A DNA stretch of 64,000 nt. Source: Geobacter sp. (GTDB taxonomy: Bacteria > Desulfobacterota > Desulfuromonadia > Geobacterales > Geobacteraceae). Positions within the stretch are counted from its first letter, which is position 1, and the number at the start of each line of letters is the position of its first letter. Below, in pieces: positions 1 through 64,000 of the stretch. Under the pieces are notes generated by a model. The model did not search any database, was not told the DNA's origin, and worked only from the letters and a program-made list of their open reading frames with translations. The stretch is taken from assembly GCA_003574885.1 (NCBI GenBank), contig PJFC01000010.1:1-64000 (forward strand). The letters are read 5' to 3'. The position numbers and the translations under genes were made by a program.

Positions 1-30
1 CAAAGACCAAGTTCCCGCGACAGACTTTGC

Positions 31-59
31 AATATACCGAAACCATCTTCCGTTGTCAA
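31..59 (-). promoter_or_regulatory. Strong sigma-70 promoter firing left, distal of two
   Basis: On the minus strand TTGACA (54-59) is followed after exactly 17 bases by TATATT (31-36). An A-rich tract (about 60-80) lies just upstream of the -35 box and resembles an UP element. Downstream the strand reads towards GGTCTTTG at the window edge, a motif often seen in leaders before 16S rRNA. With the second promoter at 133-161 this looks like the tandem promoters of an rRNA operon lying outside the window. The promoter is read directly from sequence; the rRNA assignment is inference. Confidence 0.65.
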
Positions 60-132
60 TATATTTTTTTCTGCCCTTAAACTTTTTTTCCCGCCCGCTC
101 GACCATTCCTCCCGGCCTTGCGGAAAGATGTG

Positions 133-161
133 TTTATAACAAACGCCATCCCTTTAGTCAA
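133..161 (-). promoter_or_regulatory. Strong sigma-70 promoter firing left, proximal of two
   Basis: Minus strand TTGACT (156-161), 17-base spacer, TATAAA (133-138). It starts only about 20 bases after the tyrS stop codon and has an A-tract (about 165-172) upstream. It forms a tandem with the promoter at 31-59, spaced about 100 bases apart, typical of stable-RNA operons. Confidence 0.65.
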
Positions 162-179
162 CATCTTTTTTCGTTAGTT

Positions 180-1391
180 TTAACTAAATGTCACCCGGGC
201 GAAACGGCGCTTGCCGACCTGGAGGACATACTCGCCTTTACACGTCAGCTCCAGGTTACCGTCAGCCACTTTTTCGCCATCCACCTTGACCCCCCCGCCC
301 TGAATGGAACGACGCCCTTCGCTATTCGAGGGGACAAGGCCTGTTTGAGCCAGGAGCTTGCACAGAAGCATTTTCTCGCCTTCGGCGGCTATGGTGATTT
401 CCGGCATTGCATCGGGGGTCTGATTATCCCGGAATCGCTTGATGAAGTTCTCTTCCGCCTGATCCGCAGCGGCAGTACCGTGATAGCGGGTAACCATCTC
501 CCGACCAAGGCGCTTCTTCGCTTCCATCGGATGGATCGTCGCGTCCTTGATCCCGGCCTTCAGCTCATTCAGTTCGGTAAGAGACAGATCACTCAGCAGC
601 TCGTAATAGCGGAGCATAAGAGTATCGGATATGGACATGACCTTGCCGAAGATCTCGTCGGCCGGTTCGTTGATGCCGATGTAATTGCCAAGCGACTTTG
701 ACATCTTGTTGACGCCGTCGAGCCCTTCCAGAAGAGGCATGGTGATGACAGCCTGGGGGCTCTGTCCCCATTCGCGCTGCAATTCACGACCGACGAGGAG
801 ATTGAATTTCTGGTCAGTCCCCCCAAGTTCAACATCCGCCTGAAGAGCAACGGAATCGTATCCCTGGATAAGGGGATAGAGGAATTCGTGGATGCTTATG
901 GGGAGCTGGTTGGCGAACCTGTTGCTGAAATCCTCCCGCTCAAGCATGCGGGCGACGGTGTACTTGCCGGCGAGGCCAATCATGTCGGTGGCGGAAAGCT
1001 TTCCCAACCACTCGGAATTGAAGACAACCCTGGTTCTGGCAGGATCAAGTATCTTAAACACTTGTTCCTTGTAGGTCTCGGAGTTCCTGAGAACATCATC
1101 ACGTGTCAGTGGTTTGCGGGTTTCTGATTTTCCGGTTGGATCACCAATCATCCCGGTGAAGTCTCCGATAAGGAAGCAGACCTCATGGCCAAGCTGCTGG
1201 AACTGCCTGAGCTTGTGGATCAGCACCGTATGCCCCAAGTGCAGATCGGGGGCAGTCGGATCGAAACCGGCCTTTATTTTCAGCGGAACGCCGGTTTTTG
1301 CAGACTTTTCCAGCTTTTCCTGAAGTTCCTTCTCCAGCAGGATTTCGACCGCTCCCCGCTTGATGATCTCCATCTGCTCGGCAACTGTCAT
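180..1391 (-). CDS. tyrS: Tyrosine--tRNA ligase
   Basis: Class I aminoacyl-tRNA synthetase that activates tyrosine with ATP and charges tRNA-Tyr in the cytoplasm. The 403-residue protein has the HIGH-type signature HLGH at residues 51-54 and KMSKS at 229-233, and ends with an S4-like RNA-binding domain (about 340-400). Its length and the long spacing between the signatures fit the TyrZ-like bacterial subclass. A good ribosome site (AAGGGGAA) precedes the ATG. It is the last gene of a long minus-strand housekeeping run, 36 bases after ymdB, and is followed directly by two strong promoters directed out of the window. Confidence 0.97.
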
Positions 1392-1427
1392 AACGATTCC
1401 CCTTGTACAGAAAATTCCAGGTTCAGT

Positions 1428-2216
1428 TCACCTACACTCCAGATTGACCCGCTCGATGCCGGCAGCTTTGCCGGTACGTTCATCCACAGAAACTACAACG
1501 CCATTCAGTCGCAGATTGTTTTTGGCAACCTCGAACTTGACCGGCACCTGGGTAAGGAATTTTTCGATCGGCTCATCCTTGCGGACCCCGATGACAGAAT
1601 CGAAGGCGCCTGTCATGCCGGCGTCTGTCAGATAGGCGGTGCCCCCCGGAAGAATCCGTTCATCGGCCGTCTGAACGTGGGTATGGGTGCCGACTACCGC
1701 ACTGACCCTTCCGTCCAGATACCAGCCCAGTGAGGTTTTCTCCGAAGTCGCTTCGGCATGAAAATCGACGAAAATGATCGAGGTCTCTTCTTTAAGCCGG
1801 GCAATTTCACGGTCGGCCGCGCGAAACGGGCAGTCCAGGTTGTTCATGAAGACTCTGCCTTCCAGATTGAGCACACCAACCTTCACCCCACCGGGAGTTT
1901 TCACCACCGCACTTCCCTGCCCGACTGTCCCTGGTGGATAGTTTGCGGGCCGAATCAGCTGCCCCTCGCACTTTATAAAATCAAGAGCCTCTTTCTTGTC
2001 CCAGATGTGGTTGCCGGACGTCAGAAGGTTAACGCCGCTCTTGAACATATCCTTGGCCGTCTCCTCCGTAATACCGAAACCGCCGGCGGCATTTTCACCA
2101 TTGGCAATAACCAGGTCCAGTCGATACTGATCAATCAGGCGGTGCAGTTCACGGGATACGGCCTGACGCCCCGGTTTACCGATAATATCGCCAATAAACA
2201 GAATGTTAACGGGCAT
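1428..2216 (-). CDS. ymdB: YmdB-family metallophosphoesterase (TIGR00282)
   Basis: Calcineurin-like metallophosphoesterase of 262 residues; Bacillus YmdB hydrolyses cyclic mononucleotides and influences RNase Y activity and biofilm choice. Metal-binding motifs are visible: GDIIG near the N-terminus, [20 protein letters not shown] and [10 protein letters not shown]. The start overlaps the end of rny by 11 bases, the same rny-ymdB pairing found in many bacteria, which supports a joint role in RNA turnover. The biochemical role in this organism is inferred from the family only. Confidence 0.92.
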
Positions 2217-3774
2217 AGTCGATTGCCCTGGTCTCCCGAATCACGTTAACCTTGATCTGACCAGGATAGGTCATCTCAGCCTCGACTTTTTTGGCGATGT
2301 CTTTTGCAAGGACCACCGCCTGCTCGTCGGTTACCTGCTCGCTGGAAACCATCACCCGTATCTCGCGACCGGCCTGGATGGCAAAGGAGTTGCTGACACC
2401 GGCAAATGAGGTGGCGATCCGCTCCAGATCCTCAAGCCGTTTGACGTAGGTCTCCATCATCTCGCGACGTGCGCCGGGACGGGCTCCGGAAAGGGCATCG
2501 GCAGCCTGTACCAGTACGGCCAACACCGTTGCCGGCTTTTCATCTTCGTGGTGAGCCATGATGGCATGTACAATTTTCGGCGACTCGCCGTATTTCCGTG
2601 CCAGATCCGCACCGATGACCGCATGGGAGCCTTCAACCTCATGATCCACTGCCTTCCCAAGGTCATGGAGAAGGCCTGCACGCTTCGCCTGTTTGACGTT
2701 GATCCCCAGCTCCGCAGCCATAATGCCACAGAGGAAGGCAACTTCCAGAGAATGCTGGTAGACGTTCTGGCTGTAGGAGGTACGATACCTGAGCCGACCG
2801 ATCAGCTTGAGAACTTCGGGATGTATCCCGTGTACCCCCAGGTCGAAAGCCGCCTGCTCCCCCGCCTCCTTGATGGCCAGCTCCACCTCTTCCTCGGCCT
2901 TGGCAACCACTTCCTCAATCCGTCCCGGATGGATGCGACCGTCGGCGATCAGTTTTTCAAGGGAAATCTTGGCGACTTCACGGCGGATCGGATTGAATCC
3001 GGAAAGAATGACCGCCTCCGGAGTGTCGTCGATAATAAGGTCGATTCCGGTTGCAGCTTCCAGTGCGCGAATATTCCGTCCTTCACGACCGATAATACGT
3101 CCCTTCATCTCATCGGACGGGAGCGCCACTACCGACACGGTCCGTTCCGCCACGTATTCGCCAGCATAGCGCTGGATGGCAAGGGCCATGATCTCCTTAG
3201 ACTTCTTGTCAGCAGTCTCCCGGGCCTCCTCTTCGATGGCCTTGATCCGCTTGGCCACATCCAGCTTGGCCTCGCTTTCCATGGTCTCCATGAGGATTCT
3301 CTTCGCCTCAGCGGCGGTCATACCGGAAATATTCTCAAGTTTCCTGAGCTGCTCATCGACCAACTGACCGATTCGTTCTTCCTTCTGGACCAGTGCCTGC
3401 TCCCGAGTGCTCAGCGTCTGTTCCCGCTTGACATGGTCAGCGTCCCGCTGGTCATAGAGAGCCATCTTCTTGTCGAGGTTCTCTTCTTTCTGCTGCAGAC
3501 GTTTTTCCAGCGCCTGCAGGTCACGGCGCTTATCTTTGGTATCCCGCTCGAAATCGGCCTTGGCCTGGTACACAACATCCTTGGCCTGGAGAGACGACTC
3601 CTTGAGAAGGGTATCCGCCTCGCGCCTTGCATCGTCAAGCACCTTTCTCGCCTGCTCTTCAGCCCTGGCAGTCGACGAGTCCGACATTTTTTTGCGCATA
3701 ACGTTGCCGATGACAACACCGACTGCCGCCGCAACCAACATACCTAATACTAGAATGGCATATCCAATTTCCAT
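2206..3774 (-). CDS. rny: Ribonuclease Y
   Basis: Membrane-anchored endoribonuclease that initiates mRNA decay. The 522-residue protein has an N-terminal membrane helix (residues 3-25), a long charged coiled coil (about 30-200), a KH RNA-binding domain with the GREGRNIR element, and an HD domain with HDLGK. I chose the ATG at 3774 because GGGGAGGT lies eight bases upstream and the protein then begins directly with the membrane helix; an upstream in-frame start at 3804 would add ten residues of no family resemblance. The gene lies between fau and ymdB, with overlap into ymdB. Confidence 0.95.
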
Positions 3775-3800
3775 GGTAATGTACCTCCCCTTCTCTATGA

Positions 3801-4364
3801 TCAATCCCGAGGGCGGATGACCCTCCGGTCGGTGATTATCAGGTCCATCCTCACATCATGCGGCTCTTCCTTGAGCCCTTCCACCAGCTGAAAGTCGAAA
3901 CAGAACCCGACAAGACGTCCTCTCCCCTCCAACTGGTGCAGTGCCTTGTCGTAGTATCCCTTCCCGTAGCCGATCCGGTGCCCGGCAACGTCATAGGCCA
4001 CACCGGGAACGACGATTATGTCCGCCTCGCCGATTGCCAGTTCGGGACAGCCGGCGCCAGGCTCCCGAATCCCGAAGGCCCCGGCATGAAGATCGGTGGC
4101 GCTGGACACCTGCCTGAACTCAAGGGTAGAGCCGGTCACGACGGGATAGAGTACTTTCTTGCCTGTCGCAAGGGCAGTCGCAAGAATCAGCGACGTGTCG
4201 GTCTCATTGTGCAACGGGGCGTAGAGAGCCAGCACCGTAGCCCGCCCGAATTCGGCGGTGGCAAGGAGAGCTCTCTGCGCTCGAAGGCTGGCAGTCTGGT
4301 ACCCGACAACGTCGAGACATCTGCGCAGGACGAGCATCTGCTGCCGGAGACTCCTCTTCGGCAT
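3801..4364 (-). CDS. fau: 5-formyltetrahydrofolate cyclo-ligase
   Basis: ATP-dependent conversion of 5-formyl-THF to 5,10-methenyl-THF, a salvage step in one-carbon metabolism. The 187-residue protein carries the family signature VPGVAYD followed by [10 protein letters not shown] near residues 120-142. The gene (ygfA/fau) follows zapA and a 330-base untranslated stretch, the order in which 6S RNA genes occur in many Proteobacteria. Just before the GAGGAT ribosome site there is a small inverted repeat (CATGTTG-tt-CAACGTG, one mismatch). Confidence 0.93.
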
Positions 4365-4379
4365 GGATCCTCACACGTT

Positions 4380-4550
4380 GAACAACATGGTAAACTGCAC
4401 GCAAACGAACGGAGTGGGCCGCGGCCCGATGGAATGGTCCTCAGGGGGGAAGATCGGTTCAGGGAAAGAAGTTTGACAGGCTTGTTAGGTAGAGCCGCTC
4501 AGGTCAGTTTGCAGATACACCCAAACGAAGCGGCATCTCGAACACCTTCG
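4380..4550 (-). ncRNA. ssrS: Probable 6S RNA (approximate ends)
   Basis: The 335-base gap between zapA and fau has no coding potential on the minus strand. In many Proteobacteria 6S RNA, which binds the sigma-70 RNA polymerase holoenzyme, sits exactly here. On the minus strand CCCTGAACCGATCTT (4450-4464) closely resembles the CCCUGAGCCGAUAUU segment at the 5' side of the central bubble of E. coli 6S RNA. Distant arms pair: CTGCAAAC (4507-4514) with GTTTGCGTGCAG (4395-4406), which suits a long rod-like fold. Ends are estimates; synteny and one motif are the support, and a covariance-model search was not possible. Confidence 0.5.
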
Positions 4551-4700
4551 AAATAATTGAACATGCTCTTACAGGCTACCTATCAGCAAAACGGGTATGC
4601 TATCAGCAGAAACACAACCTACCGCGTTGAGACTGGCAAAACGTTCCGACCCTGAATCCAACGGTGTATATATGAAATCTCCCTGAAGAGACCTGAACCC

Positions 4701-4991
4701 TCAGCAGAGGTCCTGTTCGATCCTGCCCAGGAGACGGCGGACTGACGACTCTCCCTCGGACCTGAGGCTGTCCCGCTCCCGGACGGCGGCGAGATAGTCC
4801 TCTGCTATATTCATGAGCGCGAGAATTGCAACCAACTGCGTGTCTCCACTCTGGACTGCTACAGAAACCTCCGCCAGTCTGGCATTGACAAACGTCTCAA
4901 CCTCGCTGACAGTTTCCGGAGCGGCCGAACTTCTTACCTGCAGTTCCCGTCCCAATATGCAAATACGATGGGATGCCACCGGCGTCGTCAT
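4701..4991 (-). CDS. zapA: Cell division protein ZapA
   Basis: Small cytoplasmic protein that bundles FtsZ filaments at the division site. It is 96 residues, with an N-terminal beta-rich part and a C-terminal helix predicted to dimerise (AEDYLAAVRERDSLR). The length fits ZapA. The ATG overlaps the TGA of the upstream small coiled-coil gene (ATGA, 4988-4991), indicating translational coupling. It belongs to the ftsY-zapB-like-zapA-6S-fau run. Confidence 0.85.
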   Translation of the reverse strand: MTTPVASHRICILGRELQVRSSAAPETVSEVETFVNARLAEVSVAVQSGDTQLVAILALMNIAEDYLAAVRERDSLRSEGESSVRRLLGRIEQDLC

Positions 4992-5164
4992 ATCCCTTCC
5001 AGTTTCCGGAGGATTGAATCGACACGCTGCTTGAGCATCTCCCGCTCTTCAACCATCTGGCGGTTTTCCTCACGGAGCCGTGCATTCTCCTGCTTCAGGC
5101 TTGCGTAGCCATCAAGAAGAGCGACCACCCGCTGCTCAAGTTCACCGATGAGTTGTGCATCCAT
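4988..5164 (-). CDS. ZapB-like short coiled-coil division protein
   Basis: A 58-codon gene on the minus strand starting ATG-GAT-GCA-CAA and ending TGA. The product begins MDAQLIGELEQRVVALL and continues as one uninterrupted heptad-rich coiled coil (LKQENARLREENRQM, then EREMLKQRVDSILRKLEGI). Size and composition match ZapB, the coiled-coil partner of ZapA in E. coli, though sequence homology cannot be proved at this length. AAAAGG lies upstream of the ATG. Its stop overlaps the zapA start by ATGA. Such short genes are easily missed by gene finders. Confidence 0.75.
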   Translation of the reverse strand: MDAQLIGELEQRVVALLDGYASLKQENARLREENRQMVEEREMLKQRVDSILRKLEGI

Positions 5165-5219
5165 ATCAAGACCTTTTCGCGGGCGATAATACGGGACAAC
5201 CCCTCAAAAGTCAAGGCAA

Positions 5220-6242
5220 TTATTGGAAAAGAGCGGCCACAAACTGCCGCGGATCGAAGTCACGGAGGTCGTCCACCCCTTCGCCCACACCAATGAACCG
5301 GACCGGCAGTTGGAACTCATTGCTGACTGCGACAACTATTCCTCCCTTGGCAGAACCATCAAGCTTGGTGAGAGCGACCCCCGACACCTCGGCAGCCTCC
5401 TTGAACAGCTTTGCCTGGGAGATTGCGTTCTGACCAGTGGCGGCGTCAAGAATCAGCAGAGTCTCGTGGGGAGCTCCGGGGATTTCGCGCCCCACTACGC
5501 GTCGAATCTTCTTCATCTCCTCCATAAGGTTTACCTTTGTATGAAGCCGGCCAGCCGTATCAATGATCAACAGGTCGCTCTTCCGGGCCAGCGCTGCCTT
5601 GCAGGCATCGAAGACGACCGCCGAAGGATCAGCACCTTCCTGGTGACGGATCACATCAACGCCAGCCCGTTCACCCCATATTTCGAGCTGCTCGGCGGCT
5701 GCAGCCCGGAAGGTGTCGGCAGCTGCCAGCAGCACCTTTTTGCCGGACAGGGCATACCTGTTGGCCAGCTTGCCGATGGTGGTGGTCTTGCCGACTCCAT
5801 TCACCCCGATGACCACGATGACAAAGGGGGTTGTCCGGTCAATATCAAGGGGCGCTGAATATTTTTCAAGGCGCGCCAGGATCTCTTCCCGGAGAGCCCC
5901 CTTGAGAGCATCCCCGTCCTGCAACTCGTTCCGCTTCAGTCGTTGCTCCAGAGTCCGGATCAGCTCAACCGACGTGGCAACACCGATATCGGCGGTGATG
6001 AGTATCTCCTCGAGCTCTTCCAGGGTATCGGCATCGATCTGTTTCTTGCCGAGAAGCAGCGTGTCGATGCGACCTATGAGGTTTTCCTGGGTCCGGGAGA
6101 GCCCCTTTTTTAGACGCTCGAAAAAACCGGGGCGCGCCTCAGGCTCGACAGTCAGCGATGGAGCAGCTTCCTGCGCCACGTCATCGCCTCCGACAATCTT
6201 CCCCATTAAACCGCGGAAAAATCCCTTCTTATCATCAGCCAT
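5220..6242 (-). CDS. ftsY: Signal recognition particle receptor FtsY
   Basis: SRP-family GTPase that docks ribosome-SRP complexes at the inner membrane for co-translational insertion. In the 340-residue protein an acidic N-terminal stretch (1-40) is followed by the N helical bundle (about 40-130) and the G domain with GVNGVGKT (146-153), DTAGR (227-231) and TKLDGSAKGG near 285. The short acidic A region is common outside Enterobacteria. It lies one base after the roadblock gene, so the two are almost certainly co-transcribed. Confidence 0.96.
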   Translation of the reverse strand: MADDKKGFFRGLMGKIVGGDDVAQEAAPSLTVEPEARPGFFERLKKGLSRTQENLIGRIDTLLLGKKQIDADTLEELEEILITADIGVATSVELIRTLEQRLKRNELQDGDALKGALREEILARLEKYSAPLDIDRTTPFVIVVIGVNGVGKTTTIGKLANRYALSGKKVLLAAADTFRAAAAEQLEIWGERAGVDVIRHQEGADPSAVVFDACKAALARKSDLLIIDTAGRLHTKVNLMEEMKKIRRVVGREIPGAPHETLLILDAATGQNAISQAKLFKEAAEVSGVALTKLDGSAKGGIVVAVSNEFQLPVRFIGVGEGVDDLRDFDPRQFVAALFQ

Positions 6243-6243
6243 C

Positions 6244-6603
6244 CTAGCATATCTCCTTCACGAGCAGTTCCAGCGCTTTGCGGAACCGGTACAGGGCCAG
6301 GCCCAGAATGGCGCTCCGGTTCAGCGTCATAACCAGAGAATAATCCGGCCCTATGGCTCCGACAATTACATGCTGGGTGGCGGTAGTGATGACCACCCCT
6401 TCAAGATCACCGGCTGGCAACCCTGCATGCAGTTCCTTGAAATGATTGAGGAGTATCCCCTTGTGAGCACCAAGCACCTTCAGCTCGAAATCGTCATAAA
6501 GGCAGAACTGCTCCACTGCCTCACCTTCCCAGTCCGCCAGTATGGCCCCGCTGGCACCGGGAACGGTTTTCACCAGGTCTTTGAGGATTGTTTTGAACGG
6601 CAC
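6244..6603 (-). CDS. Roadblock/LC7 (MglB-like) domain protein
   Basis: A 119-residue single-domain protein with the alternating strand/helix pattern of Roadblock/LC7 proteins (LKDLVKTVPGASGAILADWEG at the start, then HVIVGAIGPDYSLVMTLN). Members act as GAPs or scaffolds for small Ras-like GTPases; MglB in Myxococcus is the best-known example. No MglA-type GTPase is visible in this window. It starts with GTG after AAAGGAG and sits between smc and ftsY, one base before ftsY, suggesting a link with cell-cycle or polarity functions. The partner is unknown. Confidence 0.8.
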   Translation of the reverse strand: MPFKTILKDLVKTVPGASGAILADWEGEAVEQFCLYDDFELKVLGAHKGILLNHFKELHAGLPAGDLEGVVITTATQHVIVGAIGPDYSLVMTLNRSAILGLALYRFRKALELLVKEIC

Positions 6604-6691
6604 CCCGCTGCTCCTTTAAGGCGGTGATGGTTACCGAAGAACGGGCCACGACCGCGCAGTAATTTCCGGTTCCGGCTCCCGGCTACCGACT

Positions 6692-9600
6692 TCAGTTCAA
6701 CTTCACCGATACCAGTTTCGAGATTCCCGGTTCCTCCATGGTAACGCCGTAGAGCGTGTCCGCGACGGCCATGGTGGTTTTGCTGTGGGTAATCATGATA
6801 AATTGGGCAAAAGCAGTCATCTCACGCACCATTTCATTGAAACGGCCGATATTGGCATCGTCAAGGGGCGCGTCGACCTCGTCAAGCAGGCAAAAGGGAG
6901 AAGGCTTGATGAGGAAGATGGAAAAGATGAGCGCCACCGCTGTCAACGCCTTTTCCCCGCCGGAGAGAAGGGTCACGTTCTGCAGTTTTTTCCCCGGCGG
7001 TTGCACGATAATGTCAATGCCGGTTTCCAGCAGGTCCTCTTCGTTGGTCAGCCGCAACTCGGCCTTACCGCCACAGAACAGACGCGGGAACACCTCCTGA
7101 AACTTGGCATTTATCTGTTGGAAGGTTTCGAGGAATCGTTTTCGCGTAGTTCGGTTGATGCGCTGGATCGCCTGCTGCAACCCATGGAGAGACTCTTCAA
7201 GGTCTGTTTTCTGGGTGGAAAGAAAGGCAAACCGCTCCTCAAGTTCGCGGTAGTCATCGATGGCGGTCAGATTGACTTCCCCGATCTCGTCCACCAGTCG
7301 CTGCAGTTCCGCCTGGCGGGGCTGGTCCGCGGCCAGGTCGAACTCCGCATTTCGGTACGTGGGGAGCAGTTCCGTCATGGAAAGCCGGTACCGGTCATAG
7401 AGCGAGGTTTCCAGGTGTTGCACCACCATGGCCAGCTCTGAGAATTTAAGGTTGACGTCGGCCTGCTCCCGCCGGGAAGCTTCGTGACGCGCACGCACTC
7501 CCCTGAGTCCGGCCTCCTCCTCCTGCACCACACCGGCCTCCGTCTCATACTTTTCCCGGACAGTAGTATAGGCTGCCTCGGACTCCAATTGCCGGGCCAG
7601 GAGTTGCTGCAGACTTTTCTCACCAGCGCCGATGCTTTCGGCCATCCGCTCTCTCTCGGAGGCGTTCTTCTTCAATTCCTCCTCATGGGAGGCAATACGC
7701 CCCTGCAGGTCCCTGCCAAGCTCCTCCACCCGCCGGATCGCCCGGAGGTTGGACTCGCGCTTCTCACGGAGCGCAGCTGACCGTACCTTCATGGCGGTGA
7801 CCAGTTCACGGGATCCTTCTATCTCCTGCTTCCTCCCGGCCAGGATTTCCTGCATCGCCGCCAATTCCTCTTCAAGTACGACCTTCCGCGACTCAAGGCT
7901 CGCACGCTGTTCACCGGAAGAGGCGAGCTCGCCTTCAAGCGCCGCACGCTCCTCAGCCAGCTGACCATCCTCAATCTCCCTGATTGCCAGCCGTTCCTCT
8001 AGGCGCTGCTGCTCCTCCCTCACCCGCTGCAGGTCCTTCTCCGCATTGAGCAGATGGATCTCCGCCTGGTGCTGCTGCTGTCGAAGGTCGCGTTCTTCCT
8101 CCTCAACACCGGCTACGTCCCGTCGCAACCGCTCGCGAGCCGTTTCAAGCTCCTGGACCCTGGCGCCAAGGAGCTCCACCTCGACAGACAAACCCTTGAT
8201 CTCCCGCTTCTTATGCACCAACCCCTGGGCAACGGCATCCAGGGAGCCCCCGGTCACGATTCCTCCGCCAGAGGCCACCTCCCCACGCAGGGTGACAAAG
8301 GTCAGATGGGGGTAATGACGTGCCTGCTCAATGGCCGTTGCCATGTCGGAAGCTATGTAAACCCCCGCCAGCAGCGGTGCGACCAGTTCCGCGCTTTGGC
8401 CGGTCATCCTGACCCTGTCAATGAGGGGTGGCAAGGTGAGGGGGACCGGTGCGGAGGACGTCGCACTGACTCCCCCCAGGAGGAAACTGCAGCGTCCACC
8501 GCCGGTTTCCTGCAGATGGGCAATCGCCTCCTCCGCAACCGGTTCCCCACCACCGACAACGTACTGGAGACGGTCGCCCAGAACCGCTTCGAGTGCGGCC
8601 TCACACTCCTCGTCCGTTTCCAGGAAATCCGCCACGACACCGCTGAAACGCCCCTTGAAAAGCTCCGAAAGGAACAGGGAGCGGACTCCCTGGCCATAGC
8701 CGGCAAACTGGGCTTCAAGCTCCTGCAGGGAGTGGAGCCGGGACCCTTTGCCGCTCAGATCGTTGCGGGCGCCCTGTAGGTCGTCTTCAAGCCGGACAAG
8801 ACCGAGCTTGAGCTCCTCTTCCTTCACCTTCAGTCTTGCCTGCTCCTCCACCAGCGAAGCCTTGCCGGTGGCAAGCGTCTTGAGTGAGCCTGACAGCTCT
8901 TCAACTCGCCGGCACACCTCTGCCAGTTTTTCCCTGAGCGCGACGTCTTCCCGGCGTCCCCGTTCGCACCGCTCATCCAGTGCCTCAAGCCGTTTTGTCG
9001 CCCCCCCCTGAATGTTGCTGAACTGGGCAATCCGGGAAAGGGTCGAGAAAAGCTCCCGGCGGGACTCCTCCAGACGTGCTGCAACCTTTGCTTCCGCCGC
9101 GGTGGCCTCTTCCAGTTCCTGTTCCTTCTCCTGGAGAGTCTGTTCCTCGTCGGCAAGTTCGGTCGAGAAAGCCCCCCGTCGATCTTCCAGCATCTTCAGC
9201 TCTGCTTCCGCTTCGAACAGCTGCTTGACAAGGCTTTCCCGTTCACCGGCAAAACGCTCCCGGTGCCGTTCGAGGTTGAGCTGCTCCTTGCGCTGGTATT
9301 CCAGCCTGTTTTCGCAGCCCTGGACCTCCCCTTTGACGCGGAAAACCTCTTCCTGGGCAGCGGTAAGGGCCTTTTCCTCTTCAAGGAGGGCGATGCGACG
9401 CTCTTCCAGCGCCAGTTCGCCACGCTCCAACTGGGAGGTCAGGGCGGCAACAGCGCCATTCAATTGCGCCAGCTCGCCGGCAAGCCGCTCCTTTTTGTCG
9501 GTGACAGTCAGGTACTGGCGGACCCCCCCGCGGAGGTCGATCTCCTTCAGCTCCTCACGGTACTCCCGGAACTTTTCGGCCTTTTTCGCCTGACGCTGGA

Positions 9601-10222
9601 GAGAGTTGAGCTGGCGCCGTATCTCCGCGATGATATCGCCGATCCGGAGCAGGTTCTGCCGGGTCGCCTCGATCTTCTTGAGGGCAACCTGCTTGCGGGA
9701 TTTGAATTTCGTCACGCCGGCCGCCTCCTCGATGAGGAAACGGCGCTCTTCAGGTTTGGCAAGGAGGATCATGCCGATCCTTCCCTGCTCGATGATCGAG
9801 TATGCCCGCGCCCCGACTCCAGTATCCATGAACAGTTCGGAGATATCCAGCAGACGGCAGGGGGTCTTGTTGAGGTAGTATTCGCTCGTCCCATCCCGGT
9901 AGAGCCGGCGGGTTACCTGGATTTCGCTGTAGTCCAGATATTTTGCCGGTACGCGACCGTCCTCGGTGGAAAAGATCAGTGATACTTCCGCCATCCCGAG
10001 AGGCTTGCGGTGCTCGCTCCCGCCGAATATGACGTCTTCCATCTGCCGGCCCCGCAGGTTCTTGGCGGACTGCTCCCCCATGACCCAGCGGATGGCATCC
10101 ACCACATTGGACTTGCCACAACCGTTCGGCCCGACAATCGCGGTAATCCCCTCGGTGAAGTCAAAGGAGACTTTCTCCACAAAGGATTTGAAACCGAGTA
10201 TTTCAAGGCGTTTGATTCTCAT
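6692..10222 (-). CDS. smc: Chromosome partition protein SMC
   Basis: ATPase that folds and segregates the chromosome with ScpA and ScpB, neither of which is in this window. The 1176-residue protein has Walker A GPNGCGKSN (31-39), a globular hinge around residues 520-660, two long coiled-coil arms, the ABC signature LLSGGEKAL and Walker B FCLLDEVDAPLDD near the C-terminus. Full length for the family. It is the first gene of the minus-strand run and is divergent from the AsmA-like gene. Confidence 0.97.
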   Translation of the reverse strand: MRIKRLEILGFKSFVEKVSFDFTEGITAIVGPNGCGKSNVVDAIRWVMGEQSAKNLRGRQMEDVIFGGSEHRKPLGMAEVSLIFSTEDGRVPAKYLDYSEIQVTRRLYRDGTSEYYLNKTPCRLLDISELFMDTGVGARAYSIIEQGRIGMILLAKPEERRFLIEEAAGVTKFKSRKQVALKKIEATRQNLLRIGDIIAEIRRQLNSLQRQAKKAEKFREYREELKEIDLRGGVRQYLTVTDKKERLAGELAQLNGAVAALTSQLERGELALEERRIALLEEEKALTAAQEEVFRVKGEVQGCENRLEYQRKEQLNLERHRERFAGERESLVKQLFEAEAELKMLEDRRGAFSTELADEEQTLQEKEQELEEATAAEAKVAARLEESRRELFSTLSRIAQFSNIQGGATKRLEALDERCERGRREDVALREKLAEVCRRVEELSGSLKTLATGKASLVEEQARLKVKEEELKLGLVRLEDDLQGARNDLSGKGSRLHSLQELEAQFAGYGQGVRSLFLSELFKGRFSGVVADFLETDEECEAALEAVLGDRLQYVVGGGEPVAEEAIAHLQETGGGRCSFLLGGVSATSSAPVPLTLPPLIDRVRMTGQSAELVAPLLAGVYIASDMATAIEQARHYPHLTFVTLRGEVASGGGIVTGGSLDAVAQGLVHKKREIKGLSVEVELLGARVQELETARERLRRDVAGVEEEERDLRQQQHQAEIHLLNAEKDLQRVREEQQRLEERLAIREIEDGQLAEERAALEGELASSGEQRASLESRKVVLEEELAAMQEILAGRKQEIEGSRELVTAMKVRSAALREKRESNLRAIRRVEELGRDLQGRIASHEEELKKNASERERMAESIGAGEKSLQQLLARQLESEAAYTTVREKYETEAGVVQEEEAGLRGVRARHEASRREQADVNLKFSELAMVVQHLETSLYDRYRLSMTELLPTYRNAEFDLAADQPRQAELQRLVDEIGEVNLTAIDDYRELEERFAFLSTQKTDLEESLHGLQQAIQRINRTTRKRFLETFQQINAKFQEVFPRLFCGGKAELRLTNEEDLLETGIDIIVQPPGKKLQNVTLLSGGEKALTAVALIFSIFLIKPSPFCLLDEVDAPLDDANIGRFNEMVREMTAFAQFIMITHSKTTMAVADTLYGVTMEEPGISKLVSVKLN

Positions 10223-10308
10223 AAACCGCCGTATAGTAGCAGAGTGGGGGAATTATTGTAAAGGCAAAGATAGTGCGGTGCGGGGCGCTGATTCCCAAGG
10301 ATTCACAA

Positions 10309-10337
10309 TTTACAGTCCGGAGTAAATCATCTATACT
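10309..10337 (+). promoter_or_regulatory. Sigma-70 promoter of the AsmA-like gene
   Basis: TTTACA (10309-10314), 17-base spacer, TATACT (10332-10337). Transcription should begin around 10344-10345, which is the ATG of the gene itself, so the mRNA may be leaderless. No Shine-Dalgarno motif is present between the -10 box and the ATG. Confidence 0.6.
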
Positions 10338-10344
10338 CTAATCC

Positions 10345-13300
10345 ATGTGGATACCCTCCAAGAAATCCTGTCTCCTTGCGTCACTTGCAATCCTGCTCCT
10401 GCTGATGGGAGGCACCGCCCTCATCCTTCCCCGACTGCTCCATCTTGACAGTTACAAGGACCAGATCCTGGCTCAGGTCCAGCAGTCCCTCAACCGCCAG
10501 GTGCTCTACGAAAAGGGCGAATTCTCCTTTCATATCCTTCCGACGTTCACCTTCACCAAGGTAATCGTCAAGGAACGGGACGGAAAGTCGACATTCCTCA
10601 GTGCAGACCACCTGGCCATCAAAATTGCTCTGTGGCCGCTCCTGAAGAAGAAGGTCGTTCTGCGCAGCCTGACTCTGGAGAGACCCGTCGTCGAACTGTC
10701 CCGAGATCGGGAGGGGCGCCTCAACATCAGTGATCTGCTGGAGGAGAAGCCAGGAGAAGTCCCGCTAGAGGTCAGGGGAGTGCATTTCCGGAAAGGACGT
10801 ATCCGCTTCACCGACCTGGCGGTCGCACCTCAGGGAATAATAACGCACCTTGAGGGTACCGACCTCGACCTCGACCATATCGGCCGCGGCAAGACCTGCT
10901 CCATAAAGCTTGACACCACGCTTCTGGACGACGGAACCAGAGGGAATCTTACTCTCAACGGCAAGGCAGCCATACCACCAAAAGGAAAACCTTTCAGCAG
11001 CACAGCCATGAACATCTCTGTCAAGGGGAAGGACCTCAACGCTACTCGCTACTGGCCCTATTACAGCGGCTACGTACCGTTTCGCCAAATCCTTGCACGG
11101 GTCGACCTGGACAGCACATTCAAGGGGAAAATCGCCGATTTCGCCTCCCACGGCAAAATAAGGATTGCCGGGTTGCGCTTCGATTACCCCCAGGTATTCC
11201 ACGCGGTTCTTACCCCGAAGGATCTCCATTTCTCCTACAACATGACTGTTACCCCCCAGGAAGTCGATGTCAAGGAGCTTGACCTTTCGGTAGACGCCTT
11301 GAATGTCAAGGGAAGCTGCGCCATTCGGGACATCCACACCAGTGACCCCCGCATAACCGCACGGGCGTCCACCTCCCAGTTCAACCTGCAGTATTTCGCC
11401 CAGTACATACCCTACGGCATCATCGTCACGGATACCGCGGACTTCATCGAGCAGCACATCAAGGGAGGCGTCTACAAACTTGACGAGGGGCGGCTTGACG
11501 GGCGGGTCAGCCAGATCCTGCACATGGAGCAGGGGACAAATTACGATATCCTGTTCATAAAGGGACGGGTACAACAGGGGCTCGTCACCTACGGGGCAAA
11601 GGTTCCCTCCTTCAACGGGATCAGCGGAACACTGGAAATGCGCGGCAAAAATTTTAATCTCATCGGCATGGCAGGCAACTTCGGCACCTCCCCCTTCACC
11701 CTTGAAGGGAAGATCACCGATTACCCCCTCAACACACCGGCGGGCTATCCCTTCACCATGGCCATGACGCCACGCCAGGCGGAAGTGGCATGGCTGCTGG
11801 GGCCGGAACATGGCAGAAAACTGTCCTACACCGGCGATGCCCCTCTTCTACTCAGAGGGGAAGGGACTACCGGCGGATACCGGTTGACGGGAGAATGGGC
11901 ACTCAATCAGGCTGCGTACAGCTACCCGGACCTGATCAGCAAGCCCATGGGCCGTCCTAATACCCTTTCTGTTGCGGGAAGCATCTCCGGGCAGGAAGCA
12001 CGAATCAGCCTCCTCCGCTACCGGCTGGCCCCGATGGACCTGGCAGTAAACGGTGTTTACCGCTATACCGGCACCCCGCGCCTGGAACTGGCGGTCAAAT
12101 CAAACCCGTTCACCCTGCAGGACCTGGCCGGCATGCTGCCGAATCTTCGGAAATACCAGGCGGTCGGCTCGCTCCAGGCATCGGTACGTGCCGCAAGCAA
12201 GGGGAAGAACGTCGAAGACCTCTCCTGGAACGGCAGTATCGCTTTCAACAATTTTGCCTTTAAACCGGCTGAAAGTATCCGCACCGTCAGCAACCTCTCC
12301 GGCATCGTTAACTTCAATGGCGACAGCCTGGAAACATCCCAGCTCACCGCCCGCATCGGCACCTCGACCATTTATGGCAAGGGGAACCTGACCGGTTTCA
12401 ACAATCCGTCCTTCAATCTGACCTTCTTTTCGCCACAATTCAACATGGCCGATCTGGGCTACGGCATACCCCAAAAGGAGATGAAACTCACCGGCGTCGA
12501 AGGAAGCATCACCCTCAAGGACAACAACCTGTTGATCAAGTCACTCTCCACCAAACTCAACAACACCTCTCTCAACCTGAAAGGGACGGTCCGGGACCTG
12601 CGAAATCCAAAGCTCGACCTTACCGTCGCAGCCAGCTACCTGGAGGTGGAGGACATTATCCTGCTGGCGGAACTCGAACCCCTGAAAAAGGGCACTGCCT
12701 CATCAACCCCGCTGGAACTGAAGGCCACGGTCAATGCCGATGCCGGCAGATTCCTCGACATACCCTTTCAACAGCTCAGGGCCGGGGTTTTTTACGAAAA
12801 CCGTATTCTCTATCTGCAGCAGGTCGGGATGGCCGCCTTTGGAGGAACAGTCGCCGGCAAGGCACGGATTGATTTTGGTCTGAACTCCGCGCCCCGTTAT
12901 CAGGCGAATTACACCATTAAGGAAGCAAGCGCAGAACAGCTTGCTCAGGCCATTGGCATGAAACAGCAGGAGATTAGAGGGAACATATCCATGCAGGGAG
13001 ATCTTACGGCCAAGGGGAGAACGTCCGACGAAATCCTGCGGACATCCCTCGGCACAACTCAGATTCACGTTAAAAAAGGCTTTTTGCGAAAATTTGCCAC
13101 TCTCTCGAAGGTCTTCTCCATTCTCAATTTCTCCCAGTTGCTGAAATTTCAGCTGCCGGATATGGTTTCCGGAGGGATGCCCTTTGACGAGATCACCGGC
13201 ACATTCGCCGTAAGCGACGGCATAGTATCTACGCATGACTTGTTCATGAAAAGCGAGGCCATAAATCTATCGGCGGTGGGGAATATCAATCTTGTCCGGG

Positions 13301-13569
13301 AGGAACTGGACGTCACTATCGGCGCTCAACCGCTCCAGACTGTTGACAAGGTGGTAAGCAGGATTCCGGTGGTTGGATGGATTCTGACCGGCAAGGAGCG
13401 GACCCTCGTCTCCACCTATTTCACGGCCAAGGGAAGCATTTACAATCCCGACGTCAAGGCAATTCCCGTCGGTGCCATGACCAAGGGGGTGTTCAATATC
13501 TTCAAGAGAATTTTCCAGCTCCCCGCCAAACTGATAACCAATACCGGCGAAGTCATCATGGGCCAGTGA
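10345..13569 (+). CDS. AsmA-family large membrane-anchored protein
   Basis: A 1074-residue protein with one N-terminal membrane helix (about 10-30) followed by a very long beta-rich periplasmic region, and a C-terminal AsmA-like segment with the typical pattern of repeated 'layer' sentences (AVGNINLVREELDVTIGAQ, then IPVVGWILTGKE). AsmA/TamB-type proteins form hydrophobic grooves that are thought to carry phospholipids between the membranes. The start is the only in-frame ATG before the membrane helix and has no ribosome site. It is divergent from smc and followed by a separately promoted lipoprotein gene. Confidence 0.85.
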   Translation: MWIPSKKSCLLASLAILLLLMGGTALILPRLLHLDSYKDQILAQVQQSLNRQVLYEKGEFSFHILPTFTFTKVIVKERDGKSTFLSADHLAIKIALWPLLKKKVVLRSLTLERPVVELSRDREGRLNISDLLEEKPGEVPLEVRGVHFRKGRIRFTDLAVAPQGIITHLEGTDLDLDHIGRGKTCSIKLDTTLLDDGTRGNLTLNGKAAIPPKGKPFSSTAMNISVKGKDLNATRYWPYYSGYVPFRQILARVDLDSTFKGKIADFASHGKIRIAGLRFDYPQVFHAVLTPKDLHFSYNMTVTPQEVDVKELDLSVDALNVKGSCAIRDIHTSDPRITARASTSQFNLQYFAQYIPYGIIVTDTADFIEQHIKGGVYKLDEGRLDGRVSQILHMEQGTNYDILFIKGRVQQGLVTYGAKVPSFNGISGTLEMRGKNFNLIGMAGNFGTSPFTLEGKITDYPLNTPAGYPFTMAMTPRQAEVAWLLGPEHGRKLSYTGDAPLLLRGEGTTGGYRLTGEWALNQAAYSYPDLISKPMGRPNTLSVAGSISGQEARISLLRYRLAPMDLAVNGVYRYTGTPRLELAVKSNPFTLQDLAGMLPNLRKYQAVGSLQASVRAASKGKNVEDLSWNGSIAFNNFAFKPAESIRTVSNLSGIVNFNGDSLETSQLTARIGTSTIYGKGNLTGFNNPSFNLTFFSPQFNMADLGYGIPQKEMKLTGVEGSITLKDNNLLIKSLSTKLNNTSLNLKGTVRDLRNPKLDLTVAASYLEVEDIILLAELEPLKKGTASSTPLELKATVNADAGRFLDIPFQQLRAGVFYENRILYLQQVGMAAFGGTVAGKARIDFGLNSAPRYQANYTIKEASAEQLAQAIGMKQQEIRGNISMQGDLTAKGRTSDEILRTSLGTTQIHVKKGFLRKFATLSKVFSILNFSQLLKFQLPDMVSGGMPFDEITGTFAVSDGIVSTHDLFMKSEAINLSAVGNINLVREELDVTIGAQPLQTVDKVVSRIPVVGWILTGKERTLVSTYFTAKGSIYNPDVKAIPVGAMTKGVFNIFKRIFQLPAKLITNTGEVIMGQ

Positions 13570-13602
13570 TGACAGGAGTTCAATTCACCCACTACTTTTT
13601 TA

Positions 13603-13631
13603 TTGTCAAAAAATTGCCGTAGTGCTATTTT
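13603..13631 (+). promoter_or_regulatory. Sigma-70 promoter of the 13668 lipoprotein gene
   Basis: TTGTCA (13603-13608), 17-base spacer, TATTTT (13626-13631), followed by a strong ribosome site (CAGGAGGA, about 13655-13662) and the GTG start at 13668. Confidence 0.5.
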
Positions 13632-13667
13632 TCTCAATGGTCAAAACAATTCTTCAGGAGGATACCC

Positions 13668-14081
13668 GTGAAAAAATCAGTAGTAGTGGCGCTCGCAGTC
13701 ATGGCACTTGCAGCGGCCGGATGCCAGAAGAAGGAAGAAGCCCCCAAAGGCATGGCTCCCCAAGGTGGCATGCCTGCCCAGCAGATGCCTGCCGGCCAAC
13801 CCGGCGGTGGTGATCCCCACGCTGGTCTCAAGCCTCAGGAAGTTCCGGCTGGCGTCGGGCACAAGGGAAAAGTCCTGCAGACCATGGACGCTGCCGGCTA
13901 TACCTACGTCGAAGTGGAAGAGAAGGGGCAGAAGCTGTGGGTAGCTGTCATGCAGACCAAGGTAAAGGTGGGCGATACCGTAGAATTCCCCGATTCCCCG
14001 CCGATGGTCAATTTCCAGAGCAAGACTCTGAAGAGGACCTTCGACAAGATCATCTTCGCTCCAGGCCTGCGTATCAGCTAG
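13668..14081 (+). CDS. Small lipoprotein with NrfJ-like OB-type domain
   Basis: A 137-residue secreted protein starting with GTG. A signal peptide ends in a lipobox with the modified cysteine at AAAGC, followed by a Met/Pro/Gly-rich linker (about 25-55) and a compact C-terminal domain (about 62-137) with the pattern GKVLQTMDAAGYTYVEVEE and WVAV. This domain resembles the NrfJ-related family found near cytochrome genes; its function is not established. The gene has its own promoter and a terminator just downstream. Confidence 0.7.
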   Translation: MKKSVVVALAVMALAAAGCQKKEEAPKGMAPQGGMPAQQMPAGQPGGGDPHAGLKPQEVPAGVGHKGKVLQTMDAAGYTYVEVEEKGQKLWVAVMQTKVKVGDTVEFPDSPPMVNFQSKTLKRTFDKIIFAPGLRIS

Positions 14082-14109
14082 CACAGAGCCATTTCCATGT
14101 AATTGACAA

Positions 14110-14140
14110 GGCGAAACCAATAGATGGTTTCGCCTTTTTA
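14110..14140. terminator. Bidirectional rho-independent terminator
   Basis: Perfect 9-bp stem GGCGAAACC (14110-14118) / GGTTTCGCC (14126-14134) with a 7-base loop, followed by TTTTTATTTTTT. It ends the lipoprotein gene from the left; in the reverse direction the preceding sequence is less T-rich but lies directly after the convergent radical SAM gene. Confidence 0.85.
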
Positions 14141-15808
14141 TTTTTTCAATCGTTTGAGCCCGGCCAGAGCAGTCGGTTCCCCGGGATCAAGCCTCAATGC
14201 ATGGCGATACCAGGTCTCGGCCCGGAGCCTGTCACCGCGCAACCGGGATAAGTCCCCCAGCGCCACAAGGGCGGGCACATGGGTGGGGACCAGATCAAGC
14301 ACGCGGAGGAAAGCCTTTTCCGCACCGGCGACGTCACCACCTTCCCCGTGCAGCTCCCCGAGTGCCATCCATCCCCAGGGATTATCCGGCTGCCGTTCGA
14401 TTATTTCACGATATTCCCCCTCGGCACGGAGTGTATCCCCCTCCGCCTCATACAGTTCCCCCGCCATGAGATTTGTCCCATAACAGAACCCCAGCAGTCT
14501 GTTCTGTGCAGCGAAATCAGCCGGACGGAACCTGCTGCGTTCTGCCGATCGTGTCAGACGGTCAAGGAGCTTTCGGGTCGAAAGGGGGACAAAGGGATCG
14601 TCCCGCAGATAGAACGCCTCCCGGTGGTCTCTTTCGAACATGTCTGCGCTCCCCTCCCCCGATGCAAGCATATCCGCAAACAGGCCGGTGCCGGGATAGC
14701 AGGCAAGCGGCGACACCTGCCCGTCATGGGGCCTGATGTCATCGATGAGCCGCAGGGTCGACTGCAGGTCCTCGGTCGTTTCGCCGGGGACGCCGGTAAT
14801 AAGGTAAATAGAAAAATGCAGGCCGGCCCGGCGTGTGGCCGCTGCCGCCTGGCGGATCTGGGATGGGGTGATCCGTTTCCCCAGGGATTTCAGTATCCGT
14901 TCAGAACCGGACTCCACACCGTACTGCACGCATTCACAACCCGCCCTTTTCATCCAGCCGAGCATTTCCCCATCCACGCTGGTCACCCGCGACTGGCAGT
15001 TCCAGACAATATAGAGGCGCTCCTCCACGAGCAGTCGGCAGAATTCCAGCACACGCCGGCGGTCCGCAGTAAACGTATCGTCACGCAGGGAAAAGTAGAG
15101 GAGTCCGTAGCGATCACGGATGGCTCGCAATTCGTCAACAATTGCGCGAGGGGAACGGAAGCGAAGAGCGTGCCCCCAGAACAGGGGAGATGAGCAGAAT
15201 CGGCAGGAGGCGGGACACCCCCGGGAGGTTATGACAAATTCGAGCTGGCGCTGACGGCCGACCCCTATGGCGTCGTCATAACAGGAAACAGCGGAAGGGA
15301 GCGCATCAAGGTCGGCGATTGGGGGGCGAGGCGGCGTAACGACGATTTCGCCCCTGCGGCGTAGTGCCACCCCCCTTATCACCGAAAGATCCCGATCGCC
15401 ATTTTCCTGCAGATGGCGTACAAGGTCAAGAAACGTCTCCTCCCCTTCTCCGAGCACCACTGCATCAACGCTGGGGAAACCGGCCAGAAGTTCCCTACTC
15501 CGGTGAGTTGCATGGGGCCCGCCCAGCACGACATAACAGCGGGGGTTCAACCGTTTGGCCAGTTCGGCCAGGCGCAGAGCTGCGAACCGGTTGTGGGTGA
15601 ACTGGGAAATGCCGACAAGAGCAGGTCGTTCTTCAGCCAGCAAGGATTCGGTCTTCTCCCAGGAGAAAGGAGAAAAGTTGGCAAGCCGCGCATCCATTCC
15701 CTCCCGGCGCAGCACTGCACAGATGGACCCCAGCCCGACGGGAAGGAGGGATGTATAGGGGTCAGCGGCAGCCCGGCCGGTGGTCTTATAGGTGAGAAGT
15801 ATCCGCAT
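14138..15808 (-). CDS. B12-binding radical SAM protein with C-terminal TPR repeats
   Basis: A 556-residue protein: an N-terminal cobalamin-binding-like Rossmann region (1-135, with VVLGGPHAT and LGEGEET), a radical SAM core with the cluster cysteines C198, C202 and C205 in CPASCRFC, and a C-terminal set of about three tetratricopeptide repeats (about 445-556). The substrate is unknown; TPRs suggest a protein partner. I chose the ATG at 15808, which fits the MRILLTYK beginning of the domain; a longer frame to 15961 exists but lies inside mutT. It overlaps the mutT end by 23 bases. Confidence 0.85.
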   Translation of the reverse strand: MRILLTYKTTGRAAADPYTSLLPVGLGSICAVLRREGMDARLANFSPFSWEKTESLLAEERPALVGISQFTHNRFAALRLAELAKRLNPRCYVVLGGPHATHRSRELLAGFPSVDAVVLGEGEETFLDLVRHLQENGDRDLSVIRGVALRRRGEIVVTPPRPPIADLDALPSAVSCYDDAIGVGRQRQLEFVITSRGCPASCRFCSSPLFWGHALRFRSPRAIVDELRAIRDRYGLLYFSLRDDTFTADRRRVLEFCRLLVEERLYIVWNCQSRVTSVDGEMLGWMKRAGCECVQYGVESGSERILKSLGKRITPSQIRQAAAATRRAGLHFSIYLITGVPGETTEDLQSTLRLIDDIRPHDGQVSPLACYPGTGLFADMLASGEGSADMFERDHREAFYLRDDPFVPLSTRKLLDRLTRSAERSRFRPADFAAQNRLLGFCYGTNLMAGELYEAEGDTLRAEGEYREIIERQPDNPWGWMALGELHGEGGDVAGAEKAFLRVLDLVPTHVPALVALGDLSRLRGDRLRAETWYRHALRLDPGEPTALAGLKRLKK

Positions 15809-16199
15809 GGACAAACTCTTTCCCGATTCTTTCCGCCAGAGCCACATCGGCCGGCAACAACCGGTAGCCCGCAATATCGGATGGCAACACCCAGCGGTGC
15901 TCTGCCACCTCAAGGTCAGCAACCTCCCCAACTGTCCAGCGACAGACATAGACAATGACAAGCACGGTGCGTTCCGGGTACCGATGGTATATCACGTCAT
16001 ATACCGGCCCTACCGAAACCGTTATCCCCAGCTCTTCATAGATCTCCCGGACAATGCAGTCACGAGGGTCTTCCGCCGGCTCGAGCTTGCCGCCGGGGAA
16101 CTCCCAGAGACCCGGATAGGGGACATCATCTCGACGGCGCGTCAGCAGGATTTTCCCATCATGTATGATAAGTGCTGCCGTCACAAGTAGGGGGAGCAT
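15786..16199 (-). CDS. mutT: MutT-type Nudix hydrolase (8-oxo-dGTP diphosphatase)
   Basis: Sanitises the nucleotide pool by hydrolysing oxidised dGTP. The 137-residue protein contains a complete Nudix box, from GGKLEPAED to REIYEELG (about 38-60), with both catalytic glutamates. I prefer the ATG at 16199 because GAGGTGA sits five bases ahead; a GTG at 16205 is inside that ribosome site. A terminator for the upstream NlpC/P60 gene lies immediately before it, so it probably has its own weak promoter or depends on read-through. Confidence 0.88.
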   Translation of the reverse strand: MLPLLVTAALIIHDGKILLTRRRDDVPYPGLWEFPGGKLEPAEDPRDCIVREIYEELGITVSVGPVYDVIYHRYPERTVLVIVYVCRWTVGEVADLEVAEHRWVLPSDIAGYRLLPADVALAERIGKEFVHADTSHL

Positions 16200-16212
16200 A
16201 ATCACCTCAAAA

Positions 16213-16239
16213 AAAAATCCGGCCAGAGACCGGATTTTT
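16213..16239 (-). terminator. Rho-independent terminator of the NlpC/P60 gene
   Basis: On the minus strand AAAAATCCGG - 7-base loop - CCGGATTTTT, then more T residues up to 16209. It is 21 bases after the NlpC/P60 stop. Confidence 0.85.
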
Positions 16240-16260
16240 CAGCGCAGATAGCGACTTTCC

Positions 16261-17301
16261 TCAATTGCTGTTGAGAGAGAGGCCGAGAGTGTCGTTTGAA
16301 GGGGCTTCTTCCGCCGTCTCTTCATCAACGCCTACGAGCAGATCATCCCACTTGAAGACCTGCGGGTTGATTTTACCGATCCGCTTGGCGCCGATAAAAC
16401 GAGCCCGGTAATAGGGGGTATCCATGGTGGAAATCACCACCCGCCGTTCGCGGGACGAAGCGTGAATCATCTTATTTCCGCCGAGATAGATGCCAACGTG
16501 GGAGGGAAATCGAGCATAGGTACGGAAAAAAACCAGGTCCCCCTTCTGCAGGTCACCGACGGACACCTCGTTCCCTACCTCGAACTGTTCCCGGGCAGTA
16601 CGGGGAAGGGACACTTCCATCTCGCGAAACACCTGCTGAACGAAACTGGAGCAGTCGATGCCGTTACGGCCGCTGCCTCCAAAACGGTAGCGTATACCAA
16701 GAAAGCCATAGGCCTTGGTTTTCAGCAGTTTGACGTTGTCGGTTTTCAGCTCCAGGTTTTTGGTCAGATCCACCGGCTTGGAGGGGTCTTCCTCGGTCAG
16801 GTCCGCCAGGCTCTGTTCGTAATCTTTCTCGCTGAACAGATCGTTATTCTTGAGATAAACACCACTGGCCTTGGCTACACGCGGCTTGACATCATCTACC
16901 GGATCAGCGTCCCGCAGGACAAGCATCTGCCCGGCCTTGATCTTGCCTTTCACGCGCGGGTTGAGTTTGCGAAGTTCGCTGACCGATACACCCGTTTTTT
17001 TGGCTATGCGCGCCAGATTATCACCTTTTCTGACCCGGTACGTGCCGGCAACTGCTTTTGCTTTGCTACTTGAGACTGCTGTTGTGCGTGGAGGGATGAC
17101 CAGCACATCCCCCTTTTTTATCTTGCTGTGAACCAGATTGTTGGCAGCCTTGAGATCCGCAACGGAAACGCGGTACTTTTTAGAAACTGCATTAAGAGTT
17201 TCAGCTCGCTTGACCCGGTGTGTCTTTGCAGCGAAGACAAGCGATGGGAAGGTAATCAGTAATATGAGACTGACAAATAGTATCGTCTTGCTTTTATTCA
17301 T
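16261..17301 (-). CDS. LysM and NlpC/P60 peptidoglycan hydrolase
   Basis: Secreted 346-residue cell-wall endopeptidase. A signal peptide (1-25) is followed by two LysM peptidoglycan-binding repeats (about 28-71 and 88-130), a linker, and a C-terminal NlpC/P60 cysteine peptidase with C217 (GIDCSSF), H268 (SHVGIY) and H280 (MIHAS) as the likely catalytic residues. The ATG at 17301 has GAGGAGGA just upstream and leads straight into the signal peptide. It has its own consensus promoter right after the CdaA-CdaR gene, a neighbour that also deals with envelope homeostasis. Confidence 0.9.
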   Translation of the reverse strand: MNKSKTILFVSLILLITFPSLVFAAKTHRVKRAETLNAVSKKYRVSVADLKAANNLVHSKIKKGDVLVIPPRTTAVSSSKAKAVAGTYRVRKGDNLARIAKKTGVSVSELRKLNPRVKGKIKAGQMLVLRDADPVDDVKPRVAKASGVYLKNNDLFSEKDYEQSLADLTEEDPSKPVDLTKNLELKTDNVKLLKTKAYGFLGIRYRFGGSGRNGIDCSSFVQQVFREMEVSLPRTAREQFEVGNEVSVGDLQKGDLVFFRTYARFPSHVGIYLGGNKMIHASSRERRVVISTMDTPYYRARFIGAKRIGKINPQVFKWDDLLVGVDEETAEEAPSNDTLGLSLNSN

Positions 17302-17346
17302 GCATCCTCCTCTCATTGTTTTAAAAAGATCACATAAGCGCGCATC

Positions 17347-17375
17347 TTTATATAACAACTGGCCGCTCTTGTCAA
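17347..17375 (-). promoter_or_regulatory. Consensus sigma-70 promoter of the NlpC/P60 gene
   Basis: On the minus strand TTGACA (17370-17375), 17 bases, TATAAA (17347-17352). It lies in the 103-base gap after the diadenylate cyclase gene and about 45 bases before the NlpC/P60 ATG. Confidence 0.75.
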
Positions 17376-17404
17376 GCTTGCATGAAACCTGCCAATTTAG
17401 TGGA

Positions 17405-18817
17405 TCAACGACCGACAACCGTCACGCGCACCTTTACCGGCTCGTCCTGCAGTACCCGCAATTGGGGAGACGGCGTCAACAGCGGCTTTTCTTCCACAGT
17501 GTTCTGACGGATAGCCGAAAGATCGACTTCCTCGGTGGCAATACTCTCCAATTGGCTGACAACAGGGGCCGGCCCCTCGACTGTGACACGCAAAGGGTCG
17601 CTAACAAGCCGTTTCAGGCGCAGCTGACCGGGGAGCTCACCGACGGTTTTTACTCGTACACGTACCACCTTGCGCATTTTTTTCTCAGTCATAACACGGA
17701 CCACTGAGGGCTTCACTGCGGCAACCACCACACCGGTCGGCAGTTGAAAATTGTCACCCTTGACCGCTAATTGGCTGCTCCCCTCCCGGACTGAAGACAA
17801 ATCCAGATCGGCAACGACATCAAGGTTCTTCGGTGACGGGATCAGGCGGCTAAGGAATTTAAGCTGCACCTCCACCTCTTCCGGAGTAGTCCGCGTGAGG
17901 GCAAGCCCTTCCGGGAGGTTGTGGTACTTTATCGGTGCCGAAACGGTAATGACTCCCCCTTCACGGGTGGTAATGAGCAGCCAGCAGACCAGCACCAGCA
18001 GAACTGTACCTACCTTCGGCATAAGGTTGCCGAACAGGCGAAGACGCCAGGGAATCTTGGCAATCTCCCGGGATGGGGGGGCGAGCAGTGCGCTAAGCTT
18101 TTCGTTGAGCTGTTCAGGGGAAATTACCGGATGGAGTTCTCCCGCCAAGGCAAGGGAAACCGCGCCTCTTTCCTCGGAGACGATCACCACTACAGCATCA
18201 GACCGTTCGGTAAGACCGAGCCCTGCGCGGTGGCGGGTGCCGTAGTACTGGGGCAGCTCCGAATTTACAGAAAGGGGTAAATGGCAGGAGGCCTGGACCA
18301 CCCGTCCGTTACGAATGAGCACCGCACCGTCATGCAGGGGCGTGCCGTCAAAAAAAATGCTCCCGATAAGCTGTCCGGTCACAAGACCGTCCACCGCAAC
18401 ACCATGGAGCAGGTATTCTTCCAACGGTTCCCGGCGCTGGAAGACGATAATGGCGCCGGTCCGCCCGGCTGCCAGAGCGAATACGGTGTTCGCAATATCC
18501 ATCAAGTCCAGCTGGTTGGAGTTTTCCTGGCGATCGAACAGGTTGCGGAGCAGACTGAAACGGTAAAGCGCCTGTCGTATCTCAGACTGGAAAATAACGA
18601 TGAGGAGCACGAACAGCACCGTCCCCAGTTCCTGGAGAATCCAGCTGGTCATGAACAGTCCCAGATTCTTTGTCACAACATAGAGTGCACCGAGAAAGCC
18701 GAGCCCTATCACCACCTGCATGGCCTTGGTATTCCGGAACCAGCTGTAGAGCTGGTAGACCAGAAAACTCATGATGATTATGTCGATGATGTCCTGGATA
18801 CGGATATAGGGGAACAC
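17405..18817 (-). CDS. Fused diadenylate cyclase CdaA and CdaR-like YbbR regulator
   Basis: A 470-residue protein. The N-terminal half is CdaA-like: three membrane helices (about 8-80), then a DAC domain with the catalytic motifs DGA (163-165) and RHR within GTRHRA (193-198), which make c-di-AMP from two ATP. A further membrane helix (about 268-285) leads into two YbbR domains (about 290-375 and 380-470), which would be periplasmic. In Firmicutes cdaA and cdaR are separate adjacent genes and CdaR controls CdaA. Here both are one chain. It starts with GTG after AAAGGA. No glmM follows. Confidence 0.92.
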   Translation of the reverse strand: MFPYIRIQDIIDIIIMSFLVYQLYSWFRNTKAMQVVIGLGFLGALYVVTKNLGLFMTSWILQELGTVLFVLLIVIFQSEIRQALYRFSLLRNLFDRQENSNQLDLMDIANTVFALAAGRTGAIIVFQRREPLEEYLLHGVAVDGLVTGQLIGSIFFDGTPLHDGAVLIRNGRVVQASCHLPLSVNSELPQYYGTRHRAGLGLTERSDAVVVIVSEERGAVSLALAGELHPVISPEQLNEKLSALLAPPSREIAKIPWRLRLFGNLMPKVGTVLLVLVCWLLITTREGGVITVSAPIKYHNLPEGLALTRTTPEEVEVQLKFLSRLIPSPKNLDVVADLDLSSVREGSSQLAVKGDNFQLPTGVVVAAVKPSVVRVMTEKKMRKVVRVRVKTVGELPGQLRLKRLVSDPLRVTVEGPAPVVSQLESIATEEVDLSAIRQNTVEEKPLLTPSPQLRVLQDEPVKVRVTVVGR

Positions 18818-19018
18818 AGGTTTCCTTTAGAGGGTAATTGAACTGCTGCGCAGAAGTTTGGCAGGAGGCCTTGGACAGTCTGGTCCCGCTGCGGGGCAAG
18901 GCCCAGCAACAATTTACTGGCATGCCCGGCAGTATTTGTGGTACAACTTGACAGACATCCTGACGGGTTTACAACCGTAGATTAATACCATTTCCTACTC
19001 GAAAAAGGTAGCCCCAAT

Positions 19019-19726
19019 ATGTACAAAATGACCGAAAAGGGGGAACGGATCCGGTCGATGTTCGACGAGATCGCCCCCCGTTACGATTTTCTCAACCGGC
19101 TTCTCTCCCTCGGCATCGACCGGAGTTGGCGTCGTTTTGCCGTCAGGCAGCTGGCAATCCCGGCCGGCGGAGAGGTGCTCGATATCGCCACCGGTACCGG
19201 TGACGTGGCCCTGGAGATAGCCCGACAGAACCCGCACGGCGTGACCATCGTCGGTGCTGATGTGAGCCGCGAAATGGTGGAGATCGGCCGGCAGAAGGTT
19301 GCCTCCTCCCCCCATGCCGGCCGCATTACCTTCGAAATTTCCCCCTGCGAGGCGCTCCCCTTTGTCGACAACCGGTTCAACGGGATCACCATCGCCTTCG
19401 GCATCAGAAATGTGGTGGATCGACAGCTTGGACTCATCGAGATGCACCGGGTGCTCAAACCGGGAGGAAGGGCCGTGATCCTGGAATTCTCCACCCCCAC
19501 CTTCCCCCCGTTCCGGGCGCTCTACCAGTTCTACTTCCTCAAAGTCCTCCCCCGCATCGGCGGCCTCTTCTCCCGCCAGAGCGCCTACCAGTACCTCCCC
19601 GAATCGGTCATGGAATTCCCCACCCGCGAGGAATTCAAGGGGCTCATGGCCAAGGCAGGATTCCGGAACCTCCGCCACTCCGATCTCACCCTCGGCATTG
19701 CCACGGTGTATGTGGGAGAGAAATAA
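19019..19726 (+). CDS. ubiE: Demethylmenaquinone methyltransferase (MenG/UbiE)
   Basis: SAM-dependent C-methylation, the last step of menaquinone synthesis. The 235-residue protein has the SAM-binding motif DIATGTGDVALEIA (about 54-67) and the UbiE family signature around YDFLNRLLSLG (about 23-33) and FGIRNVVD. Geobacter-like bacteria use menaquinone, so the MenG role is more likely than ubiquinone synthesis. AAAGGTAG precedes the ATG. The gene stands alone between the divergent cdaA-cdaR fusion and a convergent DUF3108 gene. Confidence 0.93.
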   Translation: MYKMTEKGERIRSMFDEIAPRYDFLNRLLSLGIDRSWRRFAVRQLAIPAGGEVLDIATGTGDVALEIARQNPHGVTIVGADVSREMVEIGRQKVASSPHAGRITFEISPCEALPFVDNRFNGITIAFGIRNVVDRQLGLIEMHRVLKPGGRAVILEFSTPTFPPFRALYQFYFLKVLPRIGGLFSRQSAYQYLPESVMEFPTREEFKGLMAKAGFRNLRHSDLTLGIATVYVGEK

Positions 19727-19846
19727 CCCTTCCTTGCACCTTCCCTTCTTTTTGTTACTCCCGCAACTCGACATTCAAACCCTGACAAAGGGCAGCACTT
19801 GCCGCATCCCGTTGGCGGAACAATTACCGACAGACGGGATGATGGG

Positions 19847-21016
19847 TTACCTTCGCACTCCAGGCGGAGAAGCGACTGAAGTTTCCGCCTTTTCGGTTTC
19901 AGCAGACAGGAGCTCCACCGTCACCTTGCCGAGGGGGATACTGGTCTCCACCTTAACCGGAGTTCTAGATTCATCTTCAGTCAGCCAGATCGTCACATCT
20001 CCGGTCCGCTTGAATATGCCGTCGGTCGTGAACTGCGGCTTAACCACTATGGTATCGGCTTTCCTGAGTCCCGGCAGGTTTACCCGCTCCCGGCGCAGCA
20101 CCTGCACGGGGATTTCGGTGTACTGATCGCTGTCATAGACTTGGAGCAGTTCCGACGTACCGACCTTGAGCTGCTTTCCTCTCAGGTAGTAAAAACCGGA
20201 GAGGAGGTCGAGGACGTCGCTGGTAGGGACGGTTTCGTTACTGCTTTTGTGGGTGAGGAGATTATGCCAGAATACTTTCCTGTCCCGCAGAAAAAGGGTA
20301 AATCCGCGATTGCTGCGTAACGAGCCTTCCTGTTGCCGTATCTTGGTGATAATGAAATTGCCGCCGATATGCCGTGTTTCGATGACGTCATCCACGGGAT
20401 AAAGAGTGGACAGGGCTGCATTCGACATAACCTTCAGCGTAATTCTCACCTCTCCGCGCTCGTTTTTCGCCTCAAGTTCGGCATCTCCCACCGCAAGACC
20501 AAACATGTTAATCTGGTAGGTAAGCTTTTCATGTTCCGTTGCCAGGAACTCACCAGCACTCCTTAGCGGTGGCTGGATGGCATATGTAGGTACATTTTTC
20601 CGCGGTGCCATCGCCGTCGACTCGTTACGCGCCAAACTGACCGGCGCAGGTGCATCAGCGCTTCCCGTGCTCAGTTCAGGGTCGTCTCTTCCCGCTTCCG
20701 TTTGAACCTGGCGTTTACCCACCCGGGCAGAGGTGCTGTCAGTTACAGCCCCTGACGTGTCCTGAAGTTCACTGTTTTTCGCAACTTCCTCCACATTGGC
20801 AGTGTCACTCCTTTCTTGTCCCACATCTTCTATTGCAGGATTGAAACCTTCCCCCGGCGTCTTCAAGTCGACCATGACAGCCTGGGGCAGATTGACCGGT
20901 CTGGCAAAATTGTAGCTGCCGAGTTTTCCCAAAGGGAAGAAGAGGAACAAGTGGACCATGACAGACAGGCAAACACAGATTGCGGATATGCGGCTATTGT
21001 CGCTATACAGGTTCAT
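19847..21016 (-). CDS. DUF3108 protein with N-terminal membrane anchor
   Basis: A 389-residue protein with one N-terminal membrane helix (about 10-32), a low-complexity Ser/Glu/Pro linker (about 45-150) and a C-terminal DUF3108 beta-barrel-like domain (about 165-380). The anchor-linker-domain layout resembles TonB-type periplasmic proteins, but no TonB domain is seen. Function is unknown. The ATG at 21016 has a poor ribosome site; a TTG at 21037 is possible. A nine-codon frame (ATG at 21041, ribosome site AAAGGGA) ends in TGA overlapping the chosen ATG and might couple translation. Confidence 0.7.
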   Translation of the reverse strand: MNLYSDNSRISAICVCLSVMVHLFLFFPLGKLGSYNFARPVNLPQAVMVDLKTPGEGFNPAIEDVGQERSDTANVEEVAKNSELQDTSGAVTDSTSARVGKRQVQTEAGRDDPELSTGSADAPAPVSLARNESTAMAPRKNVPTYAIQPPLRSAGEFLATEHEKLTYQINMFGLAVGDAELEAKNERGEVRITLKVMSNAALSTLYPVDDVIETRHIGGNFIITKIRQQEGSLRSNRGFTLFLRDRKVFWHNLLTHKSSNETVPTSDVLDLLSGFYYLRGKQLKVGTSELLQVYDSDQYTEIPVQVLRRERVNLPGLRKADTIVVKPQFTTDGIFKRTGDVTIWLTEDESRTPVKVETSIPLGKVTVELLSAETEKAETSVASPPGVRR

Positions 21017-21095
21017 GATTTTCTGATTTCGGTACAATCCATCTCAAAATTCCCTTTGTAGTAAGATTTTATCAAGCAACCGCTAAGCTTACCAC

Positions 21096-21123
21096 AAAAA
21101 ACCCCGCCTCTTGCGAGGCGGGG
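21096..21123 (-). terminator. Rho-independent terminator after the nonaheme cytochrome
   Basis: Nine-bp GC-rich stem CCCCGCCTC (21102-21110) / GAGGCGGGG (21115-21123) with a 4-base loop; on the minus strand it is followed by TTTTTT. It closes the porin-cytochrome operon; the next minus gene begins beyond it. Confidence 0.92.
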
Positions 21124-21151
21124 CCGAATGTTGCATCATGCTGCTGCTGGT

Positions 21152-22900
21152 TTACGGACGCTCGATAGTGCTCCAAGCGCCAGTGTAGGTCCAATTAATA
21201 AGGTAGGCCATTGCAGCAGTGGTGCCCGTGGTAAGTGTGCCACCTGCATACGGGGCTCCACCGGTGTAGGCGGTAGTTGCCTTGGTGAAGATCAGGTTGC
21301 CTGCACTGTCTTTCAGGCCTGAATTCAAAGCCGTTTGCCCAACGGACATATCGATTACCCTGTTGTCCATGAAGTCAATGGAGTCATAGAGCAGACGACG
21401 GGCATAGGTCCGGGCGTGGGCAAAAGCAGCCGGATCACGCTTGAGAACGTTGATGTTGAAGCAGGCGCCCATCAGCTTCTTGGCTTCGGCACCAGTCAAT
21501 GCCCCACCGCGGGTCCAGTCTTTGACTGCGCCAACAGTGCTTAGGCTGTCATCATAGAAATAGGGATACAGAGCCTGGTTGTAGCTGATGTTGTACTTGC
21601 TCTTCAGAGTGGCAAGAGCCAGATTCAGCGCATCCTGGAATACTGCCGACTGTTCTTCGATGAAGACAGTTTTGAAGTTGTCGGCTGTCAATACTGTAGT
21701 GCCTTCGGCTTTGTGACACTTGACACACACTTCATTAAATGAATCTGTGCTAATTTCCCAGGTATGACTAGCTTTTGGCATATGACAGGTAACGCAGGGA
21801 CCGTCTGAAATCACAGCGGTATCAGCAGCAGTAATCCCATGGTCACCGATCAAGGCAGCAGTTCCCAGCTTGCGGTGGGTACTACCGAGCGCTCCACCAT
21901 CGTCAGTTGCTTTCAGTGATGCACCATAGGTGCTGGTACCGAACGCGGTAGCAGGATCAATAAAGTCGGTAAAACCATTTTTAACATACATTAAACCTGC
22001 AGCAGCCATATAGTGCGAGTTTATAAAGCCCGTATTGTTCATCTTTGTTTCATCAAGCGCTTCAACTGTTGCGCCGCTGTCCAATCCGGCATGGCAGGGA
22101 ATACAGAGCTGCGAATTGCCGATTACATCTTTGCCGGGGAATGCCTTCGATGCGCCCAAAGATGGTGTGTAGGGGGCAACATAGGCTGAAGAGAGCTGAC
22201 GAACACTGTTCTTGTAATCGTTGCTGCTGTGGCAGCCGTCACAGCGGAGGGGCTGCTTGCCGAGGGAAGTGGTCGACAGGGCCTTTTTGTCGGTAAAGTT
22301 GTTGTTTACAACCTTCGCAAAACCTGCGGCAGTATGGCAGGAGTTGCAGGTATCCCTGATCGTGAAGTCATAGTGCGACCAAGCCTCACCGGTCACTTTG
22401 CCGTGACCTGATTCAGCCCATTCAGTGTGCCGTTGTGTTGTATTGTTCTTGTGCGGAGCGTGGCAGGGTTTGCAGGATTTATCAACGCCGATGTACATGG
22501 CTGACGTTCCTGTGCTTGTGAAGTGTGCTGCCGGCAGGTAGTTCTGGTGGCACTCAAAACACTTTCCTGCTGCATCCGGATTGGGGTAAGGAATCGGGCC
22601 GACGCCGTTGTGCTCGGCTCCGCCGCCGTGGCAGCCCTGACAACCGATACCATCCGGGTAATGACTTTTTGCATTCGGTACCAGATTATGCGGCGAAGCT
22701 AAATAATCCTGAACGATCAGGCTGGATGTTGCGGGATCAAGTGATGTTGAGTGACAGACCCTGCATGATGCTTCGTCAACTTTCGCCACATTCGCTGAGG
22801 TGGTCCCCCCCTCCTTGTTGCCGGTACCGCACCCGGTTAGCGCGGTCGCCAGCAGTGTCGCGAAAAGCATTGCTGAATACTTCAGGCTTGTTCTACTCAT
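21152..22900 (-). CDS. Nonaheme c-type cytochrome lipoprotein (OmcB-like)
   Basis: A 582-residue predicted outer-membrane lipoprotein: signal peptide with lipobox LTGC (Cys 24). I count nine CxxCH heme sites (CRVCH, CQGCH, CFECH, CKPCH, CNSCH, CDGCH, CIPCH, CVTCH, CVKCH), all in the first two thirds; the last 180 residues have none. The N-terminus and position after a barrel and an octaheme cytochrome recall OmcB of G. sulfurreducens, which has 12 hemes. Likely the surface-exposed electron outlet. Strong ribosome site AAGGAGGAAA. Confidence 0.9.
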   Translation of the reverse strand: MSRTSLKYSAMLFATLLATALTGCGTGNKEGGTTSANVAKVDEASCRVCHSTSLDPATSSLIVQDYLASPHNLVPNAKSHYPDGIGCQGCHGGGAEHNGVGPIPYPNPDAAGKCFECHQNYLPAAHFTSTGTSAMYIGVDKSCKPCHAPHKNNTTQRHTEWAESGHGKVTGEAWSHYDFTIRDTCNSCHTAAGFAKVVNNNFTDKKALSTTSLGKQPLRCDGCHSSNDYKNSVRQLSSAYVAPYTPSLGASKAFPGKDVIGNSQLCIPCHAGLDSGATVEALDETKMNNTGFINSHYMAAAGLMYVKNGFTDFIDPATAFGTSTYGASLKATDDGGALGSTHRKLGTAALIGDHGITAADTAVISDGPCVTCHMPKASHTWEISTDSFNEVCVKCHKAEGTTVLTADNFKTVFIEEQSAVFQDALNLALATLKSKYNISYNQALYPYFYDDSLSTVGAVKDWTRGGALTGAEAKKLMGACFNINVLKRDPAAFAHARTYARRLLYDSIDFMDNRVIDMSVGQTALNSGLKDSAGNLIFTKATTAYTGGAPYAGGTLTTGTTAAMAYLINWTYTGAWSTIERP

Positions 22901-22936
22901 GCTGTTTCCTCCTTGTGTTGGTAGGCTACTGAAATA

Positions 22937-23632
22937 TTAATACGTTCCCGGCAGATGACATTTTCTGCAAACCTGGTCTCCGGCCTTGTCCCGGAAATTC
23001 TCCTTGATCCTCCCCCAGTTGCGGGGATGGGGACTGGTCTTGCCGCTGGAGTGGCACTGGATGCAGACATCACCTTCAGGATGACAGGTCTGGCAGGACT
23101 GCAGATTGCGCCGTGCTTCCGTGGCATGCTCATGCAGCGCAGGTGCATATTTCTGGCCGTCCGGGCCGAGCATCAGGTGCGACTTGATCCGCAGCTTTCC
23201 TTTGGGGAAGCGATCGTGGCAGGAGGTGCAGTACTTCTGGTCGTGACAGCGGTAGCAGTTCTGCGGATTGTCCCCGGCCTTGATCGGGTGAATGGTGATG
23301 AAGTCGCTCCGGTGGCTCTTGGGTACATAGTCGCGACCGAAGGTGTCTGCCGACAGGTCGGCGTTGATCCCTCCACCCTTATGGCAATCGAGACAGAACG
23401 ACTGCTTGTGGCATTGGGCACAGTTGTTGGTTGATTGCTTGACAAGCGTCCGGTGACTTTGGAGCCAGTCACCGACGTGGTTGGGGGCAATCCCTTCTGC
23501 CTTGTGACAATCATTGCATTCGGCGATCTTCATCTCGGCATATTCTTTGTGCTGCTGTTTCTGGGCTACGGCCTGCTGCACATACAAGGCAGGCATTACC
23601 AGAAGCAAACAGGCGAAAAGCAGTTTCTTCAC
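22937..23632 (-). CDS. Octaheme periplasmic c-type cytochrome (OmaB-like)
   Basis: A 231-residue exported protein with a cleavable signal peptide (AVA|QK near residue 23) and eight CxxCH motifs: CNDCH, CAQCH, CLDCH, CYRCH, CTSCH, CQTCH, CIQCH and CRKCH. Size and heme number match the OmaB/OmaC type, which feeds electrons from the periplasm into a porin-cytochrome conduit. It lies between the barrel gene (15 bases) and the nonaheme lipoprotein gene (36 bases), consistent with one operon and one complex. Confidence 0.9.
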   Translation of the reverse strand: MKKLLFACLLLVMPALYVQQAVAQKQQHKEYAEMKIAECNDCHKAEGIAPNHVGDWLQSHRTLVKQSTNNCAQCHKQSFCLDCHKGGGINADLSADTFGRDYVPKSHRSDFITIHPIKAGDNPQNCYRCHDQKYCTSCHDRFPKGKLRIKSHLMLGPDGQKYAPALHEHATEARRNLQSCQTCHPEGDVCIQCHSSGKTSPHPRNWGRIKENFRDKAGDQVCRKCHLPGTY

Positions 23633-23647
23633 AGGTGCACCCCCTTT

Positions 23648-24859
23648 CTAAAAGTCATAATCGAACGTTACACGTCCTGATGTGTTATGGCTGTAGCGCG
23701 CGTTGACGTCGGTCTGGATGCGCCCGGAAACAGCCACATTGTTCGTGACTTTGTATTTGCCCCCCAGCCAGTATCTGCGGGCAATTTCATCATTGGTCAG
23801 AGAGTCCCGCTGGTAGACGTCGTAGGTGAAGCCTCCGGCCACGTTGACCTTCTTGGTGATCTCGTAGTCAGCATCGATGATGACACCGTTCGTGCTGCCA
23901 TAGTAGCCGGTACGGTTGTCATACTCCACATTCACCTTGAGCGGCTCGATGGGACGTACCCCCAGACCCACGTGGTAGACATTGGCTGCAGCCCCTTCGC
24001 CATAACCCTGACGATTGTAGCCGGCATTGACCGATATCATGTCGTTGAAGGTGTAATCGATTCGGAACAGCCCTTCCGCGTACTCGTTGACGGCAAACAC
24101 CGAGTAGATGGAGGTGGTGTCGAAGGTGGCATAGCTCTGGTAGTATTCACCGCTTAAGACCAGGTTTGACATGGGGTAGTATTTCACCCCGGCCTGTACC
24201 TCGTTGAACACCTCGGCCGTCAGGTCGTATTTGGCATTACCGTAGACCTTGAGGTTGTTCAGAAGGTACTGCTTGGCAGATAACCCCAGGATGTCGCGGG
24301 CCACATTGCCATGGTCCCACTTGCGGAACCAGCTCACCTCGGCATCGGTCTGCTTGAAGCCGGTCAGATAGGCGGACATGCCAAGATCGGTGTTCCAGCT
24401 GTAGCCGAGTTCGCCATCAAGCCCGAAAATCACATCGCGGCCGCCAAAAAGTGAAAACCCTACCGGGCCCACATTCTTGATATCGAGTTGGAGACCGTCG
24501 ATGATGGCACTCCCCGCAGCAACGTTGACGAACTGCCGGCCGACCCGGATGTCGGCTTTATCGAACAGGTCGCGGTACTCGCCATAGAGGTAGTAGAGTC
24601 GCCCTGCCCCCCCCTCACCGTTCGTAAAATCCTGGGAGAGTCGGCCATAACCGTAGATGTTGAACTTGCCCGCCTTGTCGATGTTGGTGATGGAAAGGCG
24701 CAGGTATTCGGCCGCTTCAAACTGGCGCTGCTCAATGAGTTCGTTGTTGAACCACAACAATTGGGTGGAGCTTCTGCCGTGGATTTCCGCCGACCATGCC
24801 GCGGTGGATACCAGCAGAGACCCCAGGAGACACATTCGTGTTACCCATTTAATCCCCAT
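23648..24859 (-). CDS. Outer-membrane beta-barrel of a porin-cytochrome conduit (OmbB-like)
   Basis: A 403-residue protein with a signal peptide ending near AWSA (residue 24), then alternating amphipathic strands rich in Tyr, Gly and Asn, and a C-terminal Phe (VTFDYDF), the usual mark of outer-membrane barrels. No CxxCH is present. First gene of the three-gene operon with two multiheme cytochromes, so it likely forms the pore that holds them. Ribosome site AAAGGAGGT precedes the ATG. Sequence-level membership of the OmbB family was not tested. Confidence 0.85.
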   Translation of the reverse strand: MGIKWVTRMCLLGSLLVSTAAWSAEIHGRSSTQLLWFNNELIEQRQFEAAEYLRLSITNIDKAGKFNIYGYGRLSQDFTNGEGGAGRLYYLYGEYRDLFDKADIRVGRQFVNVAAGSAIIDGLQLDIKNVGPVGFSLFGGRDVIFGLDGELGYSWNTDLGMSAYLTGFKQTDAEVSWFRKWDHGNVARDILGLSAKQYLLNNLKVYGNAKYDLTAEVFNEVQAGVKYYPMSNLVLSGEYYQSYATFDTTSIYSVFAVNEYAEGLFRIDYTFNDMISVNAGYNRQGYGEGAAANVYHVGLGVRPIEPLKVNVEYDNRTGYYGSTNGVIIDADYEITKKVNVAGGFTYDVYQRDSLTNDEIARRYWLGGKYKVTNNVAVSGRIQTDVNARYSHNTSGRVTFDYDF

Positions 24860-24947
24860 TCAATCGGACCTCCTTTCTGAATTGATCACATGTTGCCGCT
24901 TTCTTCTGACTGCTTCGTCGATGCATCCCCCCTTTTTCTCCACTTTA

Positions 24948-24963
24948 GTTAGTACTTACTAAC
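24948..24963. promoter_or_regulatory. TetR-type operator-like palindrome
   Basis: GTTAGTA-CT-TACTAAC is a 7+7 bp perfect inverted repeat with a 2-base centre, about 90 bases upstream of the barrel start. On the minus strand TTGTCA ends about 12 bases before it and TACTAA lies within it, so it could overlap a promoter. The symmetry and sequence style resemble TetR-family operators. Confidence 0.5.
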
Positions 24964-25365
24964 ACCACATGACAAAAAAAAGCTCTCGTCGAGCAAGTTT
25001 AACTATCCATCATATGTAGGCCTGTAAGAGCATAAACCTAGCCAAAGCATCTTAGCGTTGGCTCATCATTTGGGCTAGACGAAAAAAAACGTTGTATGCC
25101 GGGATGTTATTTTAATGAGAAAATAGGCCAACAGTTTCCAGGTAAGCTTCAATGGATGCCAAATTACTGATTTTTAAGCAAAATTAATCGTTATTTTACA
25201 TAGTAGGACGTTATTTCGCCATTTCCCCACACTGGCATTTCGTTGTGGGGCTACTACTTTTGACGTGCAGGCAGTGTGCTCACTGTAATAATCAGAAAGG
25301 AATACTACAGTAGGGATATTGGGTAATGGTGGTAAGCAAATGGGCATTAATCCATCCTCTTAAAC

Positions 25366-25398
25366 GAGAACAGCCGGGGATATCCCCCGGCTGTTCTC
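25366..25398. terminator. Strong perfect hairpin, terminator-like
   Basis: GAGAACAGCCGGGG (25366-25379) pairs with CCCCGGCTGTTCTC (25385-25398) around a 5-base loop. It lies 37 bases after the stop of the minus-strand radical SAM gene. There is no clear T-run on either side, so termination efficiency is uncertain; a partial extra copy (CTGTTCTC) follows at 25401-25408. Confidence 0.5.
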
Positions 25399-25434
25399 AG
25401 CTGTTCTCATTTCTGCGATAATCTTTCTATCGAA

Positions 25435-26901
25435 TCAATAACTCACAAATGCGTCTGTCGTGAAATGCATTGGCATGCCGGAAGCGGAGAAATCGAAATG
25501 TTTCCCGTGGTCTTTCATCATCAGCTTGAACGCGCTCATCATGTAGCGACGTTTGAAACCGTCCTCCAGCGCGACAATCTCCTGCACCTTCTCGGTGTAA
25601 AACTTCATGTAGCAGGTACCGAGTGCCTGGGTAATTTCGTCCATGGTCATCTCGAACGGCTCGATAATGGGAGTCACCAGATTGTATTTCGAGTAGTCCC
25701 ATACCCTGATACGATCCTTCATGTCCGCATGAATCGGGGTAAAAGGCATGGGGGTGACGACGGGGAACACAGCGATATCCGGATTGAGATACTTGGCGGA
25801 TTCGATGGTGTTGTCGATTGAATCCCATGTTTCATTCGGAAAGCCGATCATGAATGACGCTTCCGTGATGATGCCCGCCTCGCGGCACAGATCCAGTGCC
25901 TGCTTGTTCTGCTCGAAACTGGTGCCTTTGTTCAGGCTGTTCAAGGTATCCTTGTCGGCACTCTCCGCACCGATGTAAATATGGATTATCCCGGCCTCCG
26001 CGTATTTGTGCAGGATATCCGCATCCCTGATGATATCTTCCACCCTGGTTTCGATGAGCAACTGGACCCCGAACTTCCGCTCGATCAACAGGTCCAGGAA
26101 CAGTTCCCAGCGGTCCCGGTGTTTGGTCGGATAAGCGTCGATCAGCGTGAAGAAGCTGATATTGTAGGTTTCGATCAGGTGGGCCATTTCTTCGATGACA
26201 TTTTCCGGTTTCCGACAGCGCCAGTCCTCGCGCCAGAACATCCTCTGGCTGCAGAATGCGCACTCCATGTCGCAGCCACGGGAACTCAGAATGGAGGCCA
26301 TTCTGCCGCCGGGTGCGACGCGGTACTGGTAATCGTCCCAGTCCAGCAGGTGCCACGCTGCAGATAAGGAGTCAAGTTCGACAATGTGGGGCTGATTGGC
26401 GTTCGAAACAACCTCCCCACCCTCCAGGAATGCAATACCCTTCACGTCTTTTCCCTTACCTTCCGGAATCGCCGCGAGCAGTTGTTTCAAGGTCTGCTCA
26501 GGTTCTCCCTTCAGGATGTAATCGACATGGTTTTTGTTGTCTTCGAGGATTTCGTTAAACATGAAGGTGGGATGGGGGCCACCCAGCAGGGTGACAATCG
26601 CCGGATTTACCTCTTTGGCAACATCCAGAATCCTGAGGGCATCGGGAACCGTGGCAGTGCTGATGGCGCCGGTGACCGGAAGGTAATCCAGGGTCATGAC
26701 GAAATCGGGCTGGAATCGTTCGATCTCCTGCCTGATATCATCGAAAGCGAGCCCTTTGTTCATAGCATCAAATATTCTGGCTTCGTGTCCCGCTTCAAGC
26801 GCGGCTCCGGCGAGATAGGCCAGATGCAGTGGGGGCCATTTGCCGACAACCTGCACTCCCCAACAGTGATACGGGGCTGTTACAAAAAGAATCTTGCTCA
26901 T
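25435..26901 (-). CDS. BchE-like B12-binding radical SAM protein, copy 1
   Basis: A 488-residue protein with an N-terminal B12-binding Rossmann region (1-145; KILFVTAPYH, LLGGPHPTF) and a radical SAM core with C210, C214 and C217 in CDMECAFC. It is clearly related to the protein encoded at 29215-30651 and both recall BchE, the anaerobic Mg-protoporphyrin ester cyclase, but nothing else of a chlorophyll pathway is present. Substrate unknown. The ATG at 26901 follows GGGGAGG. The gene is separated from the histidine kinase gene by 156 bases that contain a PhoB-type repeat, so it may be a direct target of that regulator. Confidence 0.87.
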   Translation of the reverse strand: MSKILFVTAPYHCWGVQVVGKWPPLHLAYLAGAALEAGHEARIFDAMNKGLAFDDIRQEIERFQPDFVMTLDYLPVTGAISTATVPDALRILDVAKEVNPAIVTLLGGPHPTFMFNEILEDNKNHVDYILKGEPEQTLKQLLAAIPEGKGKDVKGIAFLEGGEVVSNANQPHIVELDSLSAAWHLLDWDDYQYRVAPGGRMASILSSRGCDMECAFCSQRMFWREDWRCRKPENVIEEMAHLIETYNISFFTLIDAYPTKHRDRWELFLDLLIERKFGVQLLIETRVEDIIRDADILHKYAEAGIIHIYIGAESADKDTLNSLNKGTSFEQNKQALDLCREAGIITEASFMIGFPNETWDSIDNTIESAKYLNPDIAVFPVVTPMPFTPIHADMKDRIRVWDYSKYNLVTPIIEPFEMTMDEITQALGTCYMKFYTEKVQEIVALEDGFKRRYMMSAFKLMMKDHGKHFDFSASGMPMHFTTDAFVSY

Positions 26902-26995
26902 CCGGTTCCTCCCCTGCGTAAATGGTTTCAATTGCAAAGTTGAAGAGTGCAAAGCGCACCTGATGAACTTTACCAATGAAACGATCAATGGTCAT

Positions 26996-27013
26996 GTAAA
27001 GATTTGGTAAAGA
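26996..27013 (-). promoter_or_regulatory. PhoB/OmpR-type response-regulator box
   Basis: On the minus strand TCTTTAC-CAAA-TCTTTAC: a perfect 7-bp direct repeat with a 4-bp spacer (11-bp period), the classic binding layout of OmpR/PhoB-family regulators. A third, inverted half-site (ATTGGTAAAG) lies at 26968-26977. It sits about 95 bases before the radical SAM start, right behind a gene pair encoding such a regulator and its kinase. Confidence 0.6.
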
Positions 27014-27057
27014 ATCAGATGAGTAGTGAGCAGATGAGGGATGAAAGGTAGAGCGCT

Positions 27058-28158
27058 CTACAAGGCTGGGTTATCATTTCGTTTTTTTACCGTACAAGGG
27101 AGGTTGAACCAGACACGGGTCCCCTCCCCGCCGCTTTCCGCACCTACCGTACCTCCATGCGCCTCGATAAGTTCCTTGACGATTGCCAGTCCGATACCCG
27201 CGCCCCCGGCTTCCCGTGAGCGGGAGCGGTCCGCCCGGAAAAATCGTTCGAACAGATAGGGAATATCATCTGCCGCAATGACCGCACCGCTGTTGGCGAA
27301 GACGGTCTTTATGCCGTCCGCGGTACGCTGCGTTGCAAGCGTTACGATCCCCCGGCGCGGCGTGTATTTCCAGGCATTGTCGGCCAGGTTGCGTATTGCC
27401 TGCAGCAGCTTGTCCCGGTCTGCCGTTACCAGATCGCTCCCCGGGTCGAGCTGCCACTGCACTTCAATCTCCTTCTCCTGGAAATTAGGCCGATACATGG
27501 CCATGATCTGGCCGAGCAGTTCGTGGAGGGAGATTTCATGGCAATCGAGAAACGCCTTGGCAGCATCGGCTCTCGCCAGCTGCTGGAGATCGTCAACCAG
27601 ATGGACGAGGCGCAGAACCTCCTGCTCAAGCATCTGAAAAGTCTCGCTGGTCGGCGGAATGACGGCATCGCTCAATCCCTCCAGGTAGCCGCGCAGGTTG
27701 GTCAGAGGGGTGCGCAGTTCGTGGGATATGTCGGCTACCATGTTCTTGCGGAGCCGTTCAACCGTCTCCAGGTTATCGGCCATGTGGTTAAAGGCATCGG
27801 CAAGCTGCCCACCTTCATAGCGGGATACCACGTTGACCCGTTCGGAATAATTACCGTCGGCAACTTTTTTGGTGATGGCGGTGATCTGTAACAGGGGGCG
27901 CAAGACCCAGGTAGTCAGGAGGTAGGTAAAAAGCAGGGTAAAGGTCAGCGCAGCGAAAGCTCCCCAGAACATGTAGTGATGGATAGCTTCAAGAAACCTG
28001 CTATGCGCATCAACCGGCGAGACGTGAAAACGTTCTGACAGCTCCTGGTAATACACTGCCGCACGCCGGTCTACGGCTTGCCAGACCACCAGCGAAAAAA
28101 TCGCAAAGATCGGGACAAAGTGGCCAATCAATAACTTCCAGAGCAGCCTCTGTCGCAT
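27058..28158 (-). CDS. Sensor histidine kinase (BaeS/PhoR-like)
   Basis: A 366-residue inner-membrane kinase: helix 1 (about 10-28), a short 35-residue periplasmic segment, helix 2 (about 63-85), HAMP (85-138), HisKA with the phospho-accepting H146 in DISHELRTPL, and an HATPase domain with N-box NLADNAWKY and GGAGIGLAIV. The sensory loop is very small, so the signal may be sensed in the membrane or by a partner. The ATG follows the regulator's TAG directly (TAGATG), so the pair is translationally coupled. Confidence 0.93.
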   Translation of the reverse strand: MRQRLLWKLLIGHFVPIFAIFSLVVWQAVDRRAAVYYQELSERFHVSPVDAHSRFLEAIHHYMFWGAFAALTFTLLFTYLLTTWVLRPLLQITAITKKVADGNYSERVNVVSRYEGGQLADAFNHMADNLETVERLRKNMVADISHELRTPLTNLRGYLEGLSDAVIPPTSETFQMLEQEVLRLVHLVDDLQQLARADAAKAFLDCHEISLHELLGQIMAMYRPNFQEKEIEVQWQLDPGSDLVTADRDKLLQAIRNLADNAWKYTPRRGIVTLATQRTADGIKTVFANSGAVIAADDIPYLFERFFRADRSRSREAGGAGIGLAIVKELIEAHGGTVGAESGGEGTRVWFNLPCTVKKRNDNPAL

Positions 28159-28875
28159 CTACCCCTCCGGGTTTCCGTCGCTGAAGCAATAACCATGGCC
28201 GCGCACCGTTAGAATAAAACAGGGCCGGGAAGGATCATCCTCAATCTTCTGGCGGAGTTTGCCGATGTGCACATCGATGACCCGGTCGATAACCGCCTCG
28301 CTGTTCTGATAACACTGCCTCAGAAGTTCCTCCCGGGAAAGGACCTTCCCGGGAGAGATCATCAGAGCATACAGAAGTTTGTACTCCCACGTTGTCAGGG
28401 AAACAGGTTTCCCGTCGCGGGTTACCCTGTGTTTCTCGGTATCCAGTTCCAGCCCGGCAGCCGAGAGGATTGCTGCAGCAGCGGACGAGACCGGCCTGCT
28501 GCGTCGCAGGATAGCCTTGACCCGTTCCACCAGTTCGCGGGGGCTGAACGGCTTCACCACGTAATCATCGGCGCCCATAGCCAGGCCGGCAACCCGGTCA
28601 ACCTCTTCTTCCCGCGCCGTAAGCATCAGGACAGGGACATCGGAACTTTTCCGCAGATCCCGGCATATCTCCCAACCGTCAACGTTCGGCAGCATGACGT
28701 CGAGGATGACGAAAACGGGATTGCAATCGTCTGCGGCCCGGAGCGCCTCCCCGCCGTCGTGGACAACCACCGTCGAGAACCCCTCCCGCTCGAGATATGT
28801 AGCAACCAGTGCGGCGGTATTGCGGTCGTCTTCTACGATCAACACCGTTCCCTGGTTGCCAGTGGGCTGAGACAT
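28159..28875 (-). CDS. OmpR-family response regulator
   Basis: A 238-residue two-domain regulator. The receiver (about 10-125) has acidic residues at 16-17, the phospho-acceptor D59 (FVILDVML) and the conserved lysine in VKPFSPREL. The C-terminal winged helix (about 140-232) ends with VRGHGYCF. Cognate kinase follows immediately. It lies 13 bases after a rhodanese gene in an operon headed by a BchE-like enzyme. The perfect direct repeat at 26996-27013 is a likely binding site. Confidence 0.95.
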   Translation of the reverse strand: MSQPTGNQGTVLIVEDDRNTAALVATYLEREGFSTVVVHDGGEALRAADDCNPVFVILDVMLPNVDGWEICRDLRKSSDVPVLMLTAREEEVDRVAGLAMGADDYVVKPFSPRELVERVKAILRRSRPVSSAAAAILSAAGLELDTEKHRVTRDGKPVSLTTWEYKLLYALMISPGKVLSREELLRQCYQNSEAVIDRVIDVHIGKLRQKIEDDPSRPCFILTVRGHGYCFSDGNPEG

Positions 28876-28888
28876 TCATTTCTCCGAA

Positions 28889-29218
28889 TTAATGAACAGT
28901 GGGAAAGCCAGAACGCCGCCAGGCAGCCATGTGGCCCGTAAGAAGGGTGACATTGCGGAAACCGAGTACACCGAGCAACGCCTTGCCCATCATGGCACGA
29001 GGACCAAGTTCGCACAGCACGACAAGTTCGGCATCTTTATCCTGCGGAAGCGACACAAGCCTCAGCAGTATTTTCCAGACCGGTGCGTTAATCGCACCGG
29101 GGATATGGCCAGCCTTGAATTCAAATCCCGTGCGGACATCGATCACTGCCGGTGGCTGCCCGGAGGCAATTTTTTCTGCAAGTAGCCGTGGGTCCATAGG
29201 TGAATTCCGCCCTGTCAT
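28889..29218 (-). CDS. Single-domain rhodanese-like protein
   Basis: A 109-residue cytoplasmic sulfurtransferase-type domain. The region VIDVRTGFEFKAGHIPGAIN is the standard N-terminal part, and the active-site loop has a cysteine in CELGPRA, so it could carry a persulfide. No signal peptide. The ATG overlaps the TGA of the upstream BchE-like gene (ATGA, 29215-29218), which supports this start over the internal ATG at residue 8 and suggests the two products are made in step. A sulfur-donor or sensing role beside the radical SAM enzyme is inference. Confidence 0.9.
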   Translation of the reverse strand: MTGRNSPMDPRLLAEKIASGQPPAVIDVRTGFEFKAGHIPGAINAPVWKILLRLVSLPQDKDAELVVLCELGPRAMMGKALLGVLGFRNVTLLTGHMAAWRRSGFPTVH

Positions 29219-30651
29219 CCCTTGGATTTCATTTTCAATGCATCAATGGTTGCCGGGATCTTGCCAAGCATGCCGATTCCCAGCTTCTTCATGACAAAGC
29301 GGCTGCCCATAAACAGCTTGGTAATGCGCATCAGATAGTCACGCTTGAAGCCGGCCTTCATGGTCATGTAGTCCACTATCTTGCCCATGTAAAAATTGCG
29401 GTAGCCGTCCGCTATCGCAACCTCAATCTGCAGAATGCTCATGTTGTGTGGCTCAATGACAGGATCAACCATGTTGTATTTTGCATAATCGTGGACCCGA
29501 ATAAGGGGGATCAGCTTTTTATACCCCTCTGCATACGGCCAGGGGGTGAACGTGAAAAAGTTTGCGATGTCCGGGTTGTACTGCTGGGCCAGGTGCATGG
29601 TTTTCTTTATGCTCTCAGTAGTCTCGTCGGGAAAGCCTACCATAAACGACGCTTCGGACACGATCTCCTGCTCGCGGAGAAGATCAAAGATCTGCTTGAC
29701 TTCTCCTAAATCCATCCCTTTTTTCATTGCATCGAGGGCGGCCTGGTCGGCTGTCTCAATCCCGGTCGATATGTAGATGACGCCGGCCTTGCGGTACTTC
29801 CAGAGGATGTCCCTGTCCCGGATGATGTCCGGGCACCTGGTCTCCATCAAAAGATAAACCGGGATATCCCTGGCAATGACCGCATCGAGCAGGGCTTCCC
29901 AGCGCTCCCGGCTCCTGGTGGGATGTTCATCGGTAATCATGAAGACGTTGACGCGGTACGTTGTGTACAGATATTCCAGCTCGTCGGCCACATTCCGAGG
30001 GTCCCGGGCGCGCCAGGATTTCTCCCAGAAGCTCTGCTGGGAGCAGAATGTGCAGTCATGCTCACAGCCGCGGGAGGTGCTGATCGCACCTAGGCGTGAA
30101 TCGGGGATCACCAGACTGTAATAGTCCCGCCAGTCGAGAAGGTCCCACGCAGCCGGAAGATCGTCAATGGTCTCAACATACGTGCGCCTGTCGGTCCTGA
30201 CGACCGCACCCTCGCGCAGGAAGGCAATTCCGGCAACCGTGGCCGGGTCGTCACCAGCCTCAAGCACCTCCAGCAAATGCCGGAGTGTGGCTTCCCCTTC
30301 GCCGATGACGATGTAATCTACGGCAGCAGAGCTTGCAAGCACCTCCTCATACATGAAGGAGGGATGCACGCCCCCCAGGATGGTTACGGTAGCCGGGTTG
30401 ACTTTTTTGGCCAGTTCAAGGATCTTGACGGCGTCATTGATGGTAGCGGTGATCGCGGTTGATGCAACGCAAGCCGCCATGGATTCGCGCAAACGCTGCT
30501 CGATCGCGGGGTATGCATGACCCTTGGCCATGGCATCGTAGATCTCTGCATCCAGGCCTGCCAGACGGGCGGCACCGGCAAGGTAGACCAAACCGAGGGG
30601 AACCCAGCGACCGGCAATTTCATCCACGCCACTATGGTAGGGGGGGGTCAC
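29215..30651 (-). CDS. BchE-like B12-binding radical SAM protein, copy 2
   Basis: At least 478 residues: B12-binding region, then radical SAM core with C196, C200 and C203 in CEHDCTFC. Shares long matched segments with copy 1 (for example SEASFMVGFPDET here, TEASFMIGFPNET there). The GTG at 30651 is the first standard start, but it cuts off the first strand (SKILF) of the domain. In-frame codons back to an ATT at 30687, six bases after AGGGAG, restore that strand; the frame is stopped by TGA just before. A rare ATT start is therefore possible. Head of the rhodanese and two-component operon. Confidence 0.85.
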   Translation of the reverse strand: MTPPYHSGVDEIAGRWVPLGLVYLAGAARLAGLDAEIYDAMAKGHAYPAIEQRLRESMAACVASTAITATINDAVKILELAKKVNPATVTILGGVHPSFMYEEVLASSAAVDYIVIGEGEATLRHLLEVLEAGDDPATVAGIAFLREGAVVRTDRRTYVETIDDLPAAWDLLDWRDYYSLVIPDSRLGAISTSRGCEHDCTFCSQQSFWEKSWRARDPRNVADELEYLYTTYRVNVFMITDEHPTRSRERWEALLDAVIARDIPVYLLMETRCPDIIRDRDILWKYRKAGVIYISTGIETADQAALDAMKKGMDLGEVKQIFDLLREQEIVSEASFMVGFPDETTESIKKTMHLAQQYNPDIANFFTFTPWPYAEGYKKLIPLIRVHDYAKYNMVDPVIEPHNMSILQIEVAIADGYRNFYMGKIVDYMTMKAGFKRDYLMRITKLFMGSRFVMKKLGIGMLGKIPATIDALKMKSKG

Positions 30652-30796
30652 AAACAGGATTTTACTGGGGTTGGCTTCCGGTTTAATACAATTCTCCCTG
30701 TCCTGTCAGCGGTACGATCCAAAATGATTCTATGCTGCCAGATTAACATGTTACGATGATAAAACCCAGCCGTTTCACTGAACATCGCCACAAAAT

Positions 30797-30837
30797 AAGG
30801 AAGCAATCCACGGATCAATCGAGCATGCCGCTTCCTT
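30797..30837 (-). terminator. Terminator-like hairpin after hsmA
   Basis: Perfect 8-bp arms AAGGAAGC (30797-30804) and GCTTCCTT (30830-30837) with a 25-base loop; on the minus strand the hairpin is followed by ATTTTG. It lies just after the hsmA stop and before the radical SAM operon. The long loop makes it less certain than a classic terminator. Confidence 0.45.
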
Positions 30838-30846
30838 GCACCTCTC

Positions 30847-31227
30847 TCAATGCGTCATGCGCATCATGCCCGAAATGGCGCCGCTGAAAAAAGCGACCAA
30901 CCAGCACGTGTAGATAGTCAGACTGACCCGGTGGAAGACGCGGTTTACCGCCTCGGCCCGGTTGGCCAGCGAGGCAATCAGCGCCAGCAAAAAATGGAAG
31001 GCCATCCCGGCCAGCGAGGCAATGCCGGTGATGTTATGCCATTCGGGCGCCTTGCCAAAAGTAACGGCAAACAGGTTCATCTGGTGTGTCCCAAGATAGT
31101 CGCACATCAGGCCGATACCGAAGATGACCAGGTGCTTCCGGTGCAACCCCTGCTTCCGCCCGCTAAAAACCGCCCACGTATAGAAGAGCAGGGCCAGGTT
31201 CATCCAGATTACCGCTTGCAGCAACAT
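30847..31227 (-). CDS. hsmA: HsmA-family (TIGR03987) integral membrane protein
   Basis: A 126-residue protein with four predicted membrane helices (about 3-20, 35-55, 65-85, 100-120) and conserved polar positions (FGIGLMCDYLGTHQM, HNITGIASLAGMAFH) that match my memory of the HsmA/TIGR03987 family. Function is not known; conserved His and Asp residues within helices may bind heme or metal, but this is a guess. I chose ATG 31227 since AAAGGA lies seven bases ahead. A perfect inverted repeat CCTTTCA-CA-TGAAAGG (31237-31252) covers this ribosome site and may be regulatory. Confidence 0.75.
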   Translation of the reverse strand: MLLQAVIWMNLALLFYTWAVFSGRKQGLHRKHLVIFGIGLMCDYLGTHQMNLFAVTFGKAPEWHNITGIASLAGMAFHFLLALIASLANRAEAVNRVFHRVSLTIYTCWLVAFFSGAISGMMRMTH

Positions 31228-31236
31228 CGGCAAATC

Positions 31237-31252
31237 CTTTCACATGAAAGGT
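31237..31252. repeat. Inverted repeat over the hsmA ribosome site
   Basis: CCTTTCA-CA-TGAAAGG, 7-bp arms with a 2-base centre. It includes the AAAGGA ribosome site of hsmA and could act as an operator or a small RNA hairpin that limits translation. Confidence 0.4.
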
Positions 31253-31297
31253 ACCCCTCGCCGGGATACAATTGAGACTACTGAATTAGAGTTCGTA

Positions 31298-33166
31298 TCA
31301 GGGACGAGCAGTATAACCGTCAATCAGCTCTTTGAAAGAGGGACGCCTCCGGAGGGGAGCAAACTCCGGAGAACTGTTAATTGCGTCCAGGTTGCGATAA
31401 CCCAGTTTGAGGGCCTCTGCAAGATACGCAAGGGCCGCCTCGTCATTCTTCTCGAGCGCTTCAACACGGGCCAGACTGTACTGAAGATCGGGGCTGTTAC
31501 CGCCATTTTCGTAACACTTGCGGTACCATGCCCGTGCTTCGGCAACTCTTCCCGTTTCGAGACAGATGTTTCCCAGCGAAAAAAGTGCATTTGCGGAAGC
31601 GGGCTCCAGAAGGAATGCCTTGTGATACGCCTTTTCTGCTTCCGGCAGATTTCTGGCAAGAACGTGATAGCGCCCCAGGGTGAGGAACCCCCGAGGATAC
31701 TCGGGAAACTTCCTCGTAAGAGTCAGCAGCAGAGGGGAAGCCTTTTCGAGCGATCCCTCGTCCATGTAGAGATTTGCCGCTTCCAGAAGTGCCTTCCGTT
31801 CCACCTGCGGATCGGCAAACTCCCTTTTCAGGGCAAAGAGTTTTTCATAGGTGGCAAGGGCTTCCTTCTTTTTGCCGTCATAGATATATGCAGCAGCAAG
31901 GGTAGCGCGCTGATCCTTGAGCATGGGGAGCTTTTTCACCACATCGCTCCAGAGAGCGATGGCGTTCTGCCAGACCTGCGCCCGCTGGTAAGAGAGCAGC
32001 AGATAGGGGACAAGCAGGCAGGTAATGGCTACCAGTGCCGCATTTGTCCGTTCGGGAAAGAACCTGTCGCGGCAGCGGGACAGTAACCCGCCGGCCATCC
32101 AGGCGGCGCCCAGCATGGGGAAGTACAGGTAGCGGTCATTCATCAGGGTTGAGAGCGGAACAATCTGGGCAACGGGTATCAGCCCGAGAAAAAACAGGGC
32201 AAAACCGAAAAACAGCCACCGGTCACGACGCCAGAGATAGATACCGGCGAGACAAAGGGTCGCAACAAGCAGGAGTGCCACGACCACTTCGCCATCGAAG
32301 CGATTTTTTATGAAAAATATGTAGACTGCATTCAAATTTTCGTTTGCGGGCCAGAGCAGAATCTGTACGTAGCGAGTCAACACGGTAAGCATCGTCAGGA
32401 ATTTGGCGGCGATGTTTCCTTCAAAGAGGTCAACACTCCCTCCGCCGGCCGACTGGGTTGACATGGTAATGACTGAGGCAACTGCTACGGCCACAATATA
32501 CGGGATCTTGTCGACAAATACCCCTTTTCTGCGCCGAGGCTTTTCCAGGGAGATATCATGGAGTAGAAAGACAAAAGGCATGATGACGGCGATCGACTTG
32601 GCAAAGAGCGAAAGCAGCAGACAAAGTACGGAGAGGATATAGGCACGGGTCCGTCCCTCGCCGGTTCGTTGCCGATACGAGAGATAGGCGAGAAACGAGC
32701 AGAGCGAGAAAAACATGGCCAGGAGGTTCTTGCGCTGGGAAATCCATGCAACCGACTCGACCTGAACCGGGTGCAGGAGGAACACGGCGGCGGACACGAA
32801 AGCCCAGACCGGTTTCCCCGTTATCCGGTAGACCAGCAGATAGAACAGCAGCCCGTTAACGGTATGGAACCCAACATTGACTCCGTGGAACCAGGCCGGA
32901 TTCAGCCCCGCCAGTTGATAGTCGAACATGTAGGAGAGCAGATGTATCGGCGCGTAGTTCCCGACATACGATGAAGAGAAAACATGAATCAGGTTGATCG
33001 CGGAAAAGCCGCGGATATCGGGGTTGCTCGTTACATACTGATAATCATCCCAGTTGGAGAGAAAATCAAAACTCAGGGTCTGTCCGTAAACCACTAACGT
33101 CAGGAGAGTCAGGACGATGGCCGGGACCAGATGCGGCTTTAATTTCGTGAAGTTGGTTGACATCAT
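31298..33166 (-). CDS. TMTC-like GT-C membrane protein with TPR repeats (type A)
   Basis: A 622-residue protein with about ten or more membrane helices (1-400) and a C-terminal TPR array (about 410-600). The first loop carries NWDDYQYVTSNPDI, an acidic motif placed like the DxD/DE site of GT-C glycosyltransferases, and HPVQVESVAWISQRK follows. Eukaryotic TMTC proteins with this layout are O-mannosyltransferases; the bacterial role is unproven. Its start overlaps the stop of the next gene by ATGA. It is a paralogue of the protein at 54296-56026. Confidence 0.82.
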   Translation of the reverse strand: MMSTNFTKLKPHLVPAIVLTLLTLVVYGQTLSFDFLSNWDDYQYVTSNPDIRGFSAINLIHVFSSSYVGNYAPIHLLSYMFDYQLAGLNPAWFHGVNVGFHTVNGLLFYLLVYRITGKPVWAFVSAAVFLLHPVQVESVAWISQRKNLLAMFFSLCSFLAYLSYRQRTGEGRTRAYILSVLCLLLSLFAKSIAVIMPFVFLLHDISLEKPRRRKGVFVDKIPYIVAVAVASVITMSTQSAGGGSVDLFEGNIAAKFLTMLTVLTRYVQILLWPANENLNAVYIFFIKNRFDGEVVVALLLVATLCLAGIYLWRRDRWLFFGFALFFLGLIPVAQIVPLSTLMNDRYLYFPMLGAAWMAGGLLSRCRDRFFPERTNAALVAITCLLVPYLLLSYQRAQVWQNAIALWSDVVKKLPMLKDQRATLAAAYIYDGKKKEALATYEKLFALKREFADPQVERKALLEAANLYMDEGSLEKASPLLLTLTRKFPEYPRGFLTLGRYHVLARNLPEAEKAYHKAFLLEPASANALFSLGNICLETGRVAEARAWYRKCYENGGNSPDLQYSLARVEALEKNDEAALAYLAEALKLGYRNLDAINSSPEFAPLRRRPSFKELIDGYTARP

Positions 33167-34983
33167 CGGTTGAACTGCCTGGCAGACGCATCCAGTTCCC
33201 GGTACTTTTTCATTTCGGTTGCCGCTTCAGCCGGTTTTCCCATCAATTCGTACGCCATCGACAGGTTATAGTGCGCCTGGGGATTGAGCGGGGCGAGGGC
33301 AATCGCTTTCCCGAAAAGCTCCACGGCACCCGCCAGGTTACCCCTCTCGGCGGCCACGCTTCCCCTGTCGATAAGGGCGGGAACAGAGTCCGGCTTCATC
33401 ATCAGGGCTTCCTGGAACTTTCTTTCCGCTTCGGTGTTTCGCCCTTCCGCCATCAGCTTTTCACCTTCCCGGCAGAGCACACTGACCCTGCCGTTCAGCA
33501 TCTCTTCGATGTTCGGAAACATTGTCGTAACTTTGTCGTAGTATTTTCGGGCCATGGCTTTATCCCCCATACTCGCGTAGATCCTGCTCGCCATAATATA
33601 CGATTGGGGATTGCCGGGCTCAAGTGCCATCAGTTTGTTCAAAACCGACAGGGCCTTGTCGAACTTGTTGCCTTCCCAGTAAACGGCCGACAAATAGTTG
33701 TACGCATCACGAATAACGATCCCCTTCTTTGAACAGGATTCCTCCAGATACTTCTCGGCCTTGGCCAGATCCCCATTTTCGTAGTAATACATGCCGAGAT
33801 TGGTAAAGCCGATACTCCTTTCCGGGGCATCGACTGTCATCTGCGTGTAAAGTGACGGCATATTTTTCCAGATGGCGTTTCGCTGCAGGTCAATTGCGGC
33901 ATAAAAAACAGAGAGTACCACCGTACCTGTTACAATGACCCGCTTATTTCCCAGACACATGACATAGGCCAGTACCAGGCTGAATCCCATTAAAGAAAAA
34001 TAGGCATACCGGTCCGCTATCAAGGTAGTCCCGAGAGGGACTATGCCGGTAACAGGAAGTAAAAAAAGAAAAAACCAGCCGGCGGAAAATGCTATTTCCC
34101 TCTTTTTTCTGAATAAGACTGCAACGCTCACAACAACCAGCAGCAGTACTGAATACAACGCGAAGGAAGAGACAGAAACGGCGGGAGAAATATCGTAGAT
34201 CACTTTCAGGCCAACAGGGAAGAGCATGTTCTTCACGTAGCTGACGACAATTTTGGGGATCAATAACAAATTGCCCGAAAGCTGAATAGTTGTGAGCAAA
34301 TTGCCATGGGCGACGGCAAACGACCTGAGGATAAGGTAGCAGATAATTGAGGCAAGGTAGGGGAGATAAGCTGTCCAGCGTCTCTTTTCCGTGCCGATGT
34401 ACCGGTCATAGGCGATCAATACGAGCGGCAGAAGCAGGGCAAACTCTTTCGAGAAAATTGCCACCGTAAAACTGATAACTGCGGGGAGCCATCTCTTGTT
34501 GACATACAGGAGCAATGCCAGTAACGCAAAACAGGCGCTGAGCAGCGTGTTCCTTCCTCCGGCATGGAAATTCACGCTTTCCGCGGCAATCGGATGCAGG
34601 GCAAAGAGCAAGGCAGCGACAAATGCCATCCGTTCCTTTTTGAACAGCGCAAACACCACTCTGTAAAAAAGAAGCACAACGGCAATGTGGAGGATCAGGT
34701 TGGTAATGTTGAAGCCGACGGGATTCAAGCCCCAAATGGAGCGATCGAGCATAAAGGAAATATACGTCACAGGCCGGTAATAACCGGTGAGACCGTCGCC
34801 CGTTCTATCCTCGTAAAGGAACAGCTTTGGCAGATTGGTGAAGTTTTCCAGCAGTCGGTTTTTAACAATTACATCAAGGTCGTCCCATACGAAGCGATTG
34901 GTGAGGGTACTGCCATAGACCACGACGAGGAGCAAAGTGATAAAAGCAGATCGCCAGAGGAGTGTTTTTTGTGAGTCGGTCAT
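33163..34983 (-). CDS. TMTC-like GT-C membrane protein with TPR repeats (type B)
   Basis: A 606-residue multi-pass protein with FVWDDLDVIVKN in the first loop (putative catalytic acids), GYYRPVTYISFMLDRSIWG, HPIAAESVNFHAGGRN, and a C-terminal TPR region (about 390-590). It closely matches the protein at 56027-57796 across these motifs, more than it matches its own neighbour. Translationally coupled to the type A gene downstream. AAGGA precedes the ATG. Probably an inner-membrane enzyme that transfers sugars from a lipid-linked donor to a periplasmic acceptor; the donor and acceptor are unknown. Confidence 0.82.
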   Translation of the reverse strand: MTDSQKTLLWRSAFITLLLVVVYGSTLTNRFVWDDLDVIVKNRLLENFTNLPKLFLYEDRTGDGLTGYYRPVTYISFMLDRSIWGLNPVGFNITNLILHIAVVLLFYRVVFALFKKERMAFVAALLFALHPIAAESVNFHAGGRNTLLSACFALLALLLYVNKRWLPAVISFTVAIFSKEFALLLPLVLIAYDRYIGTEKRRWTAYLPYLASIICYLILRSFAVAHGNLLTTIQLSGNLLLIPKIVVSYVKNMLFPVGLKVIYDISPAVSVSSFALYSVLLLVVVSVAVLFRKKREIAFSAGWFFLFLLPVTGIVPLGTTLIADRYAYFSLMGFSLVLAYVMCLGNKRVIVTGTVVLSVFYAAIDLQRNAIWKNMPSLYTQMTVDAPERSIGFTNLGMYYYENGDLAKAEKYLEESCSKKGIVIRDAYNYLSAVYWEGNKFDKALSVLNKLMALEPGNPQSYIMASRIYASMGDKAMARKYYDKVTTMFPNIEEMLNGRVSVLCREGEKLMAEGRNTEAERKFQEALMMKPDSVPALIDRGSVAAERGNLAGAVELFGKAIALAPLNPQAHYNLSMAYELMGKPAEAATEMKKYRELDASARQFNR

Positions 34984-35204
34984 TACCGCAGAATCCTTTG
35001 TAAACCTGACCTTCTGTATGTTGGCGCGTTACCCTGCATCATGCCGGCAATCGTTCCACTGCACGAGTCAATAAGCCAGAAAAATACCAGGCCGAATTTA
35101 TCACCCCAGAATAAAGGCCGTCAATACAATTAGCGGCAAAGTGGGAGAGCCGTTGCCAGTCAGTTTCAACACGACTCAGCCCTTATTGCTAATTCCTGCA
35201 ACAA

Positions 35205-36896
35205 ATGCTACATAGTCTATCCATGAACGATAGAAGCCTGAAAAACTCCCGCAGCTTTCTTCCACTACTCATCCTGGTCTCGGTAACCATCATCTCCCTC
35301 GCACCATTTGCCGCCAAGGCATTCAACATCGACGAACCGCTCTTCATATGGGTTGCCAAACATATTCAATCGCATCCACTGGACTTTTACGGTTTCAGGA
35401 TCAATTGGTATGGCACTGATATGGACGCTGCAAGGATCATAAAAAACCCGCCCCTCGTTTCATACTACATCGCCCTGGTGGCAGCGTTTTCAGGCTGGAA
35501 TGAACTCCATCTGCATCTTGCTTTTCTTTTCCCAGCGGTCGCCGCAGTACTGGGAACCTACTTTCTGGCCAGCGAGTTCACGAAAAACCCCTTGATGGCG
35601 ACCCTCATCGGCATTTTGAATCCGGTCTTCATCCTGTCGAGCACTACGGTTATGTGTGACACCATGATGCTCGCTTTCTATGTCTGGTCAGTGTACTTCT
35701 GGGTGCGTGGCACAAAAGACGGCAGTTGCCGGAACCTTTTCATTGCAGCCATGCTGGTTGTGCTCTGCAGCCTTACCAAATACTTCGGATTAAGCCTGAT
35801 CCCGCTCCTGTTCCTCTACACACTTGTGGCCGGTGAAGGGAGGAGACAACAGGCGCTATTTCTCCTGATCCCGATCGCTATCCTTTGCCTGTATCAATGG
35901 GAGACCTACGTTATCTACGGCAGGGGACTGCTGTCGGATGCCGCCAGTTATGCCAGCAAAGAAAAGGCCCTGGATATTGCCGCCATCTTTCCCAACCTTG
36001 TCACCGGTCTCAGTTTTACCGGGGGTTGCCTCATATCCACGCTGTTCCTTGTCCCACTGCTCTGGAACAAACGCATAGTACTTGCCGCGACTATTCTTAT
36101 CCCGATGGCAGCCTTCGGTCTCAGCAGAATCAATTTCTCCCACCTCCCCGAGACCCCCTGGTGGGGGTATTATCTGCAACTCTCGATTTTCGTGGCAGCA
36201 GGGGTAAACATCCTCGTTCTTGCCGGTCACGAGCTCTGGCAAAGAAGAGCACCCGACACCATGCTCCTTGTCCTGTGGGTAATGGGAACTTTTGTCTTCG
36301 CTGCCATGGTGAACTGGTCGGTCAACGGCAGGAGCATCCTCCCGATGGCTCCTGCCGTGGGTATCGTCGTCATGCGTTTTCTTGAAAACAATAAAGAGAA
36401 GTTCTGGCAACCGGGGTTCAAGCAGATGGTGATACCGTTATCCTGCGCCTGGCTTGTTTGCATGTTGGTCACGTGGGCAGACTACAGCCTGGCGGAAACG
36501 GCACGCAACGCAGCAAGGGAAATCGGCAGGACGTATGGTGGTTCGGCAGAACCACCCTGGTTCCAGGGGCATTGGGGCTTCCAGTACTACATGGAGCAGA
36601 ATGGCGGTATTGCGTATGACAGGCTAAAATCGACAATCCAGCCGGGTGATGTCATGGTGATGCCGGAAAATAGCAGCAATGCTTTTCCGGAAATCATGGC
36701 GCAAGGTGTCACCTTGCACGTGATGGAATTTGCGCCATTGAGTTTTTTGACCACAATGAACTACAATGCGGGCGCTGGATATTACTCAAGCGCTTTTGGG
36801 CCGATCCCGTTCCTGGTCGACAAGTCACTCGAAGAAAGATACCATGTTGTCAGTTTCCCGCCGTCACAACAGCCGACAAGAGTAATGAAACCATGA
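35205..36896 (+). CDS. GT-C (ArnT/PMT-like, family 39) glycosyltransferase
   Basis: A 563-residue inner-membrane protein with about ten to twelve helices. The first periplasmic loop has FNIDEPLFIWV, with the Asp-Glu pair expected of GT39/GT83 enzymes, and KNPPLVSYYIAL after it. Such enzymes use polyprenyl-phosphate sugars, and the very next gene (ATGA overlap, 36893-36896) encodes a polyprenyl-phosphate glycosyltransferase that could make the donor. Starts at ATG 35205 or 35223 are both possible; neither has a clear ribosome site. First gene of the plus-strand glycan run. Confidence 0.83.
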   Translation: MLHSLSMNDRSLKNSRSFLPLLILVSVTIISLAPFAAKAFNIDEPLFIWVAKHIQSHPLDFYGFRINWYGTDMDAARIIKNPPLVSYYIALVAAFSGWNELHLHLAFLFPAVAAVLGTYFLASEFTKNPLMATLIGILNPVFILSSTTVMCDTMMLAFYVWSVYFWVRGTKDGSCRNLFIAAMLVVLCSLTKYFGLSLIPLLFLYTLVAGEGRRQQALFLLIPIAILCLYQWETYVIYGRGLLSDAASYASKEKALDIAAIFPNLVTGLSFTGGCLISTLFLVPLLWNKRIVLAATILIPMAAFGLSRINFSHLPETPWWGYYLQLSIFVAAGVNILVLAGHELWQRRAPDTMLLVLWVMGTFVFAAMVNWSVNGRSILPMAPAVGIVVMRFLENNKEKFWQPGFKQMVIPLSCAWLVCMLVTWADYSLAETARNAAREIGRTYGGSAEPPWFQGHWGFQYYMEQNGGIAYDRLKSTIQPGDVMVMPENSSNAFPEIMAQGVTLHVMEFAPLSFLTTMNYNAGAGYYSSAFGPIPFLVDKSLEERYHVVSFPPSQQPTRVMKP

Positions 36897-37840
36897 AGCT
36901 CATCATTCAAATACCCTGTTATAACGAGGCTGAGGCTTTGCCTGTCACCCTGAAGGAACTGCCACGCGAAGTACCGGGCTTCAGCAGCATCGAATGGCTT
37001 GTCATCAATGACGGCAGCACTGATGACACAGTAGAAATCGCAAAAAAATGCGGTGTTGACCACATCGTCAACTTTGCCAAAAACCAGGGTCTCGCAAAGA
37101 CCTTCCTCGCGGGCCTGGACAGCTGCATACGACTGGGAGCGGATGTAATTGTAAACACTGATGCGGACAATCAGTATGCGGCTGCAGACATTCCGGCACT
37201 GGTTGCCCCTATTCTCGCCGGGAAATCCGATATTGTCATCGGCATCAGATCGATTGATCAAATCGAATCATTTTCTTTCCTTAAAAAAGTATTGCAGAAA
37301 CTTGGCAGTGCTGTGGTGCGTTTTGTCAGTAAAACCACTATTTCGGACGCTCCGAGCGGTTTCAGGGCGATGAGCCGGGAAGCAGCACTAAGAATCAATG
37401 TATTTAATGATTATACCTATACGTTAGAGACGATAATACAGGCCGGGCAGAAGAATATTGCCATAACATCAGTTCCGGTGGGGGTAAACGGGGAGTTGCG
37501 CCCTTCACGCCTGGTGAAAAACATCCCTTCGTACGTAAAAAAATCTATTATTACTATTGTCAGAATTTTTGTTGTCTATAAAGCTTTCAGATTTTTCATG
37601 TCGGTGGGCTTATTCGTGTTCAGCCTGGGACTGGCAGGGGGAATCAGATATTTATATTATTACTTCACAGGTGACAGCGCTGGACACGTTCAGTCGTTGA
37701 TTTTATCGTCAATACTTTTAGGTATCGGATTTCAAACCATGCTGACAGCATTCTTGGCGGACCTTCTGGCTGTCAACCGGCGGCTCATGGAAGATGTGCA
37801 ATACCGTGTTAAAAAGCTGGAACACCCCGGTAGAGATTGA
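36893..37840 (+). CDS. Family 2 glycosyltransferase, DPM1/GtrB-like
   Basis: A 315-residue enzyme with a cytoplasmic GT-A domain (1-225: IPCYNEAEALP, VINDGSTDDT, NTDADNQY as the DxD region) and two C-terminal membrane helices (about 228-250, 268-292), the layout of GtrB-type polyprenyl-phosphate sugar synthases. It is translationally coupled to the GT-C gene before it, so it probably charges the lipid carrier that this enzyme uses. The sugar is not predictable. Confidence 0.88.
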   Translation: MKLIIQIPCYNEAEALPVTLKELPREVPGFSSIEWLVINDGSTDDTVEIAKKCGVDHIVNFAKNQGLAKTFLAGLDSCIRLGADVIVNTDADNQYAAADIPALVAPILAGKSDIVIGIRSIDQIESFSFLKKVLQKLGSAVVRFVSKTTISDAPSGFRAMSREAALRINVFNDYTYTLETIIQAGQKNIAITSVPVGVNGELRPSRLVKNIPSYVKKSIITIVRIFVVYKAFRFFMSVGLFVFSLGLAGGIRYLYYYFTGDSAGHVQSLILSSILLGIGFQTMLTAFLADLLAVNRRLMEDVQYRVKKLEHPGRD

Positions 37841-37867
37841 ACGTAATCAAACAACCAAGGAGGAAGT

Positions 37868-38308
37868 ATGCTGTATCTATCAAGAGTAGTAGTGCTTTGT
37901 TTATGTCTGGCGACATCTTTGTTATTAGTTTCATGCTCTGACAAAAATGATCCTGCTATTGCAGTGTGCAAGGAATTTATTAAAAAAGCGGCAACTGGGG
38001 ATAAGACATTAAAAGACATAATAGATTTTGATGCAGCGGCGCAGAAATATGGGACTACAGAACAGGAAATAATTAAAAAAGAAGGCGCGGAAAAATGGAA
38101 CACCATAAAAGACGATATGGTAACGACCATTATCACAACGTTCAGCCCTCTCAAGAATAATTATTCTTCCGCTTTCAAGGATTTTAAAATTGAGGAAAAA
38201 GGTAAGGATTATTGGATAGTTTCCTATATCAATCCAGAAAAGCAGCGCAGAATGATGATGGTAAAAAAGAGAAACGACAAGCTTAAAACCTATTACTTTA
38301 ACCGTTGA
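37868..38308 (+). CDS. Small lipoprotein of unknown function
   Basis: A 146-residue secreted lipoprotein; the lipobox cysteine is in LLVSC (about residue 23). The mature part is Lys-rich, probably helical at first (AVCKEFIKKAATGDKTLKD) then beta (YWIVSYINPEKQ). The base composition is clearly more AT-rich than the flanking glycosyltransferase genes. A very good ribosome site AAGGAGGAAG precedes the ATG. The stop overlaps a TTG that could start the next gene. I do not recognise the family; it may follow a DUF4878-like fold, but that is a guess. Confidence 0.7.
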   Translation: MLYLSRVVVLCLCLATSLLLVSCSDKNDPAIAVCKEFIKKAATGDKTLKDIIDFDAAAQKYGTTEQEIIKKEGAEKWNTIKDDMVTTIITTFSPLKNNYSSAFKDFKIEEKGKDYWIVSYINPEKQRRMMMVKKRNDKLKTYYFNR

Positions 38309-38322
38309 TCCGGATCGAGTCT

Positions 38323-39849
38323 ATGTATTCAGGAGCGCCTGACAAGGGACACTCAACGACATCAGGCACATCGTGTTTCAACGAGGCCCCTGATGGGAGA
38401 TTCCCCTCGTCCCGTCATCTCACATGGGCTGTTACAATTCTGATGGGTTATTTTGGCCTGCGGCTCCTGTTTCTGGCGCTATGCATCTCTCCATTTGTCC
38501 CACCAGATGAGTCAACCCACTTGGGGATATGCAAGATTTTTTCGAGAGTTCCCTTCCTGCCGGCGAACTCCCCGGACTCCTTTCAGTATGGGTTAATCAC
38601 CAACATCCCCTGGCTCTATTACTGGATCATGGGCAAACTGCTTTCACTTAATTTCCTCGGTTTTTCCGACTTGGTATTTCTGCGTCTGCTCAACATTCCG
38701 CTCGCCTTTGCCTTTGTCTTCTATGTTTGGCGCACTCTCCGACTGATAACGGACGACCGGCTCACCCAGATTCTGTTGCTGGTAGCCGTGACCAATACGA
38801 TGATGCTGACCTTTCTCTCGGCGTTCGTCTCGTATGACAACCTCGCCAACCTTCTGGCGGCCATGTCCGTATATTATCTGCTGGCTTTCTACAAAAACCG
38901 CTCCGCCGCCCTGCTGGCCGTTTCGCTTATCTGCCAGCTTGCCGGCTGTCTTACTAAAATCACTTTCCTCCCCTTGGCGCTGGTTCTGAACGGTGTGCTG
39001 ATCGTCCACGAGATCAGGAATCTTGCCGGGCTCCTTTCAGCGTTCAAGACCTGTTTCCGTGATGCCAGAGGGCGCAGCATTATCGTCGCTCTGGTACTGC
39101 TGCTTGGACTGGGGTTGAACAGTCAGCTTTATCTCGGCAATTACATCAACCACGGCACTATTACGCTCGAACCTACCGATGTTCTTCCCTTGGAAAGTGC
39201 GCTTCAGTATCGGCTCGCCGCGCGCGGCCATGTTTTCAAGCTGTTCAAGGAAGGGCGCGTTACCAAAGAGCAGGCACTGGAAATGACCTCGCTGATCAAC
39301 CACCCAGGCGACCGGGCCGATACGGCCTTCATGATCGAGAACTATGCGAAATTCAAGAACGGCGAAATTCACCGAATGGGCCTGCCGGAATACATACCTA
39401 TGTGGATAGAACGCATGGCAGCCGGCATCTTCGGTATTTTTGCCCACCTCCAAATAGTCAACTATTGGCCAACGATTGCGCCTGTTGCGTTTCTGGCCGC
39501 GCTGACACTGCTTGCTTTTCTGATCAGATGGCGTCCAGAGGAGGTCGAAGGGCTTCCCACCTGCCTGTTGGTGATTGCAGGTTTTTACACGGCTTTTCTC
39601 ATGTACAGGGTCAATTATCAGAATTACCTCGATAACGGCGCACCGTTCGTTGCGCTGCAGGGACGTTACATTTTTCCCGTAATCGGCCCGATTTACATAC
39701 TTGCGAGCCTTTACCTTATGCGGCTTTTTAAGGGCAGGAGTGCGAGGTTGGCTATTTTCGGGCTGGCCGCTTTCACCTTTATAGTGTCAGATTTTCCTTT
39801 GTTTTTGACCCGCATCACCCCCGCGTGGAGCTACTGGCCACCTAACTGA
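38323..39849 (+). CDS. DUF2142-like multi-pass membrane protein
   Basis: A 508-residue protein with about twelve membrane helices after a 30-residue polar N-terminus. It has VPPDESTHLGICKIF in the first loop and LQGRYIFPVIGPIYIL near the C-terminus, patterns I associate with DUF2142 membrane proteins, which are predicted GT-C-type enzymes of surface polysaccharide clusters. ATG 38323 is preferred; a TTG at 38305 overlapping the upstream stop would add six residues. Confidence 0.72.
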   Translation: MYSGAPDKGHSTTSGTSCFNEAPDGRFPSSRHLTWAVTILMGYFGLRLLFLALCISPFVPPDESTHLGICKIFSRVPFLPANSPDSFQYGLITNIPWLYYWIMGKLLSLNFLGFSDLVFLRLLNIPLAFAFVFYVWRTLRLITDDRLTQILLLVAVTNTMMLTFLSAFVSYDNLANLLAAMSVYYLLAFYKNRSAALLAVSLICQLAGCLTKITFLPLALVLNGVLIVHEIRNLAGLLSAFKTCFRDARGRSIIVALVLLLGLGLNSQLYLGNYINHGTITLEPTDVLPLESALQYRLAARGHVFKLFKEGRVTKEQALEMTSLINHPGDRADTAFMIENYAKFKNGEIHRMGLPEYIPMWIERMAAGIFGIFAHLQIVNYWPTIAPVAFLAALTLLAFLIRWRPEEVEGLPTCLLVIAGFYTAFLMYRVNYQNYLDNGAPFVALQGRYIFPVIGPIYILASLYLMRLFKGRSARLAIFGLAAFTFIVSDFPLFLTRITPAWSYWPPN

Positions 39850-39903
39850 TAGCCAATCGGTTACGTGAGCTGAGCACTCCCCACATTCAGTAAGGCATAC
39901 GAT

Positions 39904-41532
39904 ATGAAAGTAGACAACACGGAATCCGGAAAGCTGGTGTCATACCTGCAGTATACCCTGCTAGCCCTGGTCCTGGCAGTTGTCGCCTATGTCCGCATAC
40001 GCCTGCTCCAGGTCCCTCTGGAACGGGATGAAGGCGAGTACGCCTACATGGGGCAACTACTGCTGAATGGCATACCTCCCTACGTACACGCCTATTCCAT
40101 GAAACTCCCCGGTGTCAGTGTTATGTACGCTCTGTTCATGGGGCTGTTCGGCCAGACACCTTTCGGAATTCATCTGGGACTTTTGCTCGTCAACGGGATA
40201 TGCATATTGCTGGTATATCTGCTGGCTTTGAGGCTGTTTGACCGGAATGCGGCTTTCCCCGCAGCTGCAAGCTACGCTGTTTTATCCCTCAGTGAATTCG
40301 TGTACGGCATTTTTGCCCATGCGACCCATTTCGTCGTTTTATTTGCATTGGCTGGCTTCATCTTGCTGCTACGTCCTAGCAAGAGAGCCCGCACACTGCT
40401 GCTGTTCCTGAGCGGGTTCTGTTTCGGCCTGGCATTCACCATGAAACAGCCTGCGGCTCTTCTGATTGTCTGTGCATTGTTTCATCTATTATCGAGCGGT
40501 TATCACGCGCACGCCTCCGGCAGAAAAACATTGATAACGGAAATCGCCCTGTTTCTTCTTGGTGTCGTCGTACCTTATACACTCATCGTCCTCTGGGTGC
40601 TCAACGCGGGCGCTTTTGACACATTCTGGTTCTGGACCGTCACCTATGTCCGGGAATACGCCTCCGGCCAGACAATCGCCCAAGGACTGACCGTATTGGG
40701 CCGCACCTTTCCTCTCATTGTGAAACCCCATCTTCCACTCTGGATTCTGGCAAGCGCAGGGGCATTTTCCCTCTTGGCAAACCGGGGGCGGTGCACAAAC
40801 AGGCAATTTCTCGCGGGACTGCTGTTCTTCTCGTCCCTTGCGGTCTGTTCGGGGTATTATTTCCGGTGGCACTATTTTATTCTTATCCTGCCGGTAATTG
40901 CTTTACTGGTTGGCGCCTCATGCGTCGCAATCGGGGACATGATCGCTCCGGGAACGAGCAGCAAAAAATGGCTGGGCCGCCTGATTCCCACACTCCTGGT
41001 CATGGCAGCAATCGGGTATGGTCTCTACCAGGAACGATCGTACTTTTTCAAGCTCACCCCCCTGGAAGCAAGTGCTGCAACATATGGCACAACCCCCTTT
41101 CCCGCAGCGATCGAAATTGGCCGCTACATAAAGGATCATACCTCCGGCACCGACCGGATTGCGGTACTTGGCTCCGAACCGGAGATTTATTTCTACGCCA
41201 GGAGACTATCGGCAACCGGCTATATTTACATGTACAGCCTGATGGAAGACCAACCGCATGCCGAGAGAATGCAGCTGGAATTGATCCGCGAATTAGAACA
41301 ATCAAAACCGAAATACTGTGTCTTCACCAAAATCCAATTCTCGTGGCTGGTAGGGCCATCTTCACCACGAATCATTTTCGACTGGTTTGAAAAGTATGCA
41401 AAAGAACACTACGATCAGGTTGGGGTTATTGAACTGCACGATTCAGAAACACGCTATTTCTGGGACGCGGAAGCTGCACGCCACACTTCCGGCTCGGGGC
41501 CACATCTTGCCGTCTATAAACGCAAGTCCTGA
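39904..41532 (+). CDS. GT-C family 39-type glycosyltransferase
   Basis: A 542-residue polytopic protein. The first loop carries LERDEGEYAYMGQLLLNG with the Asp-Glu pair of GT39/GT83 enzymes; helices continue to about residue 375, followed by a soluble C-terminal domain (about 385-542) with ERIGRY-type periplasmic segments such as DHTSGTDRIAVLGSEPEIY. Probably adds a sugar from a polyprenyl donor to a periplasmic acceptor. A stand-alone gene with AAGG upstream of the ATG. Confidence 0.83.
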   Translation: MKVDNTESGKLVSYLQYTLLALVLAVVAYVRIRLLQVPLERDEGEYAYMGQLLLNGIPPYVHAYSMKLPGVSVMYALFMGLFGQTPFGIHLGLLLVNGICILLVYLLALRLFDRNAAFPAAASYAVLSLSEFVYGIFAHATHFVVLFALAGFILLLRPSKRARTLLLFLSGFCFGLAFTMKQPAALLIVCALFHLLSSGYHAHASGRKTLITEIALFLLGVVVPYTLIVLWVLNAGAFDTFWFWTVTYVREYASGQTIAQGLTVLGRTFPLIVKPHLPLWILASAGAFSLLANRGRCTNRQFLAGLLFFSSLAVCSGYYFRWHYFILILPVIALLVGASCVAIGDMIAPGTSSKKWLGRLIPTLLVMAAIGYGLYQERSYFFKLTPLEASAATYGTTPFPAAIEIGRYIKDHTSGTDRIAVLGSEPEIYFYARRLSATGYIYMYSLMEDQPHAERMQLELIRELEQSKPKYCVFTKIQFSWLVGPSSPRIIFDWFEKYAKEHYDQVGVIELHDSETRYFWDAEAARHTSGSGPHLAVYKRKS

Positions 41533-41554
41533 TACTTTGGATACTGAGCTCGGT

Positions 41555-41583
41555 TTGAACACTATTTTTCTGTCCCTGATAAT
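41555..41583 (+). promoter_or_regulatory. Sigma-70 promoter of the flippase/aminotransferase run
   Basis: TTGAAC (41555-41560), 17-base spacer, GATAAT (41578-41583), in the 200-base gap before the family 4 glycosyltransferase gene. Confidence 0.5.
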
Positions 41584-41732
41584 CCGGCATTCAATGAGGA
41601 AGAACGTCTCCCCGTGTTCTGACGAGGGTTCTGGCTTCTTTCGGATGTTTACGGATATCTTCTGGATAAGATACAATGATTTGCGGGGAGCTTACCGGTT
41701 ATGAATCACATCATCAGCGGAGATGAAATTTA

Positions 41733-42794
41733 ATGACAACAGGGGTAATCACCTATGATTTTTTCCCATTAATCGGCGGTATCGGCAGGCTTACCTTTAT
41801 GCTGTATGGTGAATTGAAGGACAAGGATATGCTCTTTTTTTCCCCTGCCGACAACTCATTGCCCGGTCACATCCGTATATTTTCCCGGTTTATACGCCCG
41901 TTCAAACATGTTGGAGTGGCGATCTGGCTGCATTGCAACGTCCACCGAATAATTGCAGAACATAAACTCAGCAAACTGAATATTCACTCTGGGGCAGGCG
42001 GTGTTTTGTTCTTCAGACGAATTGATATACCGGTGATCATTACCTGTCATCACACCTACTGGCAGCATTATACCTACATTACGTCGCAGTTCTGGAAGCG
42101 TATTTTCTATCCTTTTGAGAAATTAACCTACCTGCGGGCTGATAAAATTATATCTAACAGTGAAGATACAACTCGTGTGCTTGTTGAGCGCTATGATATT
42201 CCGGAAGAGAAAATTACTCTCATCCCCTGCGCAGTCGACTACCACAAATTTCACTGCACAAATCAGGAAAAACGATTCAACAGTATCTTTTATATTGGCC
42301 GCATTGATACACGCAAGGGGGTGGATTTTCTCATCAGGAGCATGCCTCTTGTCGTGCAGCAGATTCCTGATGCTCTCCTGCTTGTGGGCGGAAACGGGTC
42401 GCATCTGGACAAGATGAAATCATTGGTCAACCGCTTGAATCTGAAGCGCAATGTCACATTCCTCGGATTCGTTCCGGATGACAAGCTTAACGCCTTATAC
42501 AATAAGGCCCAGTGCGTGGTGGTCCCTTCCATTTTCGAGGGGTTCGGCATTACGGTGATAGAGGCGATCGCGGCAGGGACCAGGGTTGTCGGAACCGATG
42601 TGGACGGTATTCGGTCAACCATTACGAGCGGGGATTATGGCTCCCTCGTTCCCTACGGTGACTGCAGAGCCTTGGCCGACGCCATTGTCGCCGAGCTTAA
42701 AAACCCCCGGATGGCGCAAGAACTGGCGCCTAAATACCGTCTAGACCACATCAGGAGTCGCTATCTGGAAGTGCTGGAAGAGACAACTCACTGA
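41733..42794 (+). CDS. Family 4 glycosyltransferase
   Basis: A 353-residue GT-B enzyme with two Rossmann domains. The N-terminal part begins TTGVITYDFFPLIGGIGRL; the C-terminal half has FYIGRIDTRKGVDFLI and the donor-site motif VVPSIFEGFGITVIEAIAAG, in which the EX7E acids are present. It acts at the cytoplasmic face in glycan assembly. The stop overlaps the flippase start by one base (TGATG). Confidence 0.9.
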   Translation: MTTGVITYDFFPLIGGIGRLTFMLYGELKDKDMLFFSPADNSLPGHIRIFSRFIRPFKHVGVAIWLHCNVHRIIAEHKLSKLNIHSGAGGVLFFRRIDIPVIITCHHTYWQHYTYITSQFWKRIFYPFEKLTYLRADKIISNSEDTTRVLVERYDIPEEKITLIPCAVDYHKFHCTNQEKRFNSIFYIGRIDTRKGVDFLIRSMPLVVQQIPDALLLVGGNGSHLDKMKSLVNRLNLKRNVTFLGFVPDDKLNALYNKAQCVVVPSIFEGFGITVIEAIAAGTRVVGTDVDGIRSTITSGDYGSLVPYGDCRALADAIVAELKNPRMAQELAPKYRLDHIRSRYLEVLEETTH

Positions 42795-44128
42795 TGACTG
42801 CTGCCTGGACGCGATACCTGCCTGTCTTTATCCGGCAGAGACTGGAAGGACGCCCTGCGCTTCAGCAGGTAGTCGGCAATACAGGGTGGCTCTTTGCCAA
42901 TAACCTTCTGCGGATGGGAGTAGGGCTCCTCGTTAACATCTGGGTGACGCGCTACCTCGGACCGGAACAGTTCGGTCTACTCAGCTACGCCACAGCGTTT
43001 GTCTTTGTTTTTTCTTCGATCGCAGCCATGGGTCTTGACTGGGTAGTGGTCCGCAACATCGTCCGGGACCCGTCCTGCCGGGACGAGACTCTTGGCACCG
43101 CGTTTATGCTGAAACTGGCCGCAGGCGCGATTACCTTAGGGTTGACCCTGGCAGCAATTTTCATTGTCCGGCCGGCCGACCACCTCACCAGGCTGCTGGT
43201 GGCGATTGTCGCACTAGGCATTGTATTTCAAGCTTTCGGAACCATTAACTTCTGGTTCCAATCGCAGGTCCAGTCCAAATACAGCGTGCTCGTAAAAAGC
43301 GTTGCTTTCCTGATCGTTTCCGCGGCCAAGATTACGCTCATCTGGTTCGAAGCGCCGCTCGTCGCATTTGCATGGGCCGGGCTTGCAGAGATTGTTCTCG
43401 GTTCTGCGGGGTTAGTGGCCGCTTACCGGTTTCAAGGCCACTTTATCAAAACCTGGCGAGCAACATGGGCAATGGCAAAAGTTTTGCTCCGGGACTGTTG
43501 GCCGCTCATGCTCACCGATATTGTCATGCTCGCCTATATGCGAATAGACCAGGTCATACTAGGAGAAATTGCCGGAAACACAGAGGTGGGAATTTATTCA
43601 GCCGCGGTACTTCTGGCTGAAACCTGGTTGTTCATCCCGATGGCGGTCACTTCGTCCCTGTTTCCCAGTGTCGTTGAAGCGCGGGAAAGTGACGAAACGC
43701 TTTTTCATGACCGCCTGCAGAAATATTATAATCTGATGGCATTTCTCGGCTACGCCATTGCCTTACCCGTGAGCATTGTGGCAAACTGGATCGTGCCTTT
43801 CCTGTTTGGAGCTGCCTATGCCAAAGCCGGGCCGATGCTGACAGGTTTGATCTGGGCTGGACTGTTCATAAACCTTTCTGTGGCACGTAGTTCCTATTTG
43901 ACGGTCATGAACTGGACACGAATTCATTTCATTGCCGATCTGCTCGGCTGTGCACTCAACATTACGCTCAACCTGATCTTGATTCCCCGCTTTGGCGGCA
44001 TGGGTGCGGTAATTGCATCGCTTGTCGCTTACTGGGCTGTGGCTCACGGCAGTTGTTTTCTCTTCAAGCCATTGTTCAAAACTGGTAGCATGCTCACCAA
44101 GGCAATGCTCTATCCAAAATTCTGGTAA
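42794..44128 (+). CDS. Wzx-type polysaccharide flippase (MOP superfamily)
   Basis: A 444-residue protein with about twelve to fourteen membrane helices. It has the usual start of the PST/RfbX family (NTGWLFANNLLRMGVGLLVNIWVTRYLGPEQFG, shown here in parts: NLLRMGVGLLVNIWV and TRYLGPEQFGLL). It would flip lipid-linked oligosaccharides across the inner membrane. No Wzy-type polymerase is recognised nearby, although several GT-C proteins of the region are hard to tell from Wzy by eye. Confidence 0.9.
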   Translation: MTAAWTRYLPVFIRQRLEGRPALQQVVGNTGWLFANNLLRMGVGLLVNIWVTRYLGPEQFGLLSYATAFVFVFSSIAAMGLDWVVVRNIVRDPSCRDETLGTAFMLKLAAGAITLGLTLAAIFIVRPADHLTRLLVAIVALGIVFQAFGTINFWFQSQVQSKYSVLVKSVAFLIVSAAKITLIWFEAPLVAFAWAGLAEIVLGSAGLVAAYRFQGHFIKTWRATWAMAKVLLRDCWPLMLTDIVMLAYMRIDQVILGEIAGNTEVGIYSAAVLLAETWLFIPMAVTSSLFPSVVEARESDETLFHDRLQKYYNLMAFLGYAIALPVSIVANWIVPFLFGAAYAKAGPMLTGLIWAGLFINLSVARSSYLTVMNWTRIHFIADLLGCALNITLNLILIPRFGGMGAVIASLVAYWAVAHGSCFLFKPLFKTGSMLTKAMLYPKFW

Positions 44129-44142
44129 AGGGGAATAAGGAC

Positions 44143-44574
44143 ATGATCGATACCATCAAGAATAACGATCAACTTCTTGCCATTATCATCTCGCACCGGT
44201 TCAGCGAGCCGGGCATTCACTTTTTCACCCCAGACAACCTGTCACAGCAACTTGCCTATATGCGCCACCCGGCGGGCAAGGAAATCCCTCCTCACCTTCA
44301 TAATCCGGTACCACGGGAGGTGAAGTTTACCCAAGAGGTACTATTCATAAGGAAAGGCAAGCTGCGGGTGGACTTCTATGACGACAACCGAAAGTATCTG
44401 GAGAGTCGTGTTTTGGAGGGAGGGGACACCATCCTGCTCGCCACCGGCGGCCACGGCTTCGAAGTCATGGAAGAAGTGGAAATGATCGAGGTCAAACAGG
44501 GTCCGTATGCAGGAGACCAGGACAAAACCCGGTTTGAAGCGGTGGATAAGATGCTGTTGAAGGGTGAGAAATGA
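44143..44574 (+). CDS. Cupin-fold protein next to sugar aminotransferase
   Basis: A 143-residue protein with a cupin core: PPHLHNPVPREVKFTQEVLF then GKLRVDFYDD, and a second motif GGDTILLATGGHGFEV. His 60s and 106-region residues could bind metal. Cupins in glycan clusters may be sugar isomerases or epimerases, or merely binding proteins. It ends four bases inside the aminotransferase gene (ATGA), so the two are coupled and may act on the same sugar nucleotide. Good ribosome site AAGGACATG. Confidence 0.72.
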   Translation: MIDTIKNNDQLLAIIISHRFSEPGIHFFTPDNLSQQLAYMRHPAGKEIPPHLHNPVPREVKFTQEVLFIRKGKLRVDFYDDNRKYLESRVLEGGDTILLATGGHGFEVMEEVEMIEVKQGPYAGDQDKTRFEAVDKMLLKGEK

Positions 44575-45710
44575 TACCGGTCAATGAGCCATTGTTAAAC
44601 GGCAACGAAAAGAAGTACCTGAACGAATGCATTGATACCGGCTGGATTTCGTCAGAAGGGCCGTTTGTGCAACGCTTTGAGGAGCTAATGGCTGCTGCCG
44701 TCGGGCGACGGCATGCCATTGCGGTCTGCAACGGTACAGCGGCACTTGAAGCGGCAGTGGCAGCACTTGACCTTGCGCCGGGGGATCAAGTCGTCATGCC
44801 GGCCTTTACCATCATCTCCTGTGCCGCGGCGATTGTGCGTTGTGGCTGCGTGCCGGTGCTGGTGGACAGCGACCCGGTTACCTGGAACATGGATGTCGGC
44901 AAGCTTAAAGAAAAGATTACACATGAGATTGAGATCAAGAAGAACAATAAACTGAAAGCGATCATGGTTGTTCATATTTACGGACTCCCCGTGGATATGA
45001 ACCCGGTTATTGAGCTGGCCGAACGGTACGGATTAAAAATACTCGAGGACGCCGCCGAGATGCATGGCCAGACCTATCGTGGCCGTCCCTGCGGCAGCTT
45101 CGGCGACCTCAGCACCTTCAGCTTTTACCCCAACAAACACATCACCACCGGCGAGGGGGGAATGGTGCTGACTGACAACGACCACCTGGCTGAGCGCTGC
45201 CGATCGCTGCGTAACCTCTGCTTTCAGGCTAAGAAGAGGTTTGTGCACGAAGAGCTGGGCTACAACTTCCGGATGACTAATATGCAGGCTGCCCTGGGGG
45301 TTGCCCAGTTGGAGCGGCTTGATGAGTTCCTCACCCGCAAACGGCGCATGGGAGGAAGATACACCGGACTGCTGACGGGGATTGATGGCCTGGAGTTGAT
45401 GCCTCCCCGAACCGGTTACGCAGAGAACATCTACTGGGTTTATGGGATGGTACTGAAGGACGAGGTACCGTTCGATGCCGAAGAAGCCATGCTTCGCCTG
45501 GGCCGGATGGGGATCGGCACCCGACCCTTCTTCTGGCCGATGCACGAGCAACCGCTCTTCCGCAAGAGGGGGCTGTTCGAAGGTGAACATTACCCTGAAG
45601 CAGAGCGCCTGGCCAGGCGCGGATTTTACATTCCGAGCGGCATGGCGCTGACCGATGAACAGATGGAAGAGGTGGCAATGGCAGTTAAAAAACTGATGAT
45701 GGATGAGTAG
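44571..45710 (+). CDS. DegT/DnrJ/EryC1/StrS PLP-dependent sugar aminotransferase
   Basis: A 379-residue aminotransferase of nucleotide-linked keto-sugars, resembling GDP-perosamine synthases. PLP-site features: NGTAALE (54-60), EDAAEMHG (159-166) and the Schiff-base lysine K189 in FYPNKHITTGEGG. It would place an amino group on C3 or C4 of a dTDP-, UDP- or GDP-hexose. Coupled with the cupin gene. No dehydratase that would make its substrate is found in the window. Confidence 0.92.
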   Translation: MIPVNEPLLNGNEKKYLNECIDTGWISSEGPFVQRFEELMAAAVGRRHAIAVCNGTAALEAAVAALDLAPGDQVVMPAFTIISCAAAIVRCGCVPVLVDSDPVTWNMDVGKLKEKITHEIEIKKNNKLKAIMVVHIYGLPVDMNPVIELAERYGLKILEDAAEMHGQTYRGRPCGSFGDLSTFSFYPNKHITTGEGGMVLTDNDHLAERCRSLRNLCFQAKKRFVHEELGYNFRMTNMQAALGVAQLERLDEFLTRKRRMGGRYTGLLTGIDGLELMPPRTGYAENIYWVYGMVLKDEVPFDAEEAMLRLGRMGIGTRPFFWPMHEQPLFRKRGLFEGEHYPEAERLARRGFYIPSGMALTDEQMEEVAMAVKKLMMDE

Positions 45711-45751
45711 CTCTCAGCTATCAATCTCTCAACTAGAAAACGGAACTCTCC

Positions 45752-46516
45752 ATGTCCATATTCGGTGCTTATTCGCGCTATTACAACCTTCTTTACAAAG
45801 ACAAAGACTATCCGAGAGAAGCGGAATATGTACATAGCCTGATCAGGAAACATCAGGCCGGGGCAAAAAGCATTCTTGACCTTGGTTGCGGCACCGGGCG
45901 GCACGACTTGCTGCTGACACAGGTGGGTTACGAGGTGACCGGCGTCGATCAATCGGAGGCGATGCTCGCTGTTGCAAGCTCACAGCGCTCATCTCTCAAC
46001 CCGCAGTCCCCATCCCTGAATTTCTTGCAAGGTGACATACGCACCGTGCGGCTCAGCTCAACGTTCGATGTGGTTATATCCCTCTTCCATGTCATGAGCT
46101 ACCAGGTCACCACTGCCGATCTGCAAGCGGCCTTTGCCACGGCCAGAGCCCACTTGAAGCCGGGAGGAGTTTTCATTTTCGATTGCTGGTACGGCCCGGC
46201 AGTGCTGACCGACCGGCCGACCGTGCGGGTCAAGCGCCTGGAGGACGAGGTGATTTCGGTGACTCGCATCGCCGAGCCTGTTATGCACCCCAACGGCAAC
46301 CTGGTGGATGTCAATTACCAGGTCTTTATCCGGGACAAGGCAAGTGATATGGTGGAAGAATTGCGGGAAACGCACCGGATGCGTTATCTGTTCCTTTCCG
46401 AAATCGAGCTTTTTTCGGCGGAAATGGGTTTGAACATTATTGAAAGCGCCGAGTGGCTGACCGGCAAACAACCGGGATTTGATACCTGGGGCGTCTGTTT
46501 CGTGGTGCGGGGATGA
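45752..46516 (+). CDS. SAM-dependent class I methyltransferase
   Basis: A 254-residue enzyme with the SAM motif ILDLGCGTGRHDLLL (about 41-55), the acidic GVDQSEAML, and a following FDVVISLFHVMSY. Probably methylates a sugar or its N-substituent in the glycan, perhaps the product of the adjacent aminotransferase (compare N-methylated amino sugars); this is inference from position. The stop overlaps the following glycosyltransferase start by ATGA (46513-46516). Confidence 0.87.
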   Translation: MSIFGAYSRYYNLLYKDKDYPREAEYVHSLIRKHQAGAKSILDLGCGTGRHDLLLTQVGYEVTGVDQSEAMLAVASSQRSSLNPQSPSLNFLQGDIRTVRLSSTFDVVISLFHVMSYQVTTADLQAAFATARAHLKPGGVFIFDCWYGPAVLTDRPTVRVKRLEDEVISVTRIAEPVMHPNGNLVDVNYQVFIRDKASDMVEELRETHRMRYLFLSEIELFSAEMGLNIIESAEWLTGKQPGFDTWGVCFVVRG

Positions 46517-47712
46517 AAAAAAAGATCGGCCTTTTTCTCGATTTTGATCCGAGTGACGGAGGAACCTTTCAGTACAACCAGATCATGATCGATGCCGTGG
46601 CAGCTCTTCCCTCTGACCGTTTTTCAGTTGTATTGGGCTACACCTCTGATACCTGGCAAAAATATCTTGCCCCCCATGACCTGCGAAAAGTTTTTGTGCG
46701 GCCCGGTTTTTGGGGCCGGGCTTTCAGCTTGGGGTGGACCCGGATAGGGCTGCCGATTGCTATCTTGCGGACGCTCTGCCCGTTTTTTCATCCTATCGCC
46801 AAGGCGCTCCTGAAAGAGAAGTGTGACCTCTGGATATTCCCCTCGCCAACAGCCAAAAGCTTTCAGATTGCCGTGCCGTCCCTTGTCAGTATCCATGACC
46901 TTATGCACCTTTACGAACAGCGGTTCCCCGAATCAGCGTCCAGCAGTGAGCATTCAGACCGCGAGCGCAATTACGCCAACATCTGCCGCTGGGCGAAGGG
47001 GGTACTGGTAGACTCTGAAATCGGATGCCGGCACGTCCAGGAAAGCTACGATATGCCGCTTGAACGGATTCATGTCCTACCCTACATTGCCCCCGATTAC
47101 ATCCATTCCGCAAATACGCCGCCGGGTTTCGACTCGCGCTATTGCCTGCCGCCGAAATTTCTCTTCTATCCGGCGCAATTCTGGGAACATAAAAACCATA
47201 AGCGGCTCCTTGAGGCCGTAAACCTCCTCAAGGAGGACATTCCGGACCTGAGACTGGTATTGGCCGGAGCGCCACAAAACGCCTACGACTCCGTTGTGAG
47301 GCTGGTGCGTGAGTCCGAACTTGCCGATGATGTTGTCTTTCTCGGCTATGTCCCCGATGAGGATATGCCCGAGCTTTACCGCCGCTCCCGCGCCCTCGTC
47401 ATGCCGACCTTCTACGGTCCGACAAATATTCCCCCTCTGGAAGCATTCGTTGCAGGTTGTCCTGTGGCGATTTCCGGCATTTATGGGATGCCCGGGCAGG
47501 TTGGGGATGCCGCCCTGCTGTTCAATCCGGAGTCCTCAGCGGAAATTGCCGAATGCATCAGGAAGTTATGGTTCGACGATGCACTGTGCGCCAGGTTAAT
47601 TGAACGGGGGAAAAAGCGGGCAGAGGGATGGGGTAGGAAACAATTCAATGAACGGTTTCAGTCCATCATTGAACGTACAGTTGAAAACTCGGGATGCCGG
47701 GCGGATTGGTAA
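46513..47712 (+). CDS. Family 4 glycosyltransferase
   Basis: A 399-residue GT-B enzyme. The N-terminal domain starts KKKIGLFLDFDPSDGGTFQYN; the C-terminal domain has FYPAQFWEHKNHKRLLEA (typical of mannosyltransferase-like GT4) and VMPTFYGPTNIPPLEAF as donor-binding region. Coupled with the methyltransferase gene by ATGA. Cytoplasmic; donor unknown. Confidence 0.9.
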   Translation: MKKKIGLFLDFDPSDGGTFQYNQIMIDAVAALPSDRFSVVLGYTSDTWQKYLAPHDLRKVFVRPGFWGRAFSLGWTRIGLPIAILRTLCPFFHPIAKALLKEKCDLWIFPSPTAKSFQIAVPSLVSIHDLMHLYEQRFPESASSSEHSDRERNYANICRWAKGVLVDSEIGCRHVQESYDMPLERIHVLPYIAPDYIHSANTPPGFDSRYCLPPKFLFYPAQFWEHKNHKRLLEAVNLLKEDIPDLRLVLAGAPQNAYDSVVRLVRESELADDVVFLGYVPDEDMPELYRRSRALVMPTFYGPTNIPPLEAFVAGCPVAISGIYGMPGQVGDAALLFNPESSAEIAECIRKLWFDDALCARLIERGKKRAEGWGRKQFNERFQSIIERTVENSGCRADW

Positions 47713-47713
47713 T

Positions 47714-48676
47714 ATGGAATCTTCAACCCAAATTTCAATCGTCACCCCCTCTTACAACCAGGGAGAATTCCTGGCGGAGACGATAGAAAGCGTCCTCAGC
47801 CAGGCAGGTGAGTTCGTCATCGACTACCTCATCATGGATGGCGGCTCTAAAGACAACTCCGTCGACATCATCAGGTATTATGAAGGACTGCTGCAACGGG
47901 GGGAATGGCCGATAGTCTGCCACGGGATAACCTATCGCTGGTTCAGTGAGAAGGACAAGGGGCAGACGGATGCCCTGATGAAAGGCTTCCGGCTGGCTTC
48001 CGGCGATATATTTGCTTGGCTCAACTCCGACGACACCTACCAACCGGGGGCATTGCAGGCCGTAGCGGACCACTTCCTCGAAGCCCCCAATACCGGGCTA
48101 CTTTACGGCGATGGAGTTTACTGCGATCAAGCCGGCGCCATCATCGGCAGGTACCGGACCGAAGAATTCGTATTCGACAAGCTCGCCTGGTTCAATTTCA
48201 TCTGCCAACCCTCGACATTCTTCACAAGGGAGGCATTCGAAACGGTTGGAGGCTTGAACGCAACGCTTCAGTTTGCCATGGATTACGATCTCTGGATAAG
48301 GATCGGCAGGAGCTTCCCCTGTCGCTATCTCACCCGGGTTATGTCAACGTACCGACTCCATGAGGCATCCAAGACCATCAGTGATCAGACGCTCATCAAT
48401 AACTGCTTAGAGGGTCTGGTGGTTGCGAGCAGGCATTATGGCTGGGCTCCTCTGACAAGGATATTTACCTTGTGCCGCACCACTTCCAAAGCTTGGTTGC
48501 CTCATTTTCTATCCAGGTCAAAACTCGTGGTCACGGCAGCTGCTATCATATGCACCGTTGTTTCATCTATCAGGCTAAATCGAGGATTCAACCTCAACGA
48601 CCTGAAATTACTGAACCGGGATAATTTCCGCAAGCTCTTCAAGAGCCGCCTCGAAATCATGACCGGTACAAAATAA
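47714..48676 (+). CDS. Family 2 glycosyltransferase
   Basis: A 320-residue GT-A enzyme: ISIVTPSYNQGEFLAETIESV at the start (shown from residue 7), MDGGSKDNSVDII, WLNSDDTY as the DxD-like site, and QFAMDYDLWIRI. I chose ATG 47714, two bases after the stop of the preceding gene; a longer in-frame opening to 47600 lies inside that gene. It is the last gene of this plus-strand block and is convergent with the next gene. Confidence 0.9.
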   Translation: MESSTQISIVTPSYNQGEFLAETIESVLSQAGEFVIDYLIMDGGSKDNSVDIIRYYEGLLQRGEWPIVCHGITYRWFSEKDKGQTDALMKGFRLASGDIFAWLNSDDTYQPGALQAVADHFLEAPNTGLLYGDGVYCDQAGAIIGRYRTEEFVFDKLAWFNFICQPSTFFTREAFETVGGLNATLQFAMDYDLWIRIGRSFPCRYLTRVMSTYRLHEASKTISDQTLINNCLEGLVVASRHYGWAPLTRIFTLCRTTSKAWLPHFLSRSKLVVTAAAIICTVVSSIRLNRGFNLNDLKLLNRDNFRKLFKSRLEIMTGTK

Positions 48677-48779
48677 TGGTACGTTGCCAAGAGTTGAAGC
48701 GGTTGTTTCCAAGTCATTCGTGAGCATTGCCGAGTTGTACAGATGCGCCCGAAGGTGTATCTTCTTATGAGCTCTCTGT

Positions 48780-49838
48780 TCATGAGGTCGAGTTGTTGAA
48801 TATCCCCGCAAGTGCCCTTCCAATTGCAGCAGTGTTACATTTCTTTATAAAAACCTTATAACCCTCTTCAGCAATCTTCTCTCTCAAGGCCGCATTGTCA
48901 CTCAGTTCCAGGATTGCATCGGCCAAAGAAACAGCATCAGCCATTCTGACCATGACAGCATTCTGTCTGTCGATGAAAATCTCACGGTTTCCCGGGCAAT
49001 CCCCAACAATCACCGGCTTTTTCATGGCAATAAACTGAAATGTCTTACCAGCAATGACCCGTTTTGCCTTGTCGATATCCGAGAAGTGTCCACCCAGGCA
49101 GACATCAGCTCGCGAAATTTCCAGCGGTAACTGCTCATAAGGTATCCAGTCGATGAACCGGATGTTGTCCACACCCAAACTCTGTGCCAGGCTTAGCACC
49201 TTGCTATGCATCATACCCTTGCCGACCACGACAAACTCAATCTCTTTCTGTTCACGCAATCTTCCGGCTGCTTGAACGATGTACTCCGTACCGTGCAGCG
49301 GCAGGAAAGAAGAATAGTAAAATACCCTGAATTTAGTATCCTCCCTCTTCACTTCCCGGGGATAAAAAAGAGACTCATCGGCCCCGACAAACACCCGGTT
49401 AAACGTAGTGCCCGGCAAGCCGAAGGTTTTCGTGAAATATTCGATGTGCGCATCGGTATCCAGTAGTATCCTGTTTGCCTGCGTGCAGGAATACCGGTCA
49501 AGCCAGAAGAAAAATTTCCCCGCCAGAGAATCCGGAGTGAACCTTCTCCTGTCAAAACACATGGTGTCATAGGTGGAGAGGAAAGCGTCGAAGATAACCG
49601 GCTTACTGGTGAGTTTCCTGATGATTGGAACGAGCGGCTGCCCGAGAAAGCCGACACATACACAATCGAAGTTTTTTTGAGCGAGGAATTTCAGGATGAC
49701 CTTCAGAAAGCGGGCGGGATAGGTTGCTGACGAGTCGGTACAATCGATTATGTCATGACCGCTCTTCTCCAGGCATTTCAACAGCATCGCATTTCTGACG
49801 TAAGCCGGTTCACGCCCGGCAATGAAGAGGATTTTCAT
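48780..49838 (-). CDS. Family 4 glycosyltransferase (only minus-strand gene inside the glycan block)
   Basis: A 352-residue GT-B enzyme: KILFIAGREPAYVRNAMLL at the N-terminus, FRVFYYSSFLPLHGTEYIV and the GKTFQFIAMKKPVIVGD donor-site region. Lone minus-strand gene within an otherwise plus-strand region, convergent with the family 2 gene and divergent from the small lipoprotein at 50250. May have been inserted or inverted separately. Confidence 0.87.
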   Translation of the reverse strand: MKILFIAGREPAYVRNAMLLKCLEKSGHDIIDCTDSSATYPARFLKVILKFLAQKNFDCVCVGFLGQPLVPIIRKLTSKPVIFDAFLSTYDTMCFDRRRFTPDSLAGKFFFWLDRYSCTQANRILLDTDAHIEYFTKTFGLPGTTFNRVFVGADESLFYPREVKREDTKFRVFYYSSFLPLHGTEYIVQAAGRLREQKEIEFVVVGKGMMHSKVLSLAQSLGVDNIRFIDWIPYEQLPLEISRADVCLGGHFSDIDKAKRVIAGKTFQFIAMKKPVIVGDCPGNREIFIDRQNAVMVRMADAVSLADAILELSDNAALREKIAEEGYKVFIKKCNTAAIGRALAGIFNNSTS

Positions 49839-50249
49839 ACATTCACCTTATTCCGTCATTACCAGCATATCCGTCGTGAAGGATAGAGCTTTGAGATTTG
49901 AGATATACCGAACGACAGCCGCTAGTCCAAACAGGGATAACTGTCAATTCACATCACTGTGATAATGCCGCATTCATGATTTTACCCCTTCAACTGTATA
50001 AACTAGCTCGCTTACGCTGTCAGGACAAGAAAGAAGTTTATCTTCGCCAGCACGGAAGGTACCTGAAACTCAACCATTAAATCTTCGCTATTTCAGTTGG
50101 CATCAAAATAGAGGGACGCAAAATTTTAGTTTAAAATGAAATGGAAATAAAGTAGTTTAGGGAAATATCAATGTTTCGTGTCATATTAAACTACTAGTTC
50201 CTCATTTGAGGTTCCCAGAGGGACCTGAAAATATTTTAAGGAGACACCC
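49839..50249. other. 411-base AT-rich gap with structured 3' part
   Basis: A divergent intergenic region. A 60-codon open frame (49898-50080) has no ribosome site and no recognised family, so I treat it as non-coding or a remnant. The last 100 bases before the lipoprotein hold nested inverted repeats (see 50151-50226). AT content is well above the neighbouring genes. Probable promoters for both flanking genes lie here but no clear -35/-10 pair stood out. Confidence 0.5.
50151..50226 (+). repeat. Cluster of inverted repeats in the leader of a small lipoprotein
   Basis: AGTAGTTTA (50151-50159) pairs with TAAACTACT (50187-50195); then CCTCA-TT-TGAGG (50200-50211), overlapping AGGTTCCC-AGA-GGGACCT (50209-50226, one bulged T). 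The last two are mutually exclusive, as in attenuator or switch leaders. The lipoprotein ATG follows at 50250. Confidence 0.4.
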
Positions 50250-50588
50250 ATGAAAAGATCACTATGCCTGATTACGATTTTTATGCTGATTGCAATCGGA
50301 TGCAGCAAACCGGAAACAAGGCTCATCGGCAAATGGAAAAGCCCGACAGTTCAGGGCTTTGTTGCAGAATTCAATAAAGATAATACAGGATTCACGTCAA
50401 CGGTTGTTCCAGGTCATGCCGGTAAGATAGCAGCAGAAATGAATAAATTACCGTTTAAATGGACAATCTCGAAGGACGGCAAGATTAAGATTAACGAAGA
50501 CAAGGCGGAATACTTCGGCAAATTGGCAGGAAACACGTTGGAGCTGGAGGTAAATGGCGCAACTGTCGTATTGGAGAAGGCAAAATAA
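50250..50588 (+). CDS. Small lipoprotein, lipocalin-like
   Basis: A 112-residue secreted lipoprotein with its lipobox cysteine in IAIGC (residue 18). The mature part begins with RLIGKWKSPTVQGFVAEF and proceeds as alternating strands (ISKDGKIKINEDKAEYFGKL), a pattern seen in short lipocalin-like 'stress' lipoproteins. Base composition is AT-rich. Ribosome site TAAGGAG. It does not obviously match the other small lipoprotein at 37868, though both sit among glycosyltransferase genes. Function unknown. Confidence 0.7.
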   Translation: MKRSLCLITIFMLIAIGCSKPETRLIGKWKSPTVQGFVAEFNKDNTGFTSTVVPGHAGKIAAEMNKLPFKWTISKDGKIKINEDKAEYFGKLAGNTLELEVNGATVVLEKAK

Positions 50589-50637
50589 CGCTCTTTTTAT
50601 CCCTTTAGCCAAAAACTTACTGATATGAGGATTTGTC

Positions 50638-52209
50638 TTGCAAGATGGGCTTGACATCAAAACGCCACGACGCCTCCGGAGTCGGGAAACTCTTTTTGCA
50701 CTTTCAGTGACCTTAATATTCCTGCTGTATGCAGGATTCGCGACATTTCACCACGAGATGTGGCGAGATGAAATGGGGCCCTGGCTCATCGCTAGAGACA
50801 GTCATTCCCTGTTTGACATCTTCCATAATATCCGTTACGACGGCCACCCCTCACTCTGGTATATTCTGATCTGGCCCCTCACCGTTTTCACCACCAATCC
50901 CGAATCGATCCAGTGGCTGAACCTGGGGATCACCACCGGCGCCGTCTTCCTGATCGCCCGTAACGCGCCAGTCTCCCGATGGGTACGCATCGCCGTTGCC
51001 ATGGGATATTATCCCGTTTACGAGTACGGCTCAGTCGCGCGCAACTACTCCCTTGGGCTCCTCGCCCTTGTGGCATTCTGCACACTCTTTCCCTACCGCC
51101 GTGAACGGCCATTGTTGCTTGGCATCATGCTCCTGGTGGCGGCGAACAGCAGTATGCTTGCCTGCCTTCTTGCCATTGCCGCCCTTCTCATGCTGGCTAT
51201 CGAGGCCGTAACCCTCAGGCCTCTACCGGCAAAAATCACACAAAGCTGGTGTGGAGTCGGCATCGCGGCAGCAGGCATTGCCTTTGCAATCTGGCAGATG
51301 ATTCCGCCGCACGATTCCGGTTACGCCATGGGTTGGCACTTCAGTTACGATCCGGTCAGACTGGTAAAGGTTTTGAAGAACATGACCGCAGCCTATCTGC
51401 CGTTGCCGAATACCGGTCCCGGCTTCTGGGAAACCGAATTCCTCGCGGCATTTTCCCCGTATCGCAACTTTTCCTGGGTCGGCGCTCCCCTTCTCCTTAT
51501 CACTGTCTCGTTGGCCCTGTTGCGCCGTCCGCTGGCGCTTTTCTACTACCTGTGCGGCAGCTTGGGATTGCTGGCTTTCTTCTACGTGAAGCATGTCGGT
51601 TACCTGCGGCACCACGGATTTCTTTTTGTCTGCTGTGGAACCGCTTTGTGGCTCGCCAGGACCATGCAACCGGTCACCCTGCCTGGTCTGCTGGGTGTTG
51701 CGGCGCAGCGCTCGGAAAGGGCCGTTGCACTCCTTTTCCCGGTGATCCTGGCCGTGCACCTTGCCGGTGCACTGATTGCGGTCGCTGGCGAGTACAAGTA
51801 CACCTTCTCCGCGGCCAAGGCGACAGCCGACATGATCCGTGAGCGGGGGCTCGACAAACTGCCGCTGATCGCCGATCTCGATGTTTCCGGCATGCCCGTG
51901 GTCGGCTACCTGAACAAACGCTCCGCGTACTATCCTTGCGGCGACCGATACGGTTCGTATGTCGTCTGGGATACTGCCCGGATGCAGCACTCGATCATCT
52001 GGGGCGAACCATTACAGATGGCAGCAAAATCCGGGTCTCCGACGGTCGTGCTCGTCGACGACTTTGTCATGAAAAAATTCCCGCCTCCCGCGGAGTTGCA
52101 ACCCAAACTGCAATTGATCGGCTGTCGCAACGCCGAGATTGCCACCGAAGAGAGCTACTGTGTCTACCTCTTCGATCCGGACCACGCCATGAAGGCCTTG
52201 CAGCAATGA
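50638..52209 (+). CDS. GT-C type membrane glycosyltransferase
   Basis: A 523-residue polytopic protein starting with TTG (AGGA six bases ahead). First loop: HHEMWRDEMGPWLIARDS with Asp-Glu acids typical of GT-C enzymes; YDGHPSLWYILIWPL and SVARNYSLGLLALV follow. About ten helices, then a C-terminal soluble part (about 400-523) with SGMPVVGYLNKRSAYYPC. The stop overlaps the next start by ATGA (52206-52209). Confidence 0.8.
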   Translation: MQDGLDIKTPRRLRSRETLFALSVTLIFLLYAGFATFHHEMWRDEMGPWLIARDSHSLFDIFHNIRYDGHPSLWYILIWPLTVFTTNPESIQWLNLGITTGAVFLIARNAPVSRWVRIAVAMGYYPVYEYGSVARNYSLGLLALVAFCTLFPYRRERPLLLGIMLLVAANSSMLACLLAIAALLMLAIEAVTLRPLPAKITQSWCGVGIAAAGIAFAIWQMIPPHDSGYAMGWHFSYDPVRLVKVLKNMTAAYLPLPNTGPGFWETEFLAAFSPYRNFSWVGAPLLLITVSLALLRRPLALFYYLCGSLGLLAFFYVKHVGYLRHHGFLFVCCGTALWLARTMQPVTLPGLLGVAAQRSERAVALLFPVILAVHLAGALIAVAGEYKYTFSAAKATADMIRERGLDKLPLIADLDVSGMPVVGYLNKRSAYYPCGDRYGSYVVWDTARMQHSIIWGEPLQMAAKSGSPTVVLVDDFVMKKFPPPAELQPKLQLIGCRNAEIATEESYCVYLFDPDHAMKALQQ

Positions 52210-53555
52210 CGGACAGGACAACGCCATCAGATCTGCCAGTTCGGCAAAATCAGCGCGGGGTCTTCCTCTTGTCGGTGGCCATTCTGGGAATCATCGGCAT
52301 AATTGCGGTTTATTCCCTGCGGCTGAACTTTCCGCCAATACGCAGTGACGGCCTCGGTTATTATCTCTACCTTCCGGCAACATTCATATATCACGACCTG
52401 AGCCTGCAGAGCATTTCAGAGGTCTTTAACAACGGACATATTCCTGACGTGACCCCCTCGCTGTGGCAGTACTCCGGCCCCGCTCTGTGGGATGATTCCT
52501 CATATTACCTGATAAAATACCCCATGGGCACAGCACTGTTGATGATGCCATTTTTCTTCGTCGCCTGTTTTGCGGCGCTTGTGGCCGGCATTCCCGTCGA
52601 TGGCTTTTCGCCGCTTTTTCAATACGCTGCCGCAATCGCCGGATTGTTCTACGCAATCGCCGGTATTGCCATACTGTGGAAAGTGCTGGAAAGGCGGTTC
52701 AGGCAAGACACTATCCTCCTTGCCATGTGCGGAATGGTATTCGGGACAAACCTCTTTCACTATGCGACCTATGACAGCGTCTTCAGCCATGTGTACTCGT
52801 TTTTTCTCTTCTCTGCTTTTCTTTACATCATTCAACGCATCTATTCACAAGGTTCCGCACGATATTTCATACTCGGAGGAGCATTAGCCGGCCTGATCGT
52901 CATCACGCGACCCACAAACGGACTTTGGCTGCTGTTTGGCATCTTTTACGATGTTGATTCCTTGCAGGCTCTGTCGGACAGACTTTCCTTCTGGAAGAGC
53001 CATGCAACCAAAGTGGTGTATAGCGCCCAGACGTGTGCCTGTGTCATCTCCCTGCAACTGCTGTACTGGAAAATCATTACCGGCCATTTTGTCGTGTTTT
53101 CATATCGTGGCGAATATTTCAATTTTGCACATCCCGAGATTTTCAATGTGTTGTTCAGCGTTCGCAAGGGGCTTTTTTTCTGGTCTCCCATTCTGCTGCT
53201 GGCCATTCCCGGTTTGTATTATCTACGGAAAGGCGCCCGCGAATTCCTAACACCTACCTTACTTTTTTTGCCGTTAAATATTTACGTCATATCCTCGTGG
53301 CATAGCTGGTTCTATGGCGGTTCGTTCGGCCACAGGGCATTTATGGAATCGCTTCCGCTCTTTGCGATATGCTTCTGCTCTCTCTATGAAGGATTGTCAT
53401 CTTTGTTCTGGAAACGCACGCTGATATGTTTGACGGTTTGTAGTGTAGTCCTTGAGACATGGTTGATGTTAAAGTACTGGACCGGCGTCATCCCTTTTGA
53501 TGGCACGACACGGGACTATTTTATTCAAACATTCTTTACTCTGACCCCCCGGTGA
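52206..53555 (+). CDS. GT-C type membrane protein
   Basis: A 449-residue polytopic protein with about ten to eleven helices. First loop: PPIRSDGLGYYLYLPATFIYHD, here an Asp but no Glu pair, then FGTNLFHYATYDSVFSHVYSF and VITRPTNGLWLLFG, a pattern common in predicted mannosyltransferase-like membrane proteins of surface glycan loci. I chose ATG 52206 because it overlaps the preceding TGA; a longer open frame to 51936 lies within that gene. Confidence 0.78.
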   Translation: MTDRTTPSDLPVRQNQRGVFLLSVAILGIIGIIAVYSLRLNFPPIRSDGLGYYLYLPATFIYHDLSLQSISEVFNNGHIPDVTPSLWQYSGPALWDDSSYYLIKYPMGTALLMMPFFFVACFAALVAGIPVDGFSPLFQYAAAIAGLFYAIAGIAILWKVLERRFRQDTILLAMCGMVFGTNLFHYATYDSVFSHVYSFFLFSAFLYIIQRIYSQGSARYFILGGALAGLIVITRPTNGLWLLFGIFYDVDSLQALSDRLSFWKSHATKVVYSAQTCACVISLQLLYWKIITGHFVVFSYRGEYFNFAHPEIFNVLFSVRKGLFFWSPILLLAIPGLYYLRKGAREFLTPTLLFLPLNIYVISSWHSWFYGGSFGHRAFMESLPLFAICFCSLYEGLSSLFWKRTLICLTVCSVVLETWLMLKYWTGVIPFDGTTRDYFIQTFFTLTPR

Positions 53556-53598
53556 TTCACCTATCAGATCTCGGCAGTAGTTGTGAGGATGCCACAAC

Positions 53599-54288
53599 AT
53601 GATTCTGAGCATTATAATTCCAGTCTTCAACGAAGTTGCAACCATCGATGAACTGCTGAAACGCGTGATGGCTGTTCCTCTTGCCAAAGAGATCATTGTT
53701 GTCGATGATTATTCAACAGACGGTACCCGGGAAAAACTCTCGGGGCTGGTTGGCAAGTACGACAGCCTCAACGTAGTCTGCCACGGAATAAACAGGGGGA
53801 AGGGTTGTGCCATCAGAACCGGTCTGGAGCATATCACCGGCGACATGGTGATAATTCAGGATGCCGACCTGGAGTACGATCCTGCCGAATATCCGAAACT
53901 TGTCAAACCGATTGTCGACGGCAGGGCCGATGTCGTGTACGGTTCCAGATTCGCCGGCGGCGAGGAGCATCGCGTCCTCTACTTCTGGCATTATCTGGGA
54001 AACCGATTTTTGACACTCATGTCCAACATGCTCACCAACCTGAACCTGACCGACATGGAGACCTGCTATAAAGTGTTCAGGGCTGACATCATCAAGGGGA
54101 TCAAACTTGAACAGGACCGCTTCGGCTTCGAACCGGAAATAACCGCCAAGGTAGCCAGAACAGGTTGCAGAATTTTCGAAGTCGGTATTTCCTACAGTGG
54201 CCGTACCTATACCGAGGGGAAAAAGATCGGTTGGAAAGATGGCGTTAAGGCAATCTGGTGCATCATCAAATACCGGGTTACAACATAA
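53599..54288 (+). CDS. Family 2 glycosyltransferase, dolichol-phosphate mannose synthase-like
   Basis: A 229-residue soluble GT-A enzyme with no membrane helices: [32 protein letters not shown], and the DxD region [11 protein letters not shown], then [13 protein letters not shown], all as in DPM1-type enzymes. It would make a polyprenyl-phosphate hexose, which the two following TMTC-like genes could use. Spacing to the next gene is seven bases. Confidence 0.9.
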
Positions 54289-54295
54289 GGGCATT

Positions 54296-56026
54296 ATGAA
54301 CCGCTCGGTCCGAACAAATGTAGCCTTTTGCAGCTTCCTCTGCGTGCTGACGTTTGCCGTCTTATGGGGGGTCCTTGGCAATGACTTTTTAAACTACGAC
54401 GACTTTCAGTATGTTACCGGCAACCGGCATATAACGTCCGGATTGTCAATCGAGAATGTCGTCTGGGCCTTCACGTCAGGCTATGCCGCCAACTGGCATC
54501 CCGTCACCTGGCTGTCGCATATGGTGGATGTTGAAATGTTTGGCATGAATCCGCAGGGGCATCACCTGATGAACCTGATCTTCCATTGTGCCAACGCCTG
54601 CCTGCTGTTCCTGCTTCTCAACAAAATCACCGGCTCTGCCTGGCGCAGTGTGGTCGTCGCCTCACTCTTTGCGATTCACCCTCTGCATGTGGAATCGGTT
54701 GCCTGGGTAGCAGAGCGGAAGGATGTACTCTCAACGTTCTTCGCATTGTTGACGCTGCTGATGTACGCCTCCTATGTACAACAAAGCAGCAGGTGGCGCT
54801 ATTTGGCGCTATGCGGATGTTTCACGCTCGGCTTGATGGGCAAGCCGATGCTTGTTACCCTGCCGTTTGTCCTGCTTCTGCTCGATTACTGGCCATTGCG
54901 GCGGTTTGTGCCCTGGAGTTCGGAGACTGCCGATGAACAATCGCGTCAGGCCGGCAGCAAGCTACCGCTTTCCCGGTTGGTCATCGAAAAACTCCCCCTG
55001 TTTGCCCTGGCGACACTCTCCAGCTGCATCACCCTTTTTGCACAAAAAGGGGCTCTGCATCCCCTGGACGTTACCCCCCTGTCGTTTCGCATCGGCAATG
55101 CCGTGACAGCCTACCTGCGTTACCTGGGCAAAACGGTCTGGCCTTCCGATCTCGCTGTTCTGTATCCTCTCCCCCCGTCAATACCGTTACTGCATAGCGT
55201 GAGTTCCGCCATACTCCTGCTGCTGATTTCATACGGTGCCGCTGCGTTATCACGCAGGCGCCCCTATGTTCTCGTCGGTTGGCTCTGGTTTCTCGGCACG
55301 CTTGTGCCGGTCATCGGAATAGTGCAGGTGGGTCTGCAATCCATGGCGGACCGTTATACCTATTTCCCCCTGATCGGTATCTTCATTGCGGTCGTCTGGG
55401 GTGTGGCGGACCTTGCGGGACATCGGCCGTCCTGGCGCATTCCGCTTGCACTGGTTACCGCGGGGGTGCTAACCGCATACAGTGCGGTTAGCTGGAGTTA
55501 TGAGCGCTGCTGGGAAAACAGTACCGCCCTGTTTTCCCATGCCATCGCCGTAACCTCCGACAATTATTATGCGCACTACATGCTTGGCAAGGCCCTTTAC
55601 AGTGACAATATGCTTCAGGACGCTCTTCTCCAGTATTCCAGCGCCCAGCAGTTGAACCCTCGATTTGTCGATGCCTATGTCAATAGGGGAATTGTCTATG
55701 CGAAGCAGGGAAAACCGGAAGACGCCATCAAGGATTTTTCAGCGGCCCTCTTGATAAATCCCGGCTCCCAATATGCACACTACAACATTGCCGTCGCCCT
55801 TCAAGCCCAAGGAAGGGTTGACGAAGCCATGGTGCATTACCGCGAAGTACTGCGGCGTGACCCGGACAATGCGGGCGCTCATTACAATCTGGGCAATGCT
55901 CTCATGGGCCTTAAACGATGGGATGAAGCATTATGTCATTTTTCCGAGGCAGTGCGTTTGAAACCGGAGTCAGCGACCGCGCGCCAGAATCTGGAGATGT
56001 GCTTGAAGCAGAAAGCGAACAAGTGA
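54296..56026 (+). CDS. TMTC-like GT-C membrane protein with TPR repeats (type A)
   Basis: A 576-residue protein, multi-pass (1-390) then three to four TPR repeats (about 410-570; NPRFVDAYVNRGIVYAKQG, YAHYNIAVALQAQGRVDEA). First loop: LNYDDFQYVTGNRHI, and HPLHVESVAWVAERKDVLS matches HPVQVESVAWISQRKNLLA in the minus-strand type A gene. I chose ATG 54296, behind AAGG; the long frame from 54197 runs into the DPM1-like gene. The stop TGA is directly followed by the next ATG. Confidence 0.83.
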   Translation: MNRSVRTNVAFCSFLCVLTFAVLWGVLGNDFLNYDDFQYVTGNRHITSGLSIENVVWAFTSGYAANWHPVTWLSHMVDVEMFGMNPQGHHLMNLIFHCANACLLFLLLNKITGSAWRSVVVASLFAIHPLHVESVAWVAERKDVLSTFFALLTLLMYASYVQQSSRWRYLALCGCFTLGLMGKPMLVTLPFVLLLLDYWPLRRFVPWSSETADEQSRQAGSKLPLSRLVIEKLPLFALATLSSCITLFAQKGALHPLDVTPLSFRIGNAVTAYLRYLGKTVWPSDLAVLYPLPPSIPLLHSVSSAILLLLISYGAAALSRRRPYVLVGWLWFLGTLVPVIGIVQVGLQSMADRYTYFPLIGIFIAVVWGVADLAGHRPSWRIPLALVTAGVLTAYSAVSWSYERCWENSTALFSHAIAVTSDNYYAHYMLGKALYSDNMLQDALLQYSSAQQLNPRFVDAYVNRGIVYAKQGKPEDAIKDFSAALLINPGSQYAHYNIAVALQAQGRVDEAMVHYREVLRRDPDNAGAHYNLGNALMGLKRWDEALCHFSEAVRLKPESATARQNLEMCLKQKANK

Positions 56027-57796
56027 ATGCCTGATTTGACGGACTCACCCAATCCCCTCTGCCGGCTTGGACTCATAATACTGCTGGTAGTAGCGGTTTA
56101 CGGGAACACTCTCAACCACGGCTTCGTGTGGGACGATACTGATATCATCGTTCATAACACCCTTCTGGATAACCTTGGGAACATCCCCCAGTTTTTTCTT
56201 TCAGAAGACAAGGTTTCCGCCGCAACAGGTTATTACCGCCCTCTGACCTATATTTCTTTTGCACTGGACCGGGCCATATGGGGGTTGAATCCGCTCGGGT
56301 TCACCATTACCAATCTGGTACTCCATATCCTTGTTGCACTTCTCTTCTACGCGGTAATCGCGGCATTGTTCACTAAGGAACGACTTGCTTTCGTTGCGGC
56401 CATGATATTTGCCGTGCATCCCCTGGCCGGAGAAACCGTCAACTTTCATGCCGGTGGCCGGAACACTCTCCTCTGCGCCAGTTTTGCATTACTGTCGTTG
56501 CTTCTTTACACCAAGGGGAAATATGTCCTGGCGATCGTCTGTTTCACGTGTGCAATTTTTTCGAAGGAATTTGCCCTGTTATTGCCGCTGGTCTTCCTTT
56601 TTCATGATTATCGGCTGCAGCAGAAAAAGGTTCGTTTCAGCGCCTATAGTCCTTACTTCATCACAATCATCTGTTATCTGGCCCTCCGGTCATTTGCCGT
56701 CCAGCAAGCAAATTTCCTGGAGACAATCAGGTTTTCAAAGCAGTTATGGCTGACCCCCTACCTCGTCGTGCGATACCTGCTGAACATGATCTATCCGTTT
56801 CAGCTAAAGGTCATGTACGACGAAAGCACCACCATCTCTATCTGTATCCTGTGTTTGCTGGTTGTCATACTTCTGGCAGGTAGTGTTTTCATGTACAGGA
56901 GAGATAAGGAACTGTCGTTCTCCGCCTACTGGTTTCTCCTTTTCCTGCTCCCCGTGGTCAACATTATCCCGCTTGTTTCAAATTCCCTGATTGCCGACCG
57001 TTATGCCTATTTCTCGCTGATGGGCTTTGCCCTCGGGATGGCAACCCTCATCTGCAAAGCCGACAGGCGGGTCGCAACAGCTGTCACGATAATACTCTGC
57101 ACAGGTTATGCGCTTGCTGATGTCAGGCAGAACAATGTCTGGAAAGATGACGAAACACTTTTCACCCGGATGGCGAACGATGCTCCGGAGATGTTCATCG
57201 GCTATCGCAATCTCGGCCTCTACTATTACAACAGGGGCGACATGGCTCATGCGGAGCGCTACCTTGCCATTGCCTGCTCCAAACCCGATATCCCTCCCTT
57301 GTTTCTGACCGGCGCCGCCTCCATATTCGTGGAAGCGAACATGCTCGACAAGGCCGAGGAATTGCTGCTCAACTCGCTGAAGCAGGATTCTGCCAACCCC
57401 GAACCGTACGTGTTGCTAAAAATGATTTACGAGCAGAAGGGGAATAAACAGCTGGCCGACTCATACCTCAGCAAGGCTCGCGAAGTCATTCCCGCGTTTG
57501 AAGTAGAGGTTGCCAGAATGGCTGAAGTATTTTGTCGTGAAGGGGAAAAGTTTATTGCCGAGCACAATTACATCAGTGCGAAGAATATAGTATGGCGCGC
57601 ATTACTGGCCAAACCCGACTTTGTTCCCGCACTCACTGACATGGGACGTTTGGGCTACGAACAGGATGATTTTGCGACCGCAACAAGATACCTTGAAAAC
57701 GCTCTGGCACTTGATCCTTCAAATAGTGCAGCGAAAAGCACTCTCAGTCTAGTGCATCAGAAGCAGGCGAAACCGACGGGATCGCGCGAAAAGTGA
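56027..57796 (+). CDS. TMTC-like GT-C membrane protein with TPR repeats (type B)
   Basis: A 589-residue protein very like the minus-strand type B gene at 33163: FVWDDTDIIVHN versus FVWDDLDVIVKN, GYYRPLTYISFALDRAIWG versus GYYRPVTYISFMLDRSIWG, SVNFHAGGRNTLL versus TVNFHAGGRNTLL. Membrane helices to about residue 370, then TPRs. Begins the base after the type A stop codon, so the two are co-translated. Probably receives lipid-linked sugar from the DPM1-like enzyme two genes upstream. Substrate unknown. Confidence 0.83.
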   Translation: MPDLTDSPNPLCRLGLIILLVVAVYGNTLNHGFVWDDTDIIVHNTLLDNLGNIPQFFLSEDKVSAATGYYRPLTYISFALDRAIWGLNPLGFTITNLVLHILVALLFYAVIAALFTKERLAFVAAMIFAVHPLAGETVNFHAGGRNTLLCASFALLSLLLYTKGKYVLAIVCFTCAIFSKEFALLLPLVFLFHDYRLQQKKVRFSAYSPYFITIICYLALRSFAVQQANFLETIRFSKQLWLTPYLVVRYLLNMIYPFQLKVMYDESTTISICILCLLVVILLAGSVFMYRRDKELSFSAYWFLLFLLPVVNIIPLVSNSLIADRYAYFSLMGFALGMATLICKADRRVATAVTIILCTGYALADVRQNNVWKDDETLFTRMANDAPEMFIGYRNLGLYYYNRGDMAHAERYLAIACSKPDIPPLFLTGAASIFVEANMLDKAEELLLNSLKQDSANPEPYVLLKMIYEQKGNKQLADSYLSKAREVIPAFEVEVARMAEVFCREGEKFIAEHNYISAKNIVWRALLAKPDFVPALTDMGRLGYEQDDFATATRYLENALALDPSNSAAKSTLSLVHQKQAKPTGSREK

Positions 57797-57839
57797 AAAA
57801 ATTCCATCAAGCTGCAGTTTAGAAGCAAGGCACGACAGA

Positions 57840-60350
57840 TCATCGCCTTACCTCATGTCCCCGTCTGCGCATTTCCAACCCGCCAATTGCCGCCAGGACA
57901 ACCATCCCGCATAGGGTCATTGCCACTCCAATTTTATACGAGACGGGTGAATAACGAAACGTGACGGTATGGCTTCCCTGCGGGACGGGAACGGCCCTGT
58001 AGGCGTAGTTGGCACGATACAGCTTCACCTCACGGTCGTCTACCTGTACGCGCCAGTCGGGGGTATACAGGTCACTCATAACAAGAATGCCTGGTTTGTC
58101 GCTGGTAACCCTCAGGACGACTTCATCGGTGACATACTTCAGTTGCGCCACGGAATGTCCTGCAGAAGAAGGGGACTCGGCATCGACCGGGGATTGGGGC
58201 GCTTCATCCAAAAAAACTTTCTTGCGGAAATCCGTTTTTTTATCAAGCATTTTATCCAGCATGTCCTTGCGGTCTGAGATGACCTCGCTGTCGTAGACCA
58301 TGAATGCTCTCGGCAAGGGCTGCTGATTTTCGTAAATCGCGAAGTATCGATTTTCGAAAAGCATCTTGAACTTGTCCGGAGGGAGATCACGCGGGGATAT
58401 GACGTACCTGACGTTGAGGAAATCAACCAGCGGCCAATTTGGGTCCCACTGCTGCCGGGAATCAATCTGCCCGCCGACGCTCGGTCCTCCCTGGGCAAGA
58501 TAGAGCTCCGAAAATCGCCGGTACACCGGCACATCGTAGCCGGCTACATCGGCAATCCCATAGACTGCGCCATAGTTCGGATAAAAGTATCCGTCAGTCG
58601 TCAGAATCCGGTAAAGTGGCTGCTCTCTTTTTTGCAGAAATTCCACCGCGGGAACAGATGGCAGAATCTCGGCTTCTTTTACCATAGGGTTGTAACCCCA
58701 AGCCAGCGCACCTAGCTCAAATACCGTCAGGGCAAGCAACAAGCCGGGGAAGAAACGGAGGAAATGCGGAAAGCAGAGACTGACGAGATAGCCAAGGACT
58801 ATGGCAAGTGCAATGACAAAGGGGAGGTACGTCCGCCATTGCTGTAACGCAAAGACCGAGTGAAAGATATTATGGCCAAAGGTCCCGGTGGGGAGAACGT
58901 TTGCGACGGTGCACTTAAGGATAAACATACTGAGAAAGAACAGGATGGTCGCCAGGATAACGGCTGCGGCGGCATGAAATACCTTACTCTTCCTTTGGGT
59001 GGATTTTAGCTGGTAGAGAAAACTGTCATAGCCAAAGCCAGCCAGAACGGCTGTCAGAAAAACAAACGGAAGACGCAATCTCTTGCTGGGTGCCATGGAA
59101 AATATCGGCAGATGGCTGATGGCTTCGAAACCGGGGAGATGCCAGGCGACCCCTATACAGAACACAGTAAGGGCAGAGATGATAAGCAATGGCCTGTTCT
59201 TTGAACCGGAAAAAAACGATCCGGCCACCAACGCCAAAGGAGTCAACCCAAAGAATACGGATTGTTCGTTATAATTCTGGAAGCTTGCAAAAGGCCAGAT
59301 ATAGCTGTGATCCAGAGGGTTGCCAAAGAAATTCGGACAGATGAAAGTGACGGTCGTGGCAATGTTTTCAAGCCACTCTTGCGAATAGAAAAGACTTCCT
59401 CCCACATCCGATGCCCGCCCGCCACGGGCAAATGTCGAACTCTGCCTCATGAAATCGAGAAACGGCACCAGCTGAATCCCGCTGATTATGGCTCCGATAA
59501 CGACGGCCAGCAGAAAGGAGCCGATAAATCCGGCTTTTCCCCGGAAACCTGTCTCCAGAAACACCAATCGTGCCAGGAAGTAGAGCGAAAACACTGCAAG
59601 GATCTGGAACGTCGTCTCAGGATGTCCGCTCAGGAGCGACAGCCCCATGCCTGATCCGAGGATGGCAATTCGGAACAGGTTGTTTTGCCGCAGCAGTTTT
59701 TCGCCCGCCCACATCAGGAAAGGGAGACAAACCAGGACATTCGCCAGGGGAAACCCTACCCAAACGATCAGCGGCCCGGAAAAAGAAAAGGAAATGGCTG
59801 ATAAAAGCGCCCCCTTAGCAGAAATCCCCAGTTCACGACAGAAGAAAAACGTGAACATACCCGCGAAGAGCAGATTGAAAATGACACGGATGGTTGCTAC
59901 CTTCGCCGGCGAGAGTATACGAAGCAAGAGATTGGGGGGGTAGAACAGCGATGATTGGGCGTTGGCAACCAGCGGTTGGCCGGTAAAAATATACGGATTC
60001 CAGAGGGGGACATGGCCTTCCGCCTGCATGGTTTTGGCGGCAATGCTGTGCCAAACGTAGAACTGCTCGATTTCGTCGCTTAGCAGCGTATTCTGGGGGG
60101 GGGGAGGGGCAACATTATTCCGGGCATAAAGAAAGGGGTTGCTCGCCGGGATATCTCCCGGCACGATCACTTTCCCCTGGAAGAAAACCGGCCAAAACAG
60201 TACAACCAGCGCGAGACACAGGCAAACCAATACGCAAAGTGAGCTTGACTTAGGTGACTTGAACAAAGCGTCCACGCGCGAACCGCTTTCTCTTGGCAAA
60301 ATTGGACCCGCCCCTTGCTCAGAACTTCTGCCGGACAGAATCCGGCACAA
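57840..60350 (-). CDS. YfhO-family large polytopic membrane protein
   Basis: About 836 residues, with some twelve to thirteen membrane helices and a C-terminal beta-rich domain (about 690-800) ending in one last helix. The first loop has VIVPGDIPASNPFLY and VPLWNPYIFTGQPLVAN, the hallmark of YfhO/GT-C proteins; Bacillus YfhO glycosylates lipoteichoic acid. Convergent with the type B TMTC gene. The start is unsure: TTG 60350 has a ribosome-like GGGGA too close, and GTG 60275 (just before the first helix) has none. Confidence 0.8.
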   Translation of the reverse strand: MCRILSGRSSEQGAGPILPRESGSRVDALFKSPKSSSLCVLVCLCLALVVLFWPVFFQGKVIVPGDIPASNPFLYARNNVAPPPPQNTLLSDEIEQFYVWHSIAAKTMQAEGHVPLWNPYIFTGQPLVANAQSSLFYPPNLLLRILSPAKVATIRVIFNLLFAGMFTFFFCRELGISAKGALLSAISFSFSGPLIVWVGFPLANVLVCLPFLMWAGEKLLRQNNLFRIAILGSGMGLSLLSGHPETTFQILAVFSLYFLARLVFLETGFRGKAGFIGSFLLAVVIGAIISGIQLVPFLDFMRQSSTFARGGRASDVGGSLFYSQEWLENIATTVTFICPNFFGNPLDHSYIWPFASFQNYNEQSVFFGLTPLALVAGSFFSGSKNRPLLIISALTVFCIGVAWHLPGFEAISHLPIFSMAPSKRLRLPFVFLTAVLAGFGYDSFLYQLKSTQRKSKVFHAAAAVILATILFFLSMFILKCTVANVLPTGTFGHNIFHSVFALQQWRTYLPFVIALAIVLGYLVSLCFPHFLRFFPGLLLALTVFELGALAWGYNPMVKEAEILPSVPAVEFLQKREQPLYRILTTDGYFYPNYGAVYGIADVAGYDVPVYRRFSELYLAQGGPSVGGQIDSRQQWDPNWPLVDFLNVRYVISPRDLPPDKFKMLFENRYFAIYENQQPLPRAFMVYDSEVISDRKDMLDKMLDKKTDFRKKVFLDEAPQSPVDAESPSSAGHSVAQLKYVTDEVVLRVTSDKPGILVMSDLYTPDWRVQVDDREVKLYRANYAYRAVPVPQGSHTVTFRYSPVSYKIGVAMTLCGMVVLAAIGGLEMRRRGHEVRR

Positions 60351-60393
60351 ATCCCCAATCCAAAAGGCAGGTCATGGAACAACGTCCCGAAGC

Positions 60394-61458
60394 TCAGTGA
60401 AAGGTGGTGTAATAAGAAGTGTACTGGTCAATCAGATGCCCGTCCCAGTCGAATTCGGGCTTGATAACCATTTCCCCCTTCTTGTCAATGTAGCCGCACT
60501 TTTCCCCAACTTTTACCGGCGCGAGACCGTTGACAAAGATGGAGCCGGCTTCATATTTCGGTGCGATCACCATTTTCCCCTGCTTATCCATATAACCGAT
60601 CTTCTTGTCCTGCACGACCGGCGCGAGTCCCTCGTTAAAAATAGTTGGAGAATCAAATTGCCGGTCAATGATCTGGTTCCCTTTTGTATCAATCAGCAAC
60701 CATTTACCATCCTTGCTCACCGCCGCAACCCCTTCATTGAAGTTTGTGGCGTTACCGTACTGTGCAGGAATGACCAGAGCACCATTATGATCGATAAATC
60801 CAACTTTGCCATATTTTCCATTGATCATTACCTTGGCAAGTCCATCCTTAAACTGCCCTGCCTCATAATACTGCGGTTCAACGACCATTTTGCCCGTTTT
60901 GTCGATGTAACCGCGCTGTTTGCCCATTCTCACCGGGGCCAACCCTTCAGAAAAGAAGGATGCATCATAGAATCGCGGGGTGATGGCGAATTTGCCATCC
61001 TTTCCGATATAACCTGCCTTGTAGCCGTCTTTTTCGACAACGACAACCGACGACAAACCTTCCGTAAAGGCAAAGGTAAAGACATAATGGGATTCGGTAA
61101 TCTGGTTTCCGCTCTTGTCGATATAGCTCCACCTGTTACCGTTCTTGACCGCCGCTCTGTCTTCCTTGAAAATGGAACCGGCATCGAAGCGGGGCGGAAT
61201 CACCATATTACCCTTCACATCGATGTATCCGTCTTTGCCGCTCTGGCGCACGGCCGCTAGTCCCTCGGAAAAGATCGATGCATTTTCGTACTGGGCGGGA
61301 ACCACCATTTGGCCATTCCGGTCGCAGTATCCGTATTTCCCCTGGCTTTTCACCAGCAGGCGGTACGCATCTGTCTTCTCAGTGACTTTTGTTCCTTCCC
61401 GTTGGCATGCGGTACAAAACAGCAGCGCCCCAAGAGCCAGTCCAATCATTCGTCTCAT
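60394..61458 (-). CDS. WG-repeat lipoprotein
   Basis: A 354-residue secreted lipoprotein; lipobox cysteine in LFCTAC (residue 18). The rest is about seven to eight WG-type repeats with the recurring phrase GYIDKxGxMVIxPxY followed by F-xEGLAPV. Such repeats are thought to form beta-structured binding surfaces; function is unknown. The ATG overlaps the TGA of resB (ATGA, 61455-61458), so it is co-translated with a cytochrome c maturation gene and may help that process or be its neighbour by chance. Confidence 0.85.
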   Translation of the reverse strand: MRRMIGLALGALLFCTACQREGTKVTEKTDAYRLLVKSQGKYGYCDRNGQMVVPAQYENASIFSEGLAAVRQSGKDGYIDVKGNMVIPPRFDAGSIFKEDRAAVKNGNRWSYIDKSGNQITESHYVFTFAFTEGLSSVVVVEKDGYKAGYIGKDGKFAITPRFYDASFFSEGLAPVRMGKQRGYIDKTGKMVVEPQYYEAGQFKDGLAKVMINGKYGKVGFIDHNGALVIPAQYGNATNFNEGVAAVSKDGKWLLIDTKGNQIIDRQFDSPTIFNEGLAPVVQDKKIGYMDKQGKMVIAPKYEAGSIFVNGLAPVKVGEKCGYIDKKGEMVIKPEFDWDGHLIDQYTSYYTTFH

Positions 61459-62816
61459 GTGTCTGTTCTCCCGTCAGTATCAAGTAGCTTGTTGAACATA
61501 GCAGTAAATTCGTCTTCGGTGAGACTTTTGTAGAATTCAGACCGGCCTGCAACAACAAGAAGCGATTCGCCCTCTTCCTCCCTCACAATGCCGACAACCT
61601 CTCTTCTGTAGAAAAGAAACCGCCAGACAACGGCCAGCGATGCCAGAGCAAACCCCGCATAAATTATGAAAAGCCCCCGCTCCTTGAATACCGAAAAACG
61701 GACCCAGTACGGCAGTTCTTTCAGCATCAACTGGTAGTCGTCAAACCCAAGGGAGCCCCCTTTGGTCACGGTCCCCGTGGTGACCGCTTTCCCTTGCCGC
61801 TCCACAGTTATCATGAAGACAGGGTTTTTAAATTCCGGGGAATGGCTTGCTGGTGCTCCATTTTTTAGGTAATAGTCGGGATAGAACGTCGCCCTGAATT
61901 GATATCCCGCCAGGGAAAAGACGTCTTCCTTTCCCCCCATGACGTTCAGCTTCATATAGGCGCCGTCGATCTCCTTCCCTGACCGGTCCTGAACGACAAA
62001 CAACGGCGCCGGACCCACGGTGCTGACAATAAAGGAAGAGTTGTCAGTCTTGTAAGGGCGGTTGACATCAGCTTCGTGTTCCACTCCCCGTCCGTCCACC
62101 ATGCGCACCTTGAGACCGGTCGGCACACCGCTGGTAAGCGTGGGGAGAATGCTTTTAACCGTGAATGAAACCCTCGGAGGGGGACCGATCTTCGGCATTT
62201 GGGGTGAGGCATTATAACGAACCGTTTCCCCCTGAAAAGACTCTCCTTCAGCGAGATCGATCAAGCCGGTGAATCTGGTATAGACACTGATCATTCCGCC
62301 AAGGAGGATGAGAAAGAAGCTGATGTGAAAGAGCCCGAAGGCGATCGGTGAAAAGCGGTTTTTTACGCCGCAGAAACCGTTGCTGTCACCTATAACGGCA
62401 AAGCCCCGCTTGCGGAGCAGAGAAAGGATTGTCGTACCATCCATACCTGCTGGCAGATGGTACGTAGCATGGAACGGGTAACCCGGAGCTGATTCAGGGT
62501 TTCCCGGTTGCCCTTCGGGAAGGGCTATTCGCTTCTTGATCAGGGGAATCCGCTGCCACATGACAAGCGCCAGATTGATAAAAAACAAGCACCAGAGTAT
62601 CAGCATGAGCGGCGAGGCGTAGATAGAAGTAAACCCGAGCGCCTCGAAGAACGCTACCAGTGAAGGAGAGTTGTGTTTCCACTGGTTGTACATAGCCTGC
62701 GTCAACAGGCTTCGCTGCGGAATCCAGAGCCCTGCCAGGAACATCACGCCGAGCAGGGAAATGAGCAGCAAGGTGAAACGGAGCGAACTCAGAAATTTCA
62801 TAAATTTACTATACAT
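61455..62816 (-). CDS. resB: Cytochrome c biogenesis protein ResB
   Basis: A 453-residue inner-membrane protein of the system II heme-ligation complex. Membrane helices at about 15-35, 65-85, 160-182 and 385-405, with a large periplasmic domain between the last two. Conserved pieces: WIPQRSLLTQ after helix 1, RFSPIAFGLFHISFFLILLG around helix 3. The C-terminal 40 residues are cytoplasmic. Partner CcsA is encoded just upstream. Start ATG 62816 or 62801; neither has a good ribosome site. Confidence 0.87.
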   Translation of the reverse strand: MYSKFMKFLSSLRFTLLLISLLGVMFLAGLWIPQRSLLTQAMYNQWKHNSPSLVAFFEALGFTSIYASPLMLILWCLFFINLALVMWQRIPLIKKRIALPEGQPGNPESAPGYPFHATYHLPAGMDGTTILSLLRKRGFAVIGDSNGFCGVKNRFSPIAFGLFHISFFLILLGGMISVYTRFTGLIDLAEGESFQGETVRYNASPQMPKIGPPPRVSFTVKSILPTLTSGVPTGLKVRMVDGRGVEHEADVNRPYKTDNSSFIVSTVGPAPLFVVQDRSGKEIDGAYMKLNVMGGKEDVFSLAGYQFRATFYPDYYLKNGAPASHSPEFKNPVFMITVERQGKAVTTGTVTKGGSLGFDDYQLMLKELPYWVRFSVFKERGLFIIYAGFALASLAVVWRFLFYRREVVGIVREEEGESLLVVAGRSEFYKSLTEDEFTAMFNKLLDTDGRTDT

Positions 62817-62896
62817 GGGGAAGATATCGCAGTCTGAAACTTCATGAAATGTTTACGCCAAGGAGTGATGAAGCAGAGCCTTTCGCCTACCCCTTC

Positions 62897-63733
62897 CTAC
62901 CTCACCTGGAACGTGTGGATGCTGGAATCGACAACAAAGGTGACACCGAAAAACGAGATAATGACCGTGCTCAGGGCTGCAATTGCCAGCCAAGCCAGAC
63001 GCTCATTCCGCCAGCCGAAAGTGATACGCAGGTGGATGCAAATGCCATAAGAGAGCCAGGAGATAAGCGACCAGGTTTCCACAGGGTCCCAGCTCCAGTA
63101 ACTCCCCCACAGATCCTTGGCCCAGATGGCGCCGGCCGCGATCATGATGGTGTCGGTGATAAACCCGAATACCACGTACCGAAAGATCAGCTCATCCAGA
63201 CGGTCCAGTGAGGGAAACCGTTCATAGGATGGATTCACGACGCCACTCTTCGAGCTCTTCCTTTTCATCAGGTAGAGAACCCCTGCAGCCATTGCCAGGG
63301 TATACGCACCGAAAGCAAGCCAGGCAAAGTAAACATGGATGTAGAGCCAGTAATTCTTCAGGCTGGCTGCCATGGGAGTGAGTACCGGATTGCGCATGAC
63401 GCCGAAACCCATCATTATGACCACCAGTGGAACGGATGCGGTCGCCAGGGCTTGCAGGGCCTTGTTCCTCCACCCCACAATGAGGGTCCCTGCGATTATG
63501 AACCACCCTCCCATCATAGCGCTCTCGTAGTCACCTGACCAGGGAAGATGGCCTTGAGCCTGGTAGCGGGCGCAAATGGCAATTGTATGGGTCAGGAAGC
63601 CGATCAGGATAAGAATCGTCATCTTCGGCATGAATCGGGGGTTCTTGAATACGAAGGAATAAATGTACCCACCGGTCGCCAGGGAGTAAATGACCAGGGA
63701 AATCCAGAAAAAAATCATTTCAAAATTCGACAT
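62897..63733 (-). CDS. ccsA: Cytochrome c assembly protein CcsA/ResC
   Basis: Heme-handling component of system II cytochrome c maturation. The 278-residue protein has about eight membrane helices, the tryptophan-rich WWD heme-binding motif (WGSYWSWDPVETWSL, about 210-224) and flanking histidines (IAICARYQAQGH, WLYIHVYFAW, IHLRITFGW). Works with ResB to attach heme to apocytochromes such as the multiheme proteins at 21152-23632. Ribosome site AAAGGTAG. Lies between two ResB-type genes. Confidence 0.92.
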   Translation of the reverse strand: MSNFEMIFFWISLVIYSLATGGYIYSFVFKNPRFMPKMTILILIGFLTHTIAICARYQAQGHLPWSGDYESAMMGGWFIIAGTLIVGWRNKALQALATASVPLVVIMMGFGVMRNPVLTPMAASLKNYWLYIHVYFAWLAFGAYTLAMAAGVLYLMKRKSSKSGVVNPSYERFPSLDRLDELIFRYVVFGFITDTIMIAAGAIWAKDLWGSYWSWDPVETWSLISWLSYGICIHLRITFGWRNERLAWLAIAALSTVIISFFGVTFVVDSSIHTFQVR

Positions 63734-63805
63734 AGTGACTACCTTTATCCGTTTCGTTAGTAGCGAATCTTAGAAAGTGCGGGCAGCATCCACATACCGT
63801 AACTG

Positions 63806-64000
63806 TTATTTTTTGTCCGAAGCACCCAGCAACGGCAAAGCTTTCCCGCCGATGACCCTCACCCTGCTCGTCTCCTCAGCCTCATCCAGCCAGATCCTCT
63901 GGGGCCGGAACACAATCCTGAGGAACCCGCCGAGAACGGCAAGAGCAGCCCCCATCATCAACATGACCTTGTGCCTGCCGCGGGCCACGCGAATTTCGCT
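63806..64000 (-). CDS. C-terminal end of a second ResB-like protein (cut by window edge)
   Basis: The last 64 codons of a gene that continues past the right edge; the frame is open to base 64000. It has one membrane helix (VMLMMGAALAVLGGFLRIVF) followed by a short cytoplasmic tail (RPQRIWLDEAEETSRVRVIGGKALPLL), which matches the end of the ResB protein at 61455 (helix, then basic turn, then acidic segment and V-V-GGR/K). Likely a second ResB or the main ResB of a two-gene set. Identification rests on this short piece. Confidence 0.5.
   Translation of the reverse strand, partial: SEIRVARGRHKVMLMMGAALAVLGGFLRIVFRPQRIWLDEAEETSRVRVIGGKALPLLGASDKK

Follow-up and report, generated by a model that had tools for sequence, protein, structure and literature searches.

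Three adjacent genes of a Geobacter sp. raise the question of whether they encode an electron conduit like OmbB-OmaB-OmcB of G. sulfurreducens, and whether nine hemes instead of twelve in the last protein, followed by a long C-terminal tail, mark it as a shortened wire with a different terminal acceptor, as an initial annotation of this DNA had proposed. The stretch analyzed, hereafter the window, comprises 64,000 nucleotides and belongs to a draft genome of 23 contigs and 3.47 Mb. All three genes were found where the annotation had placed them, at 21152-24859 on the minus strand, in the order barrel, periplasmic cytochrome, outer cytochrome, and they are followed by a predicted terminator and a gene that forms a separate unit:

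23648-24859, minus strand: Omb-like outer-membrane barrel, 403 aa, 22 strands predicted with AlphaFold2
22937-23632, minus strand: Oma-like periplasmic octaheme cytochrome, 231 aa, GTG start, 8 CxxCH, without a lipobox
21152-22900, minus strand: nonaheme outer-membrane lipoprotein (the outlet), 582 aa, lipobox LTGC with Cys24, 9 CxxCH
22829-22900, minus strand: lipoprotein signal peptide of the outlet, ending in the lipobox LTGC, the same as that of a second outlet described below
21100-21125, minus strand: predicted intrinsic terminator of the three-gene unit, an 11-pair stem plus a T run, consensus match only
19847-21037, minus strand: gene for a DUF3108 protein, adjoining the conduit beyond the predicted terminator

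Upstream of the conduit, at 25435-30651, a two-component regulator pair lies between the genes of two B12-binding radical SAM proteins, both of which belong to the BchE-like group but scored below the BchE cut-off.

We looked in the first gene product for a porin-like barrel of about 18-22 strands, and its AlphaFold2 model (mean pLDDT 83.6) is a 22-strand beta barrel whose top structural matches are outer-membrane barrels. These top VIA-align matches are TonB-dependent receptors (Z near 20), which are themselves 22-strand barrels, while PDB searches with the barrel sequence, single and profile, gave no match. Conservation in the barrel family peaks at residues 242-256, which overlap a low-confidence loop in the model and may be a contact with the partner cytochromes. 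Among relatives, the window barrel is 93-94% identical to those of Geobacter sp. AOG1 and Geomobilimonas luticola and 77% identical to that of Geotalea sp. SG265, and matches to relatives in named Geobacteraceae span about 59-94%. The organism itself is a Geomobilimonas-like member of the Geobacteraceae. In some 30 genome records, the gene next to the barrel relative encodes an 8- or 9-heme cytochrome, and a lipoprotein cytochrome usually comes after it; in the loci compared, it does so in nearly all, mostly with 8 to 13 CxxCH. The OmbB-OmaB-OmcB-type order read from the window is borne out by these close relatives of its barrel in other Geobacteraceae.

Two further observations concern barrels elsewhere. 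In two Nitrospirota bins (L100 and L101), a related barrel (46% and 39%, respectively) is accompanied by a 9-heme partner and an outer cytochrome, pointing either to transfer of the conduit between phyla or to a binning error. Moreover, on contig C10 of the window genome (L009:6550-9892), a barrel-like protein of 447 aa, whose N-terminus has a single CSTCH, is encoded divergently from a multiheme lipoprotein about 50% identical to the window outlet. This divergent pair, also present in G. luticola (L125) and in a more distant version in AOG1 (L126), could be a two-gene conduit, and we take its barrel-like protein to recall Cyc2-type fused porins.

The second gene supplies the cluster with a periplasmic multiheme cytochrome without a lipobox. 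Across 16 relatives, its eight CxxCH are accompanied by exactly eight further invariant histidines, which would provide one possible distal ligand per heme.

By its sequence, the third gene product is a lipoprotein multiheme cytochrome (LTGC lipobox, nine CxxCH). The motifs stand at residues 46, 87, 114, 143, 185, 220, 266, 369 and 392, and their number, as counted in the initial annotation, is far from chance, as in 5000 composition shuffles of the outlet CxxCH occurred 0.026 times on average and never more than twice. Moreover, the Cys and His columns of all nine motifs are invariant in an alignment of 16 relatives. Nevertheless, nine hemes do not make this an unusual, shortened wire. Outlets of porin-cytochrome (Pcc) conduits are reported with 1 to 15 typical motifs (PMC4245776), Gmet0913 has nine hemes and an 8-heme partner (PMC11389400), and in about ten further loci an 8-heme protein is followed by a 9-heme protein, including those of Geotalea sp. 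SG265, Geobacter argillaceus, Geomonas propionica, Geomonas edaphica, Geomonas sp. Red32 and MAGs. In addition, the OmcB-like protein of the window's own genus (L071 ortholog) has nine CxxCH plus one longer-spaced motif, so that "nine rather than twelve" does not distinguish the window outlet. We rejected nine hemes as a novelty, this number being common in relatives and already published. Other multiheme frames occur in the genome: a 715-aa open frame with nine tandem cytochrome c7 domains (G000:C9:83754-85751), and giant frames of up to 2360 aa on contigs C14 and C12.

The "180-residue heme-free tail" of the annotation corresponds to the following features:

21155-21712, minus strand: C-terminal tail of the outlet without CxxCH, residues 397-582, 186 residues
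21416-21418, minus strand: codon of His495, a histidine in 16/16 sequences and the sole histidine of the tail

The tail is real as a stretch without CxxCH, and it belongs to this family of heme proteins. It is conserved across the 16 relatives up to a final RP/ERP and is present in larger 12-heme outlets as well, and is a conserved part of this outlet family as judged from the alignment. The only conserved outlet histidines outside the CxxCH motifs are H71 (15/16), H126, H150, H166, H296, H342, H379 and H495, i.e., eight candidate distal ligands, compared with nine expected if all hemes of a nonaheme protein were bis-His. Since His495 is one of these few, it is likely a distal ligand of one heme. 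A special or extra acceptor domain was also considered for the tail and dismissed, as the tail is family-wide, occurs in 12-heme outlets too and contains an invariant histidine; the conserved tail histidine warns against taking CxxCH-free regions for separate domains. The AlphaFold model of the outlet, computed with the hemes left out, is poor (pLDDT 54.5) and is best in the tail (mostly 65-92). A Foldseek search with this model gave no significant match, as expected from its quality, and a PDB profile search with the outlet matched only short heme-motif stretches of other multiheme proteins, e.g., MccA and NrfA.

We then turned to the surroundings of the three genes, where the DNA encoding the barrel and the octaheme proved to be present twice:

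22809-24936: repeat segment of 2128 bp, base-for-base equal to G000:C2:74683-76810, a direct repeat at an offset of 51874

The second barrel and octaheme copies (C2:74814-76733) have protein sequences identical to those of the window pair, and the identity of the DNA covers silent sites and the outlet signal peptide. The genome being a draft, a few hidden differences between the copies are possible. The second cluster, 52 kb away, has a TetR gene at its head and a 742-aa OmcB-like cytochrome at its end, the arrangement orfR-ombB-omaB-omcB. With the CxxCH masked, identity between the two outlets is 58% for residues 23-150, whereas their last 330 residues show 25% identity against a shuffled background of 28 +/- 5%. 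From these comparisons, the two outlets have a common signal peptide and N-terminal domain and, beyond it, no detectable relation. Taking full-length similarity and 12 hemes as the marks of an OmcB ortholog, we do not class the window outlet as one, because only its N-terminal part aligns with the OmcB-like protein of the same genome and it has nine CxxCH. The upstream edge of the repeat is abrupt, and the downstream edge fades within the homologous N-terminus of the outlet, a pattern that fits gene conversion or a recent duplication.

A different combination is found in G. argillaceus (L075), where the barrel is 75% identical and the C-terminal part of the outlet 56% identical, with the N-terminal part at background. 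The outlets are consequently mosaics in both directions, and a strictly shared N-terminal dock demanded by the barrel, which we also considered, is only partly supported. Outlet turnover is visible inside the genus as well: between the TetR-linked clusters of G. luticola and the window genome, the outlets share only 49% identity, compared with 93-94% for barrel and octaheme.

The TetR gene is missing from the window cluster and present in the second cluster only. Nevertheless, the window promoter carries a candidate site:

24949-24962: predicted operator of the TetR type, a palindrome that reads TTAGTAAGTACTAA on the coding strand, about 90 bp before the window barrel

In the second cluster, a counterpart, TGCAAGTAAGTACTTGCA, is found 190 bp upstream of the TetR gene; AOG1 has a near copy at the equivalent place, and TGTAAGTAAGTACTTACA precedes the TetR gene of another Geobacteraceae genome (L087). 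The 10-mer AGTAAGTACT occurs three times in 3.47 Mb, namely at the window promoter, upstream of the second cluster's TetR gene, and at the 5' end of a RelA/SpoT-like gene, the last of which seems unrelated; as the motif was spotted by eye before counting, this number is descriptive and does not amount to an independent test. Based on these sites, we predict that one TetR protein probably controls both clusters. A sigma-70 search of the window promoter gave no match.

As for the history of the locus, AOG1 and G. luticola have the flanking radical SAM gene (96% and 93% identical, respectively) and the DUF3108 gene adjacent, with little more than 100 bp between them and no conduit; the ubiE-like gene comes next, as in the window. 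In Geotalea, a DUF3108 homolog directly follows a barrel-octaheme-nonaheme cluster. The simplest history is that of an old barrel-octaheme-nonaheme-DUF3108 cluster, which was lost in the two sister species and homogenized here with the TetR-linked cluster. Alternatively, the cluster may have been gained in the window lineage.

Altogether, the locus is very probably a Pcc conduit of the OmbB-OmaB-OmcB type, and the genome has one barrel-octaheme core twice, each time with a different outlet. This explanation reads from the sequence the order of the genes, the heme motifs, the lipobox, the predicted barrel fold, the exact duplication, the shared operator-like site and the empty site in the sisters; complex assembly, the direction of electron flow, the acceptor and regulation are what we infer. 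In the proposed mechanism, the octaheme, presumably inside or under the 22-strand barrel, would accept electrons from periplasmic cytochromes and hand them to the lipid-anchored nonaheme outlet at the cell surface; the outlet in turn would reduce an extracellular acceptor. The likely function is that of one conserved wire with two alternative surface outlets, the 582-aa nonaheme and the 742-aa OmcB-like protein, with both clusters probably under one TetR regulator. A more specific version, put forward tentatively and in our judgment rather unlikely as a whole, would have one core serving two unrelated outlets through a shared N-terminal docking domain, under one TetR switch, with gene conversion maintaining the identity of the core copies so that either outlet continues to fit. 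A published cluster that pairs an 8-heme with a 9-heme protein is active in Fe(III) and anode reduction (PMC11389400), and the outer lipoprotein is often replaced on conserved periplasmic partners (PMC6148476; a precedent for outlet replacement is also given in PMC4245776). Since outlet swapping on a conserved conduit has already been published, the window locus is a further, sharper case of it and not a new kind. Nevertheless, the two clusters constitute a natural swap experiment, with identical barrel and octaheme and different outlets in one genetic background. They bear on which part of a Geobacter conduit, the surface cytochrome or the membrane core, selects the acceptor.

It is quite possible, at somewhat under even chances, that the window copy is a conduit dedicated to another acceptor or redox potential, that its nonaheme outlet has a substrate of its own and that the duplication serves specialization, which would be compatible with the conduit reading itself. 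The divergence of the two outlets past the N-terminal domain points this way, as do the differences in acceptor range among the Pcc clusters of G. metallireducens (PMC11389400) and the fact that the outlet is the part most often replaced (PMC6148476). However, the sequence names no acceptor, the tail is a family-wide domain and not a special one, and the G. metallireducens clusters overlap and compensate for each other. Rather doubtful is the possibility that the second copy is a recent product of gene conversion, or a dosage duplicate, with no distinct role. Identity over 2128 bp with silent sites included is what such an origin would leave, the gradual decay of the downstream edge in the homologous outlet N-terminus resembles the end of a conversion tract, and two sister species manage without the window cluster; but the intact outlet gene still has all nine motifs along with a terminator and an operator-like site, and Geotalea keeps related complete clusters with the same downstream gene.

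Improbable, too, is that the exact identity is partly an effect of assembly, with one consensus placed twice. A 2.1-kb repeat is hard for short reads and the draft has 23 contigs, but both copies lie in one contig, with unique flanks that differ on both sides and with different outlet genes, so that such an effect could mask a few differences and not the duplication itself. Finally, porin-cytochrome complexes can in principle run in either direction. An inward conduit, drawing electrons from a solid or a partner cell, is nevertheless very improbable, as the closest characterized relatives act in extracellular acceptor reduction (PMC4589669, PMC11389400).

The preferred reading, one core present twice with two outlets, has its nearest parallel in OmbB-OmaB-OmcB/OmbC-OmaC-OmcC of G. 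sulfurreducens, which by description resembles the window genome in gene order, 8-heme periplasmic partner, lipoprotein outlet and TetR gene in front. There, too, two clusters have an identical barrel and octaheme, the two Omb and Oma pairs being 100% identical and the outlets 71% identical (PMC4245776). However, these 71% identical outlets have 12 hemes, whereas those of the window genome show no detectable relation past the N-terminal domain, one with nine CxxCH and the other with nine and an additional longer-spaced motif; moreover, the G. sulfurreducens clusters are adjacent, and those of the window genome are 52 kb apart with a TetR gene at one only. In G. metallireducens, Gmet0911-0913 by description likewise comprises a barrel, an 8-heme periplasmic and a 9-heme outer cytochrome (PMC11389400), but it adjoins a second cluster in which the barrel and periplasmic genes are diverged and not identical. 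Closer in sequence are the Geotalea omb-oma-omc9-DUF3108 clusters (SG265, L074/L123; a second Geotalea-group genome, L124), which combine 8-heme and 9-heme proteins with the same downstream DUF3108 gene as in the window; for SG265, barrel, octaheme and outlet are 77%, 74% and 49% identical to those of the window. The Geotalea clusters are directly followed by a second, diverged barrel, whereas the barrel and octaheme of the window have identical copies in the TetR-linked cluster. Shewanella MtrCAB works alike, with a barrel, a periplasmic multiheme wire and a surface multiheme lipoprotein, but it has no sequence similarity (PMC6148476) and is built from a 28-strand barrel and ten-heme partners (PMC4245776).
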